A stretch of 64,000 nucleotides of DNA. It comes from Cryptosporangium aurantiacum (lineage in GTDB: Bacteria > Actinomycetota > Actinomycetes > Mycobacteriales > Cryptosporangiaceae). Under the pieces are notes generated by a model, which was not told the DNA's origin, searched no databases, and saw nothing but the letters and a program-made list of their open reading frames with translations. A program made the translations under genes and the position numbers. Numbering within the stretch: the stretch's first letter is position 1; each line of letters opens with the position of its first letter. Below, in pieces: positions 1-64,000 of this stretch. Location: positions 1-64,000 of the forward strand of contig NZ_FRCS01000009.1 of NCBI RefSeq assembly GCF_900143005.1, read 5' to 3'.

Positions 1-1230
1 CGGCGTCCGACCGCGATCGGCACATCGTCGGGTCCGAGGACGATGCGGTTGATCGCGGCGTCGCAGGCGATGCGGTCGATGGCTTCGAGGGGGAGGGTGT
101 CGCCGAAGTCGGTGCGGCCTCCGTCGCCGGGTCCGGGGACCCACCGGCTGCCGGGAACCCAGATCCGGGGACCACGGCCGGAGCCGCTTCCCGGGCCCCG
201 CCGGAGCTGCCGGGGCCGCTGTTGGGGCTGTTACCCCGGCCGCCGCCGGAGCCACGGCCGGGACCGCTGCCGGAGCGCGTGTCGGGACCGCCGGGGCCGC
301 TGTCGGGGTAGTAGCGAGTGGGGGCCGCGGGTTCGGGTTGGGGCTGGGGGTCGGCGAGCCAGTCGGCAAGTACGTCCCAGTCCCACTCGCCGGTCCACTC
401 CGGATCCGCCGCGGTGTCGGGGAACGGGTCGTCGGCCAGAACGGTGCGGCCGCCCGGGGTGCGGCGCAGATCGCTGGCGTGGACCAGCACCGTCAAGTGC
501 GGCTGTTCGCCGGCTTTGGTGGGCAGGTCACCGCTGTCGAGGATTCGCCGGACCAGATCGGCGAGCATGTCGTGGCGGCGTTCGGCCGCCGACCGCATGT
601 CCTCGGGATCGGGTGCGGGCATCGAGGTGAAGCAGGTCTGCAGCATCGCCCCGCACTCCGGCGACAACGACCCCTTCAGGTCCCAGATGTCGTCGATGGT
701 CTGACCCAGGTACACCGCGCGTTCCGGATCTGGCGGGCGCTGTTTCTCCGGGACCAGGTTCTCGAGGATCCGCTTCGCGACCTGCCGTAGCTCGGAGGAG
801 CTGAGCCGGTGGGCGTTCTCGAAAAGCATCTCCTCGGCTACCGGCACCAGCGCCGGGTCGACGGCGTCGACTTTCCGCGCCAGCCACGCTGCGACCTTCA
901 CGTGCCCGAACGACACCACACCCGCCGACAACGCTTCCGCGAAGCGCGGCAGATCCCGTAGACGACGTGAGGTATCCACCAGCGCGCTGGCCTCACCCGA
1001 CGTCATCCTCAGGCGGCCCTGCAGCCAGGCCTTCGTCGAGGGCGCGCCGTTGTAGGCGACCGCACCACACCGGTGCACCGACCCCACCGCCGCGGCGAGC
1101 CCGGCGTTGCTACGCGGACGGCTTCTTCCCAGTCCTCCACCCGGCCGAGCTGTGCAGCGTCCGGGAGCCCGGCCAGGTCTTCCCCGGCTAGCTCCCGCAG
1201 CGCTGCGACGCACTCGGCCATCGAACTCAT
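1..1230 (-). pseudogene. DUF222/HNH endonuclease-type gene, frameshifted, runs off left edge
   Basis: This is the kind of gene called DUF222 or 13E12-repeat protein in actinobacteria, usually with a C-terminal HNH nuclease domain. The start at 1230 gives an N-terminus reading MSSMAECVAALRELAGEDLA. Near position 1112 the frame must slip by one base to continue into the conserved part, which contains VHRCGAVAYNGAPSTKAWL, KVAAWLARKVDAVDPALVP and LVRRILDSGDLPTKAGEQPH. A Gly/Pro-rich linker follows. Near 180-240 a second one-base slip is needed to enter IWVPGSRWVPGPGDGGRTDF and LPLEAIDRIACDAAINRIV, the segment just before the HNH motif. The HNH motif itself would lie beyond the window. Both slips look like loss of one base. 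Either the gene is decayed or the G/C-rich sequence carries indel errors; both readings fit what is visible. Confidence 0.7.
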
Positions 1231-1374
1231 GTGCGAATTCTATCGACCCCCACCGACACAAAACCGCTTCCCACAGGCGCCTCGGCGCGCTTCGCGGTGG
1301 GCCCATGAGGCGCACGGGGCGGGACATCCGCGCGGCGATGAGGCGAGCCTGATCGATCGGGCGGGGCGGCTCGC

Positions 1375-1668
1375 TTACGAAACCAATCGCTCGCCGGCTC
1401 TGTGATCCGAGCCGGCCACGTCGGCCGACCGGTTGACCTCTGTCCACAGTGCATCAAGCGACAGCCCCAACACATCGGCGATCGCGGCGATGGTCGAGAA
1501 CGCCGGCGTGGCAACGCGACCGGACTCGATCTTCCGGAGCGTCTCCGGTGAGACGCCCGCGTCCAACGCGGTGGTGAGCATCGAGCGCTGCCCCCGGGCA
1601 TGTCGCAGGAGGGCGCCGAGACGCTGTCCGCGCTCGACCTCTGCGGGAGTGAGCGGCAACCTGACCAT
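1375..1668 (-). CDS. XRE-family helix-turn-helix regulator (97 aa)
   Basis: A small one-domain DNA-binding protein. The Cro/CI-type helix-turn-helix covers roughly residues 17-72, with the recognition helix in GVSPETLRKIESGRVATP and the closing segment IAAIADVLGLSLDALW. There is no visible effector or toxin domain. It is divergent from the methionine aminopeptidase gene, with 66 bases between the two start codons and a repeated motif in that gap. The likely role is control of the divergent promoter, including its own expression. The start was taken at the ATG that opens MVRLPLTPAEVERG. That the regulator controls the peptidase is inferred from position only. Confidence 0.8.
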   Translation of the reverse strand: MVRLPLTPAEVERGQRLGALLRHARGQRSMLTTALDAGVSPETLRKIESGRVATPAFSTIAAIADVLGLSLDALWTEVNRSADVAGSDHRAGERLVS

Positions 1669-1682
1669 GGCACCGATTCTAG

Positions 1683-1708
1683 TACCGGCATAGTATTACC
1701 GGGATAGT
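1683..1708. promoter_or_regulatory. Direct repeat in the XRE/MetAP divergent promoter
   Basis: Two 12-base direct repeats, TACCGGCATAGT (1683-1694) and TACCGGGATAGT (1697-1708), differ at one base and are 14 bases apart start to start. They lie in an A/T-richer island between the divergent start codons. This is a reasonable operator for the adjacent XRE protein. Binding is inferred. Confidence 0.5.
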
Positions 1709-1734
1709 TATTGGATGCGCGAAGAAGGCACCGG

Positions 1735-2505
1735 ATGATCGAGATCTTGAACCCGACCGACCTGCCCCGAGCCCGGGAGGCAGGTGCCCTGGTCGGGGGC
1801 ATATTGCAAACCCTCGAGGGCCGCAGCGCGGTCGGCACGAACCTCCTGGACATCGACCGGTGGGCCCAGGAGATGATCGTCGACGCCGGGGCGCTGTCCT
1901 GCTACGTCGACTACGAGCCGTCCTTCGGACGCGGGCCGTTCGGTCACTACATCTGCACGTCGGTCAACGACGCCGTGCTCCACGGGCTGCCCCACGACTA
2001 CACGCTTGCCGACGGCGACCTGCTGACGCTCGACCTCGCCGTCTCGCTGGGCGGAGTCGTCGCGGACTCCGCGATCAGCTTCCTCGTGGGCGACTCGAAG
2101 CCGCCGGAGAGCGTCGCGATGATCCGCGCGACCGAGCGCGCGTTGCGTGCGGGAATCGCCGCAGCCGGCCCCGGGGCTCGCATCGGGGACCTCTCCCACG
2201 CCATCGGCTCGGTCCTCAGCGAGGCGGGGTACCAGATCAACACCGAGTTCGGCGGACATGGCGTCGGCTCGACGATGCACCAGGAGCCGCACATTTCGAA
2301 CACCGGGCGGCCCGGCCGTGGCTACAAGCTACGACCCGGGCTGCTGCTGGCCCTGGAGCCATGGGTCATGGCGGACACCGCCAAACTCATCACCGACGCC
2401 GATGGCTGGACGCTCCGGAGCGCGACGGGCTGCCGGACCGCACACAGCGAACACACGATCTTCATCACCGACGACGGAGCCGAGGTTCTCACCCTGCCGA
2501 AGTGA
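1735..2505 (+). CDS. map: Type I methionine aminopeptidase (M24 family, 256 aa)
   Basis: Removes the N-terminal methionine from new proteins in the cytoplasm using a two-metal centre. All the metal ligands of the family are present in order: His in AVLHGLP, Asp in LLTLDLAV, Asp in VVADSAI, His in FGGHGVGS, Glu in LALEPWVM and Glu in HSEHTIFI. The second conserved His, in MHQEP, is also there. The length is normal for a type I enzyme without an N-terminal extension. The ATG at 1735 has a purine-rich GAAGAAGG 6-13 bases upstream and is preferred over the in-frame TTG at 1711. It is divergent from an XRE regulator instead of sitting in the ribosomal-protein/adk operon, so it is probably an extra, regulated paralogue. 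A 12-bp terminator hairpin follows. Confidence 0.92.
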   Translation: MIEILNPTDLPRAREAGALVGGILQTLEGRSAVGTNLLDIDRWAQEMIVDAGALSCYVDYEPSFGRGPFGHYICTSVNDAVLHGLPHDYTLADGDLLTLDLAVSLGGVVADSAISFLVGDSKPPESVAMIRATERALRAGIAAAGPGARIGDLSHAIGSVLSEAGYQINTEFGGHGVGSTMHQEPHISNTGRPGRGYKLRPGLLLALEPWVMADTAKLITDADGWTLRSATGCRTAHSEHTIFITDDGAEVLTLPK

Positions 2506-2636
2506 GCCGGGTACTGACCTACCTCCCTGCGACGGGGCTGACCGCGATCGACGAGCTCGACACCGGCGAGCGCGGCGAGCCGGAACCCGCGGGCCTCACG
2601 CTCGCCGCGTGGATCCGCGCCATCCCGAAGACTGAC

Positions 2637-2663
2637 GGGGCGGGTCCGGAACGGACCCGCCCC
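2637..2663. terminator. Perfect 12-bp hairpin after map
   Basis: GGGGCGGGTCCG (2637-2648) pairs perfectly with CGGACCCGCCCC (2652-2663) across a 3-base loop. It lies between the convergent map and PepSY genes and could stop transcription in both directions. No T-tract is visible, which is common for G/C-rich actinobacterial terminators. Confidence 0.75.
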
Positions 2664-2679
2664 ACGGACACGCGGTAGG

Positions 2680-4188
2680 TCAGTCGGTCAGCCGCGGTGG
2701 CGGCGTGCGGAGCGCCCAGCGGAACGCGCCGACGAGCAGGTCGACGACGAGGAACACGCCGAGCGTGATTCCGAGCAGCGGCATCGCCCAGCCGACGAAC
2801 AGCGTCACCGGGATACCGACGACCAGGAACCAGCGCGGCAGCGTCCGCCAGCCGCCGCGCGGCGGCGCCGAGCCGAGAACGGCCTTACGGTCGCTGCGCG
2901 TGGGGCGCCGCTGCCACCACATGCGGTAGCCCCAGACGATGACGCAGAGCTGGCCGAGCGCGAGTGCGGCCAGCAGGATCTGGTTGACGAGTCCGAACAA
3001 CTCGCCCATGTGCGCGCGGATGCCGATCTTCGTGAGCTTGGCGAGGAACGGCCAGTCCCCGTACTCCACCCGCTGCAGGACGTCGCCGGACGCGGGATCG
3101 ACCGCGACCTGATCGAACCCGACCGGCCACAGGCCGTCGTCCTGCGCGACCGTGTACGCGGTGCTCGCGTCGGGCGGGATCGCGATGTCGAGCCGACCGT
3201 CCATCGGTCCGGCGGCCTCGAGGACCTGCTCGAGGGACGCGCCGGACGGCAGGTCCGATTCCCGCGGTTCGGCCGGCGCGGGGCTGCTGTGGTGGCCGCC
3301 GGTAGGGAGGGCGGCGTCCAGCGCGGGGGCGTGGCCCTGCATGGCGTCGAGCAGTGAACCGAACCGTGCACCGGCGTACTGCGACCAGGTGAGCCCGGTC
3401 GCGGAGAGGATCAGTAGTCCGACGATGGTCCAGACGCCGACCGACGCGTGCCAGCCGCGCGTCCGGCGGACGCCCTTCGCCTTCAGGTCGGGCAGCACCG
3501 CACGGCGACGCGCCGCGCGCTCACCGCGGTAGGCATGCTTGCGGCCGAGCCAGAGGACCAGGCCGCCAAGCGCGACGACCCAGAGCCAGGACGCGGCCAG
3601 CTCGGAGTAGAGCCGTCCGGTGTCGCCGAGATTCAGCGTGCGGTGGAAGCTGTCCAGCCAGGTCTGCAGGGGAGTGGCGCCGTACCAGGTGGTCAGCGTG
3701 CCGCGCACCTCGCCGGAGTACGGATCGACGTAGACGGTGCTGACCTTGTCCTCGGCCGCGAGCTCCGGGGTGGAGAACGAGATCTGGGTCGTCGCCTCCG
3801 GATCGTCGAACACCGAGACGGTGCTGAGGGTGCCGTCGGGATGGGCCTGGCGGGCCGCGGAGACCTGGTCGGCGAGCGGGACCTTTGTGTCGCGCACCGC
3901 GTCGACGCGGAGCTCCTGGCCGTAGACGACCTGGTTGAGCTGCGGCGCGAGCGTGTAGGCCAGGCCGGTCAGCGCGGCGACGAACAGGAACGGCGCGATG
4001 AGGATCCCGGCGTAGAAGTGCAGACGTCGCAACAGCGCCCAGCGCGCCGAGCGCGCAGGCGCCACTGCCCCCGCAGTCGCGGCCGGTTCGGCTGGTGAGG
4101 TCTGCGGTGGATCGGCGACGGCGGTGGTGGCGGTCGGTTCGGGAGTGTTCGGTTCGGTCTCGCGGGGTGGATCAGCGTTCACGGTCAC
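2680..4188 (-). CDS. PepSY-associated transmembrane protein (502 aa)
   Basis: A membrane protein of the PepSY_TM family. A Pro/Thr/Ala-rich cytoplasmic tail (about residues 1-48) leads into the first membrane helix, LLRRLHFYAGILIAPFLFVA, whose His and Arg pattern is the family signature. Further helices appear near 200-220 (WLWVVALGGLVLWLG), 250-270 (HASVGVWTIVGLLIL) and 400-500. Extracytoplasmic PepSY-like segments lie between them, for example VYVDPYSGEVRG and VAVDPASGDVLQ. Family members are linked to iron, heme or copper metabolism. Here it is the last gene of the minus-strand run that contains CopC, PCu(A)C and a DyP peroxidase. The GTG start has GGAG six bases upstream. The exact biochemical role is not known. 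Confidence 0.85.
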   Translation of the reverse strand: MTVNADPPRETEPNTPEPTATTAVADPPQTSPAEPAATAGAVAPARSARWALLRRLHFYAGILIAPFLFVAALTGLAYTLAPQLNQVVYGQELRVDAVRDTKVPLADQVSAARQAHPDGTLSTVSVFDDPEATTQISFSTPELAAEDKVSTVYVDPYSGEVRGTLTTWYGATPLQTWLDSFHRTLNLGDTGRLYSELAASWLWVVALGGLVLWLGRKHAYRGERAARRRAVLPDLKAKGVRRTRGWHASVGVWTIVGLLILSATGLTWSQYAGARFGSLLDAMQGHAPALDAALPTGGHHSSPAPAEPRESDLPSGASLEQVLEAAGPMDGRLDIAIPPDASTAYTVAQDDGLWPVGFDQVAVDPASGDVLQRVEYGDWPFLAKLTKIGIRAHMGELFGLVNQILLAALALGQLCVIVWGYRMWWQRRPTRSDRKAVLGSAPPRGGWRTLPRWFLVVGIPVTLFVGWAMPLLGITLGVFLVVDLLVGAFRWALRTPPPRLTD

Positions 4189-4290
4189 GGGAAGCTCCAG
4201 ACGTCATCGCGGCGGTACGCGAGAACGCGTCCGCCGTGCATGAGATGGGGTCAGTGGCGTGCCAGATGCGCCATCAGGCGCACCCAAACG

Positions 4291-4890
4291 TCAGAGCGAC
4301 CGGACCGGTGGACCGCGGCGGACGACGGAACGCCGCCACGGCGGATCAGGGACTGCGACCGGACGTTCGGCGAGGCGCCACGGGGTCAGCCGCGGCGCCG
4401 GGGCCGGAACGGCGAGCCGGAGTAGAGCGAACAGCGCACCGAGCGACGGGACCCGGCGCGCGAGCCACCCCGCGACCCGCCAAATCGCGACCTCACCGGC
4501 GTAGAGCCAGCAGGCCGTCAGTGCTCCGGCGACGAGGTGGGCGCCGAGCATCGCGGCCGGGGAGTGCGGCGGGGCCATCACGTGCCCGCCCGCCGACGAG
4601 ACGCTGAACACGACGTGCAGGACCGCCTGCGCCACCCCGAGCGCACCGACGATGACGACGAATCCGCGTCGGCGATTACCGAGCAGGGTGCCGAGGCCGA
4701 GCATCAGCCCGGCTCCGGCGACCATCCCGGCCGGCGCCGGGGTACCGCCGTGCGCCCAGCTGTGCAGCGTCACCGACAGACACAGGCTGACCAGCGCGAA
4801 CATGGCAGCGCGCACCTCGCGGAGGAGCGATGGCTCCTCCGCGAGGCGTCGCTGTCCGGACGGCTGGATCACGCGGAACGACGCCTCCAC
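4291..4890 (-). CDS. Conserved membrane protein, copper-locus paralogue A (199 aa)
   Basis: A protein with about four membrane helices and no named domain that I recognise. It shares a clear pattern with the protein at 7278-7853: LSVTLHSWAHG near the first helix, QAVLHVVF, GGHVMAPPHSP, AHLVAGALTACWLYAGEVAIW, and a similar basic tail ending in RRSVVRRGPP. Conserved His and Met residues sit at or near the predicted membrane faces, which would suit metal or heme handling; this is inferred. Its start overlaps the end of copC by 22 bases, so the two are probably translated together. The N-terminal 29 residues before the ATG at MFALVSLCLSV may not be translated. Confidence 0.7.
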   Translation of the reverse strand: MEASFRVIQPSGQRRLAEEPSLLREVRAAMFALVSLCLSVTLHSWAHGGTPAPAGMVAGAGLMLGLGTLLGNRRRGFVVIVGALGVAQAVLHVVFSVSSAGGHVMAPPHSPAAMLGAHLVAGALTACWLYAGEVAIWRVAGWLARRVPSLGALFALLRLAVPAPAPRLTPWRLAERPVAVPDPPWRRSVVRRGPPVRSL

Positions 4891-5498
4891 ACCAGCGCCA
4901 CGCCGCCGACGATCACGACGAGCAGGCCCGCGGCCGCGGCCGCGAGCAACAGACCGTTCCCGCCCTCGTCCTCCTGAGCCGCCGAGACGGCAGCCGGAGA
5001 CGGGGTGTCGACCGCGGACGGGGTGTCGGCCGCCGACGGCGTGGTCGGAGCAACAGGGCTCGGGCTCGGCGACGGCAGGTCCGCGGTGAACGTGTAGACG
5101 CCCTGCAGCGGGTGCCCGTCCGCGGACACGATCCGCCAGGCCACCGTGTACCTACCCGAGATCAGCGGCTTCACCGGCTGGGTGAGGGTCCGGTCGACGG
5201 CGCGGAGCGAGCCGGACTGGTAGCGCGCCCCGTCCGGACCGGTCACCACGACCGTGCTCAACGATCCCCGGACCACCTCGGCGAACGTCAGCGTGAGCTC
5301 GGTCGGCGCGGTGGTGACCGTGCTGTCGGCGGCCGGGCTGCTACTCGTCAGCCCGGAGTGCGCCCGCGCCGGTTGCGGCGTCAGCGCCAGCACGAACGCA
5401 ACGACCAACGTCAGGACAGCACCTGCTCCCCGACCCAGCCGCCCTCGGCGCAGCCGGGCGGGATCGCAAAAACGGCGGATCCGATCGGTGTCGTCCAC
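4869..5498 (-). CDS. copC: CopC-domain copper-binding protein, membrane-anchored (209 aa)
   Basis: A secreted copper-binding protein of the CopC family. The signal sequence ends in LALTPQPARA, so the mature protein would start AHSG, placing the His used for Cu(II) near the N-terminus as in other CopC proteins. The second conserved motif, RIVSADGHPLQGVYTF, supplies another metal-site His. A Pro/Ser/Thr-rich linker (about residues 125-165) precedes a C-terminal helix, LLLAAAAAGLLVVIVGGVAL, and a basic end, so the domain is tethered outside the membrane. The drawn start overlaps the DyP gene by 88 bases; a shorter start is possible but no better codon was found. The surrounding PCu(A)C and DyP genes support a copper-delivery role. 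Confidence 0.85.
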   Translation of the reverse strand: MDDTDRIRRFCDPARLRRGRLGRGAGAVLTLVVAFVLALTPQPARAHSGLTSSSPAADSTVTTAPTELTLTFAEVVRGSLSTVVVTGPDGARYQSGSLRAVDRTLTQPVKPLISGRYTVAWRIVSADGHPLQGVYTFTADLPSPSPSPVAPTTPSAADTPSAVDTPSPAAVSAAQEDEGGNGLLLAAAAAGLLVVIVGGVALVWRRRSA

Positions 5499-6613
5499 TG
5501 GTTCATCAGGTCCTGTTCGGCGAGTCGCTTCTGGATCGGGACGTACTGCTGCGCGATGTCGGCCTGGAACGCGGCGAAGATCAGCCCGCTGTCGGGGACG
5601 CCCGCCGCGTCCGGTTCGCCGTCGTAACTGTAAGGACGACGGAGAATGCGGAGCCGTTCATCGCTCACGTGTGCCCGGGTCACGTGCGCGAAGTTCGGCA
5701 TCACCGGCAGGCCGACGGAGTCCACCGCGGTGAAGTCCGGCTCGTCGTGCTCGCGCTCGCCGGTCAGCGGCGCGCCCGTATCGAGCTTGCGGCCGACGGC
5801 AAGTTCCTTGTCGGTGCGCGACAGCTTGTCCCAGGTCTCGATCTCCATCCGGATCCGGCGGAGCACGAGCGTGGTGCTGTCCTTCAGCCAGACCGGGCCG
5901 TCACGGACCCACACCGCCGGATCGTACGACGGGCTACCGACGACCGGGTTGACCGTGCCGTCGAGCTGGCCCATCAGGTTACGGTGGGTGGCGCCGTCGG
6001 ACTCGACGCCGCGCCCACGCCGGAACCCGCGCTGCACCCAGCGGACGGCCGCGAACGGCCTGGCGTCCTTGATGAGCATGCGTTGGGCGTGGGCGACCGT
6101 CGTCGCGTCGTCCGCACAGATCTGCAGGAGCAGATCACCGCCGGACCAGCGCGCCTGCAGGCGGTCGATGGCGAACGCGGGCAGGTCGACGGCGGACGCG
6201 GGCCGCCGCGCGGCCAGCCCGGCGGCCTCGTAGAGGCCGGGGCCGAAACCGAACGTGACGGTCAGCCGGGCCGGGAGCAGCGCGAGCTCGGCCTCGGTGT
6301 CGCCGAGCGCGGGCCGCCCCTGGGTGAGCCGGGCCGCGTCGTCGGTGAGCAGCCGCAGCATCCGGCCGAGGGCTGCCCGGTCGGTGCCGGGCTTGAGCGT
6401 GAACCCCACGAACGACGCGAACGCCTGCGGACGGGTGTCGACGCCCGACTGACGTCGGCCGTGGAACGGCTCGATCGCGTGCCCATAGTCCACGTCTTTC
6501 ATTCGGACGACGGGCGCCGGCTCGTCGGAGGAGGCGGCCACCGCGGTCGCGGCGCCGACGAGCGCACCGCCGACGGCCGCGGCACCGCCGGTGAGCAGAC
6601 CGCGCCTGTTCAC
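5411..6613 (-). CDS. Dye-decolorising peroxidase, Tat-exported (400 aa)
   Basis: A heme peroxidase of the DyP family (EfeB/DtpA type). The N-terminus reads VNRRGLLTGGAAAVGGALVGA: an RR pair followed by a hydrophobic stretch, a twin-arginine signal. The DyP fingerprint GQLDGT (GxxDG) is present, followed by NFAHVTRAHVSD, which should hold the proximal heme His, and RILRRPYSYDG with the conserved Arg. The length is normal. The GTG at 6613 overlaps the PCu(A)C stop by 4 bases, which fixes the start and shows coupling. In Streptomyces a DyP enzyme (DtpA) works with extracellular copper chaperones in copper trafficking. The same gene pairing here suggests a similar role rather than iron uptake through EfeUOB, whose other parts are absent. 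Confidence 0.88.
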   Translation of the reverse strand: MNRRGLLTGGAAAVGGALVGAATAVAASSDEPAPVVRMKDVDYGHAIEPFHGRRQSGVDTRPQAFASFVGFTLKPGTDRAALGRMLRLLTDDAARLTQGRPALGDTEAELALLPARLTVTFGFGPGLYEAAGLAARRPASAVDLPAFAIDRLQARWSGGDLLLQICADDATTVAHAQRMLIKDARPFAAVRWVQRGFRRGRGVESDGATHRNLMGQLDGTVNPVVGSPSYDPAVWVRDGPVWLKDSTTLVLRRIRMEIETWDKLSRTDKELAVGRKLDTGAPLTGEREHDEPDFTAVDSVGLPVMPNFAHVTRAHVSDERLRILRRPYSYDGEPDAAGVPDSGLIFAAFQADIAQQYVPIQKRLAEQDLMNQWTTPIGSAVFAIPPGCAEGGWVGEQVLS

Positions 6614-7164
6614 GAGTGTGCGCCGGGGTCGTAGCTCTCCTCGGCGCCGGTGAACGGCTTGCCGACCGCGGTGAACGGCACGGTGCTGCCGTCGGACAGT
6701 GCGAGCGTGATCGTGACCTCGTCGCCAGGCTTCACCGGGGTTTTCACGCTCATGAACATCAGGTGGTCGCCGCCGGGCGAGAGCTCGTGCTTCCCGCCGG
6801 CGGGCAGCGTGAACCCGCCCTCCTTCGGCTGCATGAGCATCTTGCCGTCCTTCATCACCATCTCGTGCAGTTCCATCACGGAGACGGGCGAGGACGCGCC
6901 GACCACGGTCAGCGGCTTGTCGGTGGTGTTGACCAGCGTGCCGAACGCCGCGGTCATGCCCTTGTCGGCGGCCTTGACCCAGGGGTCGGTGACGGTGATC
7001 GCGGACGCGGCGGACGACGTGCTGGCGGTCGGGGTGCTGGGGGTAGGGGCGGTCGGGGTCGTGGTGGGCGTCGACGCATCGGTCGAGCCACCGCACCCGG
7101 CGAGCACGCCGGCGGAGAGGACGGTGGCGGCCAGCAGGGCGAGGCCGCGGGAACGAGAAGACAT
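6610..7164 (-). CDS. PCu(A)C-type copper chaperone lipoprotein (184 aa)
   Basis: An extracellular Cu(I) chaperone. The lipobox is LSAGVLAGC, so the protein is a lipoprotein anchored at about Cys23. A Thr/Pro-rich spacer leads into the DUF461/PCu(A)C domain. The Met/His copper site is complete: MELHEMVM, then KMLMQPK, then GGDHLMFM, matching the H(M)x10Mx21HxM pattern of the family. Such proteins pass copper to cytochrome oxidase Cu(A) or to secreted copper enzymes. The gene is the first of a coupled pair with the DyP peroxidase. A short inverted repeat lies directly upstream of its ATG. Confidence in family is high; the client protein is not encoded in this window. Confidence 0.9.
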   Translation of the reverse strand: MSSRSRGLALLAATVLSAGVLAGCGGSTDASTPTTTPTAPTPSTPTASTSSAASAITVTDPWVKAADKGMTAAFGTLVNTTDKPLTVVGASSPVSVMELHEMVMKDGKMLMQPKEGGFTLPAGGKHELSPGGDHLMFMSVKTPVKPGDEVTITLALSDGSTVPFTAVGKPFTGAEESYDPGAHS

Positions 7165-7168
7165 GGGA

Positions 7169-7185
7169 ATACCTCACGGGGGTAT
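7169..7185. promoter_or_regulatory. Inverted repeat just upstream of the PCu(A)C start
   Basis: ATACC and GGTAT arms are separated by 7 mostly G/C bases, directly before the start codon of the copper chaperone. The general shape (A/T-ended arms around a run of G or C) resembles CsoR-type copper operators, but no csoR gene is in the window, so the assignment is weak. Confidence 0.35.
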
Positions 7186-7277
7186 CGAAACGGCAAGGGG
7201 GCAGACCCGGAGCCGTGAGGCGGCACGACACGCGCGCACCAGTAACCGTCGGCGGTCGCCGACGGGAGGGGGACGAG

Positions 7278-7853
7278 TCAGGCCGTCACGGCGACCGTGG
7301 ACGGCGGCCCCCGCCGCTCCACGCTGCGCCGGAACACCGGAGCCGGCAGCGGCGCACGGAGCGCGGCGAGCCGGGGCCGGAAACGACGCGGCGCCGGGGC
7401 GAGCAGACGCAGCGCCACCAGCGCGAACAGCACACTCAGTGCGGGCATCCGTCGAGCGAGCCACCGCACGAGGCCCCACACCGCAACCTCACCGGCGTAG
7501 AGCCAGAGCGCGGTCAGCCCACCGGCCACCACGTGGGCGGCGAGCATCGTGCCGGGCGTCGGCATCGTCGTCATGACGTGCGCGCCGCCGGACGGGACGA
7601 GCGTGAACAGCCCGTGCAGCCCCGCCTGGGTGACGGCCAGACCCGCGGCGATCACCGGCAGGCCGCGCTGGCGACCGGTCAGCGGCAGCGCCACCGACAG
7701 GACCAGGCCGGCGCCGGCCATCAGCACCAGGATCGGTGGCTGGTCGCCGTGCGCCCAGGTGTGCAGCGTCACCGACAGGCTCAGACAGACCAGGACGAAC
7801 ACGAGGGCGCGCGCTTCGCGCAGCAGGCCCTGGCTCGTCATGCCGGAGATCAT
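7278..7853 (-). CDS. Conserved membrane protein, copper-locus paralogue B (191 aa)
   Basis: Paralogue of the protein at 4291-4890, with about four membrane helices. Shared motifs are LSVTLHTWAHG, QAGLHGLF, AHVMTTMPTPG, AHVVAGGLTALWLYAGEVAVW, and a basic tail with RRSVERRGPP. The start may be the ATG at 7853 or the one at 7841; the longer one is drawn. It is the first gene of the minus-strand copper locus, with 113 bases before the PCu(A)C gene, and is divergent from a TetR regulator 60 bases away. Two related copies flanking CopC, DyP and PCu(A)C suggest both work in the same process. No function can be given from sequence alone. Confidence 0.7.
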   Translation of the reverse strand: MISGMTSQGLLREARALVFVLVCLSLSVTLHTWAHGDQPPILVLMAGAGLVLSVALPLTGRQRGLPVIAAGLAVTQAGLHGLFTLVPSGGAHVMTTMPTPGTMLAAHVVAGGLTALWLYAGEVAVWGLVRWLARRMPALSVLFALVALRLLAPAPRRFRPRLAALRAPLPAPVFRRSVERRGPPSTVAVTA

Positions 7854-7913
7854 GCCAGACGCCGGGACGGCTCGGTGTCGGGGAGCGGACGGCGCGGCCG
7901 GTACGGTGACGGC

Positions 7914-8399
7914 GTGACGCGGCGCGGCGAGGACCACGGTGGCGCCGTGCCGCGCGGGCGCCTGGACAAGCGTCCGGCGATCCTCGACGCGGCGTTCGAC
8001 GTGTTCTCCCAGGAGGGGTACGCGGCGGCCGGCGTCGAGGTGATCGCGGCGAAGGCCGGTGTCGCCAAGCACACCGTGTACAACCACTTCGGCGACAAGC
8101 TGGGGCTGCTGCGCGCGGTGATCGCGGTCGAGGCCGAGCGAACCGCCGCCCGGAACCTGGCCGCGCTGGACCCCCTGCGGAAGCCGGACGAGGACGTGCG
8201 GACCGTGCTCGAGCAGGCCGGGTTCCGCCTGCTGGAGTGCTTCAACGACGACCGATCGGCGGCCCTGCGTCGGCTGGCGTACGCCGAGGTCAGCCAGGCG
8301 CCCGAGCTGCTGGACCTGATCCAGGGCCGGTCGGTCGAGGCGGTGACGGAGCTTCTAATTGCACCGGCAGTGCAATCCGATGCACCGGGAGAGCCATGA
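7914..8399 (+). CDS. TetR/AcrR-family regulator, short (161 aa)
   Basis: The N-terminal helix-turn-helix is typical: AILDAAFDVFSQEGYAAAGV followed by KAGVAKHTVYNHFGDKLGLL. The ligand-binding part is short: the protein ends after about 161 residues where TetR proteins usually reach 190-210, so the last helices may be missing. The GTG at 7914 is the first in-frame start that gives a normal N-terminus. It is divergent from the membrane-protein gene at 7278-7853, which it may control. The stop overlaps the ATG of a 44-residue ORF by 4 bases. Confidence 0.8.
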   Translation: MTRRGEDHGGAVPRGRLDKRPAILDAAFDVFSQEGYAAAGVEVIAAKAGVAKHTVYNHFGDKLGLLRAVIAVEAERTAARNLAALDPLRKPDEDVRTVLEQAGFRLLECFNDDRSAALRRLAYAEVSQAPELLDLIQGRSVEAVTELLIAPAVQSDAPGEP

Positions 8400-8530
8400 C
8401 GACGATCGAACACCGGGTCGCCAGGCTGGAGGACGGCCGGTGGCTGATCGCCCGGCCGCTCATCACGCCCGCCGCCGGGCTGGTGGCTCTCGGTGGGTTA
8501 CCAGGCCGGGGGCGGCCCACGAGCCGCTGA
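8396..8530 (+). CDS. Possible 44-aa ORF coupled to the TetR gene
   Basis: An ATG overlapping the TetR stop (ATGA) opens a short frame, beginning MTTIEHRVARLEDGRWLIA, with no domain that I recognise. Its 3' end lies inside the terminator hairpin. It may be the displaced end of a once longer gene or not a gene at all. Confidence 0.25.
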   Translation: MTTIEHRVARLEDGRWLIARPLITPAAGLVALGGLPGRGRPTSR

Positions 8531-8544
8531 CTCGTGGGCTGCCC
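8510..8544. terminator. 14-bp terminator hairpin between TetR and metI
   Basis: GGGCGGCCCACGAG (8510-8523) pairs with CTCGTGGGCTGCCC (8531-8544), with one G-U pair and a 7-base loop. It sits between two convergent transcription units and can serve both. Confidence 0.75.
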
Positions 8545-8556
8545 GGTCCGGCCGCG

Positions 8557-9216
8557 TCAGCGCCGCAGGGCGCGGCGGGCGAGCCAGTTCCCGAGGAACT
8601 GACCGGCCTGCACGATGACGACGATCGTCGCGACCGTGATGTAGACGACCGGCCAGTTGTAACGCTGCGAGCCGTACGTGATCGCGAAGTCGCCGAGGCC
8701 ACCGCCGCCGAACAGCCCGGCCTGCGCGGACATGTCGACGATCGCCACGAAGATGAACGTGTAACCGAGGATCAACGGGCCCAGCGCCTCGGGGATCAGC
8801 ACGGTGACCAGGATCCCGATCGGGCGGGCACCGGCGGCGCGGGCCGCCTCGACCACACCCGGGTCGACCGTGAGCAGGTTCTGCTCGACGATCCGGCTGA
8901 TCGCGAACGCCGCCGACAGCGACAGCGCGAACGTCACCGCGTTCGTGCCGATCGTGGTCCCGATCGTGTGCAGCATCAGCGGCTGGATCGCGGTGATGAA
9001 GATGACGAACGGCACCGGCCGGACGACGTTCACCGCGATGTTGATCCCCACGAACACCGCCCGGTTGGACAGCAGGTTGCCCGGCCGTGTCGCGTACAGC
9101 ACCAGGCCCAGGACCAGCCCGAGCAGACCGCCGACGACCAGCGAGATCGAGACGATGTAGAACGTCTGCTGGATGGCCTCCCGGTACACCGGGAGATTGC
9201 TGACGAACTCGTCCAT
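8557..9216 (-). CDS. metI: Methionine ABC transporter permease (219 aa)
   Basis: Membrane component of the D/L-methionine importer. It has about five hydrophobic helices and the MetI-type cytoplasmic loop, VEAARAAGARPIGILVTVLI, which contacts the ATPase. The TIGTTIGTNAVTFALSLSAAF segment and the FGGGGLGDFAITYG motif near the C-terminus are typical of MetI. The length matches the family. The start follows the metN stop by one base, so it is the last gene of metQ-metN-metI. A shared terminator lies downstream. Confidence 0.93.
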   Translation of the reverse strand: MDEFVSNLPVYREAIQQTFYIVSISLVVGGLLGLVLGLVLYATRPGNLLSNRAVFVGINIAVNVVRPVPFVIFITAIQPLMLHTIGTTIGTNAVTFALSLSAAFAISRIVEQNLLTVDPGVVEAARAAGARPIGILVTVLIPEALGPLILGYTFIFVAIVDMSAQAGLFGGGGLGDFAITYGSQRYNWPVVYITVATIVVIVQAGQFLGNWLARRALRR

Positions 9217-9217
9217 G

Positions 9218-10261
9218 TCAGGCCTCTTCCTCGACCAGATCGACGCCGTCCGCGCGCAACGCCGCGAGGGCGGCGTCCACCGCGTCCTCGTCCCCGGTGA
9301 GCTCGAACGTCAGGCTGCCCACCGGACGCTCCTGGAGTTCGCTGATGCCGCCGAACACGATGTCCGCGGCCACCTGGTGGTCGAGGAACGTGCGGGCCAG
9401 CCGGGTCTGGAAGCCCTCCTGATCACGCACCCGGACCGTGATCAACCGTCCGGGGTGCCGGGCACGGAGGCGGGCCAGCGTCTCCGGCGACGGCCGGTCG
9501 CGCAGCGCGGTGCGCACGAACTGGGCGGCGGCCTCGGTCTTCGCTTGCGCGAAAACGTCGTAGGCGCTGCCGGTCTCGACGACCCGTCCGGAGTCGAGCA
9601 CCGCGACCCGGTCGGCGACCGACCGGATGACGTCCAGCTCGTGGGTGATGATCACGATCGTGACGCCGAGATCGCGGTTGACCCGGCGCAACAGCGCCAG
9701 CACCTCACCGGTGGTCTCCGGGTCGAGCGCGCTGGTCGCCTCGTCCGCGAGCAGCAGCGACGGCTCGGTGGCCAGCGCGCGGGCGATGCCGACCCGCTGC
9801 TTCTGCCCGCCGGAGAGCTGTTCGGGGTGGTCGTGGGCGCGGTCGAGCAGCCCGACGAAGTCCAGCAGCCGCGCCACCCGCTTGTCGCGCTCGGGTTGTT
9901 TCACGCCCGCGACCTTCAGCGGGTACGCGACGTTGCCGGCCACCGTCCGCGACCGGAACAGGTTGAACTGCTGGAAGATCATCCCGATGTCGCGGCGCAC
10001 CTCGCGGCGGCCCCGCTCGGACAGCGCGGTCAGCTCGCGCTCGCCGACGTGGACCTTCCCGGTCGTCGGCGTCTCCAGGCCGTTGATCAACCGCACCAGC
10101 GTGCTCTTGCCCGCCCCCGAATGGCCGATGACGCCGAACACCTCACCGCGGCGTATCTCCAGGTTGACGTCCTCGAGCGCCACCTGGGGCGCGGCCTTGC
10201 GGCCACGTCCGTTGAACGACTTGCCGACGTGCTCGAAGCGCACGTGTACCTCGGCGGGCAT
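9218..10261 (-). CDS. metN: Methionine ABC transporter ATP-binding protein (347 aa)
   Basis: ATPase of the methionine importer. Walker A is GHSGAGKST, the signature is LSGGQKQRVGIARAL, Walker B is LLLADEATSALD, and the switch His is in IIITHELD. After about residue 250 comes the C-terminal NIL/ACT-like domain found in MetN (ITVRVRDQEGFQTRLARTFL and the following beta-alpha repeats). In E. coli this domain binds methionine and slows transport when cells are replete, so similar feedback is likely here. A strong hairpin separates it from metQ upstream. metI follows directly. Confidence 0.93.
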   Translation of the reverse strand: MPAEVHVRFEHVGKSFNGRGRKAAPQVALEDVNLEIRRGEVFGVIGHSGAGKSTLVRLINGLETPTTGKVHVGERELTALSERGRREVRRDIGMIFQQFNLFRSRTVAGNVAYPLKVAGVKQPERDKRVARLLDFVGLLDRAHDHPEQLSGGQKQRVGIARALATEPSLLLADEATSALDPETTGEVLALLRRVNRDLGVTIVIITHELDVIRSVADRVAVLDSGRVVETGSAYDVFAQAKTEAAAQFVRTALRDRPSPETLARLRARHPGRLITVRVRDQEGFQTRLARTFLDHQVAADIVFGGISELQERPVGSLTFELTGDEDAVDAALAALRADGVDLVEEEA

Positions 10262-10276
10262 CGGTGTTTCCTCACT

Positions 10277-10309
10277 CCGAACGGCCCGGCGGATCGCCGG
10301 GCCGTTCGG
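10277..10309 (-). terminator. 15-bp hairpin between metQ and metN
   Basis: CCGAACGGCCCGGCG (10277-10291) and CGCCGGGCCGTTCGG (10295-10309) form a perfect 15-bp stem with a 3-base loop in the metQ-metN gap. It probably acts as a partial terminator or an RNA 3'-end stabiliser, giving more binding protein than transporter. Confidence 0.7.
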
Positions 10310-10323
10310 TCTGGACGGGTGGA

Positions 10324-11307
10324 TTACTTCTTCGCGTCGCGGGCCTGCTGCTCCACGGTCGCGAGGTCCTTCTGGAGCTGCTCCGGCGAGGTTGTGCGGA
10401 ACACCGCGGTGCCGCTGTTCGCCTCCTGGACGCCCTTCTCGACCTCCGGGTCGTGGTAGAGCGCGGCGAGCTTCAGGTACGTCTCGTTCTTCGCGTCGGC
10501 CTTACGAGCGGTGAAGATGTTGACGTACGGCGCGGCGCTGGGGCTGCCCGGGTCGTCCTTGAAGATCGCCTGGGTCGGCTTGAGCCCGGCCGGCGTCGCG
10601 TAGTTGTTGTTCACGATCGCGGCGACCACCGAGCCGCTCTGCAGCGCACCGGCGGTCTGCGAGGCGTCGAGCGTGGTGACGTCGACCTTCTTGGTCTCGA
10701 TGTCCTCGACGGTGGAGAACGCGCCGCCGCCGTTCTTCAGCGTCAGCAGCCCGGCGGCCTGGAGCACGAGCAGGCCACGCGCCTCGTTGATCGCGTCGTT
10801 CGGGATCGCGACCTTCGCGTTCGCCGGCAGCGACGCCGGGTCCTTGAACTTCAGCGAGTAGAGCGGCAGCGGGTAGACCGCGGTCGCGCCGATCGGCTGG
10901 AGGTCGTCACCCGCGGTGACGTTGTAGTTCGCCAGGTACTGGATGTGCTGGAACTGGTTGAGGTCCAGCTGCTTCTCCTTGAGCGCCGGGTTCGGCTGGC
11001 TGTAGTCGTTGAAGTTGACGAACTTCAGCGTGACGTCGAGCTCTTCGTCGGCGAGCTTCGAGAACGTCTTCCAGTACGGCTGCGACGCGTCGACGACACC
11101 GATGCTGATCGTCTGCTTGTCGCCGGAGCCGCTGTCGTCGTCCCCGCCGCGCGCCACCGCGAAGCCGATCAGCAGCGCGGCGACGACGACCACCGCGGCG
11201 GCGGCGATCCACACCGTGCGGCGCCGGCCGGCACCGCCGCGGGACGGCAGTCGCGGCTCGTCGGGCAGCTCTTCGGATTTGGAGTCGGGTGACTCGTTCT
11301 CGGACAT
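10324..11307 (-). CDS. metQ: MetQ-like methionine-binding protein with N-terminal membrane anchor (327 aa)
   Basis: Extracytoplasmic binding protein of the methionine importer (NlpA/MetQ family). The binding domain starts near residue 65 (ISIGVVDASQPYW). Family features include DLNQFQHIQYLANYN, PLPLYSLKF, AIPNDAINEARGLLVLQ and AAIVNNNYA. The N-terminus is unusual: an acidic, Ser/Pro-rich cytoplasmic tail of about 30 residues, then RRRTVWIAAAAVVVVAALLIGF, and no lipobox Cys. The protein therefore looks anchored by an uncleaved helix instead of being a lipoprotein, which is how MetQ is normally attached. It is the first gene of the operon. Confidence 0.88.
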   Translation of the reverse strand: MSENESPDSKSEELPDEPRLPSRGGAGRRRTVWIAAAAVVVVAALLIGFAVARGGDDDSGSGDKQTISIGVVDASQPYWKTFSKLADEELDVTLKFVNFNDYSQPNPALKEKQLDLNQFQHIQYLANYNVTAGDDLQPIGATAVYPLPLYSLKFKDPASLPANAKVAIPNDAINEARGLLVLQAAGLLTLKNGGGAFSTVEDIETKKVDVTTLDASQTAGALQSGSVVAAIVNNNYATPAGLKPTQAIFKDDPGSPSAAPYVNIFTARKADAKNETYLKLAALYHDPEVEKGVQEANSGTAVFRTTSPEQLQKDLATVEQQARDAKK

Positions 11308-11335
11308 GATGTCTCCAGGGATGGGGGTAGCCCGC

Positions 11336-11361
11336 GGGGCGGGCAGGGGAAAGCCCGCCCC
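11336..11361 (-). promoter_or_regulatory. Hairpin in the metQ leader
   Basis: GGGGCGGGC (11336-11344) and GCCCGCCCC (11353-11361) form a perfect 9-bp stem with an 8-base loop about 30 bases upstream of the metQ ATG. It may be part of an attenuation or mRNA-stability element. I do not see the conserved core of a SAM-I or SAM-IV riboswitch around it. Confidence 0.4.
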
Positions 11362-11417
11362 ACGGTGGAAGGGCTAGGCGAAAGGGCGGTGTGTCAGCGA
11401 CACCGGGAGCCGGCGCC

Positions 11418-11470
11418 CCGGACGTGCCGGCTCATCCGGACGTGCCGGCCATCCGAAGTGGCCGGGCCGT
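11418..11470. repeat. Imperfect 17-18 bp tandem repeat upstream of metQ
   Basis: Three units start CCGGACGTGCCGG (11418), CCGGACGTGCCGG (11436) and CCGAAGTGGCCGG (11453); a fourth, weaker unit starts at 11471. It is about 110-160 bases upstream of metQ. It could be a multi-site operator or a slippage repeat. Confidence 0.5.
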
Positions 11471-11718
11471 CCGGTGCCGGGGCGTTCCGAGGGCCGAGCC
11501 CACGCCGCGCACGCCGGAGGTCCGTTGCGGACATCCCGGCGCAGATGTTCTGTGCGCGATCGCAGGCCTCCCTCTACGCGTGCTCCGTCGGAACGGCGTC
11601 CGACCCAGTGCGCGAAAGCCTAGCAGCCCGGTAGGCAAACTGAGGAAGCGGTTATCGAAGCGTGTCCGGACGCTCGCAGTTCGGCTCTCGGACACCTCCG
11701 CGCCGTACCGTCGGGCGG
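11471..11718. other. Non-coding region between metQ and the MBL gene
   Basis: Together with 11308-11470 this forms a 411-base divergent intergenic region. No convincing gene was found: open frames here are G/C-rich shadows without domain similarity. Small dyads such as GTCCG/CGGAC are present, but apart from the listed hairpin and repeats no recognisable regulatory RNA is seen. Confidence 0.5.
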
Positions 11719-12534
11719 GTGCGACTGACGATCCTGGGCTGCCGGGCAGGGGTGCCCGCCGACGGTGAGCCGAGTTCGGGCTACCTGGTCGAGACCGCGG
11801 CGACCCGGCTGCTGCTGGACTGCGGACCGGGCATCGCCACCGCGCTCAGCGGCATCCTGCCCGCCGTCGACCTGGATGCGGTGATCCTCAGCCACCTGCA
11901 CAGCGACCACTGCTACGACTTGCTGCCGATCGGGAAGTCGCTGCTCAACCGGCTGGCGCACTTCCCTGGCCTCGGCTTCGAGACGGCCGGGGAGTTCCGG
12001 CCGGTGCCGCTCTACGTCCCGGCCGGGAGCGGTGACCTGCTGCGCCGGTGGGCCGGGCTGTTCCCGGTCGCCTCGACGCCGATCCTGGACCGCGCGTTCG
12101 AGGTGGCCTTCGACGTCCGGGAGTACTCGCCGGGTGACGTCGTCACGGTGGGGGACTGCACGATCACGCTGGTCGAGCTGCGGCACGCGGCCCCGAACTG
12201 CGGCATCCGCGTGCTCGGCCCGGACAGCGCCCTGGCCTACACCGGTGACACCGGGATGACCCCGGCGCTGATCGACCTGGCGCGCGGCGTCGACCTGCTG
12301 GTGGCGGAGGCGACGCTGGCGGAACCCGATCCCGGACCGCACGGCCATCTCTGCGGCCGCGAGGCCGGCCGCGTGGCGGCCGAAGCGGCCGTCGGTGCGC
12401 TGCTGCTGACCCATCTGCCCACGCGCGACAAGGCCTGGTTGGACGCCAATCGCGCGGCCGCCGCCGGTGAGTTCGACGGTCCGATCCGGATCGCACGCCC
12501 CGCCGAGCGCATCGAGATCCGCGCAGGCCGCTAG
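11719..12534 (+). CDS. MBL-fold metallo-hydrolase, RNase Z-like (271 aa)
   Basis: A cytoplasmic zinc hydrolase of the metallo-beta-lactamase superfamily. The metal motif HLHSDHCYD (HxHxDH) is near residue 60. Further ligands are His in ELRHAAPN, Asp in AYTGDTGM and His in LLTHLPTRD. The overall order and the opening LTILGCRAG resemble ribonuclease Z-like and arylsulfatase-like proteins, but the exact substrate cannot be told. The GTG at 11719 begins directly before the first beta-strand, a good fit. It is a single gene, divergent from metQ and convergent with the MarR gene. Confidence 0.85.
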   Translation: MRLTILGCRAGVPADGEPSSGYLVETAATRLLLDCGPGIATALSGILPAVDLDAVILSHLHSDHCYDLLPIGKSLLNRLAHFPGLGFETAGEFRPVPLYVPAGSGDLLRRWAGLFPVASTPILDRAFEVAFDVREYSPGDVVTVGDCTITLVELRHAAPNCGIRVLGPDSALAYTGDTGMTPALIDLARGVDLLVAEATLAEPDPGPHGHLCGREAGRVAAEAAVGALLLTHLPTRDKAWLDANRAAAAGEFDGPIRIARPAERIEIRAGR

Positions 12535-12581
12535 CCGGGTTCGCCGGGCCGTCAGGGTCGCCGGGCTCTCGGGCCGGCGGG

Positions 12582-13037
12582 TCAGCAGGGGCGGGCGGGG
12601 CCCCAGGCGCCGGGGTGGGCCGCGGCGTCGGCGATCGTGACCGCGGCCTCGCGGAAGCCGGCGCGCGCTGCCGGTGACAGCGGCTCCAGCAGACCGGCGA
12701 TTTCGCCGGTGACCTCGCTGTGGAACGCGCGTGCCGAGCGTCGTCCGTCCTCGGTGAGCACTACCTGCACCGCGCGGCGATCACCGGGAACCACCGAGCG
12801 TTCGACCAGGCCGCGCTGTTCCGCCCGGTCGACCAGCCCGGTCAGGTTCGCCTTACCGACCCCGAAGAGGCGGGCGAGCTCGGCCATGCCGCGCGGCTGC
12901 TGGGCCAGGACGCAGAGCAGCCGCCCCTGCACCGCCGTCAGGTCGTGACGCTCCGCGACCCGCGCGAACGTGCCCTGCACCAGCCCGGAGAGCTGGATCA
13001 ACGCGAGCGCGTCGGTGTTCTCGGCCACGGCGCTCAT
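12582..13037 (-). CDS. MarR-family regulator (151 aa)
   Basis: A winged-helix repressor. The DNA-binding core runs from about residue 35 to 100: LTAVQGRLLCVLAQQPRGMAEL, then LFGVGKANLTGLVDRAEQRGL, then the wing with RSVVPGDRRAVQVVLTEDGR. The length is normal. The ATG at 13037 is drawn; longer forms upstream have no MarR character. It is divergent from the PPOX oxidoreductase with only 42 bases between start codons, so it most likely controls that gene. A GTTCAT/ATGAAC pair (13055-13060 and 13080-13085) in the gap could be part of its site. Confidence 0.87.
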   Translation of the reverse strand: MSAVAENTDALALIQLSGLVQGTFARVAERHDLTAVQGRLLCVLAQQPRGMAELARLFGVGKANLTGLVDRAEQRGLVERSVVPGDRRAVQVVLTEDGRRSARAFHSEVTGEIAGLLEPLSPAARAGFREAAVTIADAAAHPGAWGPARPC

Positions 13038-13079
13038 CGTACAGGTGCCAGACAGTTCATCCCATGTACTATCCAGGGC

Positions 13080-13478
13080 ATGAACTTCACGGACGAAGAG
13101 GTCACGTACATCCGCTCGCAGCGGCTCGCCCGCATCGCCACGGTCTCCTCCGGTGGGCAGCCCGACGTCGTGCCGGTCGGCTACGAGTTCGACGGCGAGC
13201 GTTTTGTCATCGGCGGCTACGACCCGACGAACACCCGCCGCGCGCGCAACGTGCGCGACGGCAACGAGCTGGTCGCGCTGGTCATCGACGACCTCGCGTC
13301 CACGAACCCGTGGACACCGCGGTACCTCCGGGTCTACGGCACCGCCGAGCTCGTCGACCGCGGTGGGCACGACGTTCTCGTGGTCACCCCGGAGACGTCG
13401 TGGAGCCTGAACCTGGCCGGTGAGTGGTCGGCGGGCAGCGGTGGCCGCATCGCACCACGCAAGGCCCAGCACCGGTAG
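13080..13478 (+). CDS. PPOX-class (F420-type) oxidoreductase (132 aa)
   Basis: A small split-barrel flavin/F420-binding protein. It opens with FTDEEVTYIRSQRLARIATV and has the typical QPDVVPVGYEFDGERF strand pair and the RRARNVRDGNELVALVIDD segment that shapes the cofactor site. This form, called PPOX class F420-dependent oxidoreductase, is widespread in actinobacteria. Its substrates are mostly unknown. The ATG at 13080 overlaps the divergent promoter region shared with the MarR gene, and there is no other partner. It converges with the MerR gene, only 3 bases away. That the cofactor is F420 instead of FMN is inferred from the family. Confidence 0.85.
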   Translation: MNFTDEEVTYIRSQRLARIATVSSGGQPDVVPVGYEFDGERFVIGGYDPTNTRRARNVRDGNELVALVIDDLASTNPWTPRYLRVYGTAELVDRGGHDVLVVTPETSWSLNLAGEWSAGSGGRIAPRKAQHR

Positions 13479-13481
13479 GTT

Positions 13482-13877
13482 TCAGGGGGCGTCGGCCTCC
13501 AGGCGGGACTTGAACTCGGGACAGGCGACCAGCGGGGTGTGGGTGCAGGTCGCGGCGTGGCGGAGGCTGTCGCGCATCCGTGTGAGGCGAGCGATGTCCT
13601 CCTCCAGCGCGTGCGCCTTCGCCGCCATCTGCTTCCGCAGCTCGTCGTCGCCGGGCGTCGCGACGAGGAACCGGGCGATCTGGGCCAGCGTGAACCCCGC
13701 CGCGCGTGCGCACCCGATGAGCGTGATCCGGTCCAGGACCGCGGGGTCGTAGGTGCGGCGCAGCCCGTTGCGGCCGCTCGATTCGATCAGCCCGCGCCGC
13801 TCGTAGAAGCGCAGCGCCGACGCGGTCAGACCGGTCCGCGACGCGACGTCGGCGATGTCCAGTTCGTCGGTGCGCAC
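13482..13877 (-). CDS. MerR-family regulator with C-terminal Cys pair (131 aa)
   Basis: The MerR helix-turn-helix and wing are clear: DIADVASRTGLTASALRFYE, RRGLIESSGRNGLRRTY, followed by a long dimerisation helix (DELRKQMAAKAHALEEDIAR). The C-terminal end has CTHTPLVACPEFK with two Cys spaced as in stress- or metal-sensing MerR proteins; what is sensed is unknown. The GTG at 13877 has AAGGGGG 7-13 bases upstream. The ATG at 13910 is rejected because it lies inside the palindromic operator. It is divergent from a hormone-sensitive-lipase-type esterase and probably controls it. Confidence 0.88.
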   Translation of the reverse strand: MRTDELDIADVASRTGLTASALRFYERRGLIESSGRNGLRRTYDPAVLDRITLIGCARAAGFTLAQIARFLVATPGDDELRKQMAAKAHALEEDIARLTRMRDSLRHAATCTHTPLVACPEFKSRLEADAP

Positions 13878-13898
13878 GCTCCGACCCCCTTTCGGCTT

Positions 13899-13920
13899 GA
13901 CTTGAACCATAGTTCAAGTC
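13899..13920. promoter_or_regulatory. Perfect palindrome in the MerR/esterase divergent promoter
   Basis: GACTTGAAC (13899-13907) and GTTCAAGTC (13912-13920) form a perfect 9-bp inverted repeat around a 4-base spacer. Its size and place fit a MerR-type operator. It also contains TTGAAC, a plausible -35 element. Confidence 0.75.
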
Positions 13921-13968
13921 AGAGGCTCGAGCGCGTCGCATCCGCTTCGCCTTCGGGAGAGCCTCGCC

Positions 13969-14907
13969 ATGCCGCTGCACCCTCAAGTCCGGGAACACCT
14001 GGATCGCCTGGCCGCCGTCAACTTCGCCGGACTCCACACCGTCACGCCCGAGCTGGCACGTGCCGGGGCGCGCCGGCTGACCGCGGCGTCCGCCGGTGAG
14101 CGCCAGGACGTCGCCGCGGTGACCGACCGCACGGTGGGGGACGGCGTTCCGGTGCGGATCTACCGCCCGCTGGGCGTGCCTGCGGACGACCGCGCGCTGC
14201 CCGTCGTCGTGTTCTTCCACGGCGGCGGGTACGTGCTCGGCGACCTCGACTCCCACGACGGTCTGGCGCGTGCACTGGCCAACGGCTCGGGGAGCGTCGT
14301 CGTGTCGGTCGACTACCCGCTCGCGCCCGAGCACAAGTTCCCGGTGCAGGTCGACACCGGGTTCGCCGCGACGACGTGGGTCGCCGAGCACGCCGCGGAA
14401 CTCGGGGTGGATCCGGCGCGGCTCGCGGTGGCGGGCGACAGCGCGGGCGGCAACCTCGCCGCGGTCGTCACGCTGAAGGCCCGCGCCGCCGGGGCCCCGC
14501 GGATCCGGTTCCAGCTGCTGATCTACCCCGACCTGGACTTCCGGCGGACGAACTACTCGATCACCACGTTCGCCGGGCAGTACGGCAACGTGGCCCGGGA
14601 GGCGCAGGAGTGGTTCATGGAGCACTACCTCGCCGACGCACGGGACCGGCTCGACCCGCTGGTGTCACCGCTGCTGGAGCCGGATCTCTCCGGGCTGCCG
14701 CCCGCGTTCGTCCTCACTGCCGAGTACGACGCGCTGCGGGACGAGGGTGAGCAGTACGGCGAGCGCCTCGCGGCGGCCGGCGTACCGGTGACCGTGAAAC
14801 GGTACGACGGGATGATCCACGAGTTCCTCCGCCACCCGTTCGACGACGCCGCGGTGGCCCTCGTGGACGCGACCGCCGCTCTCCGCGCGGGCCTGAAACC
14901 TCTCTGA
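13969..14907 (+). CDS. Hormone-sensitive-lipase family esterase (312 aa)
   Basis: An alpha/beta hydrolase of bacterial lipase family IV. The oxyanion motif is FFHGGGYVLG (about residues 82-91) and the nucleophile Ser lies in AGDSAGGN. The acid is Asp in TAEYDALRDEG and the base is His in GMIHEF. The length is normal and no signal peptide is seen, so it is cytoplasmic. Such enzymes hydrolyse short-chain esters, but no natural substrate can be named. It is divergent from the MerR gene across a palindromic operator, so expression is probably induced by what the MerR protein senses. An 18-bp hairpin follows the stop. Confidence 0.9.
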   Translation: MPLHPQVREHLDRLAAVNFAGLHTVTPELARAGARRLTAASAGERQDVAAVTDRTVGDGVPVRIYRPLGVPADDRALPVVVFFHGGGYVLGDLDSHDGLARALANGSGSVVVSVDYPLAPEHKFPVQVDTGFAATTWVAEHAAELGVDPARLAVAGDSAGGNLAAVVTLKARAAGAPRIRFQLLIYPDLDFRRTNYSITTFAGQYGNVAREAQEWFMEHYLADARDRLDPLVSPLLEPDLSGLPPAFVLTAEYDALRDEGEQYGERLAAAGVPVTVKRYDGMIHEFLRHPFDDAAVALVDATAALRAGLKPL

Positions 14908-14921
14908 CCGCGGCTCGCCAA

Positions 14922-14969
14922 ATGAAACGCGGATCAGTCCTGCTATAGCACGACTGATCCGCGTTTCAT
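14922..14969. terminator. 18-bp perfect hairpin between esterase and thioesterase genes
   Basis: ATGAAACGCGGATCAGTC (14922-14939) pairs over all 18 bases with its complement at 14952-14969. The loop has 12 bases. It lies between convergent genes and is a strong bidirectional terminator. The stem is unusually long and less G/C-rich than its surroundings. Confidence 0.8.
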
Positions 14970-14986
14970 CCCGTCGTCGATCTTGG

Positions 14987-15853
14987 TCACAGTGCACCGG
15001 GACCGGTCGTGCGGCGGATCATTGCATCCTGGGAACAGCTGGCCACCAGGCGGCCGCCCGCGGTGTGGACCTCGCCGGTTCCGTAGGCGCGACCGCCGCC
15101 GGCGAACGTGCTGCGGAACGTGAGCAGCAGCCACTCGTCGGCGGCGAACTCGTCGTGGAACGTCAGCGCATGGGTCACCGGGCCGGTGGAGAGCGTGTGG
15201 TGGGCCTGCGCCAGCCCGAGGCCGGGGTGCGGGCGCAGCGCGGTTCCGATCAGGAAACCGACGCTCGCCCAGGCCAGCAGCGGGTGGGCGGCGCCGGGCC
15301 GCGAGGTGTGGAACCGGGACCACACCCGCAGCTCCGGCGGGCCCACCGCGTCCGGGTCGCCGAGGTCGACGTCCTCGGTGAATCGGTACTCCCAGCCGTC
15401 CAGCATCGGCGGCTGCGGGTACGCCTCGTCGGGCTTCGGGACGTCCGGTAGGGCGGACGCGTGCCGGATCAGGTCGTCGTCCGGAGCGTCCAACAGCAGT
15501 TGAGCGCGGGCCAGCCGACGCTGACCCTGGCCGACGCTGACGGTCAACCCGGCGAACGTCCGCCCCTCGTGCAGCGTGTCGACGGTCAGCGTCACCGGTG
15601 CGTCCGGACGTCCGGTCCGGGCGAACGTGGTGTGGATCGACCGGACGCTCTTGCCGGGGTGCGCGGCGGCGGCGACGGCCAGTGCCTGCCCGATGAGCTG
15701 GCCGCCGAACACCGCCGGGCCGCCGGTCGTCACGCAGTCGCCCTGCCAGACCCCGGCGTCCAGCGACCGCAGCCGGAGGGCGTCGAGGACGTCGTCTACG
15801 GAGGCCCCAGAAGCGCCAGAAGCCCCAGAAGTCCCAGAAGCCCCAGAAACCAC
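14987..15853 (-). CDS. TesB-like acyl-CoA thioesterase (288 aa)
   Basis: Releases free acids from acyl-CoA. It shows the double hot-dog arrangement of TesB-like proteins: VFGGQLIGQALAVAAAAHPGKSVRSIH in the first half, then LLAWASVGFLIGTAL and THALTFHDEFAADEWLLL in the second. The final motif GRAYGTGEVHTAGGRLVASCSQDAMIR carries the family's conserved Gln. The N-terminus is a low-complexity Gly-Ala-Ser stretch made by a 9-base tandem repeat. It lies 12 bases downstream of an SDR gene in the amidohydrolase-crotonase-SDR run, so it is probably the last step-gene of the same operon. Confidence 0.85.
   Translation of the reverse strand: MVSGASGTSGASGASGASVDDVLDALRLRSLDAGVWQGDCVTTGGPAVFGGQLIGQALAVAAAAHPGKSVRSIHTTFARTGRPDAPVTLTVDTLHEGRTFAGLTVSVGQGQRRLARAQLLLDAPDDDLIRHASALPDVPKPDEAYPQPPMLDGWEYRFTEDVDLGDPDAVGPPELRVWSRFHTSRPGAAHPLLAWASVGFLIGTALRPHPGLGLAQAHHTLSTGPVTHALTFHDEFAADEWLLLTFRSTFAGGGRAYGTGEVHTAGGRLVASCSQDAMIRRTTGPGAL
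15805..15849. repeat. Five 9-base tandem repeats inside the thioesterase start
   Basis: Units such as CCCCAGAAG and CGCCAGAAG repeat five times in phase with the reading frame and encode a run of Ser-Gly-Ala/Thr. Gain or loss of a unit would keep the frame and change only the length of the N-terminal tail. Confidence 0.85.
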
Positions 15854-15865
15854 AGCCGGCTCCTT

Positions 15866-16657
15866 TCAGAAGTTCGTGCCGCCGTCGATGTTGATCAGCG
15901 CGCCGGTCAGGTAACCGGCTCGTGGGGAGAGGAGGAACGCGATCAGCTCACCGGCCTCCTCGGGGCGGCCCGGACGCCGCAGGGCGACGTCGAGGTGCCA
16001 CTCCTCGACCATCACCCGCTCCAGAACCCCCTCCGGCGGGACGCCGCGCTCGGCCGCGAGGTGGGCCCGCAGTCCGGACAACGCGCCGGTCTCGATCGCG
16101 CCCGGACAGACGCAGTTCGCCCGGACGCCCCGGGGCCCGTACGCCTTCGCGATGCCTTTGGTGAACGTGGCGACGCCACTCTTGAGCGAGGCGTAGGGCA
16201 GCCGGGCGATTTCCGGGGCGCGGATGCTGTAGGCGGCGGTGGTGACGATCGTGCCGCCCTTGCGTTCGACGTAGGGCAGCGCGGCCTGGACGCTGCGGAC
16301 GGTGCCGAGCAGGACGTCCTGGAACGCGGCGGTCCAGCGCTCGTCGTCCACCTCGATCGGGTCGTGTCCGATCAGGCCGGTCGTGACCGCGATCCCGTCG
16401 AGGCCGCCGAGCCGCTCGGCGGCCTCGGTGACCGCCGCGGCGGCCGACCCGGGGTGGCTGACGTCCGCGGCCACCGCGAACGCCTCGGCCGCACCCGCCT
16501 CGGACAGAGTCGAGGCGGCTTCGGTGCCGCGACCGGCGTCGCGGCCCACGACGGCGAGACGCGCGCCGTCGTGGGCCAGCTCCCGTGCCGCCGCGAACCC
16601 CATGCCGGCGGTGCCACCGACGACGACGTAGGCCCGGTCGCGGACGAGGAGGTCCAT
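15866..16657 (-). CDS. Short-chain dehydrogenase/reductase (263 aa)
   Basis: An NAD(P)-dependent oxidoreductase of the classical SDR type. The Rossmann motif is YVVVGGTAGMGFAAA, a variant of TGxxxGIG. Instead of the usual NNAG, this protein has TTGLIG. The catalytic Tyr-x3-Lys is LPYASLKSG, preceded by Ser/Thr in IVTTAAYS. The C-terminus reads YLTGALINIDGG. It overlaps the crotonase gene by one base (TAATG). Its place between crotonase and thioesterase suggests oxidation of a 3-hydroxyacyl-CoA or related alcohol; this is inferred. Confidence 0.85.
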   Translation of the reverse strand: MDLLVRDRAYVVVGGTAGMGFAAARELAHDGARLAVVGRDAGRGTEAASTLSEAGAAEAFAVAADVSHPGSAAAAVTEAAERLGGLDGIAVTTGLIGHDPIEVDDERWTAAFQDVLLGTVRSVQAALPYVERKGGTIVTTAAYSIRAPEIARLPYASLKSGVATFTKGIAKAYGPRGVRANCVCPGAIETGALSGLRAHLAAERGVPPEGVLERVMVEEWHLDVALRRPGRPEEAGELIAFLLSPRAGYLTGALINIDGGTNF

Positions 16658-17529
16658 TATTTGGTCCTCGCGGCGCGCCAGTCGACGATGCCGTCCTCGG
16701 GCCGCGCGAGCGGGAACTTGTCGTCGTGGATCTGCGCCCAGTGCGCGTGGTTGAGCTCGTGCAGCGTGAAGCAGGAGTTCAGCGCGTTGGTGAAGCCCAT
16801 CTGGTCGACGGTCTGGTTGACCGACTCCTTGATCAGGAGCGACGTGACGGTGGGCAGCCGGGCGATCGTGCGCGCGAACTCCAGCGTCTTCTCCGGCAGC
16901 TCGGCCTCCGGGTAGAGCTTGCTGATCATGCCCAGGCGGTGCGCCTCGTCCGCGGTCAGCGAATCGCCGGTGAGCAGCAGCTCCTTGGCCTTGCGCGGCC
17001 CGAACTCCCACGGGTGGCCGAAGTACTCGACGCCGCACATGCCCAGCCGCTGCCCGACGACGTCCGAGAACACGGTGTCGTCCGCGGAGACGATCAGGTC
17101 GCAGGCCCACATCAGCATCAGGCCCGCGGAGAACACCTTGCCGTGGACCTGCGCGATCGTGATCTTCCGCAGGTCGCGCCAGCGCTTGGTGTTCTGGAAG
17201 AAGTAGTGCCACTCCTGCAGGTACAGCCGCTCGACGCTGCTGCGGCTGCCGCCGTTGACCTGCCAGGTCGGGTGCTGGCCGGGGCCGGGCGTGACCTCCG
17301 CGATGCTCTGCTTCGAGCCGACGTCGTGGCCGGCGGAGAACATCGGCCCGGCGCCGCCGAGGATCACGACCCGGACGTCGTCGTCGGCCTCGGCGGCGAG
17401 GAACGCCTCGTTGAGCTCGACGAGCAGGCCGCGGTTCTGTGCGTTGCGCTGGTCGGGGCGGTTGAGCAGGATCCGGACGATCGCGCCGTCGTCGAGCGTC
17501 TCGACCGTGAGGTACTCGTAGTCGCTCAC
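16657..17529 (-). CDS. Enoyl-CoA hydratase/isomerase (crotonase) family protein (290 aa)
   Basis: Member of the crotonase superfamily acting on CoA thioesters. The CoA-binding/oxyanion segments are GPMFSAGHDVG and GKVFSAGLMLMWACDLIVSA. At the two places where bacterial enoyl-CoA hydratases have their catalytic Glu pair, this protein shows Met (in LMLMWACD) and no acidic residue of the QPE type (ADDTVFSDVVGQRLG). The following GVEYFGHPWEFGPRKAKELL is typical of an actinobacterial subfamily. The reaction may therefore not be plain hydration. The GTG start overlaps the amidohydrolase stop by 4 bases (GTGA). Confidence 0.82.
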   Translation of the reverse strand: MSDYEYLTVETLDDGAIVRILLNRPDQRNAQNRGLLVELNEAFLAAEADDDVRVVILGGAGPMFSAGHDVGSKQSIAEVTPGPGQHPTWQVNGGSRSSVERLYLQEWHYFFQNTKRWRDLRKITIAQVHGKVFSAGLMLMWACDLIVSADDTVFSDVVGQRLGMCGVEYFGHPWEFGPRKAKELLLTGDSLTADEAHRLGMISKLYPEAELPEKTLEFARTIARLPTVTSLLIKESVNQTVDQMGFTNALNSCFTLHELNHAHWAQIHDDKFPLARPEDGIVDWRAARTK

Positions 17530-18767
17530 GCGGCAAGCACCGACTCGGTCGGGTCGACGCCCATCAGGCGGGCCAGGTTGCCACCCATGATCTTCGCCTT
17601 GTCCTCTTCTTTCAGGGGCTCGATCTCGTCGACGAACGTGACCGGGTCGAACATGCCCTCGGGGTGCGGGTAGTCGGAGCCGAAGACGACGCGGTCGACG
17701 CCGACGGTCTCGACCAGGCCGACGACGTCCTCCTCGTAGAACGGGTTGAAGACCACCGACCGCAGCAGCGCCTCGATCGGGTCCTCGTCGAAGATGTCCG
17801 GCCGCCGGTCGTAGACGCTGCGCAGGCCGTCGATCATCGGCTTGACCCAGACGCTGCCGTTCTCGATCGGCATGAACCGGATGTCCGGGAAGCGCGTCGC
17901 GAGGCCGTGAGTGACGATCGAGGTGACGAGGTCCTTGATCGTCCGGTGCTCGGCGGAGACCACCGCGGAGAACGCCGACGGACGGCCCTTGGCGAACGGG
18001 ACGTACTCGCCGACGTGCCCCTCCCACTCGTTGAGGTAGCGGGTGAAACCGTCGTCGGAGGCGTGCAGGCCGACGACGATGCCGGCGTCCTGGACGATCT
18101 TCCAGAACCGGTCGTACTCCGGCAGCGCCAGCGAGCGGCGCCGTCCGCCGTAGTCGGGCACGGGCGCGGGCCGGATGAGGACGGCGCGAGCGCCGCGTTC
18201 GAGCACCCACTCCAGCTCGGCGATCGCCTTGTCCACGATGGGCAGCGTGATCACCGGCGTCGGGAAGATCCGGTTCTCGAAGTTGAACGTCCAGTGCTCG
18301 TGCATCCACTGGTTGAGCGCGTGGATGACGGCGTGGGTGGCGTCCGGGTCGTCGGCCAGGCGCTCCTCCAGGAGGCTGGCCAGCGTCGGCCACATCATCG
18401 ACCGGTCGATCTTGAGCTCGTCCAGGAGCTCCAGCCGCTCGGCCGGGTTGAAGAACGCCGGGATCGCCTCGATGTAGCGCGGCGGTGGCGCGATCTCCTT
18501 GTCTCCGGGCTGGGCCTTCGTCTTCGACGACGGGTTCTTGAGCCGGAACTCGAGCTCCTGGGCGCCGGGCGGAGCGACCTTGTTGAACGTCGGGTTCGGG
18601 ATGTACTCGCTGATCACGTTCCGTAAGGCGATCTTCGTGCGGCCGTTGATCTGCACGTACTTCACCAGGCCCGCGTACTCCTCGGGCAGGTACTTCGTGA
18701 ACGCGTCGGTGGTCTCGTACATGTGGTTGTCGGCGTCGAAGACCGGATAGTCGAGCTTCCTGGACAC
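17526..18767 (-). CDS. Amidohydrolase-family (TIM-barrel metal hydrolase) protein (413 aa)
   Basis: A metal-dependent hydrolase or decarboxylase of the amidohydrolase_2 type. The first metal motif region is YPVFDADNHMYE (D-x-D-x-H), later His in VGLHASDDGF and Asp in VVFGSDYPHPEGM. The length is normal. The GTG at 18767 with AGGAGGGAC just upstream is preferred over the ATG at 18824, which would add residues unlike the family. In actinobacteria such proteins often sit in steroid or aromatic catabolic clusters, consistent with the coupled crotonase, SDR and thioesterase here. The substrate is unknown. Confidence 0.83.
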   Translation of the reverse strand: MSRKLDYPVFDADNHMYETTDAFTKYLPEEYAGLVKYVQINGRTKIALRNVISEYIPNPTFNKVAPPGAQELEFRLKNPSSKTKAQPGDKEIAPPPRYIEAIPAFFNPAERLELLDELKIDRSMMWPTLASLLEERLADDPDATHAVIHALNQWMHEHWTFNFENRIFPTPVITLPIVDKAIAELEWVLERGARAVLIRPAPVPDYGGRRRSLALPEYDRFWKIVQDAGIVVGLHASDDGFTRYLNEWEGHVGEYVPFAKGRPSAFSAVVSAEHRTIKDLVTSIVTHGLATRFPDIRFMPIENGSVWVKPMIDGLRSVYDRRPDIFDEDPIEALLRSVVFNPFYEEDVVGLVETVGVDRVVFGSDYPHPEGMFDPVTFVDEIEPLKEEDKAKIMGGNLARLMGVDPTESVLAA

Positions 18768-18815
18768 GTCGTCCCTCCTCAGCGATGAGGGGCCGACTGT
18801 ATCCAGCTTGTGAAC

Positions 18816-18833
18816 TTCATTCAATAGAGTGAA
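18816..18833. promoter_or_regulatory. Palindromic site upstream of the amidohydrolase operon
   Basis: TTCATTC and GAGTGAA arms around AATA form an imperfect 18-base palindrome (6 of 7 pairs), between the TetR stop and the amidohydrolase start. It is a likely operator for the adjacent TetR protein; this is inferred from symmetry and place. Confidence 0.5.
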
Positions 18834-18846
18834 CGAGATTCAGACT

Positions 18847-19455
18847 CTAGGCCTGGAGGGCCTTCCGGGCCACGTCGAGGAACGTGTCGAGCGGGATGTC
18901 GACGTGGGTCTGCGCGAGTACCAGGCCGCCGACGTACTGCGCGAGGTCGCGGGGCTCGCCGGCGCGCACCGTCCCGTCGCGCTGCCCCTCGTCGATCGCG
19001 CTCGCGTAGGCCTCGAGGATCATCCGGAAGTTCCCGCGACCGGTCGGCGAGCGCTCGGGCGCGAGCGAGCTGATCGTGAACCGCGCGTGGTCGGGGAACT
19101 CGTGCAACGTGCGGACCGCGGTGGACGCCATCGCCAGCAGCTTGTCCATTCCGGAGCCGGGGGCATCGGCGCAGGCCGCGAGCCGTTCGACCAGCGCGGC
19201 GGCGTGCCGGTCGAGCACGGCGGCGTAAACGGCGTCCTTGCTCGGGAAGAAGTTGTAGATGCCGCCGACCGAGTAGCCGCTGCCGGCGGCGATCTTCTCC
19301 AGGCTCGTGCCCTCGTAGCCGTGTTCGGCGAAGAGCTCCGCGGCGACGCCGAGGATCTCGCGTCGTCGGCTCTCCATCCGCTGCACGCGACGGCGTTCGC
19401 GGGGGCTGAGCTCGGTCGGCTCGGCGGGGACTTCGGGAAGTGGATCTGTCGGCAC
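18847..19455 (-). CDS. TetR-family regulator (202 aa)
   Basis: The helix-turn-helix is clear at residues about 30-75: EILGVAAELFAEHGYEGTSL then IAAGSGYSVGGIYNFFPSKDAVYA. The long charged N-terminal tail (PTELSPRERRRVQRMESRRR) and the all-helical ligand domain are typical. It reads in the same direction as the amidohydrolase operon, with an 18-base palindrome in the gap. It probably represses that operon until an acyl-CoA or similar ligand appears. Confidence 0.86.
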   Translation of the reverse strand: MPTDPLPEVPAEPTELSPRERRRVQRMESRRREILGVAAELFAEHGYEGTSLEKIAAGSGYSVGGIYNFFPSKDAVYAAVLDRHAAALVERLAACADAPGSGMDKLLAMASTAVRTLHEFPDHARFTISSLAPERSPTGRGNFRMILEAYASAIDEGQRDGTVRAGEPRDLAQYVGGLVLAQTHVDIPLDTFLDVARKALQA

Positions 19456-19643
19456 GCTGCACAGTGTGGCATGTGACTCAGAGGCCTGAACCCGACTCGT
19501 TTTGGCGAATGGGCTTCAGGTTAGCGGCGGGGTCTTCGGGTGGGCCGGCCGCGCGGTAACTGGTTGAATAGAGGCGTCAACTACTGTTTTGCGGGTATAT
19601 GTCGCTTATCTGATGTTGTCGGGTGGGTAGGGGCGGATCAACG

Positions 19644-21254
19644 ATGACACTGGATGACACGGCGCGCTCGAACCGCGGCGGTGGGCTGGCGAACCTCCCG
19701 GTCGCGATGAAGTTCCTGGCGGCGGTCGGGATCATGGCCGTCTGCCTGATCGCGATGGTGGGGTTCGCCGCCAGCGGGCTGCAGCGGGTCGAGTCGAAGT
19801 CCAACCAGATGCGGACCGCGGCCGCGCTGGGTTCCCAGCTCCAGCAGCTGAAGGCGCTCGCGATCAGCGAACGGTTGAACACGCTCAACTACTTCATGTC
19901 CAGTGCGACGTTCCGCCAGAAACAGCTGGCCACCCTGCAGACGATCGACGCGACGATGACGACGCTGGGCGAGTCGTACTTCCCCGCGGCCAAGAGCGTC
20001 AACAACGCGGCGGCCACCCGGCTGGAGACCGCGTTGGCCGAGTACGACACCCTGCGCGACGACGAGATGCTTCCGGCGGCCAACGCGAACAACTTGAAGG
20101 CGTTCTGGGTCGGATGGAACAAGGCGACGGCGCTGAGCACGGAGATCGACGCCGACATCACCACGCTGGGCGAGACACACACGTCCATGTTCACGTCGGC
20201 CGTGGACGAGGTGCGCACGACGAAGTCCAGCGTTCTGACGCTGCTGATCGTGGCCGGGGTCGCCGCGCTGCTCCTCGGCGTCGGCGTCGCCTGGTGGATG
20301 GCGCGGGCCGTCGTCGGCCGTCTCCGACGGGTCACCACCGTCCTCCAGGCGATCGCTGCCGGCGACCTCACCCGCACCGCCGAGGTGACCGGCCGGGACG
20401 AGGTCGGGGTCGCGGCGCGGGCCGTCGACGAGGCGACCGCGTCGATCCGCGAGACGGTGTCCGCCCTGTCGGAGTCGGCCCGCACGCTGGCCGACTCCTC
20501 CCGGGACCTGTCAGCCTCGGCCGAGTCGATCGCCGGCACTGCGGACGACACGTCGAGCCAGGCCAGCCTGCTGGCCAGCGCGTCCGAAGACGTGTCACGG
20601 AACGTGCAGACCGCCGCGGCGGGCACCGAGGAGATGGGCTCGGCGATCCGGGAGATCTCGCAGTCGGCCAACGACGCCGCCGGCGTCGCCTCGCAGGCGG
20701 TGACCGCCGCCTCCACGACGAACGCGACCGTGGCCAAGCTCGGCGAGTCGTCGGCGGAGATCGGCAACGTCGTCAAGGTCATCACGTCGATCGCCGAGCA
20801 GACGAACCTGCTGGCGCTCAACGCGACGATCGAGGCGGCCCGCGCCGGGGAAGCGGGCAAGGGCTTCGCGGTCGTCGCCAACGAGGTGAAGGACCTCGCG
20901 CAGGAGACCGCGAAGGCGACCGAGGACATCTCCAAGCGGGTGGAAGCCATTCAGGCCGACACCAGCAGCGCGGTCGTCGCGATCGAGCAGATCTCGGAGA
21001 TCATCGCGAAGATCAACGACTACCAGATGACGATCGCCAGCGCGGTCGAGGAGCAGACCGCGACCACGAACGAGATGAGCCGGTCGATCGCCGAGGCGTC
21101 GGCGGGTTCGGCGAGCATCGCGGGCAGCATCGCCGGGGTCGCCGCGGCGGCGCAGACCACGAGCGCCACGGTCACCGAGACCCGGCGCTCGGCCGAACAG
21201 CTCGCGAGCATGTCCACGCAGCTGCAGAGCCTGGTGAGCCGCTTCCGGTCGTGA
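19644..21254 (+). CDS. Methyl-accepting chemotaxis protein (536 aa)
   Basis: A transmembrane chemoreceptor. A first helix ([20 protein letters not shown], about residues 22-42) is followed by a short extracellular helical domain of about 150 residues and a second helix ([23 protein letters not shown]). Then come a HAMP segment ([19 protein letters not shown]) and the signalling domain. The hairpin tip is well conserved, [19 protein letters not shown] then [16 protein letters not shown], where the protein would bind CheA/CheW. The ATG at 19644 is used. The upstream 188 bases are A/T-rich around 19556-19616, including TATATG. No other chemotaxis genes are in the window, so the partners lie elsewhere. 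Confidence 0.92.
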
Positions 21255-21258
21255 TCGG

Positions 21259-22746
21259 TCAGCGCTGCCGGGAGAGCAGCGCGAGCAGGAGCGCGGCGCG
21301 GTCCTGGGCGGAGTCCAGGTCCAGGCCGGTGAGTTCGGCGACCCGCGCGATCCGGTGCCGCAGCGTGTGCCGGTGCACGCCGAGCGCCCGGGACGCGGTC
21401 TCCCACGACCCGTTGTGGTTGAGGAAGACGTCCAGGGACCGGATCAGCTCCGGGTGGTCCTGCAGCGGCGCCAGCAGGTCGTCGGCCAGGTGCGTCACCG
21501 CGCCGTGGACCGCGTCGTCGGCGAACAGGGCGGGCAGCCGTAGCTCGCCGAACCGGGCGACCCGGCGGCGCGCGGTGCGCGCGGTCGCCGCCGCGTACCC
21601 GGCCGCGCGGACGGCCGCGGGCAGGCCGGCGGCGGTGGTGCCGCCGCTGATGCCGAGCGTGAGGTCGGCGGCGCTGACGGCGTCGACGACGGTCTCCTGG
21701 TCGGCGGCCCGCACCACGACGACGACGCCGTCCGGCCGGCCAGTGAGCAGGTACGGGCAGCCGGGCTCGGCGTCCAGCAGCTGCGCGACGTGCTGGGCCA
21801 GGGCGAGGTGCGACCGGCTTCCCTGCACCAGGATCGCCACCACTCGGTCGGTCGGCGCGAACCCGAGGTGACGCAGTGGCCGGGACGCCGCCTCCGCGGT
21901 CAGGCCCCCGTCGAGCAGCGTGCCGAGCACCGCCGCCCGCAGCGCCCGGTGCGCCTCGACGACCTCCCGCGGCCGTTCGAGCTCCAACGCCAGCAGCGAC
22001 GCCGCGTGGGTGAGCAGCAGCTGGTCGACGTGGTCGAGTTCCTGGCGGGTGGCGGCCGCGAGCCAGCCCCGCCGCGTCCCGCCCGCACCGAGCGACTGGA
22101 TCACCAGGTGGCCGTCCTCGTCGGAGGCGCTCAACCCCAGCGGGCCCGGCGTGCGGGCGCGGGTGCCCAGCTCGGCGCGGACGCGGGTGAGTAGTGCGGT
22201 GCCGTCGCCGGGTGCGGCGGCGAGCACGGTCTGGTGGACGTCGGCCACGACGACCCCGGCGTCCAGCGCCTTGGCCAGGCCGCGGACGATGCCGGTGATC
22301 CCGCCGTTCAGCGCCGACCGGGTGATCCGGTGCTGCGCGGACAGCACACGCTGCACGGACGCGGTGCGCTCCCGGGCCAGCGCGTCGGCCACCGCCCGGA
22401 TGATCGCGAGGAACGGCGTCGGGAGCGGCACCTCCAGCAGCACCAGCCCGCGAGCCTCGCACTGCCCGGCCAGCGCGGCCGGCATCCGGGCGTGGCCCAG
22501 CCCGGTCCCGAACCCGATCCCGGTGACCCCGGTGTCGGCCAGCCGGTCGACGTAGTCCCGCTGCGCCTGGGTGGCGCGGGGGAGCCGGAGGCCGGTGGTG
22601 AGAACCAGCTCGCCGCCCGCCAGCCAGGGCGTCGGATCGACCAGCTCCACCGCGTGGGCCCAGCGGACGACCGCACCGGGATCGCCGGTGACCAGACGCA
22701 GATCGAGCTGCGGAAGGCCCAGTAGGTCGGTGACCGTCACCGGCAT
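21259..22746 (-). CDS. PucR-family transcriptional regulator (495 aa)
   Basis: The N-terminal PucR domain (VTVTDLLGLPQLDLRLVTG to about residue 125, with WLAGGELVLTTGLRLP) is followed by a GGDEF-like middle region. The C-terminal helix-turn-helix of the PucR/CdaR type is VFLNHNGSWETASRALGVHR followed by HTLRHRIARVAELTGLDLD. The family activates genes for purine, amino-acid or other catabolism. The ATG at 22746 starts just before the conserved domain. It is divergent from the SDR-ALDH-acyl-CoA synthetase set (148 bases apart), which is its most likely target. Confidence 0.88.
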   Translation of the reverse strand: MPVTVTDLLGLPQLDLRLVTGDPGAVVRWAHAVELVDPTPWLAGGELVLTTGLRLPRATQAQRDYVDRLADTGVTGIGFGTGLGHARMPAALAGQCEARGLVLLEVPLPTPFLAIIRAVADALARERTASVQRVLSAQHRITRSALNGGITGIVRGLAKALDAGVVVADVHQTVLAAAPGDGTALLTRVRAELGTRARTPGPLGLSASDEDGHLVIQSLGAGGTRRGWLAAATRQELDHVDQLLLTHAASLLALELERPREVVEAHRALRAAVLGTLLDGGLTAEAASRPLRHLGFAPTDRVVAILVQGSRSHLALAQHVAQLLDAEPGCPYLLTGRPDGVVVVVRAADQETVVDAVSAADLTLGISGGTTAAGLPAAVRAAGYAAATARTARRRVARFGELRLPALFADDAVHGAVTHLADDLLAPLQDHPELIRSLDVFLNHNGSWETASRALGVHRHTLRHRIARVAELTGLDLDSAQDRAALLLALLSRQR

Positions 22747-22894
22747 GCCACACCCCTGGACGGATCGTCGTTCGGGCGGGGGCGGATCACGCCGTTTCGG
22801 TGCGATCGCCCCCCGACCTCGGCGAACGTAGCACGGGCGCACTTCCGAGCCAGAAGCGGCTTTTTGCGGAAAGACTTACTGTAACGTCGGGACC

Positions 22895-23656
22895 ATGACC
22901 TTCGGCCTTGAACTCAAGGGCAGGCGCGCGCTGGTCACCGGCGCCGGTCAGGGCGTCGGCCGGGGCATCGTCCACGGGCTGGCCGCGGCCGGGGCGGACG
23001 TGATCGTCAACGACCTGCGGATCGAGCGCGCACAGGAGGTCGCCGACGAGATCGGCGGCACCGCGGCCGCGTTCGACGTCACCGACTACGACGCGGTGAC
23101 CGACGCGATCGCCGCGCTCGACGACGTCGACATCCTGGTGAACAACGCCGGCAACGCCGGCGCGGAAGGATTCGCGGGCCTCGGGCGGTTCGTCGACACC
23201 CGGCCGTCGGACTGGGAACCGTTCTTCCGGGTCAACCTGTACGGCGTCCTGCACTGCACGCACGCGGTGCTGCCCGGGATGATCGACCGGGGCTGGGGCC
23301 GGGTGATAACGATCAGCTCCGATTCCGGACGCACGGGCGAGGCGAACATGGCCGCCTACGCCGCGTCCAAGGCCGGCGCGGCTGGGCTGACGCGGGCGCT
23401 GGCCGTCGAGACCGGCCGGTACGGGATCACGGTCAACACGATCGCGCTCGGCACGATGCGGACCGAAGCCACCGAGGGACTGTGGGCCGATCCGGACAAC
23501 CCGCACGCCAAGCAACTCCTGCGGCGCTACGCCGTCCGCCGTCCCGGCCTGCCCGAGGACGCCGCAGCGCTGACCGTGTTCCTGGCCAGCGGGCACGCGT
23601 CCTGGATCACCGGCCAGACCTATCCCGTCAACGGCGGGATCTCGTTCGCTCAATGA
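22895..23656 (+). CDS. Short-chain dehydrogenase/reductase (253 aa)
   Basis: A classical SDR. The cofactor loop is ALVTGAGQGVGRGI, the NNAG motif is VDILVNNAGNAG, the catalytic Ser lies in VITISSDSG and the Tyr-x3-Lys is YAASKAG. The Asp of VNDLRIER after the second strand favours NAD(H). The C-terminus, ITGQTYPVNGGISFAQ, is typical. It leads an operon with ALDH and acyl-CoA synthetase. A TTAC-T-GTAA dyad (22876-22884) lies 11 bases before the start. The likely job is alcohol or 3-hydroxyacyl oxidation before the aldehyde step. Confidence 0.88.
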   Translation: MTFGLELKGRRALVTGAGQGVGRGIVHGLAAAGADVIVNDLRIERAQEVADEIGGTAAAFDVTDYDAVTDAIAALDDVDILVNNAGNAGAEGFAGLGRFVDTRPSDWEPFFRVNLYGVLHCTHAVLPGMIDRGWGRVITISSDSGRTGEANMAAYAASKAGAAGLTRALAVETGRYGITVNTIALGTMRTEATEGLWADPDNPHAKQLLRRYAVRRPGLPEDAAALTVFLASGHASWITGQTYPVNGGISFAQ

Positions 23657-23684
23657 GTCCACCCCGTCAGGAGGGATGTTCGGT

Positions 23685-25172
23685 ATGACAACCGTGCAGA
23701 GCGACAGCGGCGTCCTCGCCGGTGACCCGCGGATGCTGATCGACGGTGAGCTCCAGCTCACCGGCAGCGGTGCGATGTTCGACGTGATCCACCCCGCGAG
23801 CGAACAGGTCGCCGGTCAGGTCACCGACGGCACGGTCGACGACATGGCGCGCGCCGTCGGCGCCGCACGGCGGGCGTTCGACACCACCGAGTGGTCCCGT
23901 GACGTCGAGTTCCGCTACCACTGCCTGACGCAGCTGCACGCCGCGCTCGAGCGCAACAAGGAGCAGTTACGCCGGATCACGGTCACCGAGGTCGGCTGCC
24001 CGGTCAGCCTCACCGGCGCCCACATCGAGAGCCCGATCGAGGAAGTCGCCCACTGGGCCGAGCTCGGCCGGAAATTCGAGTACCTGGAGGACACCGGTCT
24101 GCACGACGCGATCGGCGGCCAGACCCGGCGGCTGATCCACTGGGACGCGGTGGGCGTCGTCGGCGCGATCACCCCGTGGAACGTGCCGTTCTACCTGAAC
24201 ATCGCCGAGACCACCCCGGCGCTGATGGCCGGCAACACGGTCGTCCTCAAACCCGCACAGCTGACCCCGTGGGCGGGTAGTGAGCTGGGCCGGATCGTCG
24301 CCGAGGAGACCGACATCCCGGCCGGTGTCCTCAACGTCGTCACCTCGAACGCCAACGAGGTCGGCGCGGCGCTCTCGGCCGACCCGCGGGTCGACATGAT
24401 CACGTTCACCGGCTCCACCGCCACCGGCCGCGCGATCCTCGCCGCCGGCGCCGCGACCGTGAAACGCACGCTGCTCGAACTCGGCGGCAAGTCCGCGCAC
24501 GTGGTGCTCGACGACGCGGACCTGACCGCGGCACTGCCGATGGCCGCGACGCTGGCCTGCGTCATGTCCGGGCAGAGCTGCGTGCTGCCGAGCCGGATCC
24601 TGCTGCCGCGGTCCCGGTACGAGGAGGGCCTGGCGATCCTGCAGGCCACGATGGAGGGTTTCCCGGTCGGCGACCCGTGGGACCCGTCGAAGCTCCAGGG
24701 CCCGCAGATCAGCGCCGGGCAGCGGGACAAGGTGCTCGGGCTGATCGCGTCCGGGATCGACTCCGGCGCGCGTCTGGTGACCGGCGGTGGTGTCCCGCCG
24801 GAGTTCCCCACCGGTTACTACGTACAGCCGACGCTGCTCGCGGACGTCGACCCCGACTCGCAGGTCGCCCAGGAGGAGATCTTCGGGCCGGTGCTGTGCG
24901 TCATACCGTACGACACCGAGGACGAGGCGATCGCGATCGCGAACAACTCGATCTACGGTCTGTCCGGCCAGGTCAGCAGCGCCGACGAGGACCGGGCGCT
25001 GAAGGTGGCGCTGCGCCTGCGCACCGGTAGCGCCAACATCAACGGCGGCCAGCACTTCGGGCTGACCAGCCCGTTCGGCGGTTCGAAGCAGAGCGGGCTG
25101 GGGCGGCGCAACGGCGTCCACGGGTTCCAGGAGTACCTGGAGCTCAAGACGCTGGGCCTGCCGGCGAACTGA
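23685..25172 (+). CDS. Aldehyde dehydrogenase family protein (495 aa)
   Basis: NAD(P)+-dependent oxidation of an aldehyde to an acid. Family motifs in order are VGAITPWNVPFYLN, VVLKPAQLTP, MITFTGSTATG, the general-base Glu in LLELGGKSAH, the nucleophile Cys in MSGQSCVLPSR, EEIFGPVLCVIPY and SPFGGSKQSGLGRRNG. The length is normal. The start at 23685 has AGGAGG 11 bases upstream and is preferred over the ATG at 23676, which lies too close to that site. It is the second gene of the operon after the SDR, so an alcohol-to-aldehyde-to-acid route feeding the following CoA ligase is plausible. Confidence 0.9.
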   Translation: MTTVQSDSGVLAGDPRMLIDGELQLTGSGAMFDVIHPASEQVAGQVTDGTVDDMARAVGAARRAFDTTEWSRDVEFRYHCLTQLHAALERNKEQLRRITVTEVGCPVSLTGAHIESPIEEVAHWAELGRKFEYLEDTGLHDAIGGQTRRLIHWDAVGVVGAITPWNVPFYLNIAETTPALMAGNTVVLKPAQLTPWAGSELGRIVAEETDIPAGVLNVVTSNANEVGAALSADPRVDMITFTGSTATGRAILAAGAATVKRTLLELGGKSAHVVLDDADLTAALPMAATLACVMSGQSCVLPSRILLPRSRYEEGLAILQATMEGFPVGDPWDPSKLQGPQISAGQRDKVLGLIASGIDSGARLVTGGGVPPEFPTGYYVQPTLLADVDPDSQVAQEEIFGPVLCVIPYDTEDEAIAIANNSIYGLSGQVSSADEDRALKVALRLRTGSANINGGQHFGLTSPFGGSKQSGLGRRNGVHGFQEYLELKTLGLPAN

Positions 25173-25220
25173 GACGCACTGAGATTGCGCCGGGGTGAGC
25201 AGCGGGCCAGGGTGGGACCC

Positions 25221-26786
25221 GTGGCTCACCCCGCGCTCTCGTACGAACCGCTGACCCCTACCGCGTACCTCGACCGCGCCGCCGCGGCGCACGGCGACCG
25301 GATCGGCGTCGTCGACGGCCCGCACCGGTGGACCTACGCCCAACTGCACGAACGCTGCACGCGGCTGGCCGGTGCGGTGGCGCCGCTCGCGTGCGGCCGC
25401 CCGGTCGCGGTGCTGGCGCCGAACACGCACGTGCTGCTGGAGGCCAACTTCGGCGTGCCGTGGGCCGGTGCGCCGCTGGTCGCGATCAACACCCGGCTGT
25501 CGGCGACCGAGGTGCGGTACCTCCTCGAGCACTCGCGGGCGGCGGTGCTGATCCACGACCCGTCGTTCGACGCGCTGGTCGACACGGTGTTCGCGGGCCT
25601 GGACACACCGCCGCACCGGATCCGCGCCGGAGCGGAGTACGAGGCGCTGCTCACCGGCGCCCACCCGCACCACCGCACTCCGGAGGACGAGCGCGCGCTC
25701 CTCTCGATCAACTACACGTCCGGCACCACCGGCCGCCCCAAAGGCGTTATGTACTCCCACCGCGGCGCCTACCTGCAGTCGGTGGCGATGGCCGGGCACA
25801 CGCTGCTGACGCCGAGCGCGGTGCACCTGTGGACGCTGCCGATGTTCCACTGCAACGGCTGGTGCTTTCCCTGGGCCGTGACCGCGGCCGCGGCCACGCA
25901 CGTCTGCCTGCCGAAGCTGGATCCCGCCGAGGTCTGGCGGCTGATCCGCGAGGAGGGCGTGACGCACCTGAACGGCGCGCCGACCGTCCTGACGATGATC
26001 GCGTACGCGAGGGAGGCCGCGCCGCTGCCCGCGGGGCACCGGGTGCGGGTGGCCACCGGCGGGGCACCACCGTCGCCGGCGATCCTGCGCCGGATGAGCG
26101 AGCTGGGCTTCGAGGTCACCCACCTCTACGGACTCACCGAGACCTACGGCCCGGCGATGATCTGCGACTGGCGTCCGGAGTGGGACACGCTGGACGCGGA
26201 CGCGCAGGCCCGGATGAAGGCCCGGCAGGGCGTGGGCAACATGATCTCCTGCACCGCCCGGGTGATCGGCGACGACGGCGCCGACGTGCCTGCGGACGGG
26301 CGGACGACCGGGCAGATCGCGCTGCGGGGCAACAACGTGATGCTCGGGTACCTCGACGATCCGGAGGCCACGGCCGCCGCGGCGCCGGACGGGTGGTTCC
26401 GCACCGGGGACATCGGGGTCGTGCACCCGGACGGGTACGTCGAGCTGCGCGACCGCTCGAAGGACGTGATCATCTCCGGCGGGGAGAACATCGCGTCGGT
26501 CGAGGTCGAGCAGGTGATCATGGACCATCCGGCGGTGCTGGAGGTCGCGGTGATCGCGGTGCCGGACGAGCGGTGGGGCGAGGTTCCGGCCGCGTACGTC
26601 ACGGTGCGGGACGGCGCGTCGGTGACCGCCGACGAGCTGATCGAGCACGTCCGCGGGCGGCTGGCCCGGTTCAAGGCACCCAAGCACGTGACGTTCGGCG
26701 ACCTGCCCAAGACGTCCACCGGGAAGGTGCAGAAGTACGTCCTGCGCGAGCAGGCCTGGACCGGTCACGACCGGCGGATCCAGTGA
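25221..26786 (+). CDS. AMP-forming fatty-acyl-CoA synthetase family ligase (521 aa)
   Basis: Activates a carboxylic acid as its acyl-AMP and then acyl-CoA. The phosphate-binding motif is NYTSGTTGRPKGVM, the substrate-pocket motif is HLYGLTETYGP, the hinge is GWFRTGDIG then ELRDRSKDVIISGGENIASVE, and the catalytic Lys is in LPKTSTGKVQKYVLR. The length is normal. The start is uncertain between GTG 25212 and GTG 25221. Following SDR and ALDH, it would activate the acid they make. The fused acyl-CoA dehydrogenase downstream would take the next step. Confidence 0.88.
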   Translation: MAHPALSYEPLTPTAYLDRAAAAHGDRIGVVDGPHRWTYAQLHERCTRLAGAVAPLACGRPVAVLAPNTHVLLEANFGVPWAGAPLVAINTRLSATEVRYLLEHSRAAVLIHDPSFDALVDTVFAGLDTPPHRIRAGAEYEALLTGAHPHHRTPEDERALLSINYTSGTTGRPKGVMYSHRGAYLQSVAMAGHTLLTPSAVHLWTLPMFHCNGWCFPWAVTAAAATHVCLPKLDPAEVWRLIREEGVTHLNGAPTVLTMIAYAREAAPLPAGHRVRVATGGAPPSPAILRRMSELGFEVTHLYGLTETYGPAMICDWRPEWDTLDADAQARMKARQGVGNMISCTARVIGDDGADVPADGRTTGQIALRGNNVMLGYLDDPEATAAAAPDGWFRTGDIGVVHPDGYVELRDRSKDVIISGGENIASVEVEQVIMDHPAVLEVAVIAVPDERWGEVPAAYVTVRDGASVTADELIEHVRGRLARFKAPKHVTFGDLPKTSTGKVQKYVLREQAWTGHDRRIQ

Positions 26787-26804
26787 GGCGTATAGACCGG
26801 TGAA

Positions 26805-26818
26805 CAGAACGCGTTCTA
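26805..26818. promoter_or_regulatory. KstR-like operator upstream of the acyl-CoA dehydrogenase
   Basis: CAGAACGCGTTCTA fits 13 of 14 positions, counting its free ones, of the reported mycobacterial KstR motif TnnAACnnGTTnnA and contains the perfect palindrome AGAACGCGTTCT. It ends 10 bases before the GTG start. KstR represses cholesterol-catabolic genes in mycobacteria and rhodococci. No kstR is in the window. Confidence 0.55.
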
Positions 26819-26828
26819 CTGTTCGTCC

Positions 26829-28970
26829 GTGGCCATCGCACTTTCTGACGATCACCGTCAACTAGCCGACGTCGTCCGGTCGTTCGCCGAGGCGCAGAAC
26901 CTGCGCCTGGCCACCCGGCAGGCGCTCACCGACACGGCGAGCGCGCCGGTCGCGTGGAAGCAGATCGCCGACCTCGGCTGGACCGGACTGGCCATTCCGG
27001 ACGCATACGGCGGTTCGGACGCCGGCCTGCCGGAGCTGGCCGTGGTCGCCGAGCAGCTCGGCGCGGTGCCCGCGCCGGGGCCGTTCCTGCCCGCGGTGGC
27101 CGCTGGTGCGGTGCTGGACGCGCTGGCTCCCGACGACGTGAAGGACGCGGTGCTGCGGCCGCTCGCCGACGGGTCGGGGATCGTCGTCCTGGGCCTGGCC
27201 GGTGCGCTGGACTTCTCGGGTGGCGCGCTGTCCGGGGTGGTCGGTCCGGTGCCTGGCGCGGTGTGGGCCGACCACGTCCTGGTGCGGGTCGGCGACGACG
27301 ACCTGGCGTTGCTGCCGACCGCGGACGTGACGGTCACGCCGGCTCCGGGGCTCGATCCGTCGCTGGGGGCGGCGCGGATCGAGGTGTCCGGGGCCCGTGG
27401 GCCGGTGTTCCCCGGGGCGGCGCGGGTCGCGGTGCGCATCGGGCGGGCGCTGGCCGCCGCCGAAGCCGCCGGGGGTGCCCACGCGACGCTCGCGATGGCG
27501 CTGGAGTACGCGAAGGTTCGCGAGCAGTTCGGGCGCACGATCGGCAGCTTCCAGGCCGTGAAGCACCACCTGGCCGACATGCTCGTCGCCGCCGAGACCG
27601 CGACCGCCGCGGCCTGGGACGCCGCCCGCGCGGCCGCCGGCGATCCGGCGCAGGCCGACCTGGCGTCGGCGGTGGCGGCCGCGATCGCGCTGAGCGCCTA
27701 CCAGTTCACCGCGCAGAAGAACATCCAGATTCTCGGCGGCATCGGCTTCACCTGGGAGCACGACGCGCACCTCTACCTGCGGCGCGCGGTCACGCTCGCG
27801 GCACTGTGGGGCCCGGTCGCCGCGGCCGAGGACGACGTCGCGGCGGCGGCGCTGGCCGGCGTGCGACGCGAGTACGCGGTGGACCTGCCGCCGGAGGCCG
27901 AGACGTACCGCTCGGAGGCGCGGACGTTCGTCGCCTCGTACCGGGAAGCGCCGTCGGAGGCCCGCCGCGGGCTGCTCGTCGACTCCGGCTACCTGGTGCC
28001 GCACTGGCCGAAGCCGTGGGGCCGGGCCGCGGGTCCGGTCGAGCAGCTGGTGATCGAGCAGGAGTTCGCCGGCGTCCGCGTGCCGCGGCTCGGCATCGGC
28101 GGCTGGGTGACGCTGACGATCAGCCAGCACGCGACGCCGGAGCAGGTCGAGCGCTGGATCCCGGCGAGCCTGCGCGGCGACCTCGTGTGGTGCCAGCTGT
28201 TCAGCGAGCCCGGCGCCGGGTCGGACGCCGCGGCCGTGCAGACGCGCGGGCTGCGCGTCGACGGCGGGTGGCGGGTCACCGGCCAGAAAGTGTGGACGAG
28301 CGGCGCCCAGTACTGCAACCGGGGCCTGGCGACCGTGCGCACCGACCCGGACGTGCCGAAGCACCAGGGGATCACCGCGATGGTGATCGACCTGACCGCG
28401 CCCGGCGTGGAAGTGCGCCCGCTGCGGGAGATCACCGGCGAGGCGATGTTCAACGAGGTGTTCTTCGACAACGTCTTCGTCCCCGACGAGGACGTGGTGG
28501 GCGCGGTCGACGCGGGCTGGACGGTCGCCCGCGCGACGCTGGGCAACGAGCGGGTGTCGATCGGCGGCGATTCCGGCCTGAGCGCCGGTGCGGCCGCGCT
28601 CGTGACCGCGATCGAGAAGTACGGCGTCACCGACGCCGGGCTGGTGCGCGAGGCCGGTCGGCTCGCGGCCGTCGAGCAGACCACCCGGCTGCTCAACCTG
28701 CGGATGGTCGTGCGTGCGGTCGCGGGCAGCAGCGAACCGAGCATCGAGGGCGCGCTGACGAAGCTGGTCGGCGCCGAGCTCGCGCAGTCGATCGGCGAAC
28801 TGGCGCTGCGGCTCGCCGGGCCGGCGGCCGTCGACGGTTCCGACCCCGCGCTCGCGATCGGATACCTCTACTCCCGCGCGATGACGATCGCGGGCGGGAC
28901 GTCCGAGATCAGCCGCAACGTGATCGCCGAGCGCATCCTCGGACTGCCGCGCGATCCCCTGAACCGCTAG
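26829..28970 (+). CDS. Tandem (fused) acyl-CoA dehydrogenase, FadE34-like (713 aa)
   Basis: Two acyl-CoA dehydrogenase units in one chain. The first (about 1-350) opens with LSDDHRQLADVVRSFAEAQN and ends with IQILGGIGFTWEHDAHLYLR. The second (about 360-713) has WCQLFSEPGAGSDAAAVQT, VTGQKVWTSGAQYCNRGLA and a closing MTIAGGTSEISRNVIAERIL. This layout and length match mycobacterial FadE34-type enzymes, where the fused halves replace an alpha2-beta2 heterotetramer used on steroid side chains. It uses FAD to introduce an alpha-beta double bond. A KstR-like site precedes it. That the substrate is steroid-derived is inferred from these two points. Confidence 0.87.
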   Translation: MAIALSDDHRQLADVVRSFAEAQNLRLATRQALTDTASAPVAWKQIADLGWTGLAIPDAYGGSDAGLPELAVVAEQLGAVPAPGPFLPAVAAGAVLDALAPDDVKDAVLRPLADGSGIVVLGLAGALDFSGGALSGVVGPVPGAVWADHVLVRVGDDDLALLPTADVTVTPAPGLDPSLGAARIEVSGARGPVFPGAARVAVRIGRALAAAEAAGGAHATLAMALEYAKVREQFGRTIGSFQAVKHHLADMLVAAETATAAAWDAARAAAGDPAQADLASAVAAAIALSAYQFTAQKNIQILGGIGFTWEHDAHLYLRRAVTLAALWGPVAAAEDDVAAAALAGVRREYAVDLPPEAETYRSEARTFVASYREAPSEARRGLLVDSGYLVPHWPKPWGRAAGPVEQLVIEQEFAGVRVPRLGIGGWVTLTISQHATPEQVERWIPASLRGDLVWCQLFSEPGAGSDAAAVQTRGLRVDGGWRVTGQKVWTSGAQYCNRGLATVRTDPDVPKHQGITAMVIDLTAPGVEVRPLREITGEAMFNEVFFDNVFVPDEDVVGAVDAGWTVARATLGNERVSIGGDSGLSAGAAALVTAIEKYGVTDAGLVREAGRLAAVEQTTRLLNLRMVVRAVAGSSEPSIEGALTKLVGAELAQSIGELALRLAGPAAVDGSDPALAIGYLYSRAMTIAGGTSEISRNVIAERILGLPRDPLNR

Positions 28971-28979
28971 CGGCGGAGT

Positions 28980-29762
28980 TCAGCGGGCGTCCCGCAGCTG
29001 AAAGACGATCGCGCCCGCGACGACCGCGGCACCGGCGTACGCCGCCAGCACGCCGAGCCCGGCCCACGGTCCGATGTGCTCGGCGGCGAGGTTCCGGGTC
29101 GACTGGATGACCAGCCCCGCGTCCATCGGCGCGTACCGGTGGATGCGGTGCTGCCAGTACGGGTCGCTGACGAACAGCGCGACGACCGGCGCCCCGTAGA
29201 GCAGGGCGAGCGACGCCGTGAGCGCGCCCGCGGTGTCGCGCAGAAGGAGGCCCAGCCCGGCGCCGAGCAGCGTCACCAGACCGAGGTAGAGCACGGTGCC
29301 GAGGGCCGCTCGCCGGGTGGCGTCGTCGGCGAGCGACAGCGGCGGGAACCCGTGCGCGGTGGTGAACCCGTTGCCGGGCAGCACGGCCCGCCCGGCGGCC
29401 AGCGAACCCGCGACCGCCAGGACACCGGCGGCCGACCCGAGCACCGCGAGGACGCCGAGCTTGCCGAGCACGACCGGGAACCGTCGCGGCACGGTCAGCA
29501 GCGTCGGCCGGATCGTGCGCGTGCTGTACTCCGCGGTCGTCGCCAGGACCCCGAGGACCAGCACCCCGAGCTGCCCCAGGCGCACGCCCGCCAGCGACAG
29601 CTCCGGGGTGTCGAGCGTGCAGGGCCGGTCGCAGTGCGCGTAGTCCAGCGACGCGGTGATCGCGAGGCCGAGGCCCACCGTGCCCGCGACGGCGAGCAGC
29701 AGTAGCCATCCCGTGCTCGGCAGCGTCCGCAGCTTCGTCCACTCGGCGTGCGCCGCGCGCAT
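28980..29762 (-). CDS. ABC-2 type exporter membrane protein (260 aa)
   Basis: Membrane subunit of an ABC exporter. It begins MRAAHAEWTKLRTLPSTGW, the usual start of these actinobacterial permeases, with a first helix immediately after. Later helices are around residues 60-75, 105-130, 155-180, 190-210 and 230-250. The EYSTRTIRPTLLTVPRRFPV segment is the coupling-helix region. The ATG at 29762 overlaps the stop of the upstream permease by one base (TGATG). It is the third gene of ATPase-permease-permease. Confidence 0.85.
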   Translation of the reverse strand: MRAAHAEWTKLRTLPSTGWLLLLAVAGTVGLGLAITASLDYAHCDRPCTLDTPELSLAGVRLGQLGVLVLGVLATTAEYSTRTIRPTLLTVPRRFPVVLGKLGVLAVLGSAAGVLAVAGSLAAGRAVLPGNGFTTAHGFPPLSLADDATRRAALGTVLYLGLVTLLGAGLGLLLRDTAGALTASLALLYGAPVVALFVSDPYWQHRIHRYAPMDAGLVIQSTRNLAAEHIGPWAGLGVLAAYAGAAVVAGAIVFQLRDAR

Positions 29763-31252
29763 CACGCGTCCCGCGTCCGCAGCCGCCACCAGGCCAGCCC
29801 GAGCGTCAGCGCGGTCCAGGCCGCGACGACGCCGATCCCGGCCCACGGGCCGATCAGGGCCCACGGCTCAGCGAGCGTGATCGTCGGTGGTTTGGCGCGC
29901 TGGGTCGCCAGCCCGCCGGCCAGCGTGGTGTACATCAGCCACTTCGGGGAGCTGCCGGGCAGGATCATCCCGACGATCAGCGGCAGCAGCACCAGCGTGA
30001 TCGTGACCGTGATCGCCGCGGCGGTGTGCCGCAGCAGCATCCCGATCCCGAGCCCGACGAGCGCGACCCCGGCCATGAACGCCGCGGTCAGCACGATCGC
30101 CCGCAGCACGGCGGGGTCACTCAGCGACGGTTCGGGGAAGGCGGGCGGCGTGAACCCGTGCGACCGCAGGACCGGTATCGCGAGGAGGAACGACCCGAGC
30201 ACCCCGATCAGCCCGGCGAGGAACGACGTGACGCCGAGGACCAGCGCCTTCGCGGCCAGGACCCGGCCGCGGCGCGGCGTCGCGGCCAGCGTCACCCGGA
30301 TCATGGCCCGGCGGTACTCCGCGGTCGCGAACAGCACGCCGATCGCGACGAGCGCCATCACACCGGCGACGACGCCGATCAGCGCGGCCTCGACCATGTC
30401 GTCGTCGGGCGGATCCGGGCCGACCTTGCCGGTGCCGGTCACCGCGAACGCGCCGCCTCGCTCGGAGAACTGTCCGCTGGGAGGACCGTCCTTCGCCGCG
30501 ATCGCCGGCTGGCCGATCTGGTCCCCGCGCCAGGCCGCCCCGTTGTCGAGCCGCACGTTGTCGAACGTGGCCGACGCGACGGTCGTGGTCATGCCCACCG
30601 ACGAGCTGCCGCCGCCCCGCTCGGTGAAGACCGCAGGCGGCGACGACACGTAGAAGCCGACCTCGACGGTGGACGGCAGGCTCTTCGGCGACGCCGTCCC
30701 GACCCTCTCCCACCGGACGCCGTCGGCCGACTCGTACCCGGTCAGCGTGTCCCCGGAGCGAACCAGCCGCAGCCAGCGCGGACCGCTGCTTCCGCTGCCC
30801 CGGCGGTCACCGTCGAAGTCCCACTGGAGCCGGACGCCGCGCGACGGGGTCAGCGCCAGCGCGGCGTACGAGGAGCCCGGGCGCGTCCCGTCCTTGACCA
30901 TCAGGCCCGCGGCCGGCGACGCGAACGGGCTCGGATCGTTCAGCCGGGTCAGCCCGCCCGCGGTCCGGTCGTCCGATGGGAGCCGCAGCGACGCGACCCG
31001 GACGGTCAGCGTGGTGTCCCCGGTGACCGGCTGGTGGACGAAGTAGAACGAGTCGGACACCGGGTCGCCGAGCGGTCCGGAGAAGATGTCGGTGGACCGG
31101 TTGATGTCGGTCTGGTTGCCGGACGCGGCCAGGTAACTCAGGCCGACGGTGAGCGCGATCGCGCCGACGAGCGTGACCATCCACCGCGTCACCGAGCGGA
31201 ATTTTGTCCACTCGGCCAGCAGCAGGCCGCCGAACGACTCGCGGGCGTTCAC
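29762..31252 (-). CDS. ABC-2 permease with inserted extracytoplasmic beta-sandwich domain (496 aa)
   Basis: A permease related to its downstream neighbour, with EWTKFRSVTRWMVTLVGAIALTVG at the start. Between the first and second membrane helices (about residues 45-265) there is a large insert: DSFYFVHQPVTGDTTLTVRV, ASPAAGLMVKDGTRPGS, GVRLQWDFDGDRRGSG, then WLRLVRSGDTLTGYESADG. This looks like a concanavalin-A-like / DUF1349-type domain facing outside, so it could bind a glycan or peptide. The rest contains TAEYRRAMIRVTLAATPRRG and the usual helices. The GTG start overlaps the ATPase stop by 4 bases. Confidence 0.83.
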   Translation of the reverse strand: MNARESFGGLLLAEWTKFRSVTRWMVTLVGAIALTVGLSYLAASGNQTDINRSTDIFSGPLGDPVSDSFYFVHQPVTGDTTLTVRVASLRLPSDDRTAGGLTRLNDPSPFASPAAGLMVKDGTRPGSSYAALALTPSRGVRLQWDFDGDRRGSGSSGPRWLRLVRSGDTLTGYESADGVRWERVGTASPKSLPSTVEVGFYVSSPPAVFTERGGGSSSVGMTTTVASATFDNVRLDNGAAWRGDQIGQPAIAAKDGPPSGQFSERGGAFAVTGTGKVGPDPPDDDMVEAALIGVVAGVMALVAIGVLFATAEYRRAMIRVTLAATPRRGRVLAAKALVLGVTSFLAGLIGVLGSFLLAIPVLRSHGFTPPAFPEPSLSDPAVLRAIVLTAAFMAGVALVGLGIGMLLRHTAAAITVTITLVLLPLIVGMILPGSSPKWLMYTTLAGGLATQRAKPPTITLAEPWALIGPWAGIGVVAAWTALTLGLAWWRLRTRDA

Positions 31253-32199
31253 CGGACGCTCTTCTCGGTGCCGGGCGCGTACTCGATCGCCGCGCGGGTC
31301 AGGTCCATGTACGCCGCCTCCAGCGACGCGCGGTGCCGCCGCAGTTCGCTGAACGGGATCGCGGCGTCGGACAGCAGCGCCGAGACGCGGTCGCCCGGCA
31401 GGCCCTCGACGACGATCGTCTCGGCACCGGCGACCGTGACGGTCGCGCCCGCGTTGGCGAGCACGCGCGTGGCGTCGGCCCGCCGTGCGGTCGTGACCTC
31501 GACCCGGCCTTTCGACGCCGTCGCCAGGAGCTCGGCCACGCTGGTGTCGGCCACCACCCGGCCGCGGCCGATCGCGACGAGGTGGTCGGCGATCTCCTCC
31601 AGCTCACTCATCAGGTGGCTGGAGACCAGGATCGCGCGACCTTCCGCGGCCAGCGATCGCAGCAGGCCCCGGATCCAGACGATGCCGTCGGGGTCGAGCC
31701 CGTTGACCGGCTCGTCGAACAGAAGGATCGGCGGGTCGCCGAGCAGCGCCGCAGCGATCCCCAGCCGCTGCTGCATGCCGAGCGAGTAGCCACCCGCCCG
31801 GCGGCGGGCCGCCGGAGCCAGCCCCACCTGGTCGAGCACTTCGGACACTCGCCGCTTGCCGAGCCCGTTGGTGTGCGCCAGCCACAGCAGATGGTCGCGG
31901 CCTCGCCGGCCCGGGTGCAGGGCAGCTGCGTCCAGCAGCGCGCCGACGTGTGTGAGCGGCGTCCGTAACGAGCGGTACGGGCGGCCGTTGATCAGGGCCT
32001 CGCCCGCGTCGGGCGCGTCGAGCCCGAGGATCAGCCGCATCGTCGTCGACTTGCCGGCACCGTTCGGTCCGACGAAGCCGGTCACCTCGCCGGGCCGGAC
32101 GGTGAACGTGAGGCCGTCCACCGCGACCGTCGACCGGTACCGCTTCCGCAGCGCGCGCACCTCGATGGTCGGTTCCGTGCCGGGGATCGTGGGTTCCAT
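31249..32199 (-). CDS. ABC transporter ATP-binding protein, exporter type (316 aa)
   Basis: ATPase of the adjacent ABC-2 exporter. Walker A is GPNGAGKST, the signature is YSLGMQQRLGIAAAL, Walker B is ILLFDEPVNGLD, and the switch His is in VSSHLMSELEEIAD. The C-terminal extension (VEVTTARRADATRVLANAGA) is typical of bacitracin/lantibiotic-type drug exporters. It is divergent from a NarL-type histidine kinase-response regulator pair with 142 bases between. That arrangement usually means the sensor controls export of a harmful compound. Confidence 0.9.
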   Translation of the reverse strand: MEPTIPGTEPTIEVRALRKRYRSTVAVDGLTFTVRPGEVTGFVGPNGAGKSTTMRLILGLDAPDAGEALINGRPYRSLRTPLTHVGALLDAAALHPGRRGRDHLLWLAHTNGLGKRRVSEVLDQVGLAPAARRRAGGYSLGMQQRLGIAAALLGDPPILLFDEPVNGLDPDGIVWIRGLLRSLAAEGRAILVSSHLMSELEEIADHLVAIGRGRVVADTSVAELLATASKGRVEVTTARRADATRVLANAGATVTVAGAETIVVEGLPGDRVSALLSDAAIPFSELRRHRASLEAAYMDLTRAAIEYAPGTEKSVR

Positions 32200-32341
32200 G
32201 CCGGGAGGTTAGGAGCTGCACGGCGCCGGGCGCGTCCCGGCGCAGTGGGGTCTTTCCCGCGCGCGGTTCTCCCTCGTGTGGGGGGCGCGCATCCCCGCCG
32301 GGACGGACGACACCGCCCTCCGGGCCGGACACAATGCGGAG

Positions 32342-33463
32342 GTGAGGCGAGGAGGCCCGGCGGCCCTGGCGGTGGCGCTCGGCGCGGTGGCGGCGACCGA
32401 GGCCGTGTGGCGTGCCTTCGATCGGCCGCCGCTGGCGCTCGCCGCGCTCGTCGCGCTGGCCGGGGTGGCGCCGGTCGCGCTGGTGCGGCTCTGGCCCGCC
32501 GCGGCCGCCCTGTTGTCGGCCGCGGCGACGCTGTCCGGCCTGCTGGTCTCGTATCCCGTCACGGTCGCCGGGGCCTGCGCGCCGGCCGTGCTCTACGCCG
32601 CGGCCGGGTACCGGCGTCCACTCCGGATCGCCGCGCCGCTCGTGCTGCCGTTCGTCGTGTACGCCGCGGTGCCGGTGGCGCTCGACCGGCCCGGCGGACG
32701 GCCCGTCGCGCTCGTCCTCCTCGCGATTGCCGCGCTGGCGACCGCGGCGGGAGCGGCGCGGCGGCAGCGCGACGAGCACCGTCGTCACCGCGCCGCGGAA
32801 GAGTCGGCCGCCGCCTCGCTGCTGGAGTTCGCCGCCCGCGGTGAGCGCGCCCGCATCGTCCGCGAGCTCCACGACGTGGTCGCGCACCACATCACGATGA
32901 TCGCGCTGCAGGCGGAGGCCGCCCGCCTCGCCACTCCGGGTCTGCCGCCCGACGGCGCGCGCCGGCTCACCGCGATCGGCGACACCGCACGGACCGCGCT
33001 GACCGAGATGCGGCGGCTGCTCGGCGTGCTGCGCGAAGACGTCGACGCGGACTCCGGGTTGGAGCCGCAACCCGGCCTCCACCAGCTCAACACGCTGCTC
33101 GACGAGGCACGGGACGCGGGCCTCGGCGGCGGTGTGCGGCTGATCGTCAGCGGCGCGGTGCAGTCGCTCGACCCCGGCGTCGAGCTCGCGGCCTACCGGA
33201 TCGTCCAGGAGGCGCTGACCAACGCCCGCAGGCACGCCGTCGGCGCCGCGGTCGACGTCGAACTGCGTTATCACGGCGAGGAACTCGTCGTGCGCGTCTA
33301 CGACAACGGACCCGGGCCGGCGCCGCAGCCCGGCCACGGGCACGGCCTGACCGGCATGCGGGAACGCGCCGCGGTGGTCGGTGGCCAGGTCACGGCCGGT
33401 GCCGCGCCGGGCTGTGGCTTCCTCGTCGAGGCGGTGCTGCCGACGAAGGGAGACACCGGGTGA
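32342..33463 (+). CDS. Sensor histidine kinase, NarL/HisKA_3 type (373 aa)
   Basis: About five or six N-terminal membrane helices (residues 8-135, for example [20 protein letters not shown]) with almost no extracellular loops, so it may sense signals in the membrane or through the ABC exporter. The phospho-acceptor His is in [17 protein letters not shown]. The ATPase domain has the N-box [15 protein letters not shown], then [10 protein letters not shown] and [11 protein letters not shown]. The GTG at 32342 is preferred over the ATG at 32276. The response regulator follows with a 4-base overlap. Confidence 0.9.
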
Positions 33464-34125
33464 CGGCGATCCGCCTTGTTGTGGTCGACGACCAGGAGGT
33501 CGTGCGGACGGCGTTCGAGGTCCTGCTCTCCACCCAGCCCGACTTCGCCGTGGTCGGCTCGGCCGCCGACGGGGAGCAGGCCGTGCGGGTCTGCGGCGAA
33601 CTGCAGCCCGACGTCGTGCTGATGGACATCCGGATGCCGGGCACGGACGGCATCGAGGCGACTCGTCGGGTTCTCGCCGGCCGTCGGCCGCCGCGCGTCC
33701 TGATCCTGACGACGTTCGACCTCGACGAGCACGTCTATGACGCTCTGGACGCCGGCGCCAGCGGATTCCTCCTCAAGGAAGCGACCGCGGAGCGGGTGTT
33801 CGACGCGGTCCGGGTCGTCGCCGCCGGGGAGGCGCTGCTCGCCCCGACCGTGACGCGGCGGCTGATCGCGGAGTTCGCCCGCGGACGCAAGCGGCGCCGG
33901 GAGCTGGATCCGGCGGTCCGCACGCTGACCGCCCGCGAGACCGAGGTACTCCGGCTCATCGCCGAGGGACTGTCGAACCCGGAGATCGCCGCCCGCCTCG
34001 TGGTCGGCGAGGAGACCGTCAAGTCGCACGTCAGCCGGGTGCTCGCCAAGCTCGGCCTGCGCGACCGCACCCAGGCCGTGGTCGTGGCGTACGAGTCGGG
34101 CCTGGTCATTCCCGGCGCGCGCTGA
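33460..34125 (+). CDS. Response regulator, NarL/LuxR type (221 aa)
   Basis: The receiver domain has the acidic pair VVVDDQE, phosphorylated Asp in [13 protein letters not shown], Thr in LILTTFD and Lys in GFLLKEA. The LuxR-type DNA-binding domain is [20 protein letters not shown] followed by [19 protein letters not shown]. The GTG start overlaps the kinase stop (GTGA). Its most likely target is the divergent ABC operon. Its 3' end overlaps the convergent secreted phosphatase/nuclease gene by 20 bases. Confidence 0.92.
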
Positions 34126-35008
34126 GCACCCAGCGGAACGTCGTCCGCAGCGGATAGTGGTCGGAGAGCGGCTGACCGTCGTCCCGGACGAACGCGGGAT
34201 GTTCGTTCGCGTAGTCGACCGCGGCCACGGTCAGCCGCGCGCTCGACCGGTAGAGGACCTTGTCGACGACCTCGCACGCGTCGGTGACGGCCGCCGGGTC
34301 GCAGGTCAGGGCCGGTGCGCCGAGCGCGGGCGGCGATCCGCCCCGCTCCAGCTCGACCCAGGCGTCGGTGAGGCCGGCGGTGGCCACCAGCTCGCGGATC
34401 GTGTCGCCGGTCCGGGTGTAGCGGGTGTTGGTGTCACCGGCGACGATCACCGCGTTGCCTGCCGAACGCGCGACGATGAACGCGCCGAGCTGGGCGAGGT
34501 TCGCGCGGCGGGCGGCCAGGTCGGCGTCGGTGCTCCCGGCGTTCGCGTGCACGTTGTACAGGTCGAGCAGGACGCCGTCGGCCAGCTGGACCCGGAGCAG
34601 CGTGAACCCCTTCGGCGTCAGGCAGTCGAAGCCGTTGCACCGCGTCCACTTGACCCGGGTGAGCCCGCTGATCGGATACCGGGAGAGCGTGTTGAGGCCG
34701 CTGCCGAACGGCACGCCACCGCTGGTGGGGGTCCGGTGCGGATGGTTGTCGGCCCGGTAGAGCGCCGCGTGGTAGTTGAAGTCCTCTTGCACGTTGACGA
34801 CGCCGAAAGGCCGGATCCGGGTGCCGATCAGCGGCGTGTTGGTCGCCGGTTCGCTGCTCGACAGTGGCTCGGGTAACCCGGCCACGTTGTAGGTGAGCAG
34901 CGAGAACGTGCCGCCGTCCGCGGCGCGGGCCGCTGGGTCGGTGGCGAACGTGGTGAGGAGCAGCGCGACCAGCGTTCCGAGGATCAGGCGGTGCCGGGTC
35001 ACCCTCAT
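34106..35008 (-). CDS. Secreted endonuclease/exonuclease/phosphatase-family protein (300 aa)
   Basis: A metal-dependent phosphodiesterase fold with a Sec signal ([22 protein letters not shown]). Motifs are [12 protein letters not shown], the metal-binding Glu in [31 protein letters not shown] and the terminal [10 protein letters not shown]. These are the DNase I/sphingomyelinase-like catalytic residues. The Cys residues in RCNGFDCL and [12 protein letters not shown] could form disulfides, consistent with export. It may act as an extracellular nuclease or as a phospholipase C-like sphingomyelinase; the sequence does not decide. It stands alone. Confidence 0.86.
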
Positions 35009-35187
35009 GCGGTTCCTCCTCGACGAATGCCCGCGAGCCGTGTCGAGTGTGGCGTATCGGGCGAGCCGCCGGGGCCGAATCAGCGGGCGGCGGGGTCGGA
35101 CGGAGCCCGTGCCGATTTAGGTCAGAAAGTGGCCGGAACGAGGCCTAGCCTCGGTAGTACCTTACCGACCACAGAGGAGCCACCGGA

Positions 35188-35676
35188 ATGTCTGTCAAGG
35201 CGATCCCCGAGGGGTACACGACCGTCACGCCGTGGATCATTTCCCGCGACACGGCTGGGGTCATCGACTACCTGCGAGAGGCGTTCGGCGCCGAGGAACT
35301 CGGCCGGGTGGTCGACGATCGAGGGCTGATCGGGCACGCGGAGGTACGCATCGGCGACGCGGTCGTGATGCTCTTCGACAGCCCCGAGCATTGGCCGGCG
35401 ACGCCCGCGTTCCTCCGGCTGTACGTCGAGGACGCCCACGCCGTGCACCGCCGGGCCGTCGAGGCGGGAGGCGTCTCGATCTCGAAGGTCACCCATCTGG
35501 CGTTCGGTGACCTGGTCGGGCGGGTGCGCGATCCGTTCGGCAACGTGTGGTGGATCCAGACGCGCATCGAGGACGTGACGCCCGAGGAGCTGGAGCGGCG
35601 GTGGACCGACCCGGAGTTCACCGCGGCCATGGAGTACATGCAGCGCCCCGAGACCGAGATCTTCCCCCGCAGCTGA
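35188..35676 (+). CDS. VOC (glyoxalase/bleomycin-resistance) family protein, PhnB-like (162 aa)
   Basis: A single vicinal-oxygen-chelate domain: TVTPWIISRDTAGVIDYLRE, GHAEVRIGDAVVMLFDSPEH, LRLYVEDAHAVHRRAVEAGG and RVRDPFGNVWWIQTR. The arrangement matches the PhnB-like group, which often binds small ligands without a clear catalytic metal set. AGAGGAG lies 10 bases before the ATG. It is a single gene, convergent with the GH1 gene. No substrate can be named. Confidence 0.85.
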   Translation: MSVKAIPEGYTTVTPWIISRDTAGVIDYLREAFGAEELGRVVDDRGLIGHAEVRIGDAVVMLFDSPEHWPATPAFLRLYVEDAHAVHRRAVEAGGVSISKVTHLAFGDLVGRVRDPFGNVWWIQTRIEDVTPEELERRWTDPEFTAAMEYMQRPETEIFPRS

Positions 35677-35689
35677 GCGTTCGGGCGGC

Positions 35690-36852
<1,163 letters not shown>

Positions 36853-36856
<4 letters not shown>

Positions 36857-38274
36857 GTAGGGCCTCCGCGGTAGTGGAAGTCAGCGAACGAGACCGTGCC
36901 GTCGGTGGCGTAGAGGCCGACGACACGGCCGGTGAAGGATTTGGCGACCTCGAACGACCAGTAGCGACCGTCCAGCTCGGCGAGTACCACGTCGCCGGCG
37001 ATCAGCCGGATGCGGTCGCCGCCCACGGCCCCGGCGGAGAAGTCCGCCGGTGGTGGGGTCATCTCCAGGCGGAGTTCGACGTCGCCTTCGGGCACCGTCG
37101 TCTTCCAGGTCTGGACGAGGCCGGCGAGGCGCGCCCGGGCGGTCACGGTGGCTCCGGACGCCTCGAGCGCGAACCAGTTGTCCTCGGCGAACCGGCACGC
37201 TAGCCCACCGACACCCCCCGAGGCGTCCACGCGGGTGGATACGGTCGCGCGCAGGTGCCGCTGACGACGCCCCACGAACCACGGGCGCGGGTCGTCGAGC
37301 GTCGTCCCGTCGGCGGTGATCACCAACCGGCCGCCGGTCACCGAGCCCACCGACGTCGGCAGCCGGCGGACGGCCAGCCACCCCGGGTCCTCGAGGTCCA
37401 GCGAACCGAACGACTCGGCGGGTTGCGGGTCGAGCACCGGCAAGCGCGGCCGCGGCCAGCCGTCCACCCAGTCGACGGCGCTCACGAACGTCTCCCGGCC
37501 CAGTGGTGAGAACGCCTGCGCCAGGCCGACCGGCCGTACCCCGAGGTGCACGAGCAGAGACGAGCCGCGCGGACCCTCGACCAGGTCGGCGTGGCCGATG
37601 TTCTGGATCGGCGATCCGCTGCCGGACGCGGTGAGCACCGGGTTGTCCGGGCAGCTCTCCCACGGCCCTTCCGGCGACGGGCCGCGGGCGACGGAGACCG
37701 CGTGGCCGCGGTCGGTGCCGCCCTCGGCCACGAGCAGGTACCAGTGCGCGCCGCGCCGGTAGAGGTGCGGGCCCTCGGGGGAGTAGAGCCCGCTGCCTGC
37801 CCACAGCGCCCGCGGCTCCTCCAGCGCGGCGCCGGTGGCCAGGTCGACGGCCACCTGCCGGATCGCGTCCGGGTGCCGGGCGAACGTGACGTACGCCGTG
37901 CCGTCGTCACCCCAGGCGAGGTCCGGGTCGATGCCGTCCACGGCCGGGATCGGCGTCCCGTCGCTCCACGGCCCGGCGGGATCGGACGCGGTGAACACGA
38001 CGCAGCCGCGCCCGCCGAGGAACACCGTGACGATCACGTAGAACACGCCGTCGCGGTACCGGATCGTCGGCGCCCAGACGCCGCCGGGCGTCGGCACGTG
38101 GTCGAGTGCCACCTGCTCGGGGCGGGTCGCGACGTTGCCGATCTGCTCCCAGGTGACCAGGTCGGAGCTGCGGTGGATCGGCAGTGCGGGCAGGTACTCG
38201 AACGTCGAGGTGACCAGGTAGTACACGCCGTCGACGAGCACGACGCTCGGATCCGGGTGGAACCCGGGGATCAT
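36853..38274 (-). CDS. Glycoside hydrolase family 43 protein (473 aa)
   Basis: A five-bladed propeller enzyme of the beta-xylosidase/arabinofuranosidase group. The general-base Asp is in IPGFHPDPSVVLVDGVYYL, the middle Asp in VDGIDPDLAWGDDG and the acid Glu in LYSPEGPHLYRRG. The C-terminal part (about residue 290 on; DLEDPGWLAVRRLPTS to VSFADFHYRG) is the beta-sandwich that closes the active site in GH43 beta-xylosidases. The ATG at 38274 overlaps the esterase stop by 4 bases; upstream residues of the long frame are not used. No signal peptide: intracellular trimming of xylo- or arabino-oligosaccharides is likely. Confidence 0.9.
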
Positions 38275-39218
38275 GCGGCCACGACGCCGGCCATCAGGTT
38301 CAGCGCGTTCTCGACCGGCTCCAGGTCGGGGCGGCTGTTGAGGAACCCGTGCAGCATGCCGACCGCGGTGACCTGCCGGACGTCGACGCCCGCCTGCGCG
38401 CACCGGGCGGCGAAGTCCTCACCGGACGGCCGCAGGTCGTCGTACTCGGCGTTGATCACCAGCGTCGGGCACAGTCCTTCGAGGTCCGCGTGCGCGCCGA
38501 ACGCGTACCCGTCGGCCGTGCTGAGCGGACCGCCGAGGTAGTTCTCGTTGAACCAGCGGTGCTGGGCCGGGGGGAAGTGCAGGACGGTGGGGACGTCGGC
38601 CAGTTTGGCGGCCAGCGACGCCGACGCCGGGGGCAGGACGGTGTGCGCCACGGCGTAGATCGCGAGCAGCGCCGCCGGAGGGTGGTCGTCGGCGTCGCGA
38701 AGCTTCAGCGCCGCGCCGATCGCCAGGTTGCCGCCGGCGCTGGCGCCCCCGATCGAGAGGCGCCCGGGGTCGATGCCGAGTTCCGAGGCCTGTGAGCGGA
38801 CCCAGCGGAACGCGGCGACGACGTCGTCGTGCGGCACCGGATAGTGGACGCCGCCGTGACAGAGCCGGTAGTCGACGCTCACGACGACCGCACCGGCGCG
38901 GGCGCAGATCTGCCGGGCGGTCCAGTCGGCCTCGGGCATGTCCAGGTCACCGCCGACAAACGCGCCGCCGTGCATCCAGACCAGCGCGGGCCGGTCCGCG
39001 CCGGGCTCGGACGGTTCGTAGATGCGGACCGGAACCGGGCCGTGCGGGCCGGGAGCCGTCGCGTCGCGGGTGAGCACCTGCGGTGGCTCCGGTGCGCCGG
39101 TGATCAGCATGAACTCGTCCAGCAGCGCGCGCTGCGCCGGATCGGCCATCGCGGCCTCCATCGAGGAGATGCCGTCGAGCAGGGGGAGCTTCGCCGCGAT
39201 CTGCGGGTGAATCGGCAT
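38271..39218 (-). CDS. Hormone-sensitive-lipase family esterase in glycoside operon (315 aa)
   Basis: An alpha/beta hydrolase of family IV. The oxyanion motif is WMHGGAFVGGD, the nucleophile Ser is in IGGASAGGN, the acid in NAEYDDLRPSG and His in GMLHGFL. It is a relative of the esterase at 13969-14907. As the first gene of an operon with GH43 and GH1 it may remove acetyl or hydroxycinnamoyl groups from imported oligosaccharides; this is inferred from context. No signal peptide. It is divergent from the sugar-importer genes, sharing a 287-base control region with them. Confidence 0.85.
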   Translation of the reverse strand: MPIHPQIAAKLPLLDGISSMEAAMADPAQRALLDEFMLITGAPEPPQVLTRDATAPGPHGPVPVRIYEPSEPGADRPALVWMHGGAFVGGDLDMPEADWTARQICARAGAVVVSVDYRLCHGGVHYPVPHDDVVAAFRWVRSQASELGIDPGRLSIGGASAGGNLAIGAALKLRDADDHPPAALLAIYAVAHTVLPPASASLAAKLADVPTVLHFPPAQHRWFNENYLGGPLSTADGYAFGAHADLEGLCPTLVINAEYDDLRPSGEDFAARCAQAGVDVRQVTAVGMLHGFLNSRPDLEPVENALNLMAGVVAA

Positions 39219-39295
39219 GGAGTACCTCCTGTGGCGCCGGTCACCGGCGTGCGGCGATGGTCACGGCTGGGCGATCCCCGTTCCAGTGGGCGTGC

Positions 39296-39422
39296 CATTG
39301 AGCGGCAGAACAACTCGGAACACGCCCGTCACACCGGCGACATCGGGGGGTCACTAATGAGGCCCGGACCACAATTTGTATTTCATTGAGCGGCAACCTC
39401 CGGGACACCCCTGTGAGCGGCA
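39296..39422. promoter_or_regulatory. Three copies of TGAGCGGCA in the glycoside-locus divergent promoter
   Basis: CATTGAGCGGCA occurs at 39296-39307 and 39384-39395, and TGAGCGGCA at 39414-39422. All lie in the same orientation within the 287 bases between the divergent operons. An A/T-rich stretch (ACAATTTGTATTTC) lies just before the second copy. Repetition in a divergent control region suggests sites for an unlinked regulator. No regulator gene is found inside this locus. Confidence 0.45.
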
Positions 39423-39505
39423 TCGCATCGTTGGCGCCCAAGCTGGCCGACGTTCTCGGCGGCCTTCATACCCCCTCCGTTTCAGGCGAAGGAGCCCGGA
39501 GCGAT

Positions 39506-41056
39506 ATGAAACGATTCAAGGCTCAGTTCGGGGTGGCCGCGGCCACCGTGCTCGCCCTCGGTTCGCTCGCCGCCTGCAACGGTGGCGGCGGCGGGAGCAG
39601 CAGCCAGAGCGCCACCGACACCGTGACCGTCGCGCTCAACGCCGACGCCGCGCCGACCGGCTACGACCCACTGCTCTACGCCCAGGGCCAGTTCACGTTC
39701 TTCAGCGCGATGTACGACGCGCTGTTCGTCACCGACAAGGACGGCAAGGCCCAGCCCGAACTCGTCACCGAGTTCTCCAACAGCAAAGACAACCTCACGA
39801 CGACGCTGACGCTCCGCGACGACGTCACGTTCACCGACGGCAAGAAGCTCGATTCGACCGTCGTCAAGGCCAACCTCGACCGCCGGAGCGACAAGGACCT
39901 CGTCGCGTACGGCTCGGTCGCACCCGGCGGTGCCAGCGAGATCACCGATGTCGCCGCGCCCGACCCGAAGACCGTCGTCGTCACCTGGAAGGCGCCGCAG
40001 GCGACCCCGGAGACCAACCTGGCCGACACGGCCGGAACCATCGTCGGGCCGGACGGCATCGCGAAGCCCGACTCGCTGCAGACGACGCCGGACGGCTCCG
40101 GTCCGTTCACGCTCAACTCCGGCAAGACGACCAAGGCGAGCACGTACACGCTCGACAAGAAGTCCGACGCCCGGGACGGCGACAAGTGGTCGTTCGACCA
40201 CATCGTCTTCAAGGTGATCCTCGACGCGCAGTCGCTGGCGAACGCGGTGATCTCCGGCCAGGCGGACGTGGCCACGATCCTCGACCCGAGCGTGGTCGAG
40301 CTGGTCACCAGCAAGGCCTCGACGGTCAAGGTCGGCGGCACGATCGTCGGGTTCCCGGTCTTCGACAAGCTCGGCAAGGCCCACCCGGCGTTCGCGAAGC
40401 CGGAGACCCGGCTCGCGCTGCTGCGGGCGATCGACGACGCCACGATCGTGAAGACGCTGCACCAGGGCTCCAAGGGCACCAAGCAGCTCTTCCCGTCGGA
40501 CGGCGCCGGGTTCGACGCCGCCCTCAACCAGACGTACTCCTACGACCAGGCTGCCGCGAAGCAGCTGCTCGCGAAGGCCGGTTACCCGCAGGGGTTCGAG
40601 TTCCAGATCACGATCGGCGGCCAGCCGACCGAGGACATGCTCGCGGTCCAGAAGCAGTGGTCGGAGATCGGCGTGACGATGAAGATCAAGAGCGCCACGT
40701 CGACCGACCAGATCTTCGCCGCGACGAACACCGAGCCGCTCGGCTTCGGCCCGTTCAGCGTCGGGAGCAACCCGGCCGGGTTCGTCGCGGGCGTCGTCTA
40801 CGGCGGGTTCATGAACATGCAGAAGGCGAAGGACCCCGCGATCGACGCGTCGCTCGGCAAGGCGCTCGGCTCCACCGGCGCCGACCAGGACGCCGCGGTG
40901 AAGGAGCTCAACGCCGCGCTCACCAACGGTGGGTGGTACATCCCGATCTACGAGGATTACACCTACACCGGCTACAACAAGAGCAAGGTCGCGGCTCCGG
41001 CCTACGCGGGCACCAACAACTTCCTGGTGCTCTCCAGCCTCCAGCCCGTGGCCTGA
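39506..41056 (+). CDS. Family 5 (oligopeptide-type) substrate-binding lipoprotein (516 aa)
   Basis: Extracytoplasmic binding protein of a Dpp/Opp-type ABC importer. The lipobox is LGSLAAC, followed by a Gly/Ser-rich spacer. Typical segments are DAAPTGYDPLLY, TLTLRDDVTFTDGKKLDS, GSGPFTLNSG and WSEIGVTMKIKS. The ATG at 39506 has GGAG about 12 bases upstream. Although the family is named for peptides, several members carry oligosaccharides. The rhamnosidase and other glycosidase genes coupled downstream make a glycoside the most probable ligand here. A strong hairpin follows the stop. Confidence 0.9.
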   Translation: MKRFKAQFGVAAATVLALGSLAACNGGGGGSSSQSATDTVTVALNADAAPTGYDPLLYAQGQFTFFSAMYDALFVTDKDGKAQPELVTEFSNSKDNLTTTLTLRDDVTFTDGKKLDSTVVKANLDRRSDKDLVAYGSVAPGGASEITDVAAPDPKTVVVTWKAPQATPETNLADTAGTIVGPDGIAKPDSLQTTPDGSGPFTLNSGKTTKASTYTLDKKSDARDGDKWSFDHIVFKVILDAQSLANAVISGQADVATILDPSVVELVTSKASTVKVGGTIVGFPVFDKLGKAHPAFAKPETRLALLRAIDDATIVKTLHQGSKGTKQLFPSDGAGFDAALNQTYSYDQAAAKQLLAKAGYPQGFEFQITIGGQPTEDMLAVQKQWSEIGVTMKIKSATSTDQIFAATNTEPLGFGPFSVGSNPAGFVAGVVYGGFMNMQKAKDPAIDASLGKALGSTGADQDAAVKELNAALTNGGWYIPIYEDYTYTGYNKSKVAAPAYAGTNNFLVLSSLQPVA

Positions 41057-41073
41057 CGCCGCACTCCCGATCG

Positions 41074-41106
41074 GCCGGTGGCCGCGGCACACCCGCGGCC
41101 ACCGGC
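41074..41106 (+). terminator. 14-bp hairpin directly after the binding-protein gene
   Basis: GCCGGTGGCCGCGG (41074-41087) and CCGCGGCCACCGGC (41093-41106) pair perfectly with a 5-base loop. It lies inside the operon and probably lowers read-through or protects the upstream mRNA, so that binding protein is made in excess. Confidence 0.7.
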
Positions 41107-41126
41107 GCGCCTTCGGACGCCGCCCT

Positions 41127-41198
41127 ACTTCGGACCCCGCTTACTTCGGACCCCGCTTACTTCGGACCCCGCTTACTTCGGACCCCGCTTACTTCGGA
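41127..41198. repeat. 16-bp tandem repeat before the first permease
   Basis: ACTTCGGACCCCGCTT is repeated four times exactly (41127, 41143, 41159, 41175), followed by a half copy that leads into the ribosome-binding site of the permease. A degenerate copy precedes it at about 41111. The repeat fills the space between the hairpin and the start codon. Confidence 0.9.
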
Positions 41199-41212
41199 TG
41201 AGGAGCCCCGCG

Positions 41213-42154
41213 ATGCTCGCCTACGTCGCACGCCGGCTGGCCCTGGCGGTCGGCACCGTGTTCGCCGCGGTCCTGATCACGTTCCTGCTGGTCCACATCG
41301 GTGACGGCAGCCCTGGCGCGGTCAAGGCCGGCCCGGGCGCCACCGCCGCCGAGATCGCCGCGCAGAACCAGGCGCTGGGTTGGGACCGCCCGCTCTGGAT
41401 CCAGTTCGCCGACACGCTCGGCCAGCTGATCCGCCTCGACTTCGGCACGTCGCTGATCGACGGCCGGGACTTACGAGCCGACCTCACCGCCCGGCTCCCG
41501 ATCACCAGCTCGATCGCGCTGCTCGCCACGCTGCTCTCCGGCGTCGTCGGCATCGTGCTCGGGGTGACCGCCGCGGTTCGCGGCGGGCGGCTGGGCCGGT
41601 TCATCAACTCCGGTGCGGGCATCGCGCTCTCGCTGCCGGTGTTCTGGGTCGGGATCCTGCTGGTCTACCTGCTGTCGCTGCAGCTGGGCTGGCTCCCGGC
41701 GACCGGCTACGTCGCGTTCGCCGACGACCCGGCCGGGTGGCTGCGGAGCCTGCTGATCCCGATCGTGACGTTGACCGTCGGCGGCGCCGCGATCATCGCC
41801 CGCACCGCGGGCGTCGGCATGCGGGAGGCGCTCGGCCAGGAGCACATCCGCACGCTGCGCGCGATGGGCACGCCGGAGTGGCGGATCCGCTACGTGCACG
41901 CGCTGCGGTACACGAGCGTCCCGGTCGTCTCGGTGCTCGGAATCCAGTTCATCGCGTTGTTCGGCGGCTCGGTGATCGTCGAGAACCTGTTCGCGCTGCC
42001 CGGACTCGGGCAGGCCAGCCAGGCCGCCGCGTCGTCGCACGACATCCCGGCGCTGATCAGCGTCGTCGTGGTGGCGACCGGGGTCGTCGTCCTCGTCAAC
42101 CTGCTGCTCGACCTGGTGGTCGCGGCGCTGGACCCGAAGGTGCGTACCGCATGA
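41213..42154 (+). CDS. ABC transporter permease, DppB-like (313 aa)
   Basis: First membrane subunit of the Dpp/Opp-type importer. The N-terminal AYVARRLALAVGTVFAAVLI helix and the segment LDFGTSLIDGR are typical of DppB proteins. The coupling loop is MREALGQEHIRTLRAMGTPE and the C-terminal ENLFALPGLGQ motif is well conserved. About six helices. The ATG has GAGGAG nine bases upstream, directly after the 16-bp repeats. The stop overlaps the next gene by 4 bases. Confidence 0.92.
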   Translation: MLAYVARRLALAVGTVFAAVLITFLLVHIGDGSPGAVKAGPGATAAEIAAQNQALGWDRPLWIQFADTLGQLIRLDFGTSLIDGRDLRADLTARLPITSSIALLATLLSGVVGIVLGVTAAVRGGRLGRFINSGAGIALSLPVFWVGILLVYLLSLQLGWLPATGYVAFADDPAGWLRSLLIPIVTLTVGGAAIIARTAGVGMREALGQEHIRTLRAMGTPEWRIRYVHALRYTSVPVVSVLGIQFIALFGGSVIVENLFALPGLGQASQAAASSHDIPALISVVVVATGVVVLVNLLLDLVVAALDPKVRTA

Positions 42155-44220
42155 GCGTCCTGCCCCTCGACGCGGCCGCCGCCGCTTCCGCCGACGCCAC
42201 CGCCGCCGGCTCGGGCCGGCGAAGCCGCCTGCGCCGTCCGGGTGCGATCTTCGGCGCCACCTGGCTGGTGTTCGTGCTCGTCGCGTCGCTCACCGCCCCG
42301 CTCTGGCGCCCCTACGCGGTGGACGAGCAGGACCTGGCCGACCGTCTCGCGCTGCCGTCGGCGGCGCACTGGCTGGGCACCGATCCGCTCGGACGCGACA
42401 TCCTCAGCCGGATCTTCACCGCCGGCGCGCTGCCGCTGCTGTCCTCCGCGCTCATGCTCGTCGTCGCGTTCGGCATCGGCCTGCCGCTGGCGCTGGTCGC
42501 CGCCGAGCGCGGCCGGCTGACCGAGCGCGTGATCAGCCGCCTCACCGAGGTGCTGATGGCGCTGCCGCTGATCATCCTGCTGCTCGCGGTGATCGGCGTG
42601 ATCGGCAACCGGCTCTACATCGTGATGGCGATCCTCGGCGTGCTGATCTCGGCGGCGGTCTACCGCGTGCTGCTCGGCGTCGCCCAGTCGGTGCGGCAGC
42701 GGCTCTACGTGGACGCCGCCCGGGTCAACGGCCTGGGCTCGCTGCGGGTGAACCTGCTGCACGTGCTGCCGTCGATGGCGACGGTCGTCGCGGTGCAGGC
42801 CGCGCAGCTGTTCGGGATCGGCCTGCTGATCAACGCGGGCCTGGCGTTCCTCGGCTTCGGACCGGCCGAGCCGGAGCCCAGCTGGGGCTTCATGATCCAG
42901 GACGCGTCCAAGCACCTGTTCGACCACCCGTGGCTGATGGTGCCGACCGGGACGGTGCTCGCGCTGACGGTGGTGGCCGCGAACGAGCTCGCGGACGCAC
43001 TCGCGGCCCCGGCCCGCCCGGAGCCCACGCGGCGGCGCCGCCGGGCCCGCGCAGGCCGGATCGCCTCACCCAACGGCCCGACGGCGGGCGCGGCCCTCGC
43101 GCCGACGGCCTCCGCGGGCGCGGCCTCGGTGGGTGCGGCGACGGAGGCCGCCAGCGGGAGAGCGGGCGCGGGCGCGGATCCGGGGGTGGTTCTGGAGGTG
43201 CGGAACCTCTCCGTCGGTGTGGACGACGGGCCGACGCTGGTCAGCGGCGTGTCGTTCGCGCTGCGACCGGGCACCGTCCTCGGCCTCGTCGGCGAGTCCG
43301 GCTGCGGTAAGACGATGACCGCCCGCTCGCTGCTCGGGTTGCTGCCGGACGGCGTCGCGGTGACCGGCGGCTCGATCCGCTGGCAGGGCCGCGAGCTCAC
43401 CGATTTCCGTGCCGTCCGGGGCCGCGAGATCGCGCTGATCTCGCAGGAGCCGATGGTGGCGCTGGACCCGATGTTCTCGGTCGCTTACCAGCTCACCCAG
43501 CCGATCCGCCGGTTCCGCAGCGTCGGCCGCGCCGAGGCCCGCCGGATCGCGCGCTCGCTGCTCGGCCAGGTCGGCATCGTCGACGCCGACCGGGTGCTGA
43601 AGAGCTACCCGCACCAGCTCTCCGGCGGCATGGCGCAGCGCGTCTGCATCGCGCTGGCGCTGACCGGCGAACCGAAGCTCCTGATCGCCGACGAACCCAC
43701 CACCGCCCTCGACGTCACCGTGCAGGCGGAGATCCTCTCGCTGCTCCGCGCGCTGGTCCGCGACACCGGCCTCTCGGTCGTCCTGGTCAGCCACGACCTC
43801 GGTGTGGTCGCCGACCTCTGCGACGACGTCGCGGTGATGTACGCGGGCGCCGTCGTCGAGTCCGGCACCGCCGCATCCGTGCTCGACGCACCGGCGCACC
43901 CGTACACGATGGCGCTGCTCGGGGCGAACCCGCACGTGCCCGAAGGGGAACCGGTCCCGCTGCGGCTGGCGTCGATCCCCGGAACCGTGCCACCGCCCGG
44001 GCAGTGGCCGACCGGCTGCCGCTTCGCGTCCCGCTGCCGGTTCGCGGCGGCCGCCTGCGGCGAGCCGTTCCCGGCGCGCTCCGCGCACGAGACCGGCTCC
44101 GTGTTGTGCGTCCGGTTCGACGAACTCACCCGCACCCACGCCACCTGGGACGCCGAGGAGGTCGGCGCACAAACCGCGCTCGACGTCGAGACCACCCCCA
44201 CCGCAGGAGCGGCCCGATGA
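42151..44220 (+). CDS. Fused ABC permease (DppC-like) and ATPase (DppD-like) (689 aa)
   Basis: Two subunits in one chain. The permease part (about 1-290) has HWLGTDPLGRDILSRIFTAG, the coupling loop YVDAARVNGLGSLRVNLLHV and GLLINAGLAFLGFGPAEPEP. An Ala/Gly/Pro-rich linker (about 290-345) leads to the ATPase: Walker A GESGCGKTMT, signature LSGGMAQRVCIALAL, Walker B LLIADEPTTALD and switch VSHDLGVVADLCD. The C-terminal CRFASRCRFAAAACG Cys-rich segment, a possible Fe-S site in this ATPase type, is kept. Both neighbours are joined by ATGA overlaps. Such fusions are known in actinobacteria. Confidence 0.92.
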   Translation: MSVLPLDAAAAASADATAAGSGRRSRLRRPGAIFGATWLVFVLVASLTAPLWRPYAVDEQDLADRLALPSAAHWLGTDPLGRDILSRIFTAGALPLLSSALMLVVAFGIGLPLALVAAERGRLTERVISRLTEVLMALPLIILLLAVIGVIGNRLYIVMAILGVLISAAVYRVLLGVAQSVRQRLYVDAARVNGLGSLRVNLLHVLPSMATVVAVQAAQLFGIGLLINAGLAFLGFGPAEPEPSWGFMIQDASKHLFDHPWLMVPTGTVLALTVVAANELADALAAPARPEPTRRRRRARAGRIASPNGPTAGAALAPTASAGAASVGAATEAASGRAGAGADPGVVLEVRNLSVGVDDGPTLVSGVSFALRPGTVLGLVGESGCGKTMTARSLLGLLPDGVAVTGGSIRWQGRELTDFRAVRGREIALISQEPMVALDPMFSVAYQLTQPIRRFRSVGRAEARRIARSLLGQVGIVDADRVLKSYPHQLSGGMAQRVCIALALTGEPKLLIADEPTTALDVTVQAEILSLLRALVRDTGLSVVLVSHDLGVVADLCDDVAVMYAGAVVESGTAASVLDAPAHPYTMALLGANPHVPEGEPVPLRLASIPGTVPPPGQWPTGCRFASRCRFAAAACGEPFPARSAHETGSVLCVRFDELTRTHATWDAEEVGAQTALDVETTPTAGAAR

Positions 44221-45212
44221 CCACGCTCACCACCGCCCCGGCGCTGGAGATCAGCGACCTCGTCGTCCGGTACGGCTCGGGACGGAAAGCCCGCAACGCA
44301 CCGCCCGCCGTCGACGGCGTCAGCTTCGCGATCGCGCCCGGCGAGACGCTCGGCCTGGTCGGCGAGTCCGGGTCCGGCAAGTCGACGATCGGCAAGGCCG
44401 TGCTGGGGCTGCACCCACCGGCGGCCGGGACCGTGCGGTTACACGGCGAGGACATCACCGCGATGTCGCTCAAGCGCCGCAGCCGGTTCGCTGCGGACCT
44501 GCGGGTCGTGTTCCAGGATCCGTACTCCTCGCTGAACCCGGCGCGAACGATCGGCCAGACGCTGGTCGAGCCGCTGCGGCTGCTCGGCGTCCGCGGCCCG
44601 GAGGCGTTCGCCCGCGCCCGGGCCGCGGTGGAGTCCGTCGGACTGCCCGGCGACGCCGTCAACCGGTACCCGTCGCAGTTCTCCGGCGGCCAGCGGCAGC
44701 GGGTCGCGATCGCCCGCGCGCTGGTCTGCGACCCCAAGGTGCTGGTCCTCGACGAGCCGGTGTCGGCGCTCGACCTGTCCACCCAGGCGCAGGTGCTCAA
44801 CTTGCTCGCGGATCTGCGTGACGAGCACGGGCTGGCGTTCCTGTTCGTCGCCCACGACCTCGGCGTCGTGCGATTCCTCGCCCAGCGCGTCGTCGTCCTC
44901 TACCGCGGGCAGGTGATGGAGACCGGGGCGGTCGAGTCCGTCACCCAGGCCCCGCAGCACCCGTACACGGTCGCCCTGACCGCTGCGGCCCCGGTGCCGC
45001 GGCCGGCCGAGCAGGCCGCCCGCCGTACCGCTCGCGAGGCCCACGGGTTCGGCACCGCCGGTGCGGCGCAGCCCTCGCCGACCGGGTGCCCGTTCGTGCC
45101 GCGCTGCCCGCTGGCGACCGCGGTGTGCAGCGTGGAGCGTCCGCCGTTGCGGTTGGTGGGGGACAGCCACACGGCGTGTCACCACGCCGGGCGCGTGGAG
45201 ACCCTGCGATGA
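44217..45212 (+). CDS. ABC transporter ATP-binding protein, DppF-like (331 aa)
   Basis: Second ATPase of the importer. Walker A is GESGSGKST, signature FSGGQRQRVAIARAL, Walker B VLVLDEPVSALD, switch VAHDLGVVRFLAQ. The C-terminal oligopeptide-transporter domain has TGCPFVPRCPLATAVC with conserved Cys. It forms a heterodimer with the ATPase part of the preceding fusion protein. The start and stop overlap both neighbours by ATGA. Confidence 0.93.
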   Translation: MTTLTTAPALEISDLVVRYGSGRKARNAPPAVDGVSFAIAPGETLGLVGESGSGKSTIGKAVLGLHPPAAGTVRLHGEDITAMSLKRRSRFAADLRVVFQDPYSSLNPARTIGQTLVEPLRLLGVRGPEAFARARAAVESVGLPGDAVNRYPSQFSGGQRQRVAIARALVCDPKVLVLDEPVSALDLSTQAQVLNLLADLRDEHGLAFLFVAHDLGVVRFLAQRVVVLYRGQVMETGAVESVTQAPQHPYTVALTAAAPVPRPAEQAARRTAREAHGFGTAGAAQPSPTGCPFVPRCPLATAVCSVERPPLRLVGDSHTACHHAGRVETLR

Positions 45213-45916
45213 ACCTGGAGACGTCGATCCGGTTGCTGTCCGGCGAGGGCGTGTGGACGACCCAGCCGGTTCCCGAGATCGGGCTGCGGGCGATGACGCT
45301 CTCCGACGGGCCGGTCGGCGTGCGCGGCGGCACCGACACCGAACTTGACCCGGCCGCGGTGCTGCCCACCGGCTCCGCGATGGCGGCGTCCTGGGACGAG
45401 GACCTGCTGCACCGGATCGGCGGTGTGCTCGCGGGCGAGGCCGTGCGCAAGGGCGTCGACGTCGTGCTCGGACCGACGATCAACCTGCACCGCTCGCCGC
45501 GCGGCGGCAGGCACTTCGAGTGTTTCAGCGAGGACCCGCTGCTGTCCGGTCGCCTGGCCACCGCGTACGTGCGGGGCGTGCAGGAGAACGGCGTGGGCGC
45601 GTGCCCGAAGCACTACATCGCGAACGACGCGGAGACCGACCGGACCACGGTGGACAACCAGGTCGACGAGCGCACGCTGCGCGAGCTGTACCTGGCGCCG
45701 TTCGAGGCGGTGGTCGCCGACGCCAGGCCGTGGATGATCATGGCCGCGTACAACGGCGTCAACGGCGCACCGATGACCGAGAACGACCTGCTCGCCGAGC
45801 CGCTGAAGGGCGAGTGGGGCTTCGACGGCCCGCTCACGCTCGCCACCGGCCCGTCCGCCGGCGCCGTCCACGTCTCGGCCACCGTGCCGATCACCCCGGA
45901 AGGAACCCTCGCGTGA
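45209..45916 (+). pseudogene. GH3 beta-glucosidase remnant with in-frame internal deletion (235 aa)
   Basis: The first 200 residues are a normal GH3 N-terminal barrel: LSGEGVWTTQPVPEIGLRAM, LSDGPVGVRGG, APTV-like LGPTINLHRSP, GGRHFECFSEDPLLSG, ACPKHYIANDAETDR and MIMAAYNGVNGAPMTEN. The text then reaches GEWGFDG, where a GH3 enzyme continues with VVVSDW and its nucleophile Asp. Here it jumps to PLTLATGPSAGAVHVSATVP, which looks like the very end of a GH3 protein (the fibronectin-like tail). About 500 or more residues, including the nucleophile and the second domain, are missing, yet the frame and both 4-base overlaps are intact. It should be inactive as a glycosidase. Confidence 0.75.
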
Positions 45917-48534
45917 CGCCGCCCACGGGTCTGCGGACCGAGCATCTGGACAGCGCGCTCGGAATCGTCACCACCGCACCGCGGCTGTCCTGGCGGCTTC
46001 CCGACGGCGCCCGCGAGCAGCGCGCCTACCGGATCACGACCGACAACGGCGGCGACACCGGCTGGCAGGAGAGCGGGCAGAACCTGCTCGTGCCCTATAC
46101 CGGCCCGGTGCTCGGATCGTCCCAGCGCGTCGTCTGGCGCGTGCAGGTGCGTACCGACCTGGGCGAGAGCCCGGTCTCGGAACCGGCCTGGTTCGAGACC
46201 GGTCTGCTGGCCGCCGAGGACTGGCGCGCGTCCTGGGTGGAACCCGGCACGATGCCGGTGGGGGAGAAGGGCTACCGCCCCGCGGCGCTGCTGCGATTCG
46301 AGTTCGACGTCCAGCGGCCGGTCGTCACGGCCCGGCTGTACGCGACCGCGCAGGGCCTCTACGAGGCGTTCCTCAACGCCGAGCGGGTCGGGGACGCCGA
46401 GCTGACCCCCGGTTACACCCAGTACGACGTCCGGCTGCAGGTGCAGACCCACGACGTCACCGGATCGGTGCGCACGGGCCGCAACACGCTCGGCGTGCTG
46501 CTCGCCGACGGGTGGTTCCGCGGGCAGGTCGGCATCACTCGCGCGGACGAGCAGTGGGGGAACCGGCTGGCGCTGCTGGCCCAGCTGCACCTCGTCCACG
46601 CCGACGGCGGCGTCACGGTCGTCGGCACCGGGCCAGGCTGGCGCAGCGGGCTCGGGCACGTCGTCGCCGCCGACCTGATCGAGGGTGAGCACTGGGACCT
46701 CTCCCGGCTGCCCCGCGGCTGGTCGAGTGCCGGCTTCGACGACACCGGGTGGGACGCCGCGGTCGTCGTGGACCACGGGTATTCCGGGCTGGTCGACTCG
46801 CCGGCGCCGCCGGTGCGGCGGGTCGAGGAGATCCGGCCCCGTGCGGTGGTGCGGCTCGCGGACGGTGCCCACCTGGTCGACCTCGGGCAGAACATCAACG
46901 GCTGGGTGCGCCTGACGAACCTGGGTCCGGCGGGCACCCGGCTCACGCTGACGCACGGCGAATGGCTCGGCCCGGACGGCGACCTCACGGTGGAGAACCT
47001 GCGTCCGGCGGTGCCGTTCCTGCCGCACCCGCTCCCGGCGGGCCAGGTCGACGTGGTGGTCTCCGCCGGTGTCCCCGGCGACGTCTTCGAGCCGCGCCGG
47101 ACCACCCACGGCTTCCGGTACGTGCGGATCGACGGTCACCCCGGCCCGCTGAGCCCCGACGACGTGCGTGGCGTCGTCGTCCACACCGACCTGCGTCGCA
47201 CCGGGTGGTTCACCAGCAGCGACGACCGGCTCAACCGCTTCCACGACGCAGCGGTGTGGAGCTTCCGGGACAACGCCTGCGACATCCCCACCGACTGCCC
47301 GCACCGGGAGCGCCACGGCTGGACCGGCGACTGGCAGCTGTTCGTGCCCACCGCCGCGTTCCTCTACGACGTCGCGGGTTTCTCCACGAAGTGGCTGCGG
47401 GACGTCGCGGCCGACCAGTGGCCGGACGGCACGATCGCGAACGTCAGCCCGAGCCCGCGGCACGAGGGCCGTCAGGGCCCGATCGCGATGCTCAACGGTT
47501 CCGCCGGGTGGGGCGACGCGGCGGTCATCGTTCCCTGGGAGTTGTACCGCGCGTACGGCGACGTGCGGATCCTGGAGGAACTCTGGCCGACGATGGTCCG
47601 CTGGCTGGAGCGCGCCGAGCGGATGGCCCGCGAGCAGCGCCACCCGTCGCGGGCCGACCGCCCGGCCCGCCCCCACGAGCGGTACCTCTGGGACACCGGC
47701 TTCCACTGGGGCGAGTGGCTGGTGCCCGGCGAGGACGTCGGTGACTTCCCGGCGTTCGTCGCCGCGGACAAGGGCGAGGTCGCGACCGCGTACTTCGCCC
47801 ACAGCGCCGAGCTGATGGCGCGGATCGCCGCGCTGCTGGGCCACGACCCCACGAGGTACACGACGCTCGCCGCGGCCGTACGCGACGCCTGGTGCACCGA
47901 GTACCTCGACGCCGACGGCCGGCTGGTGCCCGACACCCAGGCCGACCACGTGCGGGCGCTCGCGTTCGGACTGGTCCCGGCGCATCGTCGGCCGGCGGTG
48001 GCCACGCGGCTGGTCGAGCTGATCCGGAAGGCCGACACCCACCTCGGGACCGGCTTTCTGGCCACGCCGTACCTGCTTCCGGTGCTGGCCGACGCCGGGC
48101 ACCTCGACGTCGCCTACGAGCTCCTGTTCACCGACACCGAGCCCTCGTGGCTGGTGATGATCGATCGCGGCGCGACCACCGTCTGGGAGCAGTGGCACGG
48201 CGTCGACGCGGACGGCGTCCCCCACGAGTCGCTCAACCACTACTCCAAGGGCGCGGTGATCTCGTTCCTGCACCACTACGTCGCCGGTTTGGAGCCGGTG
48301 GAACCGGCGTACCGGCGGTTCCGCGTGCGTCCGCGCCCCGGTGGCGGGCTGACCTCGGCCGAGGCCGCGCACGAGTCGCCGTACGGCCGGATCTCGTCGG
48401 ACTGGCGCATCGACGGTGACGTGTTCGCACTGCGGGTGACGGTGCCCGCCGGTACGACCGCCGAGGTCGTCCTGCCGGACGGCACCCGGCACGACGCCGG
48501 CCCGGGTTCCCACGAGTGGAAGGTCGCACGATGA
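45913..48534 (+). CDS. GH78 alpha-L-rhamnosidase A (873 aa)
   Basis: Removes terminal alpha-L-rhamnose by an inverting mechanism. The domain order is that of GH78 enzymes: an N-terminal Fn3-like part (APRLSWRLPDG), jelly-roll sugar-binding domains (ARLYATAQGLYEAFLNAERV; LVDLGQNINGWVRL), then the (alpha/alpha)6 barrel. The catalytic motif DIPTDCPHRERHGWTGD carries the conserved Asp, Arg, Glu and Trp. The later TTVWEQWHGVD holds the second Glu, and a beta-sandwich closes the protein. No signal peptide, so it acts on imported substrate. GTGA and ATGA overlaps couple it to both neighbours. Confidence 0.93.
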   Translation: MTPPTGLRTEHLDSALGIVTTAPRLSWRLPDGAREQRAYRITTDNGGDTGWQESGQNLLVPYTGPVLGSSQRVVWRVQVRTDLGESPVSEPAWFETGLLAAEDWRASWVEPGTMPVGEKGYRPAALLRFEFDVQRPVVTARLYATAQGLYEAFLNAERVGDAELTPGYTQYDVRLQVQTHDVTGSVRTGRNTLGVLLADGWFRGQVGITRADEQWGNRLALLAQLHLVHADGGVTVVGTGPGWRSGLGHVVAADLIEGEHWDLSRLPRGWSSAGFDDTGWDAAVVVDHGYSGLVDSPAPPVRRVEEIRPRAVVRLADGAHLVDLGQNINGWVRLTNLGPAGTRLTLTHGEWLGPDGDLTVENLRPAVPFLPHPLPAGQVDVVVSAGVPGDVFEPRRTTHGFRYVRIDGHPGPLSPDDVRGVVVHTDLRRTGWFTSSDDRLNRFHDAAVWSFRDNACDIPTDCPHRERHGWTGDWQLFVPTAAFLYDVAGFSTKWLRDVAADQWPDGTIANVSPSPRHEGRQGPIAMLNGSAGWGDAAVIVPWELYRAYGDVRILEELWPTMVRWLERAERMAREQRHPSRADRPARPHERYLWDTGFHWGEWLVPGEDVGDFPAFVAADKGEVATAYFAHSAELMARIAALLGHDPTRYTTLAAAVRDAWCTEYLDADGRLVPDTQADHVRALAFGLVPAHRRPAVATRLVELIRKADTHLGTGFLATPYLLPVLADAGHLDVAYELLFTDTEPSWLVMIDRGATTVWEQWHGVDADGVPHESLNHYSKGAVISFLHHYVAGLEPVEPAYRRFRVRPRPGGGLTSAEAAHESPYGRISSDWRIDGDVFALRVTVPAGTTAEVVLPDGTRHDAGPGSHEWKVAR

Positions 48535-51158
48535 GCGACGTGTCGGTAGCGCCGGTGACGATCGAGCACCACCGCGAGCCGCTCGGCATCGGTGAGGCGG
48601 CCCCGCGGCTGTCCTGGGTGGTCCGGACCGAGCTGCCCTCGTGGCGGCAAGCGGCCCACGAGCTGGAGATCGCACCCGAAGAGGGGCCGGTTTGGGCGTC
48701 CGGGCGGGTCGTCTCGTCGGAGTCCGTGCTCGTGGCCTGGGGCGCGTCCCCGCTGACCAGCCGCGAGCGCCGGACCGTCCGGGTGCGGGTGTGGGGCGTC
48801 GGTGCCGCCGAGCCGTCCGCCTGGAGCGACGAGACGGTCGTGGAGGCCGGGCTGCTCTCCGCGTCGGACTGGTCCGCGCGGCTGGTGCAGCCGGTCCTGC
48901 CTCCCGACCGCGAGGAGCCGGTGCTGCTGCTCCGGCGCGAGTTCACGCTGGACCGCCCGGTGGTGCGGGCCCGGTTGTACGTGACCGCCCACGGCGTCTA
49001 CGACGCCCAGATCAACGGCACGGCAATTTCGGACGACGTCCTCGCGCCGGGCTGGACGAGTTACCGTCATCGGCTGCGTTACCAGACGTACGACGTCACC
49101 GGGCTGGTCGTCTCGGGCGTCAACGTGGTCGGTGCGCAGCTGGCCGACGGCTGGTACCGGGGACGGCTCGGCTTCACCGGTGGCCGCGCGTACTACGGCG
49201 ACCGCACCGGCCTGTTCGCGCAGCTGGAGGTCGTGCACCCGGACGGTGGCCGGACGGTCGTGACCACCGACGAGTCCTGGCGGTCGGCACCGGCGCCGAC
49301 GACCCGTGCCGGTCTCTACGGCGGCGAGACGTTCGACGCCCGCCGCGAGGTGCCCGGCTGGTCGTCGCCGGGCGCTTCGGACTCCGGGTGGACACCGGTC
49401 GACCTCGGCACGCTCGAGACGAGCACGCTGGTCGCGCCGACCGGCCCGCCGGTGCGCCGTACCGAGGTCGTCCCCGCGCGCGAGGTCTTCCGCTCCCCGT
49501 CCGGCAGAGTGCTCGTCGACTTCGGACAGAACCTGGTCGGCCGGCTCCGGCTCAACCTGCCGTCCGCGCCGGCCGGCACCGAGATCACCGTGCGGCACGC
49601 CGAGGTGCTCGAGGACGGCGAACTGGGCACCCGGCCGCTGCGCACCGCGGCGCAGACCGACGTCGTCGTCCTGGACGGGAACGGCCCGCGCACGTGGGAG
49701 CCGCGGTTCACGTTCCACGGCTTCCGGTACGCCGAGGTGACCGGCTGGCCCGGGGACCTGACGGTGGCGGCCCTCGCGGCGGTCGTCCTGCACACCGACC
49801 TGCGCCCGACCGGCACGTTCACCTGCTCCGACGACGACGTCACGCGGCTGCACGAGAACGTCCGGTGGGGGATGCGCGGCAACTTCCTCGACGTTCCCAC
49901 CGACTGCCCGCAGCGCGACGAGCGGCTCGGTTGGACCGGCGACCTGCAGGTGTTCGCGCCGACCGCGTCGTTCCTCTACGACACCGCGGGCATGCTGCGC
50001 TCCTGGCTGGCCGACCTCGCCGCCGAGCAACTGCGCGACCACGGCGGCATCGTGCCGAACTTCGTCCCGTTCCTGGACCTCATCCCGTTGCCCGCGCAGG
50101 CCGAGGTCGGCTGGGGCGACGCCGCGGTCGTCGTCCCGTGGACGCTCTACCAGCGGTTCGGTGATGCGGGCGTGCTGGCCGACCAGTGGCCGTCGATGGT
50201 CGCGTGGATCGACGCGTTCGAGGGCCGCGCCGGTGCGAACCTCGACTTCCCCGACGGCGGTTGCTCGTTCGGCGACTGGCTCGACCCGATCGCACCGCCG
50301 GACCGCCCCGGCGCGGCGCGAGCACCCTGGCAGTGCGTGGCCACTGCCTATCTGTCAAGGTCAGCGCGTCTCGTCGCCTTCGCGGCCGCGGTGCTGGGGT
50401 ACGACGGAAGCCGGTTCGCCGACCTCGCCGAACGCGCCGCCGAGCGATTCCGCGCCGAGTACGTGACGCCGACCGGCCGGGTGGCCTACCCGTCGCAGAC
50501 CGCGTACGCGCTGGCGCTGGAATTCGGGCTGCTCCCTCCGGCGCAGCGCGAGTACGCGGGCCAACTGCTGGCGTCCCAGGTGGCCGCCGACGGCTGGCAC
50601 ATCGGCACCGGTTTCCTCGGCACGCCGCTGATCACCGACGCGCTGACCAACGCGGGCGCGGTCGCGTCGGCGTACGAGCTGCTGCTGCAGCGGGAAAATC
50701 CGTCGTGGCTGTACCCGGTGACGATGGGCGCGACGACGATCTGGGAACGCTGGGATTCAATGCTTCCCGACGGCTCGATCAACCCGGGCACGATGACGTC
50801 GTTCAACCATTACGCGTACGGTGCGGTGGCAGACTGGCTGCACCGGTCGGTGGCCGGCCTCGCCCCGGCGGCCCCCGGCTACCAGCGGTTGCGTATCGCA
50901 CCACGCCCCGGCCCGGGCATCACGTCCGCCGCCGCCACCCACGAGACGCCGTACGGTCCGGCTACCGTCTCCTGGACGCTCGACGGCACCACGTTCACGC
51001 TGGAACTCACCGTCCCGCCGAACACCACCGCCGAGGTGGTCCTGCCCGACGGCAGCGCGCCGTTCGACGTCGGCTCCGGGCGGCACACGTTCACGCGAAC
51101 CGTGGTTGCGCCCGAGCCGGTGGAGAAACCCCAGCCGTTCTGGCAGCCGGAGGACTGA
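48531..51158 (+). CDS. GH78 alpha-L-rhamnosidase B (875 aa)
   Basis: A second, clearly different rhamnosidase with the same domain order. Segments are APRLSWVVRTELPSWRQAAH, ARLYVTAHGVYDAQINGTAI, VLVDFGQNLVGRLRL, and the barrel motif DVPTDCPQRDERLGWTGD, one residue longer than in enzyme A. The second Glu is in TTIWERWDSMLPDGSINPG. The C-terminal VVAPEPVEKPQPFWQPED tail is extra. Having the two motif variants side by side suggests different linkage or aglycone preference. Its ATG overlaps the stop of enzyme A. A weak hairpin follows, closing the operon. Confidence 0.93.
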   Translation: MSDVSVAPVTIEHHREPLGIGEAAPRLSWVVRTELPSWRQAAHELEIAPEEGPVWASGRVVSSESVLVAWGASPLTSRERRTVRVRVWGVGAAEPSAWSDETVVEAGLLSASDWSARLVQPVLPPDREEPVLLLRREFTLDRPVVRARLYVTAHGVYDAQINGTAISDDVLAPGWTSYRHRLRYQTYDVTGLVVSGVNVVGAQLADGWYRGRLGFTGGRAYYGDRTGLFAQLEVVHPDGGRTVVTTDESWRSAPAPTTRAGLYGGETFDARREVPGWSSPGASDSGWTPVDLGTLETSTLVAPTGPPVRRTEVVPAREVFRSPSGRVLVDFGQNLVGRLRLNLPSAPAGTEITVRHAEVLEDGELGTRPLRTAAQTDVVVLDGNGPRTWEPRFTFHGFRYAEVTGWPGDLTVAALAAVVLHTDLRPTGTFTCSDDDVTRLHENVRWGMRGNFLDVPTDCPQRDERLGWTGDLQVFAPTASFLYDTAGMLRSWLADLAAEQLRDHGGIVPNFVPFLDLIPLPAQAEVGWGDAAVVVPWTLYQRFGDAGVLADQWPSMVAWIDAFEGRAGANLDFPDGGCSFGDWLDPIAPPDRPGAARAPWQCVATAYLSRSARLVAFAAAVLGYDGSRFADLAERAAERFRAEYVTPTGRVAYPSQTAYALALEFGLLPPAQREYAGQLLASQVAADGWHIGTGFLGTPLITDALTNAGAVASAYELLLQRENPSWLYPVTMGATTIWERWDSMLPDGSINPGTMTSFNHYAYGAVADWLHRSVAGLAPAAPGYQRLRIAPRPGPGITSAAATHETPYGPATVSWTLDGTTFTLELTVPPNTTAEVVLPDGSAPFDVGSGRHTFTRTVVAPEPVEKPQPFWQPED

Positions 51159-51168
51159 AGCTAGTGTG

Positions 51169-51184
51169 AAGCCGCAGTCGGCTT
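51169..51184 (+). terminator. Short hairpin after the rhamnosidase operon
   Basis: AAGCCG and CGGCTT form a 6-bp stem with a 4-base loop 10 bases after the stop codon. It is weak by G/C-rich standards, but no other candidate is close by. Confidence 0.35.
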
Positions 51185-51195
51185 GACTGCCGTCC

Positions 51196-51531
51196 GTGGA
51201 CACGACAACCACTGCGGCGCCCACTCGTCGGACCGACCTCCGGCACCGCTGGCCGACCGCGCTCGGCCCGACCGCCGTCGCCGTGCAGGTGGCGCTCGGA
51301 CCCGACACCGAGACGATCGCGGTCGCCGTGCTCTGCTACCTCGGCGCGGCGGCGCGGAAGCAGCCGACGCGCGCTCATGCTCGGTCAAGCCGAGGAGAGT
51401 GCATTCCGTCGCATCGATGTCGCCCTCGGGAGGAACGCCGACAGCTTCGTCAAAGGGGAGCGCGCTCGGACGGCGAGGTGGTGTGCGAACTGCGGAACTC
51501 GGTGCGGGCCTGGAAAGCGTGCAGCGACTGA
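51196..51531 (+). pseudogene. Probable remnant of a small membrane protein gene
   Basis: The first 55 residues of this frame (RHRWPTALGPTAVAVQVALG, then AVAVLCYLGAAAR) look like the start of an actinobacterial membrane protein. The sequence then loses hydrophobicity and becomes random-looking. The region 51159-51590 (432 bases) otherwise holds no gene that I can support. It probably holds decayed sequence and the promoter of the next operon. Confidence 0.35.
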
Positions 51532-51590
51532 AAGGGTTCTGAAATCCGCGTTCCAGTGGAATTCCAGCCGCATGCGATCTGATCCGAGCC

Positions 51591-52232
51591 GTGCAGGAAC
51601 ATGGTGACTCCCCGCAGCCGGGCCGAACCCCCGAGCGCATCGCGTTCTTCACGGACGCGGTCTTCGCGATCGCGATGACGCTGCTGGTCATCGAGATCCC
51701 CCGGCCGGAAGGCACCGAATTCGACCACATGGACGGGGCCGCGAACCTCGCCCGCTTCCTGGGCGCGCAAGCCGGTTCGTTCTACTCCTGCCTGCTCGCG
51801 TTCCTGCTCCTCTGGCTCGTGTGGCGACGAAGCCACGAACTGCTCGACAGCGTCGACCGCGTCTCGCCGGGCGTCGTCGCCTGGCATTTCCCGCTGTTGC
51901 TGCTGGCGGCGTTCCTGCCCTATCCCACCACGATCGTCGGGCACTTCCCCGGCAATCCGGTGGCGGCGGCGTTCTACGGGATCGCGGTCGGGGCGCTGCT
52001 GGTCTGCCGCGCGGTGCTGGAGCAACTGGCGTACGACGCCGGCGCGCTGCGTCCGCACGTGGACCGCGCCCGGATCCGCCGCAACGTCGTGATCATTCGG
52101 ATCGCGACTGCGTACTGGCTGCTGACGCTCCTGCTCGTGTGGTGGGCGCCCTGGATCCAGGTCGCCTGGTTCGGAACCTTCGCGGTCTGGTTCGCCGCGC
52201 ATCTTCTCCTTCGGAGGTCGAGTGATGACTGA
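51591..52232 (+). CDS. TMEM175-family (DUF1211) membrane protein, putative K+ channel (213 aa)
   Basis: The signature of bacterial TMEM175 proteins is present at the start: RIAFFTDAVFAIAMTLLVIE, with Thr in place of the usual Ser of the FSD motif. About six helices follow: LLAFLLLWLVWR, HFPLLLLAAFLPYP, FYGIAVGALLVC, YWLLTLLLVWW and FAVWFAAHLLL. Bacterial members form tetrameric potassium channels. The GTG at 51591 gives the normal short N-terminal tail. It is the first gene of the right-hand operon; the stop overlaps the next start by 8 bases. Why a channel would lie with a flavoprotein and a methyltransferase is not clear. Confidence 0.85.
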   Translation: MQEHGDSPQPGRTPERIAFFTDAVFAIAMTLLVIEIPRPEGTEFDHMDGAANLARFLGAQAGSFYSCLLAFLLLWLVWRRSHELLDSVDRVSPGVVAWHFPLLLLAAFLPYPTTIVGHFPGNPVAAAFYGIAVGALLVCRAVLEQLAYDAGALRPHVDRARIRRNVVIIRIATAYWLLTLLLVWWAPWIQVAWFGTFAVWFAAHLLLRRSSDD

Positions 52233-52503
52233 TCCGCTCCGGGCGCGGGCCGTCCAGCAAGTGCGCAGGAAGCGCGGTCTGCAGGTGCACGCGCTGTGGT
52301 TCGTGCTGGTGACCCTGATCTTGATCGTGGTGTGGCTGATCTGGCTCCGGACGATCTTCTTCTGGCCGCTGACCGGACTGCTGCCGTGGGCCGTCGGGCT
52401 GGCGTTCCACGCCTGGGCCGTCTACAACCCGTCCGAGCTCGACGACGCACGCGTCGAGCGCGAGATGAGCCGGCTGCACCACCGTCGGCCGACGCCGGAC
52501 TGA
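52225..52503 (+). CDS. 2TM-domain small membrane protein (92 aa)
   Basis: A short protein with two membrane helices (LHALW-like VHALWFVLVTLILIVVWLIW and ITFFWPL-like FFWPLTGLLPWAVGLAFHAW), basic ends and the RARAVQQVRRKRGL start typical of the 2TM (DUF2061-like) group found next to sensor kinases and other genes. GGAGG lies 6-10 bases before the ATG. It sits between the TMEM175 and methyltransferase genes with almost no spacing. Function unknown. Confidence 0.78.
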   Translation: MTDPLRARAVQQVRRKRGLQVHALWFVLVTLILIVVWLIWLRTIFFWPLTGLLPWAVGLAFHAWAVYNPSELDDARVEREMSRLHHRRPTPD

Positions 52504-52506
52504 CGC

Positions 52507-53088
52507 GTGTCGTTCCTCCTGGAGTTCGTGCGCGCTCCCCTGCTGGTCGGTGCCGTCGCGCCGAGCAGCTCGGCGCTGGCCAGGGTCGCGACCACGGTGG
52601 TGCCGCGCACCGGTGCGCCGGTCGTCGTCGAGCTCGGCCCCGGCAACGGCTCGTTCACCGGCGCGATCCAGCAGCGGCTGGCGGGGCGCGGCCGGCACAT
52701 CGCGGTCGAGCTCAACCAGCGGTTCGCCGAGCGGCTGCGAGGCCTCCACCCGGGCGTCGACGTGGCCAACGTCGACGCGGCCGACCTCGGCACGGTGCTG
52801 ACCGACCGAGGGCTCGACACCGCCGACGTCATCGTGAGTGGACTGCCGTGGGCCGCGTTCAGCACCGGCAGGCAGCTGGCCGTGCTGTCCGGGGTGGTGG
52901 CGGCGCTTCCGCCGCACGGGGTGTTCACGACCTTCGCGTACGTGCACGCCCGCTGGGCAGGCCCGGCGCGGCGGCTGCTCGATTCGCTGCACGTCCACTT
53001 CGACGAGGTGGTCGTCGGCCGGACGGTGTGGGCCAACCTTCCGCCGGCGCTGGTCTACCACTGCCGTCGCCCGAACGAGCGAGGTTGA
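52507..53088 (+). CDS. SAM-dependent methyltransferase, PmtA/KsgA-like (193 aa)
   Basis: A class I methyltransferase. Motif I is VVVELGPGNGSFTGAI, motif II AVELNQRF and the VDAADLG acidic loop follows; motif IV is IVSGLPWAAF, the xxGLPW form seen in phospholipid N-methyltransferases and rRNA dimethylases. The N-terminal SFLLEFVRAPLLVGAVAPSS matches the start of PmtA-like proteins. The C-terminal RTVWANLPPALVYHCRR is also typical. It may methylate phosphatidylethanolamine or a small lipid-like molecule. The stop is 2 bases before the flavoprotein start, so joint translation is likely. Confidence 0.82.
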   Translation: MSFLLEFVRAPLLVGAVAPSSSALARVATTVVPRTGAPVVVELGPGNGSFTGAIQQRLAGRGRHIAVELNQRFAERLRGLHPGVDVANVDAADLGTVLTDRGLDTADVIVSGLPWAAFSTGRQLAVLSGVVAALPPHGVFTTFAYVHARWAGPARRLLDSLHVHFDEVVVGRTVWANLPPALVYHCRRPNERG

Positions 53089-53090
53089 CC

Positions 53091-55559
53091 ATGGAGCAGT
53101 TCGACGCCGTCGTCATCGGGTCGGGCATCGGCGGGCTGGCGGCGGCCCGCGCGCTCGCACAGTTCGGCCACGCCCGGGTGCTCGTCCTCGAACAGCACTA
53201 CACGCTCGGCGGCATGACCCACGAGTTCTCCCGCGACGGACGCTACGAGTTCCCGACCGGGATGCACTACCTGGGCGCGGGCTCCGCACCGTTCCTCGAC
53301 TTCCTGACCGACGGAAAGGCCCAGTTCGCGCCGCTGCCGGACGAATTCGAGGTGCTGCACCTCGCCGGAGGCGAAGAGTTCCCGATCCCGGCGTCCGGAG
53401 ACCGCTTCCGGGCGCGGCTCAAGGAACAGTTTCCCGACGAGGCTGACGCCGTCGACCGGTTCTTCGCCACGGTCGGCCCGGCGCGCACCGGGCTGGCGGC
53501 GCGCAACGTCCTCTCCTCGTTCCCCGCGGTCGTCCGCCGGCTCGGCTTCCCGATCGTCGAACGGCTCTACCCCGCGACGTACCGGACGCTGCACGACCAG
53601 CTCGCCCGCCACTTCCGCGACCCGCGGCTGCGTGCGGTGCTGGCGGCGCGCTGGCAGCTCTACGGCACACCGCCCGAGGCTGCCGCGTTCGGCTACCACG
53701 CGAGCATTCCACTGACGTACTACTCCGACGGCGGCACCCATCCCGTCGGCGGCCCGAAAGCGATCAGCGGTCTGATCCTGGAGAGCCTGGAACGCCGCGG
53801 TGTGCTGCTCCGCCCGCGCCAGCAGGTTCACCGGATCCTGGTCGAGCGTGGCCGGGCCGCCGGCGTCGAGGTCGAGGACCGGGCCACCGGTCAGCGCTAC
53901 GAGGTGCGCGCCCCGACCGTCGTCTCCGGAGTGGGCGTCCGCAACACGTACGCCCTGCTCGGGCGGGAGCTTCCCGAGCTGCCCGCGGAGATGTCGACGC
54001 TCATGCTGTTCGCCGGTCTGACGAAGTCACCGGCCGCGTTCGGCATCCGCGGCGAGAACCACTGGTTCGTCGAGGACGACTCGCTCTACGTCTCGTTCGC
54101 TTCGCTCAACGACCCCGCAGCGCGGTTCCACACCGTCGAGGTCCTGCAACTCGTCGATCCGAGCCATTTCGACGCCTGGCGCGGCGCCGATCGCCCGGAG
54201 GAGTACCGCGCGTTCAAGGACGCGACGATCGACCGGATCGTCCGGCGCCTGGACGAGCACTGGCGCGGCTTCGCGGACAACGTCGCGTTCACCGAGCTCG
54301 CCACGCCGCTCACGTTCGAGACGTACCAGCGGAGCGCGCGCGGCGCCTTCTACGGCCTGTCCGCGACTCCGCAACGTCTCCGTTCCGACGTCGCCGGGTG
54401 CCGCACGCCGGTCAAGGGTGTGGTCGTGGCCGGTCAGGACGCCTGGAACGCCGGTGTGCTCGCCGCCGCGGCGGGCGGTTTCATGGCCGCCAACGCGGTG
54501 CTCAAGCCCCGCCAGGTGCAGGCCATGTGGCAGGCGATCCGCGCCCCGCAACCAGCGTCCACACCGTGGAGCGGCTACCTACGGGTCAGCCGGATCGAGT
54601 CGCTGACGCCCACCGTCCGGCGGATCCGCCTCGCACCCCTCGACGGCGACACGCTGCCGTTCTCGTTCACCGCAGGACAGTACGTCACGGTCGGGCTGCC
54701 GGTCGCGGTCGAGCCGATCGAGCGCTCCTACTCGATCTGCAGCGACCCCGCCGAGCGGAGTTTCGTCGAGATCGCGGTCAAACACGAACCCCAGGGGCTC
54801 GGCTCGACGTTCCTGCACGAGGAGGTGGAGACCGGGCAGGCGCTGCGGGTGACCGGCCCGCTCGGCGAGTTCACCTACGAGCCGGGGCCGGGCACGCTGC
54901 TGCTCATCGCCGGCGGCATCGGGATCACGCCGCTGCTGAGCGTCGTGCGTGCCGCCGCGGGCTCCGGGCCGATCGTGCTGCTGGCCAGCTTCCGCGCCGG
55001 GGAGCGGCACCTCTTCGAGGACGACCTCGCGGCCCTGCGGGCCCGCGTCCCGGACGTTCAGGTCGTGCTCTACGGCGGCGGCCACGGCCGGATCGACCGA
55101 CGGGCACTGCAACCGCATGTTCGCGACGCCTCCCGCGTCCACCTCTGCGGGCCGCCGTCGATGATGCAGGACGTCTTGGGCCTGCTGACGACGCTCGGCG
55201 TGCCACGCGACGCGATCCGCACCGAGGCGTTCGTGTCCGGGCACAGCACCCAGACGCGGCGGGAGCGGGCACACGCGATCGAGCTCGCCGCGACCGTCGC
55301 GGAGTTCACGATCACCGACGGCGACGGCGCGTTCCCGTGCCGGCCGGGGGAGACGATCCTCGGCGTCGCGAACGCCGCGCACGTCCCGTTCTCGCAGTCC
55401 TGCGGCGAGGGCGCCTGCGGTACGTGCCGGGTGCGGGTGCTCTCCGGTCACTGCGAGACCGACACCCGCGGCATGTTCTCCACCGACGAGCTGGACGCCG
55501 GCTGGCGTCTGGCCTGCCAGACCCTACCCACCGAAGACGTCCGGATTGGAAGGTCATGA
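53091..55559 (+). CDS. Phytoene-desaturase/retinol-saturase-like flavoprotein fused to ferredoxin reductase and 2Fe-2S ferredoxin (822 aa)
   Basis: Three enzymes in one chain. Residues 1-about 480 form a CrtI/RetSat-type flavoprotein: VVIGSGIGGLAAARALAQFG, YEFPTGMHYLGAG, HPVGGPKAISGLILE and a C-terminal VVVAGQDAWNAGVLAAAAGG. Residues about 493-730 are a ferredoxin-NAD(P) reductase: RSYSICSDP for FAD, IAGGIGITPLLSVV and HLCGPPSMM for NAD(P). Residues about 733-822 are a plant-type ferredoxin with Cys771, Cys776, Cys779 and Cys809 (Cx4Cx2Cx29C). Electrons from NAD(P)H could pass through FAD and the iron-sulphur centre to the first flavin, so a self-sufficient reductase or saturase acting on a polyene or similar lipid is the best inference. 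The ATG overlaps no gene; the stop overlaps the hydrolase start (ATGA). Confidence 0.88.
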   Translation: MEQFDAVVIGSGIGGLAAARALAQFGHARVLVLEQHYTLGGMTHEFSRDGRYEFPTGMHYLGAGSAPFLDFLTDGKAQFAPLPDEFEVLHLAGGEEFPIPASGDRFRARLKEQFPDEADAVDRFFATVGPARTGLAARNVLSSFPAVVRRLGFPIVERLYPATYRTLHDQLARHFRDPRLRAVLAARWQLYGTPPEAAAFGYHASIPLTYYSDGGTHPVGGPKAISGLILESLERRGVLLRPRQQVHRILVERGRAAGVEVEDRATGQRYEVRAPTVVSGVGVRNTYALLGRELPELPAEMSTLMLFAGLTKSPAAFGIRGENHWFVEDDSLYVSFASLNDPAARFHTVEVLQLVDPSHFDAWRGADRPEEYRAFKDATIDRIVRRLDEHWRGFADNVAFTELATPLTFETYQRSARGAFYGLSATPQRLRSDVAGCRTPVKGVVVAGQDAWNAGVLAAAAGGFMAANAVLKPRQVQAMWQAIRAPQPASTPWSGYLRVSRIESLTPTVRRIRLAPLDGDTLPFSFTAGQYVTVGLPVAVEPIERSYSICSDPAERSFVEIAVKHEPQGLGSTFLHEEVETGQALRVTGPLGEFTYEPGPGTLLLIAGGIGITPLLSVVRAAAGSGPIVLLASFRAGERHLFEDDLAALRARVPDVQVVLYGGGHGRIDRRALQPHVRDASRVHLCGPPSMMQDVLGLLTTLGVPRDAIRTEAFVSGHSTQTRRERAHAIELAATVAEFTITDGDGAFPCRPGETILGVANAAHVPFSQSCGEGACGTCRVRVLSGHCETDTRGMFSTDELDAGWRLACQTLPTEDVRIGRS

Positions 55560-56236
55560 TCAGCAACGTTGTTCTCGTCCACGGAGCCTGGGTCGACGGG
55601 TCCGGCTGGCGAGCCGTCCACGATCTGCTCATTGCCGACGGCTTCGCGGTGAGCGTCGCCCAGAACCCGACCGTCACCCTGGCCGACGACGCGGCCGCCG
55701 TCCGGCGGGTGCTCGACCAGCAGACCGGCCCGACGATTCTCGTCGGGCACTCCTACGGCGGGGCGGTGATCACCGAGGCCGGCACGCACGAGAACGTCGT
55801 CGGGCTGGTCTACGTGGCCGCGTTCGCGCCGGACAAGGGGGAGAGCGTGAACAGCCTGATCCCGGAGCCGCAGCCGGGCACGCCGGTGCCGCCGATCTTG
55901 CCGCCGGCTGACGGTTTCCTGCTCCTCGACCGGGAGAAGTTCCCCGAGGCGTTCGCCGCCGACCTGCCCGCCGACGAGGCCCGTTTCCTGGCCGCGTCGC
56001 AGACGCCCTGGGGGCTGGGCGCGATCGGCGGTGTGATCACCGAAGCGGCGTGGCGGACCAAGCCGAGCCGGTACCTGCTCACCACCGCCGACCGGATGAT
56101 CCCGCCGGCCGGCCAGCGAGCGATGGCCGACCGCATTGGGGCGCGGGTGACCGAGGTGGCCGCCAGCCACGCCGTCTACGTCTCGCAGCCGGCCAGCGTC
56201 GCGGCGCTGATCAGGGAGGCAACCGCGACGGCATGA
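55556..56236 (+). CDS. Alpha/beta hydrolase, HNL/esterase-like (226 aa)
   Basis: A small alpha/beta-fold enzyme of the hydroxynitrile-lyase/salicylate-esterase-like group. It opens with NVVLVHGAWVDGSGWRAVH. The nucleophile Ser is in LVGHSYGGAVI and the His in ASHAVYVSQP near the end. DRMIPPAGQRAM holds the likely acid region. No signal peptide. Its ATG overlaps the flavoprotein stop (ATGA), so it is probably part of the same pathway, possibly hydrolysing an ester substrate or product. It is the last gene before a 72-base gap and the BTAD regulator. Confidence 0.85.
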   Translation: MISNVVLVHGAWVDGSGWRAVHDLLIADGFAVSVAQNPTVTLADDAAAVRRVLDQQTGPTILVGHSYGGAVITEAGTHENVVGLVYVAAFAPDKGESVNSLIPEPQPGTPVPPILPPADGFLLLDREKFPEAFAADLPADEARFLAASQTPWGLGAIGGVITEAAWRTKPSRYLLTTADRMIPPAGQRAMADRIGARVTEVAASHAVYVSQPASVAALIREATATA

Positions 56237-56308
56237 CCGCGCGTAGGATGTCGCTGATCCGCCCACGCTGTATGAAGTGGGCAGAAGCGACTATCCGGGG
56301 TCGAAAGC

Positions 56309-59300
56309 GTGTCGCTGCACCTCCAGGTTCTCGGCCCGCTACGGGTCTGGCGCGACGGCCTCGAACAGGATCTCGGGCCGCGGCAGCAGGCATACCTGCT
56401 GGCCCTGCTCCTGGCTCGCGTGGGCAAGCCGATCAGCACGAGCGAGCTGATCGACCTGATCTGGGACGAGGCCGCTCCCAGCAGCGCGCTCAACGTCATC
56501 CAGAAGTACGTCGGTGTCCTGCGGCGGTTGCTGGAACCGTCGCTCCCCGCCAGGGCGACCGGCTCCTACCTGCACCGTCGCGGGAACTCGTACCTGTTCA
56601 CCGCCGCTCCCGGCACGCTGGACCTCGTCGCCTTCCGCGAACTCGTCGACGCGGCGAGGGCCCAGCGTGACCGCGAAGCGGCGCTCGATCACTACGTCGA
56701 GGCGCTGGGCCTCTGGCGTGGCCCGGCCGGCAGCGGAATCGCGGAGGGAATGAGTACGACCACGGTCTTCGCGCCACTGGACGACGAGTTCTACCGCGTG
56801 TGCACCACCGCAGCCGAGCTCGCCGTGTCGCTCGGGCGACCACAGCGGGTACTTCCCGCGCTGCGGCTGGCGTCCTCGATGGCGCCCTTCCACGAGCCCG
56901 TGCACGCCGGTCTCGTCAGCGTCCTCGGAGCCGCCGGACGCCAGGCGGAGGCGCTGGCGGCGTTCCGCACGGTCCGCGATCGCCTGGCCGACGAGCTCGG
57001 CATCGACCCGAGTCCGGCGCTGGAGGAGGCGCATCAGCGAGTGCTGACGCGACCGCCGCTCCCGGTGCCCGCGGACGACGGGGAGAGCTCCGGGCTGGTC
57101 GGCCGGGCCGCCGAGTTGGCGGTGCTCCGGAGCGCCGTGCAGAGCGCGCTCACCGGCCGCACGGCGATCACCGTCCTCGACGGTGAGCCGGGCGTCGGCA
57201 AGACGCGCCTGCTGGAAGAGGCCGCCGCCTTCGCCGCCCGGCATGGTGCGCTCGTCGCCTGGGGCTCCTGCCTGGAAGGCGACGGAACGCCCTCCATGTG
57301 GCCCTGGGAACAGGCGCTCGGCACGATCGTCGACAGGTCCCCCGCGCCCGAGGTGTGGCTCAGCGGCGAGCTCGCGAGCATTCTGCGGCCACGGGATTCC
57401 GTCGGCGCGGCGGTTCCCGACGGCAACGCCCAGTTCCGCTTGTTCGAACAGGTCGTCAACCTGATCGGGCACGCCTCGGCACAACAACCGACGCTGTTGA
57501 TCTTCGACGACCTCCAGTGGGCCGACGTCTCCTCGCTGCAGTTGTTCAAGCACGTGGCCGGTCGATTGCCCGCGGGCACGACGATCGTCGGGGCTCTGCG
57601 CGACCGCGCGCCCATGCCCAGTTCCGAGCTCTCGCAGGTGCTGGCCGCGGCCAGCAGGCGGCCCGGTCACCGCAGGCTGCGGATCGGCCCGCTCAGCGCG
57701 GCCGACGTGGCCGAACTCGTGCGCTCCGAATCCGGCTCCGATCCGGGCGACGACGTCACGCGTGCCATCCACGCCCGCACCGCGGGCAACCCGTTCTTCG
57801 TGCTCGAGCTGTCCCGGTTGCTCAGCGAGGCCGGCACGCTCGGAGTTCCGTCCACCGTGCGCGACGTCGTCCGCGACCGAATGGCCGGCCTCGACGATCG
57901 GGTGGGCGATCTGCTGCGCATCGCCGCGCTCATCGGCCGCAACGTCGACGTCCGGCTGCTCGCGCGCGCGGCAGGCGTCGACGTCGCCGGCTGCCTGGCG
58001 CGTCTGGAGCCGTTACAGGCCCTCGGCCTGCTGGAACCCGGCCAGGACGAACCCTCGTCGCTACGCTTCGCGCACGACCTCGTCCGCGAGTCGGTCTCCG
58101 AGACCACCACGACCCAGCAGGTCACCCGGCTACACCTCCGCGTCGCGGACGCGCTCGAACAGACCCATGCCGACGACGACGAGGCCGCGGAGCAGCTGGC
58201 TTATCACCTGTGGGCCGCCGGACCGCTCGCCGATCCCGCCCGCACCGCAGGGGCACTGATCCGCGCCGGGCGGTGCGCGGCGAACAAGCTCGCGTTCGAG
58301 TCCGCCAACCGGCACCTACGTTCCGCGGTGCGCGCCACGCGGGCGGCGGGTCTGATGGAGCTTGAGCTCTCGGCCCTGACGCTGCTGGCGATCGTCGTCC
58401 GCAGGTATTCGGTGTACGACGCTTCGATGTTCGACATGCTGGAACGCGCCGAGTACCTGGCCGGCACGCTCGGCCGGAGCGCCGAGGCGGCCGACTTCGC
58501 GTTCATCCGCATGATGGGCGCCTACACCTCGATCGATGAAGGCCGCGGAGCGCTGGCCCAGCGGATGCGCGAGGACGGTCTGATGTCCTCCGACCCGGCC
58601 GTCCGCCGTTACGGCCGGCACGCGTGGGGCCTGCACCAGTGGGACATCGGCAACATCGGCGAGGCGTACCGGTGCTTCGTCGAGGAGGACGACGATGACG
58701 CGCCGGACGAGGAGACGCCGCTGCGCCGGGGCGGCAGCATTCCGGGCGAGGGGCCGGGCTGGCGGGCCGTGATGACCGCGCTGCACGGTGACGTCGAGAC
58801 CGCGCTGGCGTTCGTCGACACCTGGGACACACCGGACGATCCGTACGCGGCGTCGGTATGGGTCTACTACACCGCCATGATCGCGTCGATGGCCGGTGAC
58901 GCTCCTCTGGCCCGGCGTGCCGGTGAACGCTGGGCCTCGGCCGGCCTCGACCGCCTCACGTCCCAGCTCGAGCACTACATCCGGCAGGACTGGTGCTGGG
59001 CGCGCGCCGTCACCGGTGACGACTCGGCCGCCGCGGCGGCCGAGGCCGAGAAACTCGTGACCGCCGAGCTTCTCGACCCGCCGCAGTGGGGCATCGCCTA
59101 CCAGTACGCGCTAGTCGCCGAGGCGTGGCTGGCCGCTGGAGAGCCGGACCGGGCCGAAGCCGCGCTGGACCGGGCCGATCAGGCGATCCGGGACTACGGC
59201 CAGCGCTACGCCGAAGGGTTGCTCCTGCTGGTGCGCGCCCGCGTGTCGTTGTCCCGCGGTGAACCCCTCGCCGTGGTCAGGGCCGCCGCGGAACGTGCCT

Positions 59301-59383
59301 GTGCACTGTCGACCGCCCGCGAGGCGCACCTCTTCGCGCGGCGGGCCCGCCGATTCCTCAGCGAACTGGGAGCCGACGCATGA
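56309..59383 (+). CDS. BTAD-domain regulator with AAA-type ATPase (SARP-like, 1024 aa)
   Basis: A large pathway-type activator. The N-terminal winged helix (LQVLGPLRVWRDGLEQDLG to TGSYLHRRGNSYLF) is followed by a BTAD domain (about 100-245, ending AFRTVRDRLADELGIDPSPA), the SARP layout. Next is an AAA/STAND ATPase: Walker A LDGEPGVGKTRLLEE (about 295), Walker B TLLIFDDLQWAD, and further helices with TPR-like repeats to the end. Regulators of this form often lie next to and activate specialised-metabolite genes in actinomycetes. The GTG at 56309 is used. The stop overlaps the aminotransferase start (ATGA), and the flavoprotein operon lies directly upstream. Confidence 0.9.
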   Translation: MSLHLQVLGPLRVWRDGLEQDLGPRQQAYLLALLLARVGKPISTSELIDLIWDEAAPSSALNVIQKYVGVLRRLLEPSLPARATGSYLHRRGNSYLFTAAPGTLDLVAFRELVDAARAQRDREAALDHYVEALGLWRGPAGSGIAEGMSTTTVFAPLDDEFYRVCTTAAELAVSLGRPQRVLPALRLASSMAPFHEPVHAGLVSVLGAAGRQAEALAAFRTVRDRLADELGIDPSPALEEAHQRVLTRPPLPVPADDGESSGLVGRAAELAVLRSAVQSALTGRTAITVLDGEPGVGKTRLLEEAAAFAARHGALVAWGSCLEGDGTPSMWPWEQALGTIVDRSPAPEVWLSGELASILRPRDSVGAAVPDGNAQFRLFEQVVNLIGHASAQQPTLLIFDDLQWADVSSLQLFKHVAGRLPAGTTIVGALRDRAPMPSSELSQVLAAASRRPGHRRLRIGPLSAADVAELVRSESGSDPGDDVTRAIHARTAGNPFFVLELSRLLSEAGTLGVPSTVRDVVRDRMAGLDDRVGDLLRIAALIGRNVDVRLLARAAGVDVAGCLARLEPLQALGLLEPGQDEPSSLRFAHDLVRESVSETTTTQQVTRLHLRVADALEQTHADDDEAAEQLAYHLWAAGPLADPARTAGALIRAGRCAANKLAFESANRHLRSAVRATRAAGLMELELSALTLLAIVVRRYSVYDASMFDMLERAEYLAGTLGRSAEAADFAFIRMMGAYTSIDEGRGALAQRMREDGLMSSDPAVRRYGRHAWGLHQWDIGNIGEAYRCFVEEDDDDAPDEETPLRRGGSIPGEGPGWRAVMTALHGDVETALAFVDTWDTPDDPYAASVWVYYTAMIASMAGDAPLARRAGERWASAGLDRLTSQLEHYIRQDWCWARAVTGDDSAAAAAEAEKLVTAELLDPPQWGIAYQYALVAEAWLAAGEPDRAEAALDRADQAIRDYGQRYAEGLLLLVRARVSLSRGEPLAVVRAAAERACALSTAREAHLFARRARRFLSELGADA

Positions 59384-60540
59384 CCCTGAGTGCCCTGGCC
59401 CGCGGCCTCAACCCGCCGAAGGGCTTCGTCGACGCCAGCATGGTCAACCCGGCGCCCGACGCGATCAGCTTGCTGGGCGGTGTTCCCGCGACCGAGCTGC
59501 TGCCGACCGACGCGGTCCGGCGGGCGTCGGCGCAGCTGTGGGACGACCGCGACGCCGGACGCGCGGCGCTGCGGTACTCGCCGGCGCACGGGTTCCCCAC
59601 GCTGCGGGAGTGGATCGCGGCGAGGGAAGGCGTCGAGGAGAACCGGGTCGTGGTGACGAACGGCGGCATGCACGGGCTGACGCTGGCCGTGCTGACGATC
59701 GTCGAACGGGGCGCCACGGTCGCGGTCGACGACCCGGTGTTCCCGGGGTTCCTCTGGGCGCTGGAGGTGTCGACGTCGCAGACCCTGCCGGTGCCGGTGG
59801 TCGACGACGGCTTCGACGTCGAGTATCTCGCCGAGCGGCTCGCAACCGGCGAGCGGATCGCGGCGGCCTACACCGTGCCCGACTTCCACAACCCGTCCCA
59901 GGTCACGCTGTCGGCGGCGAAGCGGCAGGCGCTGGTCGATCTGGCCGAGCGGTACGACTTCTACGTGATCGCCGACGACCCGAACCGCGCGCTGCGCTTC
60001 GCCGGCCAGGACCAGGGCGTGACGGCCTTCCACTCCTCGGACCGGGCGATCCACGTCAACACGTTCTCCAAGACGCTCGGCCCTGGCTGGCGAGTGGGCT
60101 GGCTGGTGCTGCCCGAGCACCTCGTCGAACCGGTGATCCGGCTGCGCAACCGCCTCGACGTGCACACCTCTTCGGTGAACCAGGCCCTCGTCGAGCGGCT
60201 CTTCACCGGCTACGACGAGATCGTGCGCCGCGCCGCCGACGTATATCGGGAGCGCGCCGCCGTCCTGGTCGATGCGCTCCGGTCCCAGCTGCCCGGCGTC
60301 TTCGACGTCCGGGAGCCCGAAGGCGGCATGTTCCTCTGGCCCCGCCTGACCGACGACAGCATCGACCCCACCGCGCTGTTCCGCCGTGTCGTCGCCGGCG
60401 GCGTGATCTACCAGCCGGGCGAGTACTTCGCGGCGTCGCCGCAGCGGTCCACGGCCCGCCACCTGCGCTTCGCCTACGCCGACCGCACCCCGGACGAACT
60501 GCGGGAAGCGGTGCGGCGGCTGGCCCGGGCCTTCGCATGA
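59380..60540 (+). CDS. PLP-dependent aminotransferase, class I/II (386 aa)
   Basis: A fold-type I aminotransferase of the 2-aminoadipate/MocR-like branch. Motifs are LRYSPAHGFPTLREWIAARE, VVTNGGMHGLTL, FPGFLWAL, VPDFHNPSQVTLS, Asp in IADDPNRALRF, the PLP-binding Lys in NTFSKTLGPGWRVGW and the carboxylate-binding Arg in RHLRFAYA. The length is normal and no helix-turn-helix part is present. It transfers an amino group between an amino acid and a keto acid; the substrate is unknown. It overlaps both neighbours by ATGA. Confidence 0.9.
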   Translation: MTLSALARGLNPPKGFVDASMVNPAPDAISLLGGVPATELLPTDAVRRASAQLWDDRDAGRAALRYSPAHGFPTLREWIAAREGVEENRVVVTNGGMHGLTLAVLTIVERGATVAVDDPVFPGFLWALEVSTSQTLPVPVVDDGFDVEYLAERLATGERIAAAYTVPDFHNPSQVTLSAAKRQALVDLAERYDFYVIADDPNRALRFAGQDQGVTAFHSSDRAIHVNTFSKTLGPGWRVGWLVLPEHLVEPVIRLRNRLDVHTSSVNQALVERLFTGYDEIVRRAADVYRERAAVLVDALRSQLPGVFDVREPEGGMFLWPRLTDDSIDPTALFRRVVAGGVIYQPGEYFAASPQRSTARHLRFAYADRTPDELREAVRRLARAFA

Positions 60541-61871
60541 AGCTACCTCTTCGCGGGATTGCGCCGTTCGCCGCCGGCTCGATCGGCATGGGCATCTGGG
60601 TCACCGTTCCCGGCATCTTCCTGCTGTACTTCCTGACCGACGTCCTGGCCGTGCCGCCGCTCGTCGCCGGACTCGCCGTGTTGCTGCCGAACATCGTCGA
60701 CGTCGTGCTGCACCCGTGGGTGGGCCGGCTCTCCGACGCCGACCTCGCTCGCCGCGGCCACCGCCGAGGGCTGATGTTCGTCGGCTGCCTGGTGGTGCTC
60801 GCCTTCGTGGCGATCTTCGTTGTGCCCTCAGGCCTGCGGGGGACACCGGCCGCGGTCTGGGTCGGGACCGCGCTCGTCGTCGGCAACCTCCTGTACGCCG
60901 CCTACCAGGTGCCGTACCTGGCCACGCCCGCCGAACTCGGCATCGGCTACCACGAGCGCACCCGTCTGATGGGTTACCGCAGCGTCGTCATCACGGCCGG
61001 GGTGCTGGTCAGCGGCGTGGTCGCGCCGTTGATCGCCGGCGACGACCCCGGCGTCAACGACTACGCGCGGATGGCGCTGGTGCTCGGTCTGGTCATGCTC
61101 GTGGCGATGCTGGCCGGGATCGACGGCATCGTGCGGCTCCACCGGGCTGCGCCGGCTCCCCCACCCGAGCCGGGGCACGGCACCGGGTTGCTGGTGGCGC
61201 TGCGCGACCGGCACTTCCGTGCGCTCACCGCGTCGTATCTCATGATGGCGATCACGATGAACCTGGTGCTGGCCGCCCTGCCGTACTTCGCCGAATACGA
61301 GCTGGGGCAGCCGAAGTTCACCTCTGTACTGGTTGCGGCGTTCATGACACCCGCCGTGCTGGTCACGCCGCTGTGGGTGCTGGTGGCCCGCCGCGCCGGC
61401 AAGCAGCGCGGCCTGCTCGCGGCGCAGGGACTGTTCGTCGCCGGGGCGCTGCTGCCCCTGGTCGGTGGATTGCCGGTCGTGCTGGGCGCGATGGTGATGC
61501 TGGGCGTCGCGTTCGCAGGCATGCAGCTGATGCCGCTGTCGATGGTGCCCGACGTCGTCGCCGCCTCCGGGCCCGGCGGTACCGCGAACGCGGGCAGCTA
61601 CACCGGAGTGTGGACCGCCGCGGAGGCCACCGGCGGTGCGCTGGGCCCGTACCTGTTCTCCGCCTGCCTCGCGGTGGGCGGCTTCGTGGCCACCTCCGCC
61701 GGCGAACACGTCACGCAGTCGCCAACCGCGCTCGCCGCGGTGCGTTACGGATTCACGGTGGTGCCCGCCGTGCTCATGACGGTCGGCGTCGTGCTACAGC
61801 GCCGCTACACCCTTGACCGCAGCGCCGCCTCGGGCAGCGACCTCGAGGAAGTGGGAGTTGGTCGGCCTTAG
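60537..61871 (+). CDS. MFS transporter, GPH (sugar:cation symporter)-like (444 aa)
   Basis: About twelve membrane helices. The conserved loop VLHPWVGRLSDADLARRGHR after the second helix and the YQVPYLATPAELGIGYHERT segment are those of the glycoside-pentoside-hexuronide symporter group. QLMPLSMVPDVVAAS in the second half is also typical. Family members move sugars, sulfo-sugars or betaine-like compounds with Na+ or H+. It is coupled to the aminotransferase (ATGA), so it may import its substrate or export a product. It is the last gene of the regulator-aminotransferase-transporter run. Confidence 0.88.
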   Translation: MKLPLRGIAPFAAGSIGMGIWVTVPGIFLLYFLTDVLAVPPLVAGLAVLLPNIVDVVLHPWVGRLSDADLARRGHRRGLMFVGCLVVLAFVAIFVVPSGLRGTPAAVWVGTALVVGNLLYAAYQVPYLATPAELGIGYHERTRLMGYRSVVITAGVLVSGVVAPLIAGDDPGVNDYARMALVLGLVMLVAMLAGIDGIVRLHRAAPAPPPEPGHGTGLLVALRDRHFRALTASYLMMAITMNLVLAALPYFAEYELGQPKFTSVLVAAFMTPAVLVTPLWVLVARRAGKQRGLLAAQGLFVAGALLPLVGGLPVVLGAMVMLGVAFAGMQLMPLSMVPDVVAASGPGGTANAGSYTGVWTAAEATGGALGPYLFSACLAVGGFVATSAGEHVTQSPTALAAVRYGFTVVPAVLMTVGVVLQRRYTLDRSAASGSDLEEVGVGRP

Positions 61872-61964
61872 CGCCACGCGCCGCGACCATGCCCGACGAT
61901 CACCGCCACCACCGCACGGGTGATTCGCCCGACGCGGCGAGGCTCTCACCCCGCTGCTGACGCG

Positions 61965-62128
61965 GGGGCGATCTTCTGGATGGTGCCGCCGGGCGCAGTG
62001 CCCGAAATGGTGCTGGCACACGGGCTGGGGAGGCTCGGGAGCGAGGAGGCAGACCTCCGCGACGCAATCACCACGCAGCTGGACACTCCCTACCGTGACG
62101 CCTGGCCGAGGCGTTCGAGCAGGGCTAG
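61965..62128 (+). pseudogene. Short coding remnant with one frameshift
   Basis: The frame reading IFWMVPPGAVPEMVLAHGL, then EEADLRDAITTQLDTPYRDA, has a coding-like composition. One base slip near 62105 would let it continue as LAEAFEQG and stop at 62126-62128. No start, no recognised family. The whole gap 61872-62180 (309 bases) otherwise shows only a small AGTCC/GGACT dyad about 15 bases before the next gene. Confidence 0.3.
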
Positions 62129-62180
62129 AGCGAGTAAGAGATCGGTGCCATCCAGTCCGAATGGGACTAAAGTAGACGCT

Positions 62181-62651
62181 ATGACGTACGCCGTGACCCT
62201 GATCGTCCATATCGTGGCGGGGGTGGCCGGTGTCCTGTTCGGTCCGGTGGTGCTGTACGCGGCCGCAGCGGGGCGTGTCAGCGGCCTCGCCGGCGCTTAC
62301 CACGTGTCGGTCCTGCTCGTCTGCGTCTCCGCGGTGGTGTTGTCGGTTCTGGACTTCACCAACCTGTGGTGGTTCCTGCTGGTCGCTGCGGGGAGCTACT
62401 CCTTCGCGCTGCGGGCGGTCACCGTGGCGCGGAGGCGTCACGCGGGCTGGCTGCCCCGCTACATCCGCAGTCAGGGCGGGGCCTACATCGCGCTGTGGAC
62501 CGCCATCGTCGTGGTTAGCGTCAACGAAGTACCCGTGGTGTGGCTCATCCCAACAGCGGTCGGTGTGCCGGTGATCGAGTGGCTCTCCCACCGCGCCCAC
62601 ACCGCGAACGCGACGATCGCTACCGCGGTCGATGACGAGGTCGTGCCGTGA
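62181..62651 (+). CDS. Conserved membrane protein, four to five helices (156 aa)
   Basis: A hydrophobic protein resembling DUF2306-like membrane proteins. The first helix has LIVHIVAGVAGVLFGPVVLY with a conserved His. Two to three further helices are VSVLLVCVSAVVLSVLDFTN, WWFLLVAAGSYSFALRAVTV and YIALWTAIVVVSVNEVPVVW. The cytoplasmic loop RRRHAGWLPRYIRSQGGAYI has basic and His residues. The ATG at 62181 follows an A/T-rich stretch with AGTCC...GGACT symmetry. It is a single gene with no partner. Function unknown. Confidence 0.7.
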   Translation: MTYAVTLIVHIVAGVAGVLFGPVVLYAAAAGRVSGLAGAYHVSVLLVCVSAVVLSVLDFTNLWWFLLVAAGSYSFALRAVTVARRRHAGWLPRYIRSQGGAYIALWTAIVVVSVNEVPVVWLIPTAVGVPVIEWLSHRAHTANATIATAVDDEVVP

Positions 62652-62870
62652 ACGCGGGCGCGATCAGCCTTCGACGCGGGTAGCACCGGGATCAGGTTGC
62701 ATGGCGCCAGCGATCGACGCGGGATCCCAGGACGGCTCACCAGGCTGGAGGGCGTCAGCGCGTGCGACGGCAAGACCGGGCCGGACTACGACGGCCAGCT
62801 CGACGATCTGGCCCGCGTGTGCGCGTCCGATGACGTCGACGCGCTGAGCGCGAACACCAGCGAACGACGG
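62652..62870. other. Non-coding region left of cspA
   Basis: I see no supportable gene in this stretch. Open frames have G/C-shadow composition. The region beyond it holds only the terminator at 62871-62905. Confidence 0.5.
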
Positions 62871-62905
62871 CGGGTCTGGGCCCGGCAGAACCTGGCCCAG
62901 ACCCG
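62871..62905. terminator. 12-bp hairpin downstream of cspA
   Basis: CGGGTCTGGGCC (62871-62882) and GGCCCAGACCCG (62894-62905) pair perfectly with an 11-base loop, about 50 bases after the cspA stop. It could also end transcription coming from the membrane-protein gene. Confidence 0.75.
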
Positions 62906-62954
62906 CAGCGTTTGCGTTCAGACGCGACCGCCTATGCGGCGGCCGTTTCTGGAG

Positions 62955-63158
62955 CTACAGCGGGCGGATGTTGGCCGCCTGCGGGCCCTTCTGACCCTGG
63001 GTCACGTCGAATTCGACCGCCTGGCCGTCGCTCAGCTCCTTGTAACCCTGCGTCTGGATCGCCGAGTAGTGGGCGAAGACGTCCGCGCCGCCCCCGTCGG
63101 GTGCGATGAACCCGAACCCCTTCTCTGCGTTGAACCACTTCACGGTGCCAGTAGCCAT
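62955..63158 (-). CDS. cspA: Cold-shock domain protein (67 aa)
   Basis: An RNA/ssDNA chaperone of one cold-shock domain. RNP1 is [13 protein letters not shown]2 is DVFAHYSAI, and the start is [14 protein letters not shown]. The length is exact for the family. GAGG lies 9-12 bases before the ATG. There are 220 bases between it and the EF-Tu gene upstream in the same direction; the EF-Tu terminator lies in this gap, so cspA has its own promoter, with TTGACG on the minus strand as a possible -35. A long leader is usual for cold-shock genes. Confidence 0.95.
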
Positions 63159-63339
63159 ACTGTGTCCTCTGAAAGCGCGGCCCCATTGCGAACCACTCAC
63201 GCTAAGGCTGCCAGGTTCAGATCCCTCGTCAAGGCTCGAACGAAACAATTCGCTCACGCCACCACTTTCGTGTCCGTCCTCCGGGCACCAGCCGACCTCG
63301 GCGACGGCCCGACAGCAGGGCACCGGACGGGCGATTCGG

Positions 63340-63367
63340 GGCCCGGCCGGGAGTTCCCGGCCGGGCC
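63340..63367 (-). terminator. 12-bp hairpin directly after the EF-Tu gene
   Basis: GGCCCGGCCGGG (63340-63351) and CCCGGCCGGGCC (63356-63367) pair perfectly with a 4-base loop, 11 bases after the EF-Tu stop on the minus strand. Confidence 0.8.
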
Positions 63368-63378
63368 GCGACGGTGTT

Positions 63379-64000
63379 TCAGTCCAGCAGTGCGGTGATC
63401 GTGCCGGCGGCGACCGTGCGGTTGCCCTCACGGACGGCGAAGCCCAGGCCGACCTCGAGCGCGACCGGCTTGCTCAGAACCACCACGACCGCGTCGAGGG
63501 TGTCACCCGGCATCACGATCTCCACCCCGTCCAGTTCCAGCCCACCCGACACGTCGGTCGTGTGGAAGTAGAACTGGGGCCGGTAGTTGGCCTCGAACGG
63601 CGTGTGCCGGCCGCCCTCGGCGTAGGTCAGCGCGTACATCGTTGCCCGGAACCGCTGGTGGGGCGTGACGCTGCCGGGCACCGCCACCACCTGGCCGCGC
63701 TGCACCTGCTCGCGCTTGACCCCGCGGAGCAGGACCGCGGCGTTGTCGCCGGCCTGTGCCGAGTCGAGGGACTTGCCGAACATCTCCAGGCCCGTGGCGA
63801 CGCTCGCCACCGTGGGCCCGAGGCCGACAACCTCGACCGGGTCGCCGACGCGCAGCGTGCCACGCTCGACCTTGCCGGTGACGACGGTGCCCCGGCCGCT
63901 GATCGACAAGACGTTCTCGATCGGCATCAGGAACGGCTCGCCGAGCTCGCGTGGCGGCACCGGCACGTAGTCGTCGACCGCGTCGAGCAGGTCGGTGATG
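63379..64000 (-). CDS. tuf: Elongation factor Tu, divergent copy, 3' part
   Basis: The visible 207 codons cover the end of domain 1 and domains 2-3 of EF-Tu; the GTP-binding domain is beyond the window. Domain 2 opens with [20 protein letters not shown], where common EF-Tu proteins have [15 protein letters not shown]. Domain 3 shows [16 protein letters not shown] and [20 protein letters not shown]. Several normally invariant positions differ (for example LSIS for FTIT, NRT for GRT, ending ALLD). This suggests a second, diverged copy like the tuf3 genes of some streptomycetes and not the main tuf. The usual tuf neighbours (fusA, rpsJ) are not seen: cspA follows. Confidence 0.85.

Follow-up and report, generated by a model that had tools for sequence, protein, structure and literature searches.

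Cryptosporangium aurantiacum is a bacterium of the phylum Actinomycetota, and the window analysed here is a stretch of 64,000 nucleotides of its genome (contig NZ_FRCS01000009.1, positions 1 to 64,000 of the forward strand). One gene in the window raises the question of what an FAD domain resembling carotenoid desaturases, carotenoid isomerases and retinol saturases does when a complete NAD(P)H-dependent electron chain is attached to it in the same polypeptide. An earlier description, made from the DNA alone and termed the sequence-only reading below, had reported a single frame of 822 residues at 53091-55559 with three domains, and had placed the cysteines of the iron-sulphur cluster at residues 771, 776, 779 and 809; the frame and the domains were borne out, and the cysteine positions proved exactly right. 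The gene and its domains are as follows.

53091..55559, + strand: fusion gene, 822 aa, encoding a CrtI/CRTISO/RetSat-like FAD domain, an FAD/NAD(P)H reductase and a C-terminal [2Fe-2S] ferredoxin domain
53091..54530, + strand: CrtI-family FAD domain (residues 1-480), with a GSGIGG dinucleotide motif at residue 10
54558..55232, + strand: reductase, FAD_binding_6 and NAD_binding_1 (residues 490-714), with RSYSI at 545, GGIGITP at 608 and CGP at 686
55311..55556, + strand: plant-type Fer2 domain (residues 741-822), with Cys 771, 776, 779 and 809

The frame runs from an ATG at 53091 to a stop at 55559 with no internal stop codon, and a GAGG motif lies 7 bases 5' of the ATG. Pfam matches above the gathering cut-offs cover the N-terminal part (FAD_binding_2, NAD_binding_8 and Amino_oxidase, residues 5-471) and the C-terminal part (FAD_binding_6, 498-596; NAD_binding_1, 605-695; Fer2, 746-814). 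GC content by codon position is uniform along the frame (GC3 of 0.88-0.96 in each 100-codon block) and so gives no hint of separate genes having been joined at a domain border. The fusion recurs in eight further genomes at 62-80% identity (nine genomes in all, termed clade A), which excludes a chance arrangement and, together with the even codon composition, rules out both an assembly artefact and a read-through from one gene into the next, the former being an objection that the sequence-only reading had itself raised. One of these orthologues comes from the same genus (80% identity) and seven from another family of the same order (62-67%), and all nine proteins keep the GxGxxG motif, the RxYS flavin motif and the C-x4-C-x2-C...C cluster motif. 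The distribution of the fusion is patchy: within the order 3 of 399 genomes have it, and within the family that was searched in depth 7 of 151. A peptide-pattern scan of genome contigs for close relatives gave two remote partial matches only, and the full three-domain architecture is absent from plasmid records, where the halves occur only separately.

The best NCBIfam model for the N-terminal domain is the carotenoid isomerase family TIGR02730, with 111.9 bits in two pieces against a cut-off of 586.9, and the score for the CrtI family TIGR02734 (81.2 bits) also lies below its subfamily cut-off of 238.1 bits; no RetSat model is among the NCBIfam or Pfam matches of the fusion protein. At the level of the fold the protein does fall within the CrtI superfamily, as judged from the GSGIGG motif at residue 10 and from a match to 4rep with a Z score of 33.8 over 445 residues (rmsd 3.0, 19% identity), a comparison made with the first structure model of the fusion protein. 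The best solved-structure matches for this domain are carotenoid desaturases, namely 4rep (gamma-carotene desaturase) and 4dgk, and in predicted viral structures the only matches are general amine-oxidase-like ones. By curated cut-offs, then, the fusion protein is neither a CRTISO nor a CrtI, and what it has in common with them is the CrtI-type fold and FAD motif. The C-terminal module has the domain order of the phthalate dioxygenase reductase/PaaE type (FAD_binding_6, NAD_binding_1 and a C-terminal Fer2), with RxYS and C-x4-C-x2-C...C, and scores 150.3 bits with the PaaE model TIGR02160, below the equivalog cut-off of 420.8 bits. In the first model, built from an alignment of 19 rows, the Fer2 domain was unfolded (pLDDT <50); an AlphaFold2 model with 28 rows, including rows from the second group of fusions described below, reached a mean pLDDT of 86 and a pTM of 0.80. 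A Foldseek search with the whole C-terminal module of this 28-row model retrieved 7ylr, 6laa, 2pia and 6kbh, and sequence search agrees.

Each part of the protein has a known counterpart. CRTISO (TIGR02730) and RetSat share with the fusion protein a full-length CrtI-superfamily FAD domain, in a comparison that draws on the CRTISO family model, but neither carries an attached reductase or ferredoxin. The CrtI, CrtD and gamma-carotene desaturases (4dgk, 4rep) share the fold, but they are oxidative and have no attached electron chain. Phthalate dioxygenase reductase (2pia) and the PaaE-type enzymes have the same succession of flavin domain, NAD domain and C-terminal plant-type ferredoxin; they differ in being stand-alone proteins that serve oxygenases. 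The nearest parallel to the whole is the self-sufficient P450 CYP116B (6kbh, 6laa), in which a C-terminal reductase and Fer2 in the same order are joined to a catalytic redox domain and feed the enzyme's own haem. The catalytic part of CYP116B is a haem P450, whereas a Pfam scan of the fusion protein found no N-terminal P450 domain and the corresponding position is taken by the CrtI-like FAD domain. In the simplest reading, the fusion protein would work like CYP116B with a CrtI-type catalytic head. No paper describing this three-domain architecture was found in the literature searched (many subscription papers lie outside its reach), in agreement with the sequence-only reading, which knew of no such enzyme. 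The fusion is real, conserved and recurrent, and its parts are of known kinds; in the literature searched the combination is apparently undescribed.

The architecture is not confined to the gene in which it was noticed. A second group of fusions (clade B) comprises about 15 proteins from small-genome members of the phylum. At the roughly 15 loci fetched, a single polypeptide of about 880 aa contains all of the domains, an architecture that Pfam confirms for clade B; the sequence-only reading was right about the architecture and missed both this clade and a two-domain form. The latter, at L028:6110-8389 (genome G436), encodes 760 aa, with a RetSat-like FAD domain followed by a reductase that ends just past the NAD domain and lacks the ferredoxin, and it is possibly a third, independent joining. 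A further fusion, found with an FAD-domain search and running off the end of its contig (L034, genome G709), led to genome G664, in which stand-alone genes on the same strand encode a RetSat-like protein of 502 aa and, starting 68 bp after it, a reductase-ferredoxin protein of 394 aa. A search with this 502-aa protein matched 35 of 396 genomes of the phylum, and such split pairs, with the RetSat-like gene followed by the reductase-ferredoxin gene on the same strand, occur at five loci (G664, G611, G485, G506 and G495). The cysteine cluster motif is kept in all 23 fusions checked, every complete clade B member included, and in all five of the split reductases.

Whether these forms share one origin was examined with trees of the two parts. 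In a FAD-domain tree of fusions, split forms and stand-alone genes, the nine clade A proteins stand apart from clade B (15 fusions and five split forms), and starred branches with stand-alone genes separate the two. A constraint that unites A, B and the split forms is rejected with an AU p of 1.1e-5, and one that unites A and B alone with a p of 2e-79, both in a quick tree with groups picked after viewing. Since the FAD-domain tree rejects one fusion clade, at least two joinings are likely on these sequence data. The alternative concerns origin and not function, namely that after one ancient fusion the reductase part was lost or split off several times; it accords with the reductase-domain tree, which does not reject a single clade (p 0.41) and in which the placement of the L028 reductase, on a long branch, is untrustworthy. 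Against the FAD-domain result, and with stand-alone genes separating the two fusion clades, a single fusion seems rather unlikely.

Under either origin a strong Rosetta-stone argument applies: because the same two parts have been fused repeatedly and also occur as split gene pairs, the FAD domain and the electron chain are expected to work together. The conserved cofactor motifs, the two fusion clades and the split neighbours at five loci support well the built-in electron chain of the sequence-only reading, and comparative sequence data of this kind argue strongly that electrons from NAD(P)H reach the CrtI-like FAD. Phthalate dioxygenase reductase and CYP116B-type modules pass electrons outward from NAD(P)H. 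In the fusion protein NAD(P)H would reduce the flavin of the middle reductase domain, and the C-terminal [2Fe-2S] domain would act as a one-electron carrier from that flavin; the electrons would end on the FAD of the N-terminal domain, which in its reduced form would hydrogenate a C=C bond of the substrate. RETSAT, which also belongs to the wider family, saturates C=C bonds of retinol and apocarotenoids (PMC4947394). On balance, we think it somewhat probable from sequence comparison that the fusion protein is a self-sufficient, NAD(P)H-driven flavoenzyme that reduces C=C bonds (a saturase) and whose substrate is hydrophobic, either a polyene, an isoprenoid or an unsaturated acyl compound. What we infer here is the direction and the route of the electrons, net reduction over isomerisation, and the class of substrate, and the self-sufficient saturase or reductase of the sequence-only reading stays conditional in the same way; the N-terminal family also includes a reduced-FAD isomerase and desaturases.

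The isomerase is the next candidate. TIGR02730 is the best N-terminal family model, and the CRTISO reaction of plants and cyanobacteria, although non-redox, requires reduced FAD, which is the working form of the enzyme; CRTI with reduced FAD can isomerise too (PMC3382138). The reductase and ferredoxin would on this account merely hold the FAD reduced in air, with zero net reduction. We regard this as unlikely, given that the TIGR02730 score is far below the CRTISO cut-off and that the priming or repair of a flavin hardly requires a covalent, stoichiometric electron supply, probably gained more than once. It is this covalent, stoichiometric supply of NAD(P)H electrons that leads us to rank the saturase best, the isomerase second and the oxidative direction least likely.

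An oxidative desaturase, in which the attached ferredoxin and reductase would drain substrate electrons to NAD(P)+ or another acceptor, would fit the top solved-structure matches (4rep and 4dgk, both carotenoid desaturases) and the need of CrtI-type desaturases for an electron acceptor. Electron transfer from C-C desaturation to NAD+ would be uphill, however, the C-terminal module is of the reductase type that draws electrons from NAD(P)H, and CRTI hands its electrons to O2 or quinones (PMC3382138), so that we give this direction little credence. It is equally improbable that the parts are joined for co-expression only, with the module serving another acceptor in trans (a P450 or a non-haem oxygenase) or with the N-terminal FAD reacting with O2. 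The module is indeed of the oxygenase-reductase type (PaaE, BenC, CYP116B), but the gene families that the nine genomes conserve within about 20 kb of the fusion include no oxygenase, and the pairing is repeated in clade B and as gene pairs.

We tentatively suggest that self-sufficient C=C saturases of this kind would form a new class, which arose at least twice when an NAD(P)H-flavin-[2Fe-2S] chain was attached to different flavoproteins of the CrtI/RetSat type. If this is true, natural saturases of the CrtI superfamily use a ferredoxin-type one-electron supply, which would hint at the electron donor that is still missing for RetSat-type enzymes. To our knowledge, the cellular electron donor of RetSat and CRTISO is not settled; the fusion, clade B and the split pairs name a concrete donor chain for enzymes of this type, and a single purified protein would be enough to test it. 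Biocatalysis, too, could make good use of an alkene reductase that accepts hydrophobic substrates and draws on NAD(P)H through its own electron chain, comparable to CYP116B and P450 BM3 among the P450s.

For the nature of the substrate, the surroundings of the genes were compared. In the window, the genes next to the fusion are as follows.

52225..52503, + strand: small 2TM-domain membrane protein (PF13239)
52507..53088, + strand: SAM methyltransferase resembling the lipid N-methyltransferases OlsG/PmtA, below their cut-offs; ends 2 bp 5' of the fusion gene
55556..56236, + strand: alpha/beta hydrolase (Abhydrolase_6), its start overlapping the fusion-gene stop
56309..59383, + strand: BTAD-AAA ATPase regulator (AfsR/SARP type)
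59380..60540, + strand: class I/II aminotransferase
60588..61871, + strand: MFS_2 transporter

Although a genome has no more than one or two copies of the 2TM gene, in seven of the nine genomes, spanning all five genera, a copy is found less than 2 kb from the fusion; an alpha/beta hydrolase gene (3-11 copies per genome) lies within 4 kb of the fusion, likewise in seven of nine. The chance expectation for this proximity of the 2TM and hydrolase genes is below 1e-7, even when counted per genus. The BTAD regulator is found within about 4 kb or less in five of the nine genomes. Since the hydrolase and BTAD genes also pair elsewhere in clade A genomes, part of their association with the fusion is indirect; together with the 2TM gene they seem to make up a separate module which the fusion joins. 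The 2TM protein might serve the fusion protein as a partner in the membrane if the latter acts on a lipid-soluble substrate. With no fusion nearby, the rare 2TM gene adjoins a hydrolase or BTAD gene at G853:C9:30913-40401, G860:C1:3679830-3680911, G890:C20:73609-83587 and G846:C1:6013811-6014905. The aminotransferase and the MFS_2 transporter are near the fusion also in genome G896 (L050), and a more distant aminotransferase-like gene is present in G853 (L047).

The sequence-only reading had taken the methyltransferase and hydrolase on either side of the fusion as a sign of substrates that are methylated and esterified. The hydrolase is indeed a conserved neighbour, but a methyltransferase near the fusion is common to the window and G890 only; because it is kept in just these two of the nine genomes it was dropped as a functional partner and left out of the evidence on the substrate. 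With the methyltransferase so rarely kept and the hydrolase naming no substrate, the argument for methylated and esterified compounds is weak. Indeed the clade A context as a whole (hydrolase, 2TM and BTAD genes) names none, which is a point against the saturase.

In clade B, an enzyme that we name enoyl-CoA hydratase from its sequence is encoded nearby at 15 of 17 loci, thiolases at 13, acyl-CoA dehydrogenases at 8 and ChsH2-like OB-fold proteins at 7, with a ligase also among these acyl-CoA neighbours. This context points to unsaturated acyl chains as the substrates of clade B, although the same need not hold for clade A. Clade B fusions often have further stand-alone RetSat-like genes beside them in acyl-CoA degradation operons, with as many as four consecutive copies (L098:1590-6715 in G516, L088 and L092). 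At L033:238-8381 (G534), a stand-alone RetSat-like gene ends a cluster with a putative acyl carrier protein, ketosynthases and dehydratases; by their sequences these look like a type II polyketide or aryl-polyene-like cluster, which suggests polyene substrates for this stand-alone relative.

Two other features of the window were observed. A TMEM175-like potassium channel gene (51591-52232) lies directly 5' of the 2TM gene and was not seen as a conserved neighbour at the eight remaining fusions. At 45209-45916, a GH3 frame of 235 aa, which adjoins two complete GH78 alpha-rhamnosidases, covers part of the GH3 N-terminal domain only and is probably truncated.
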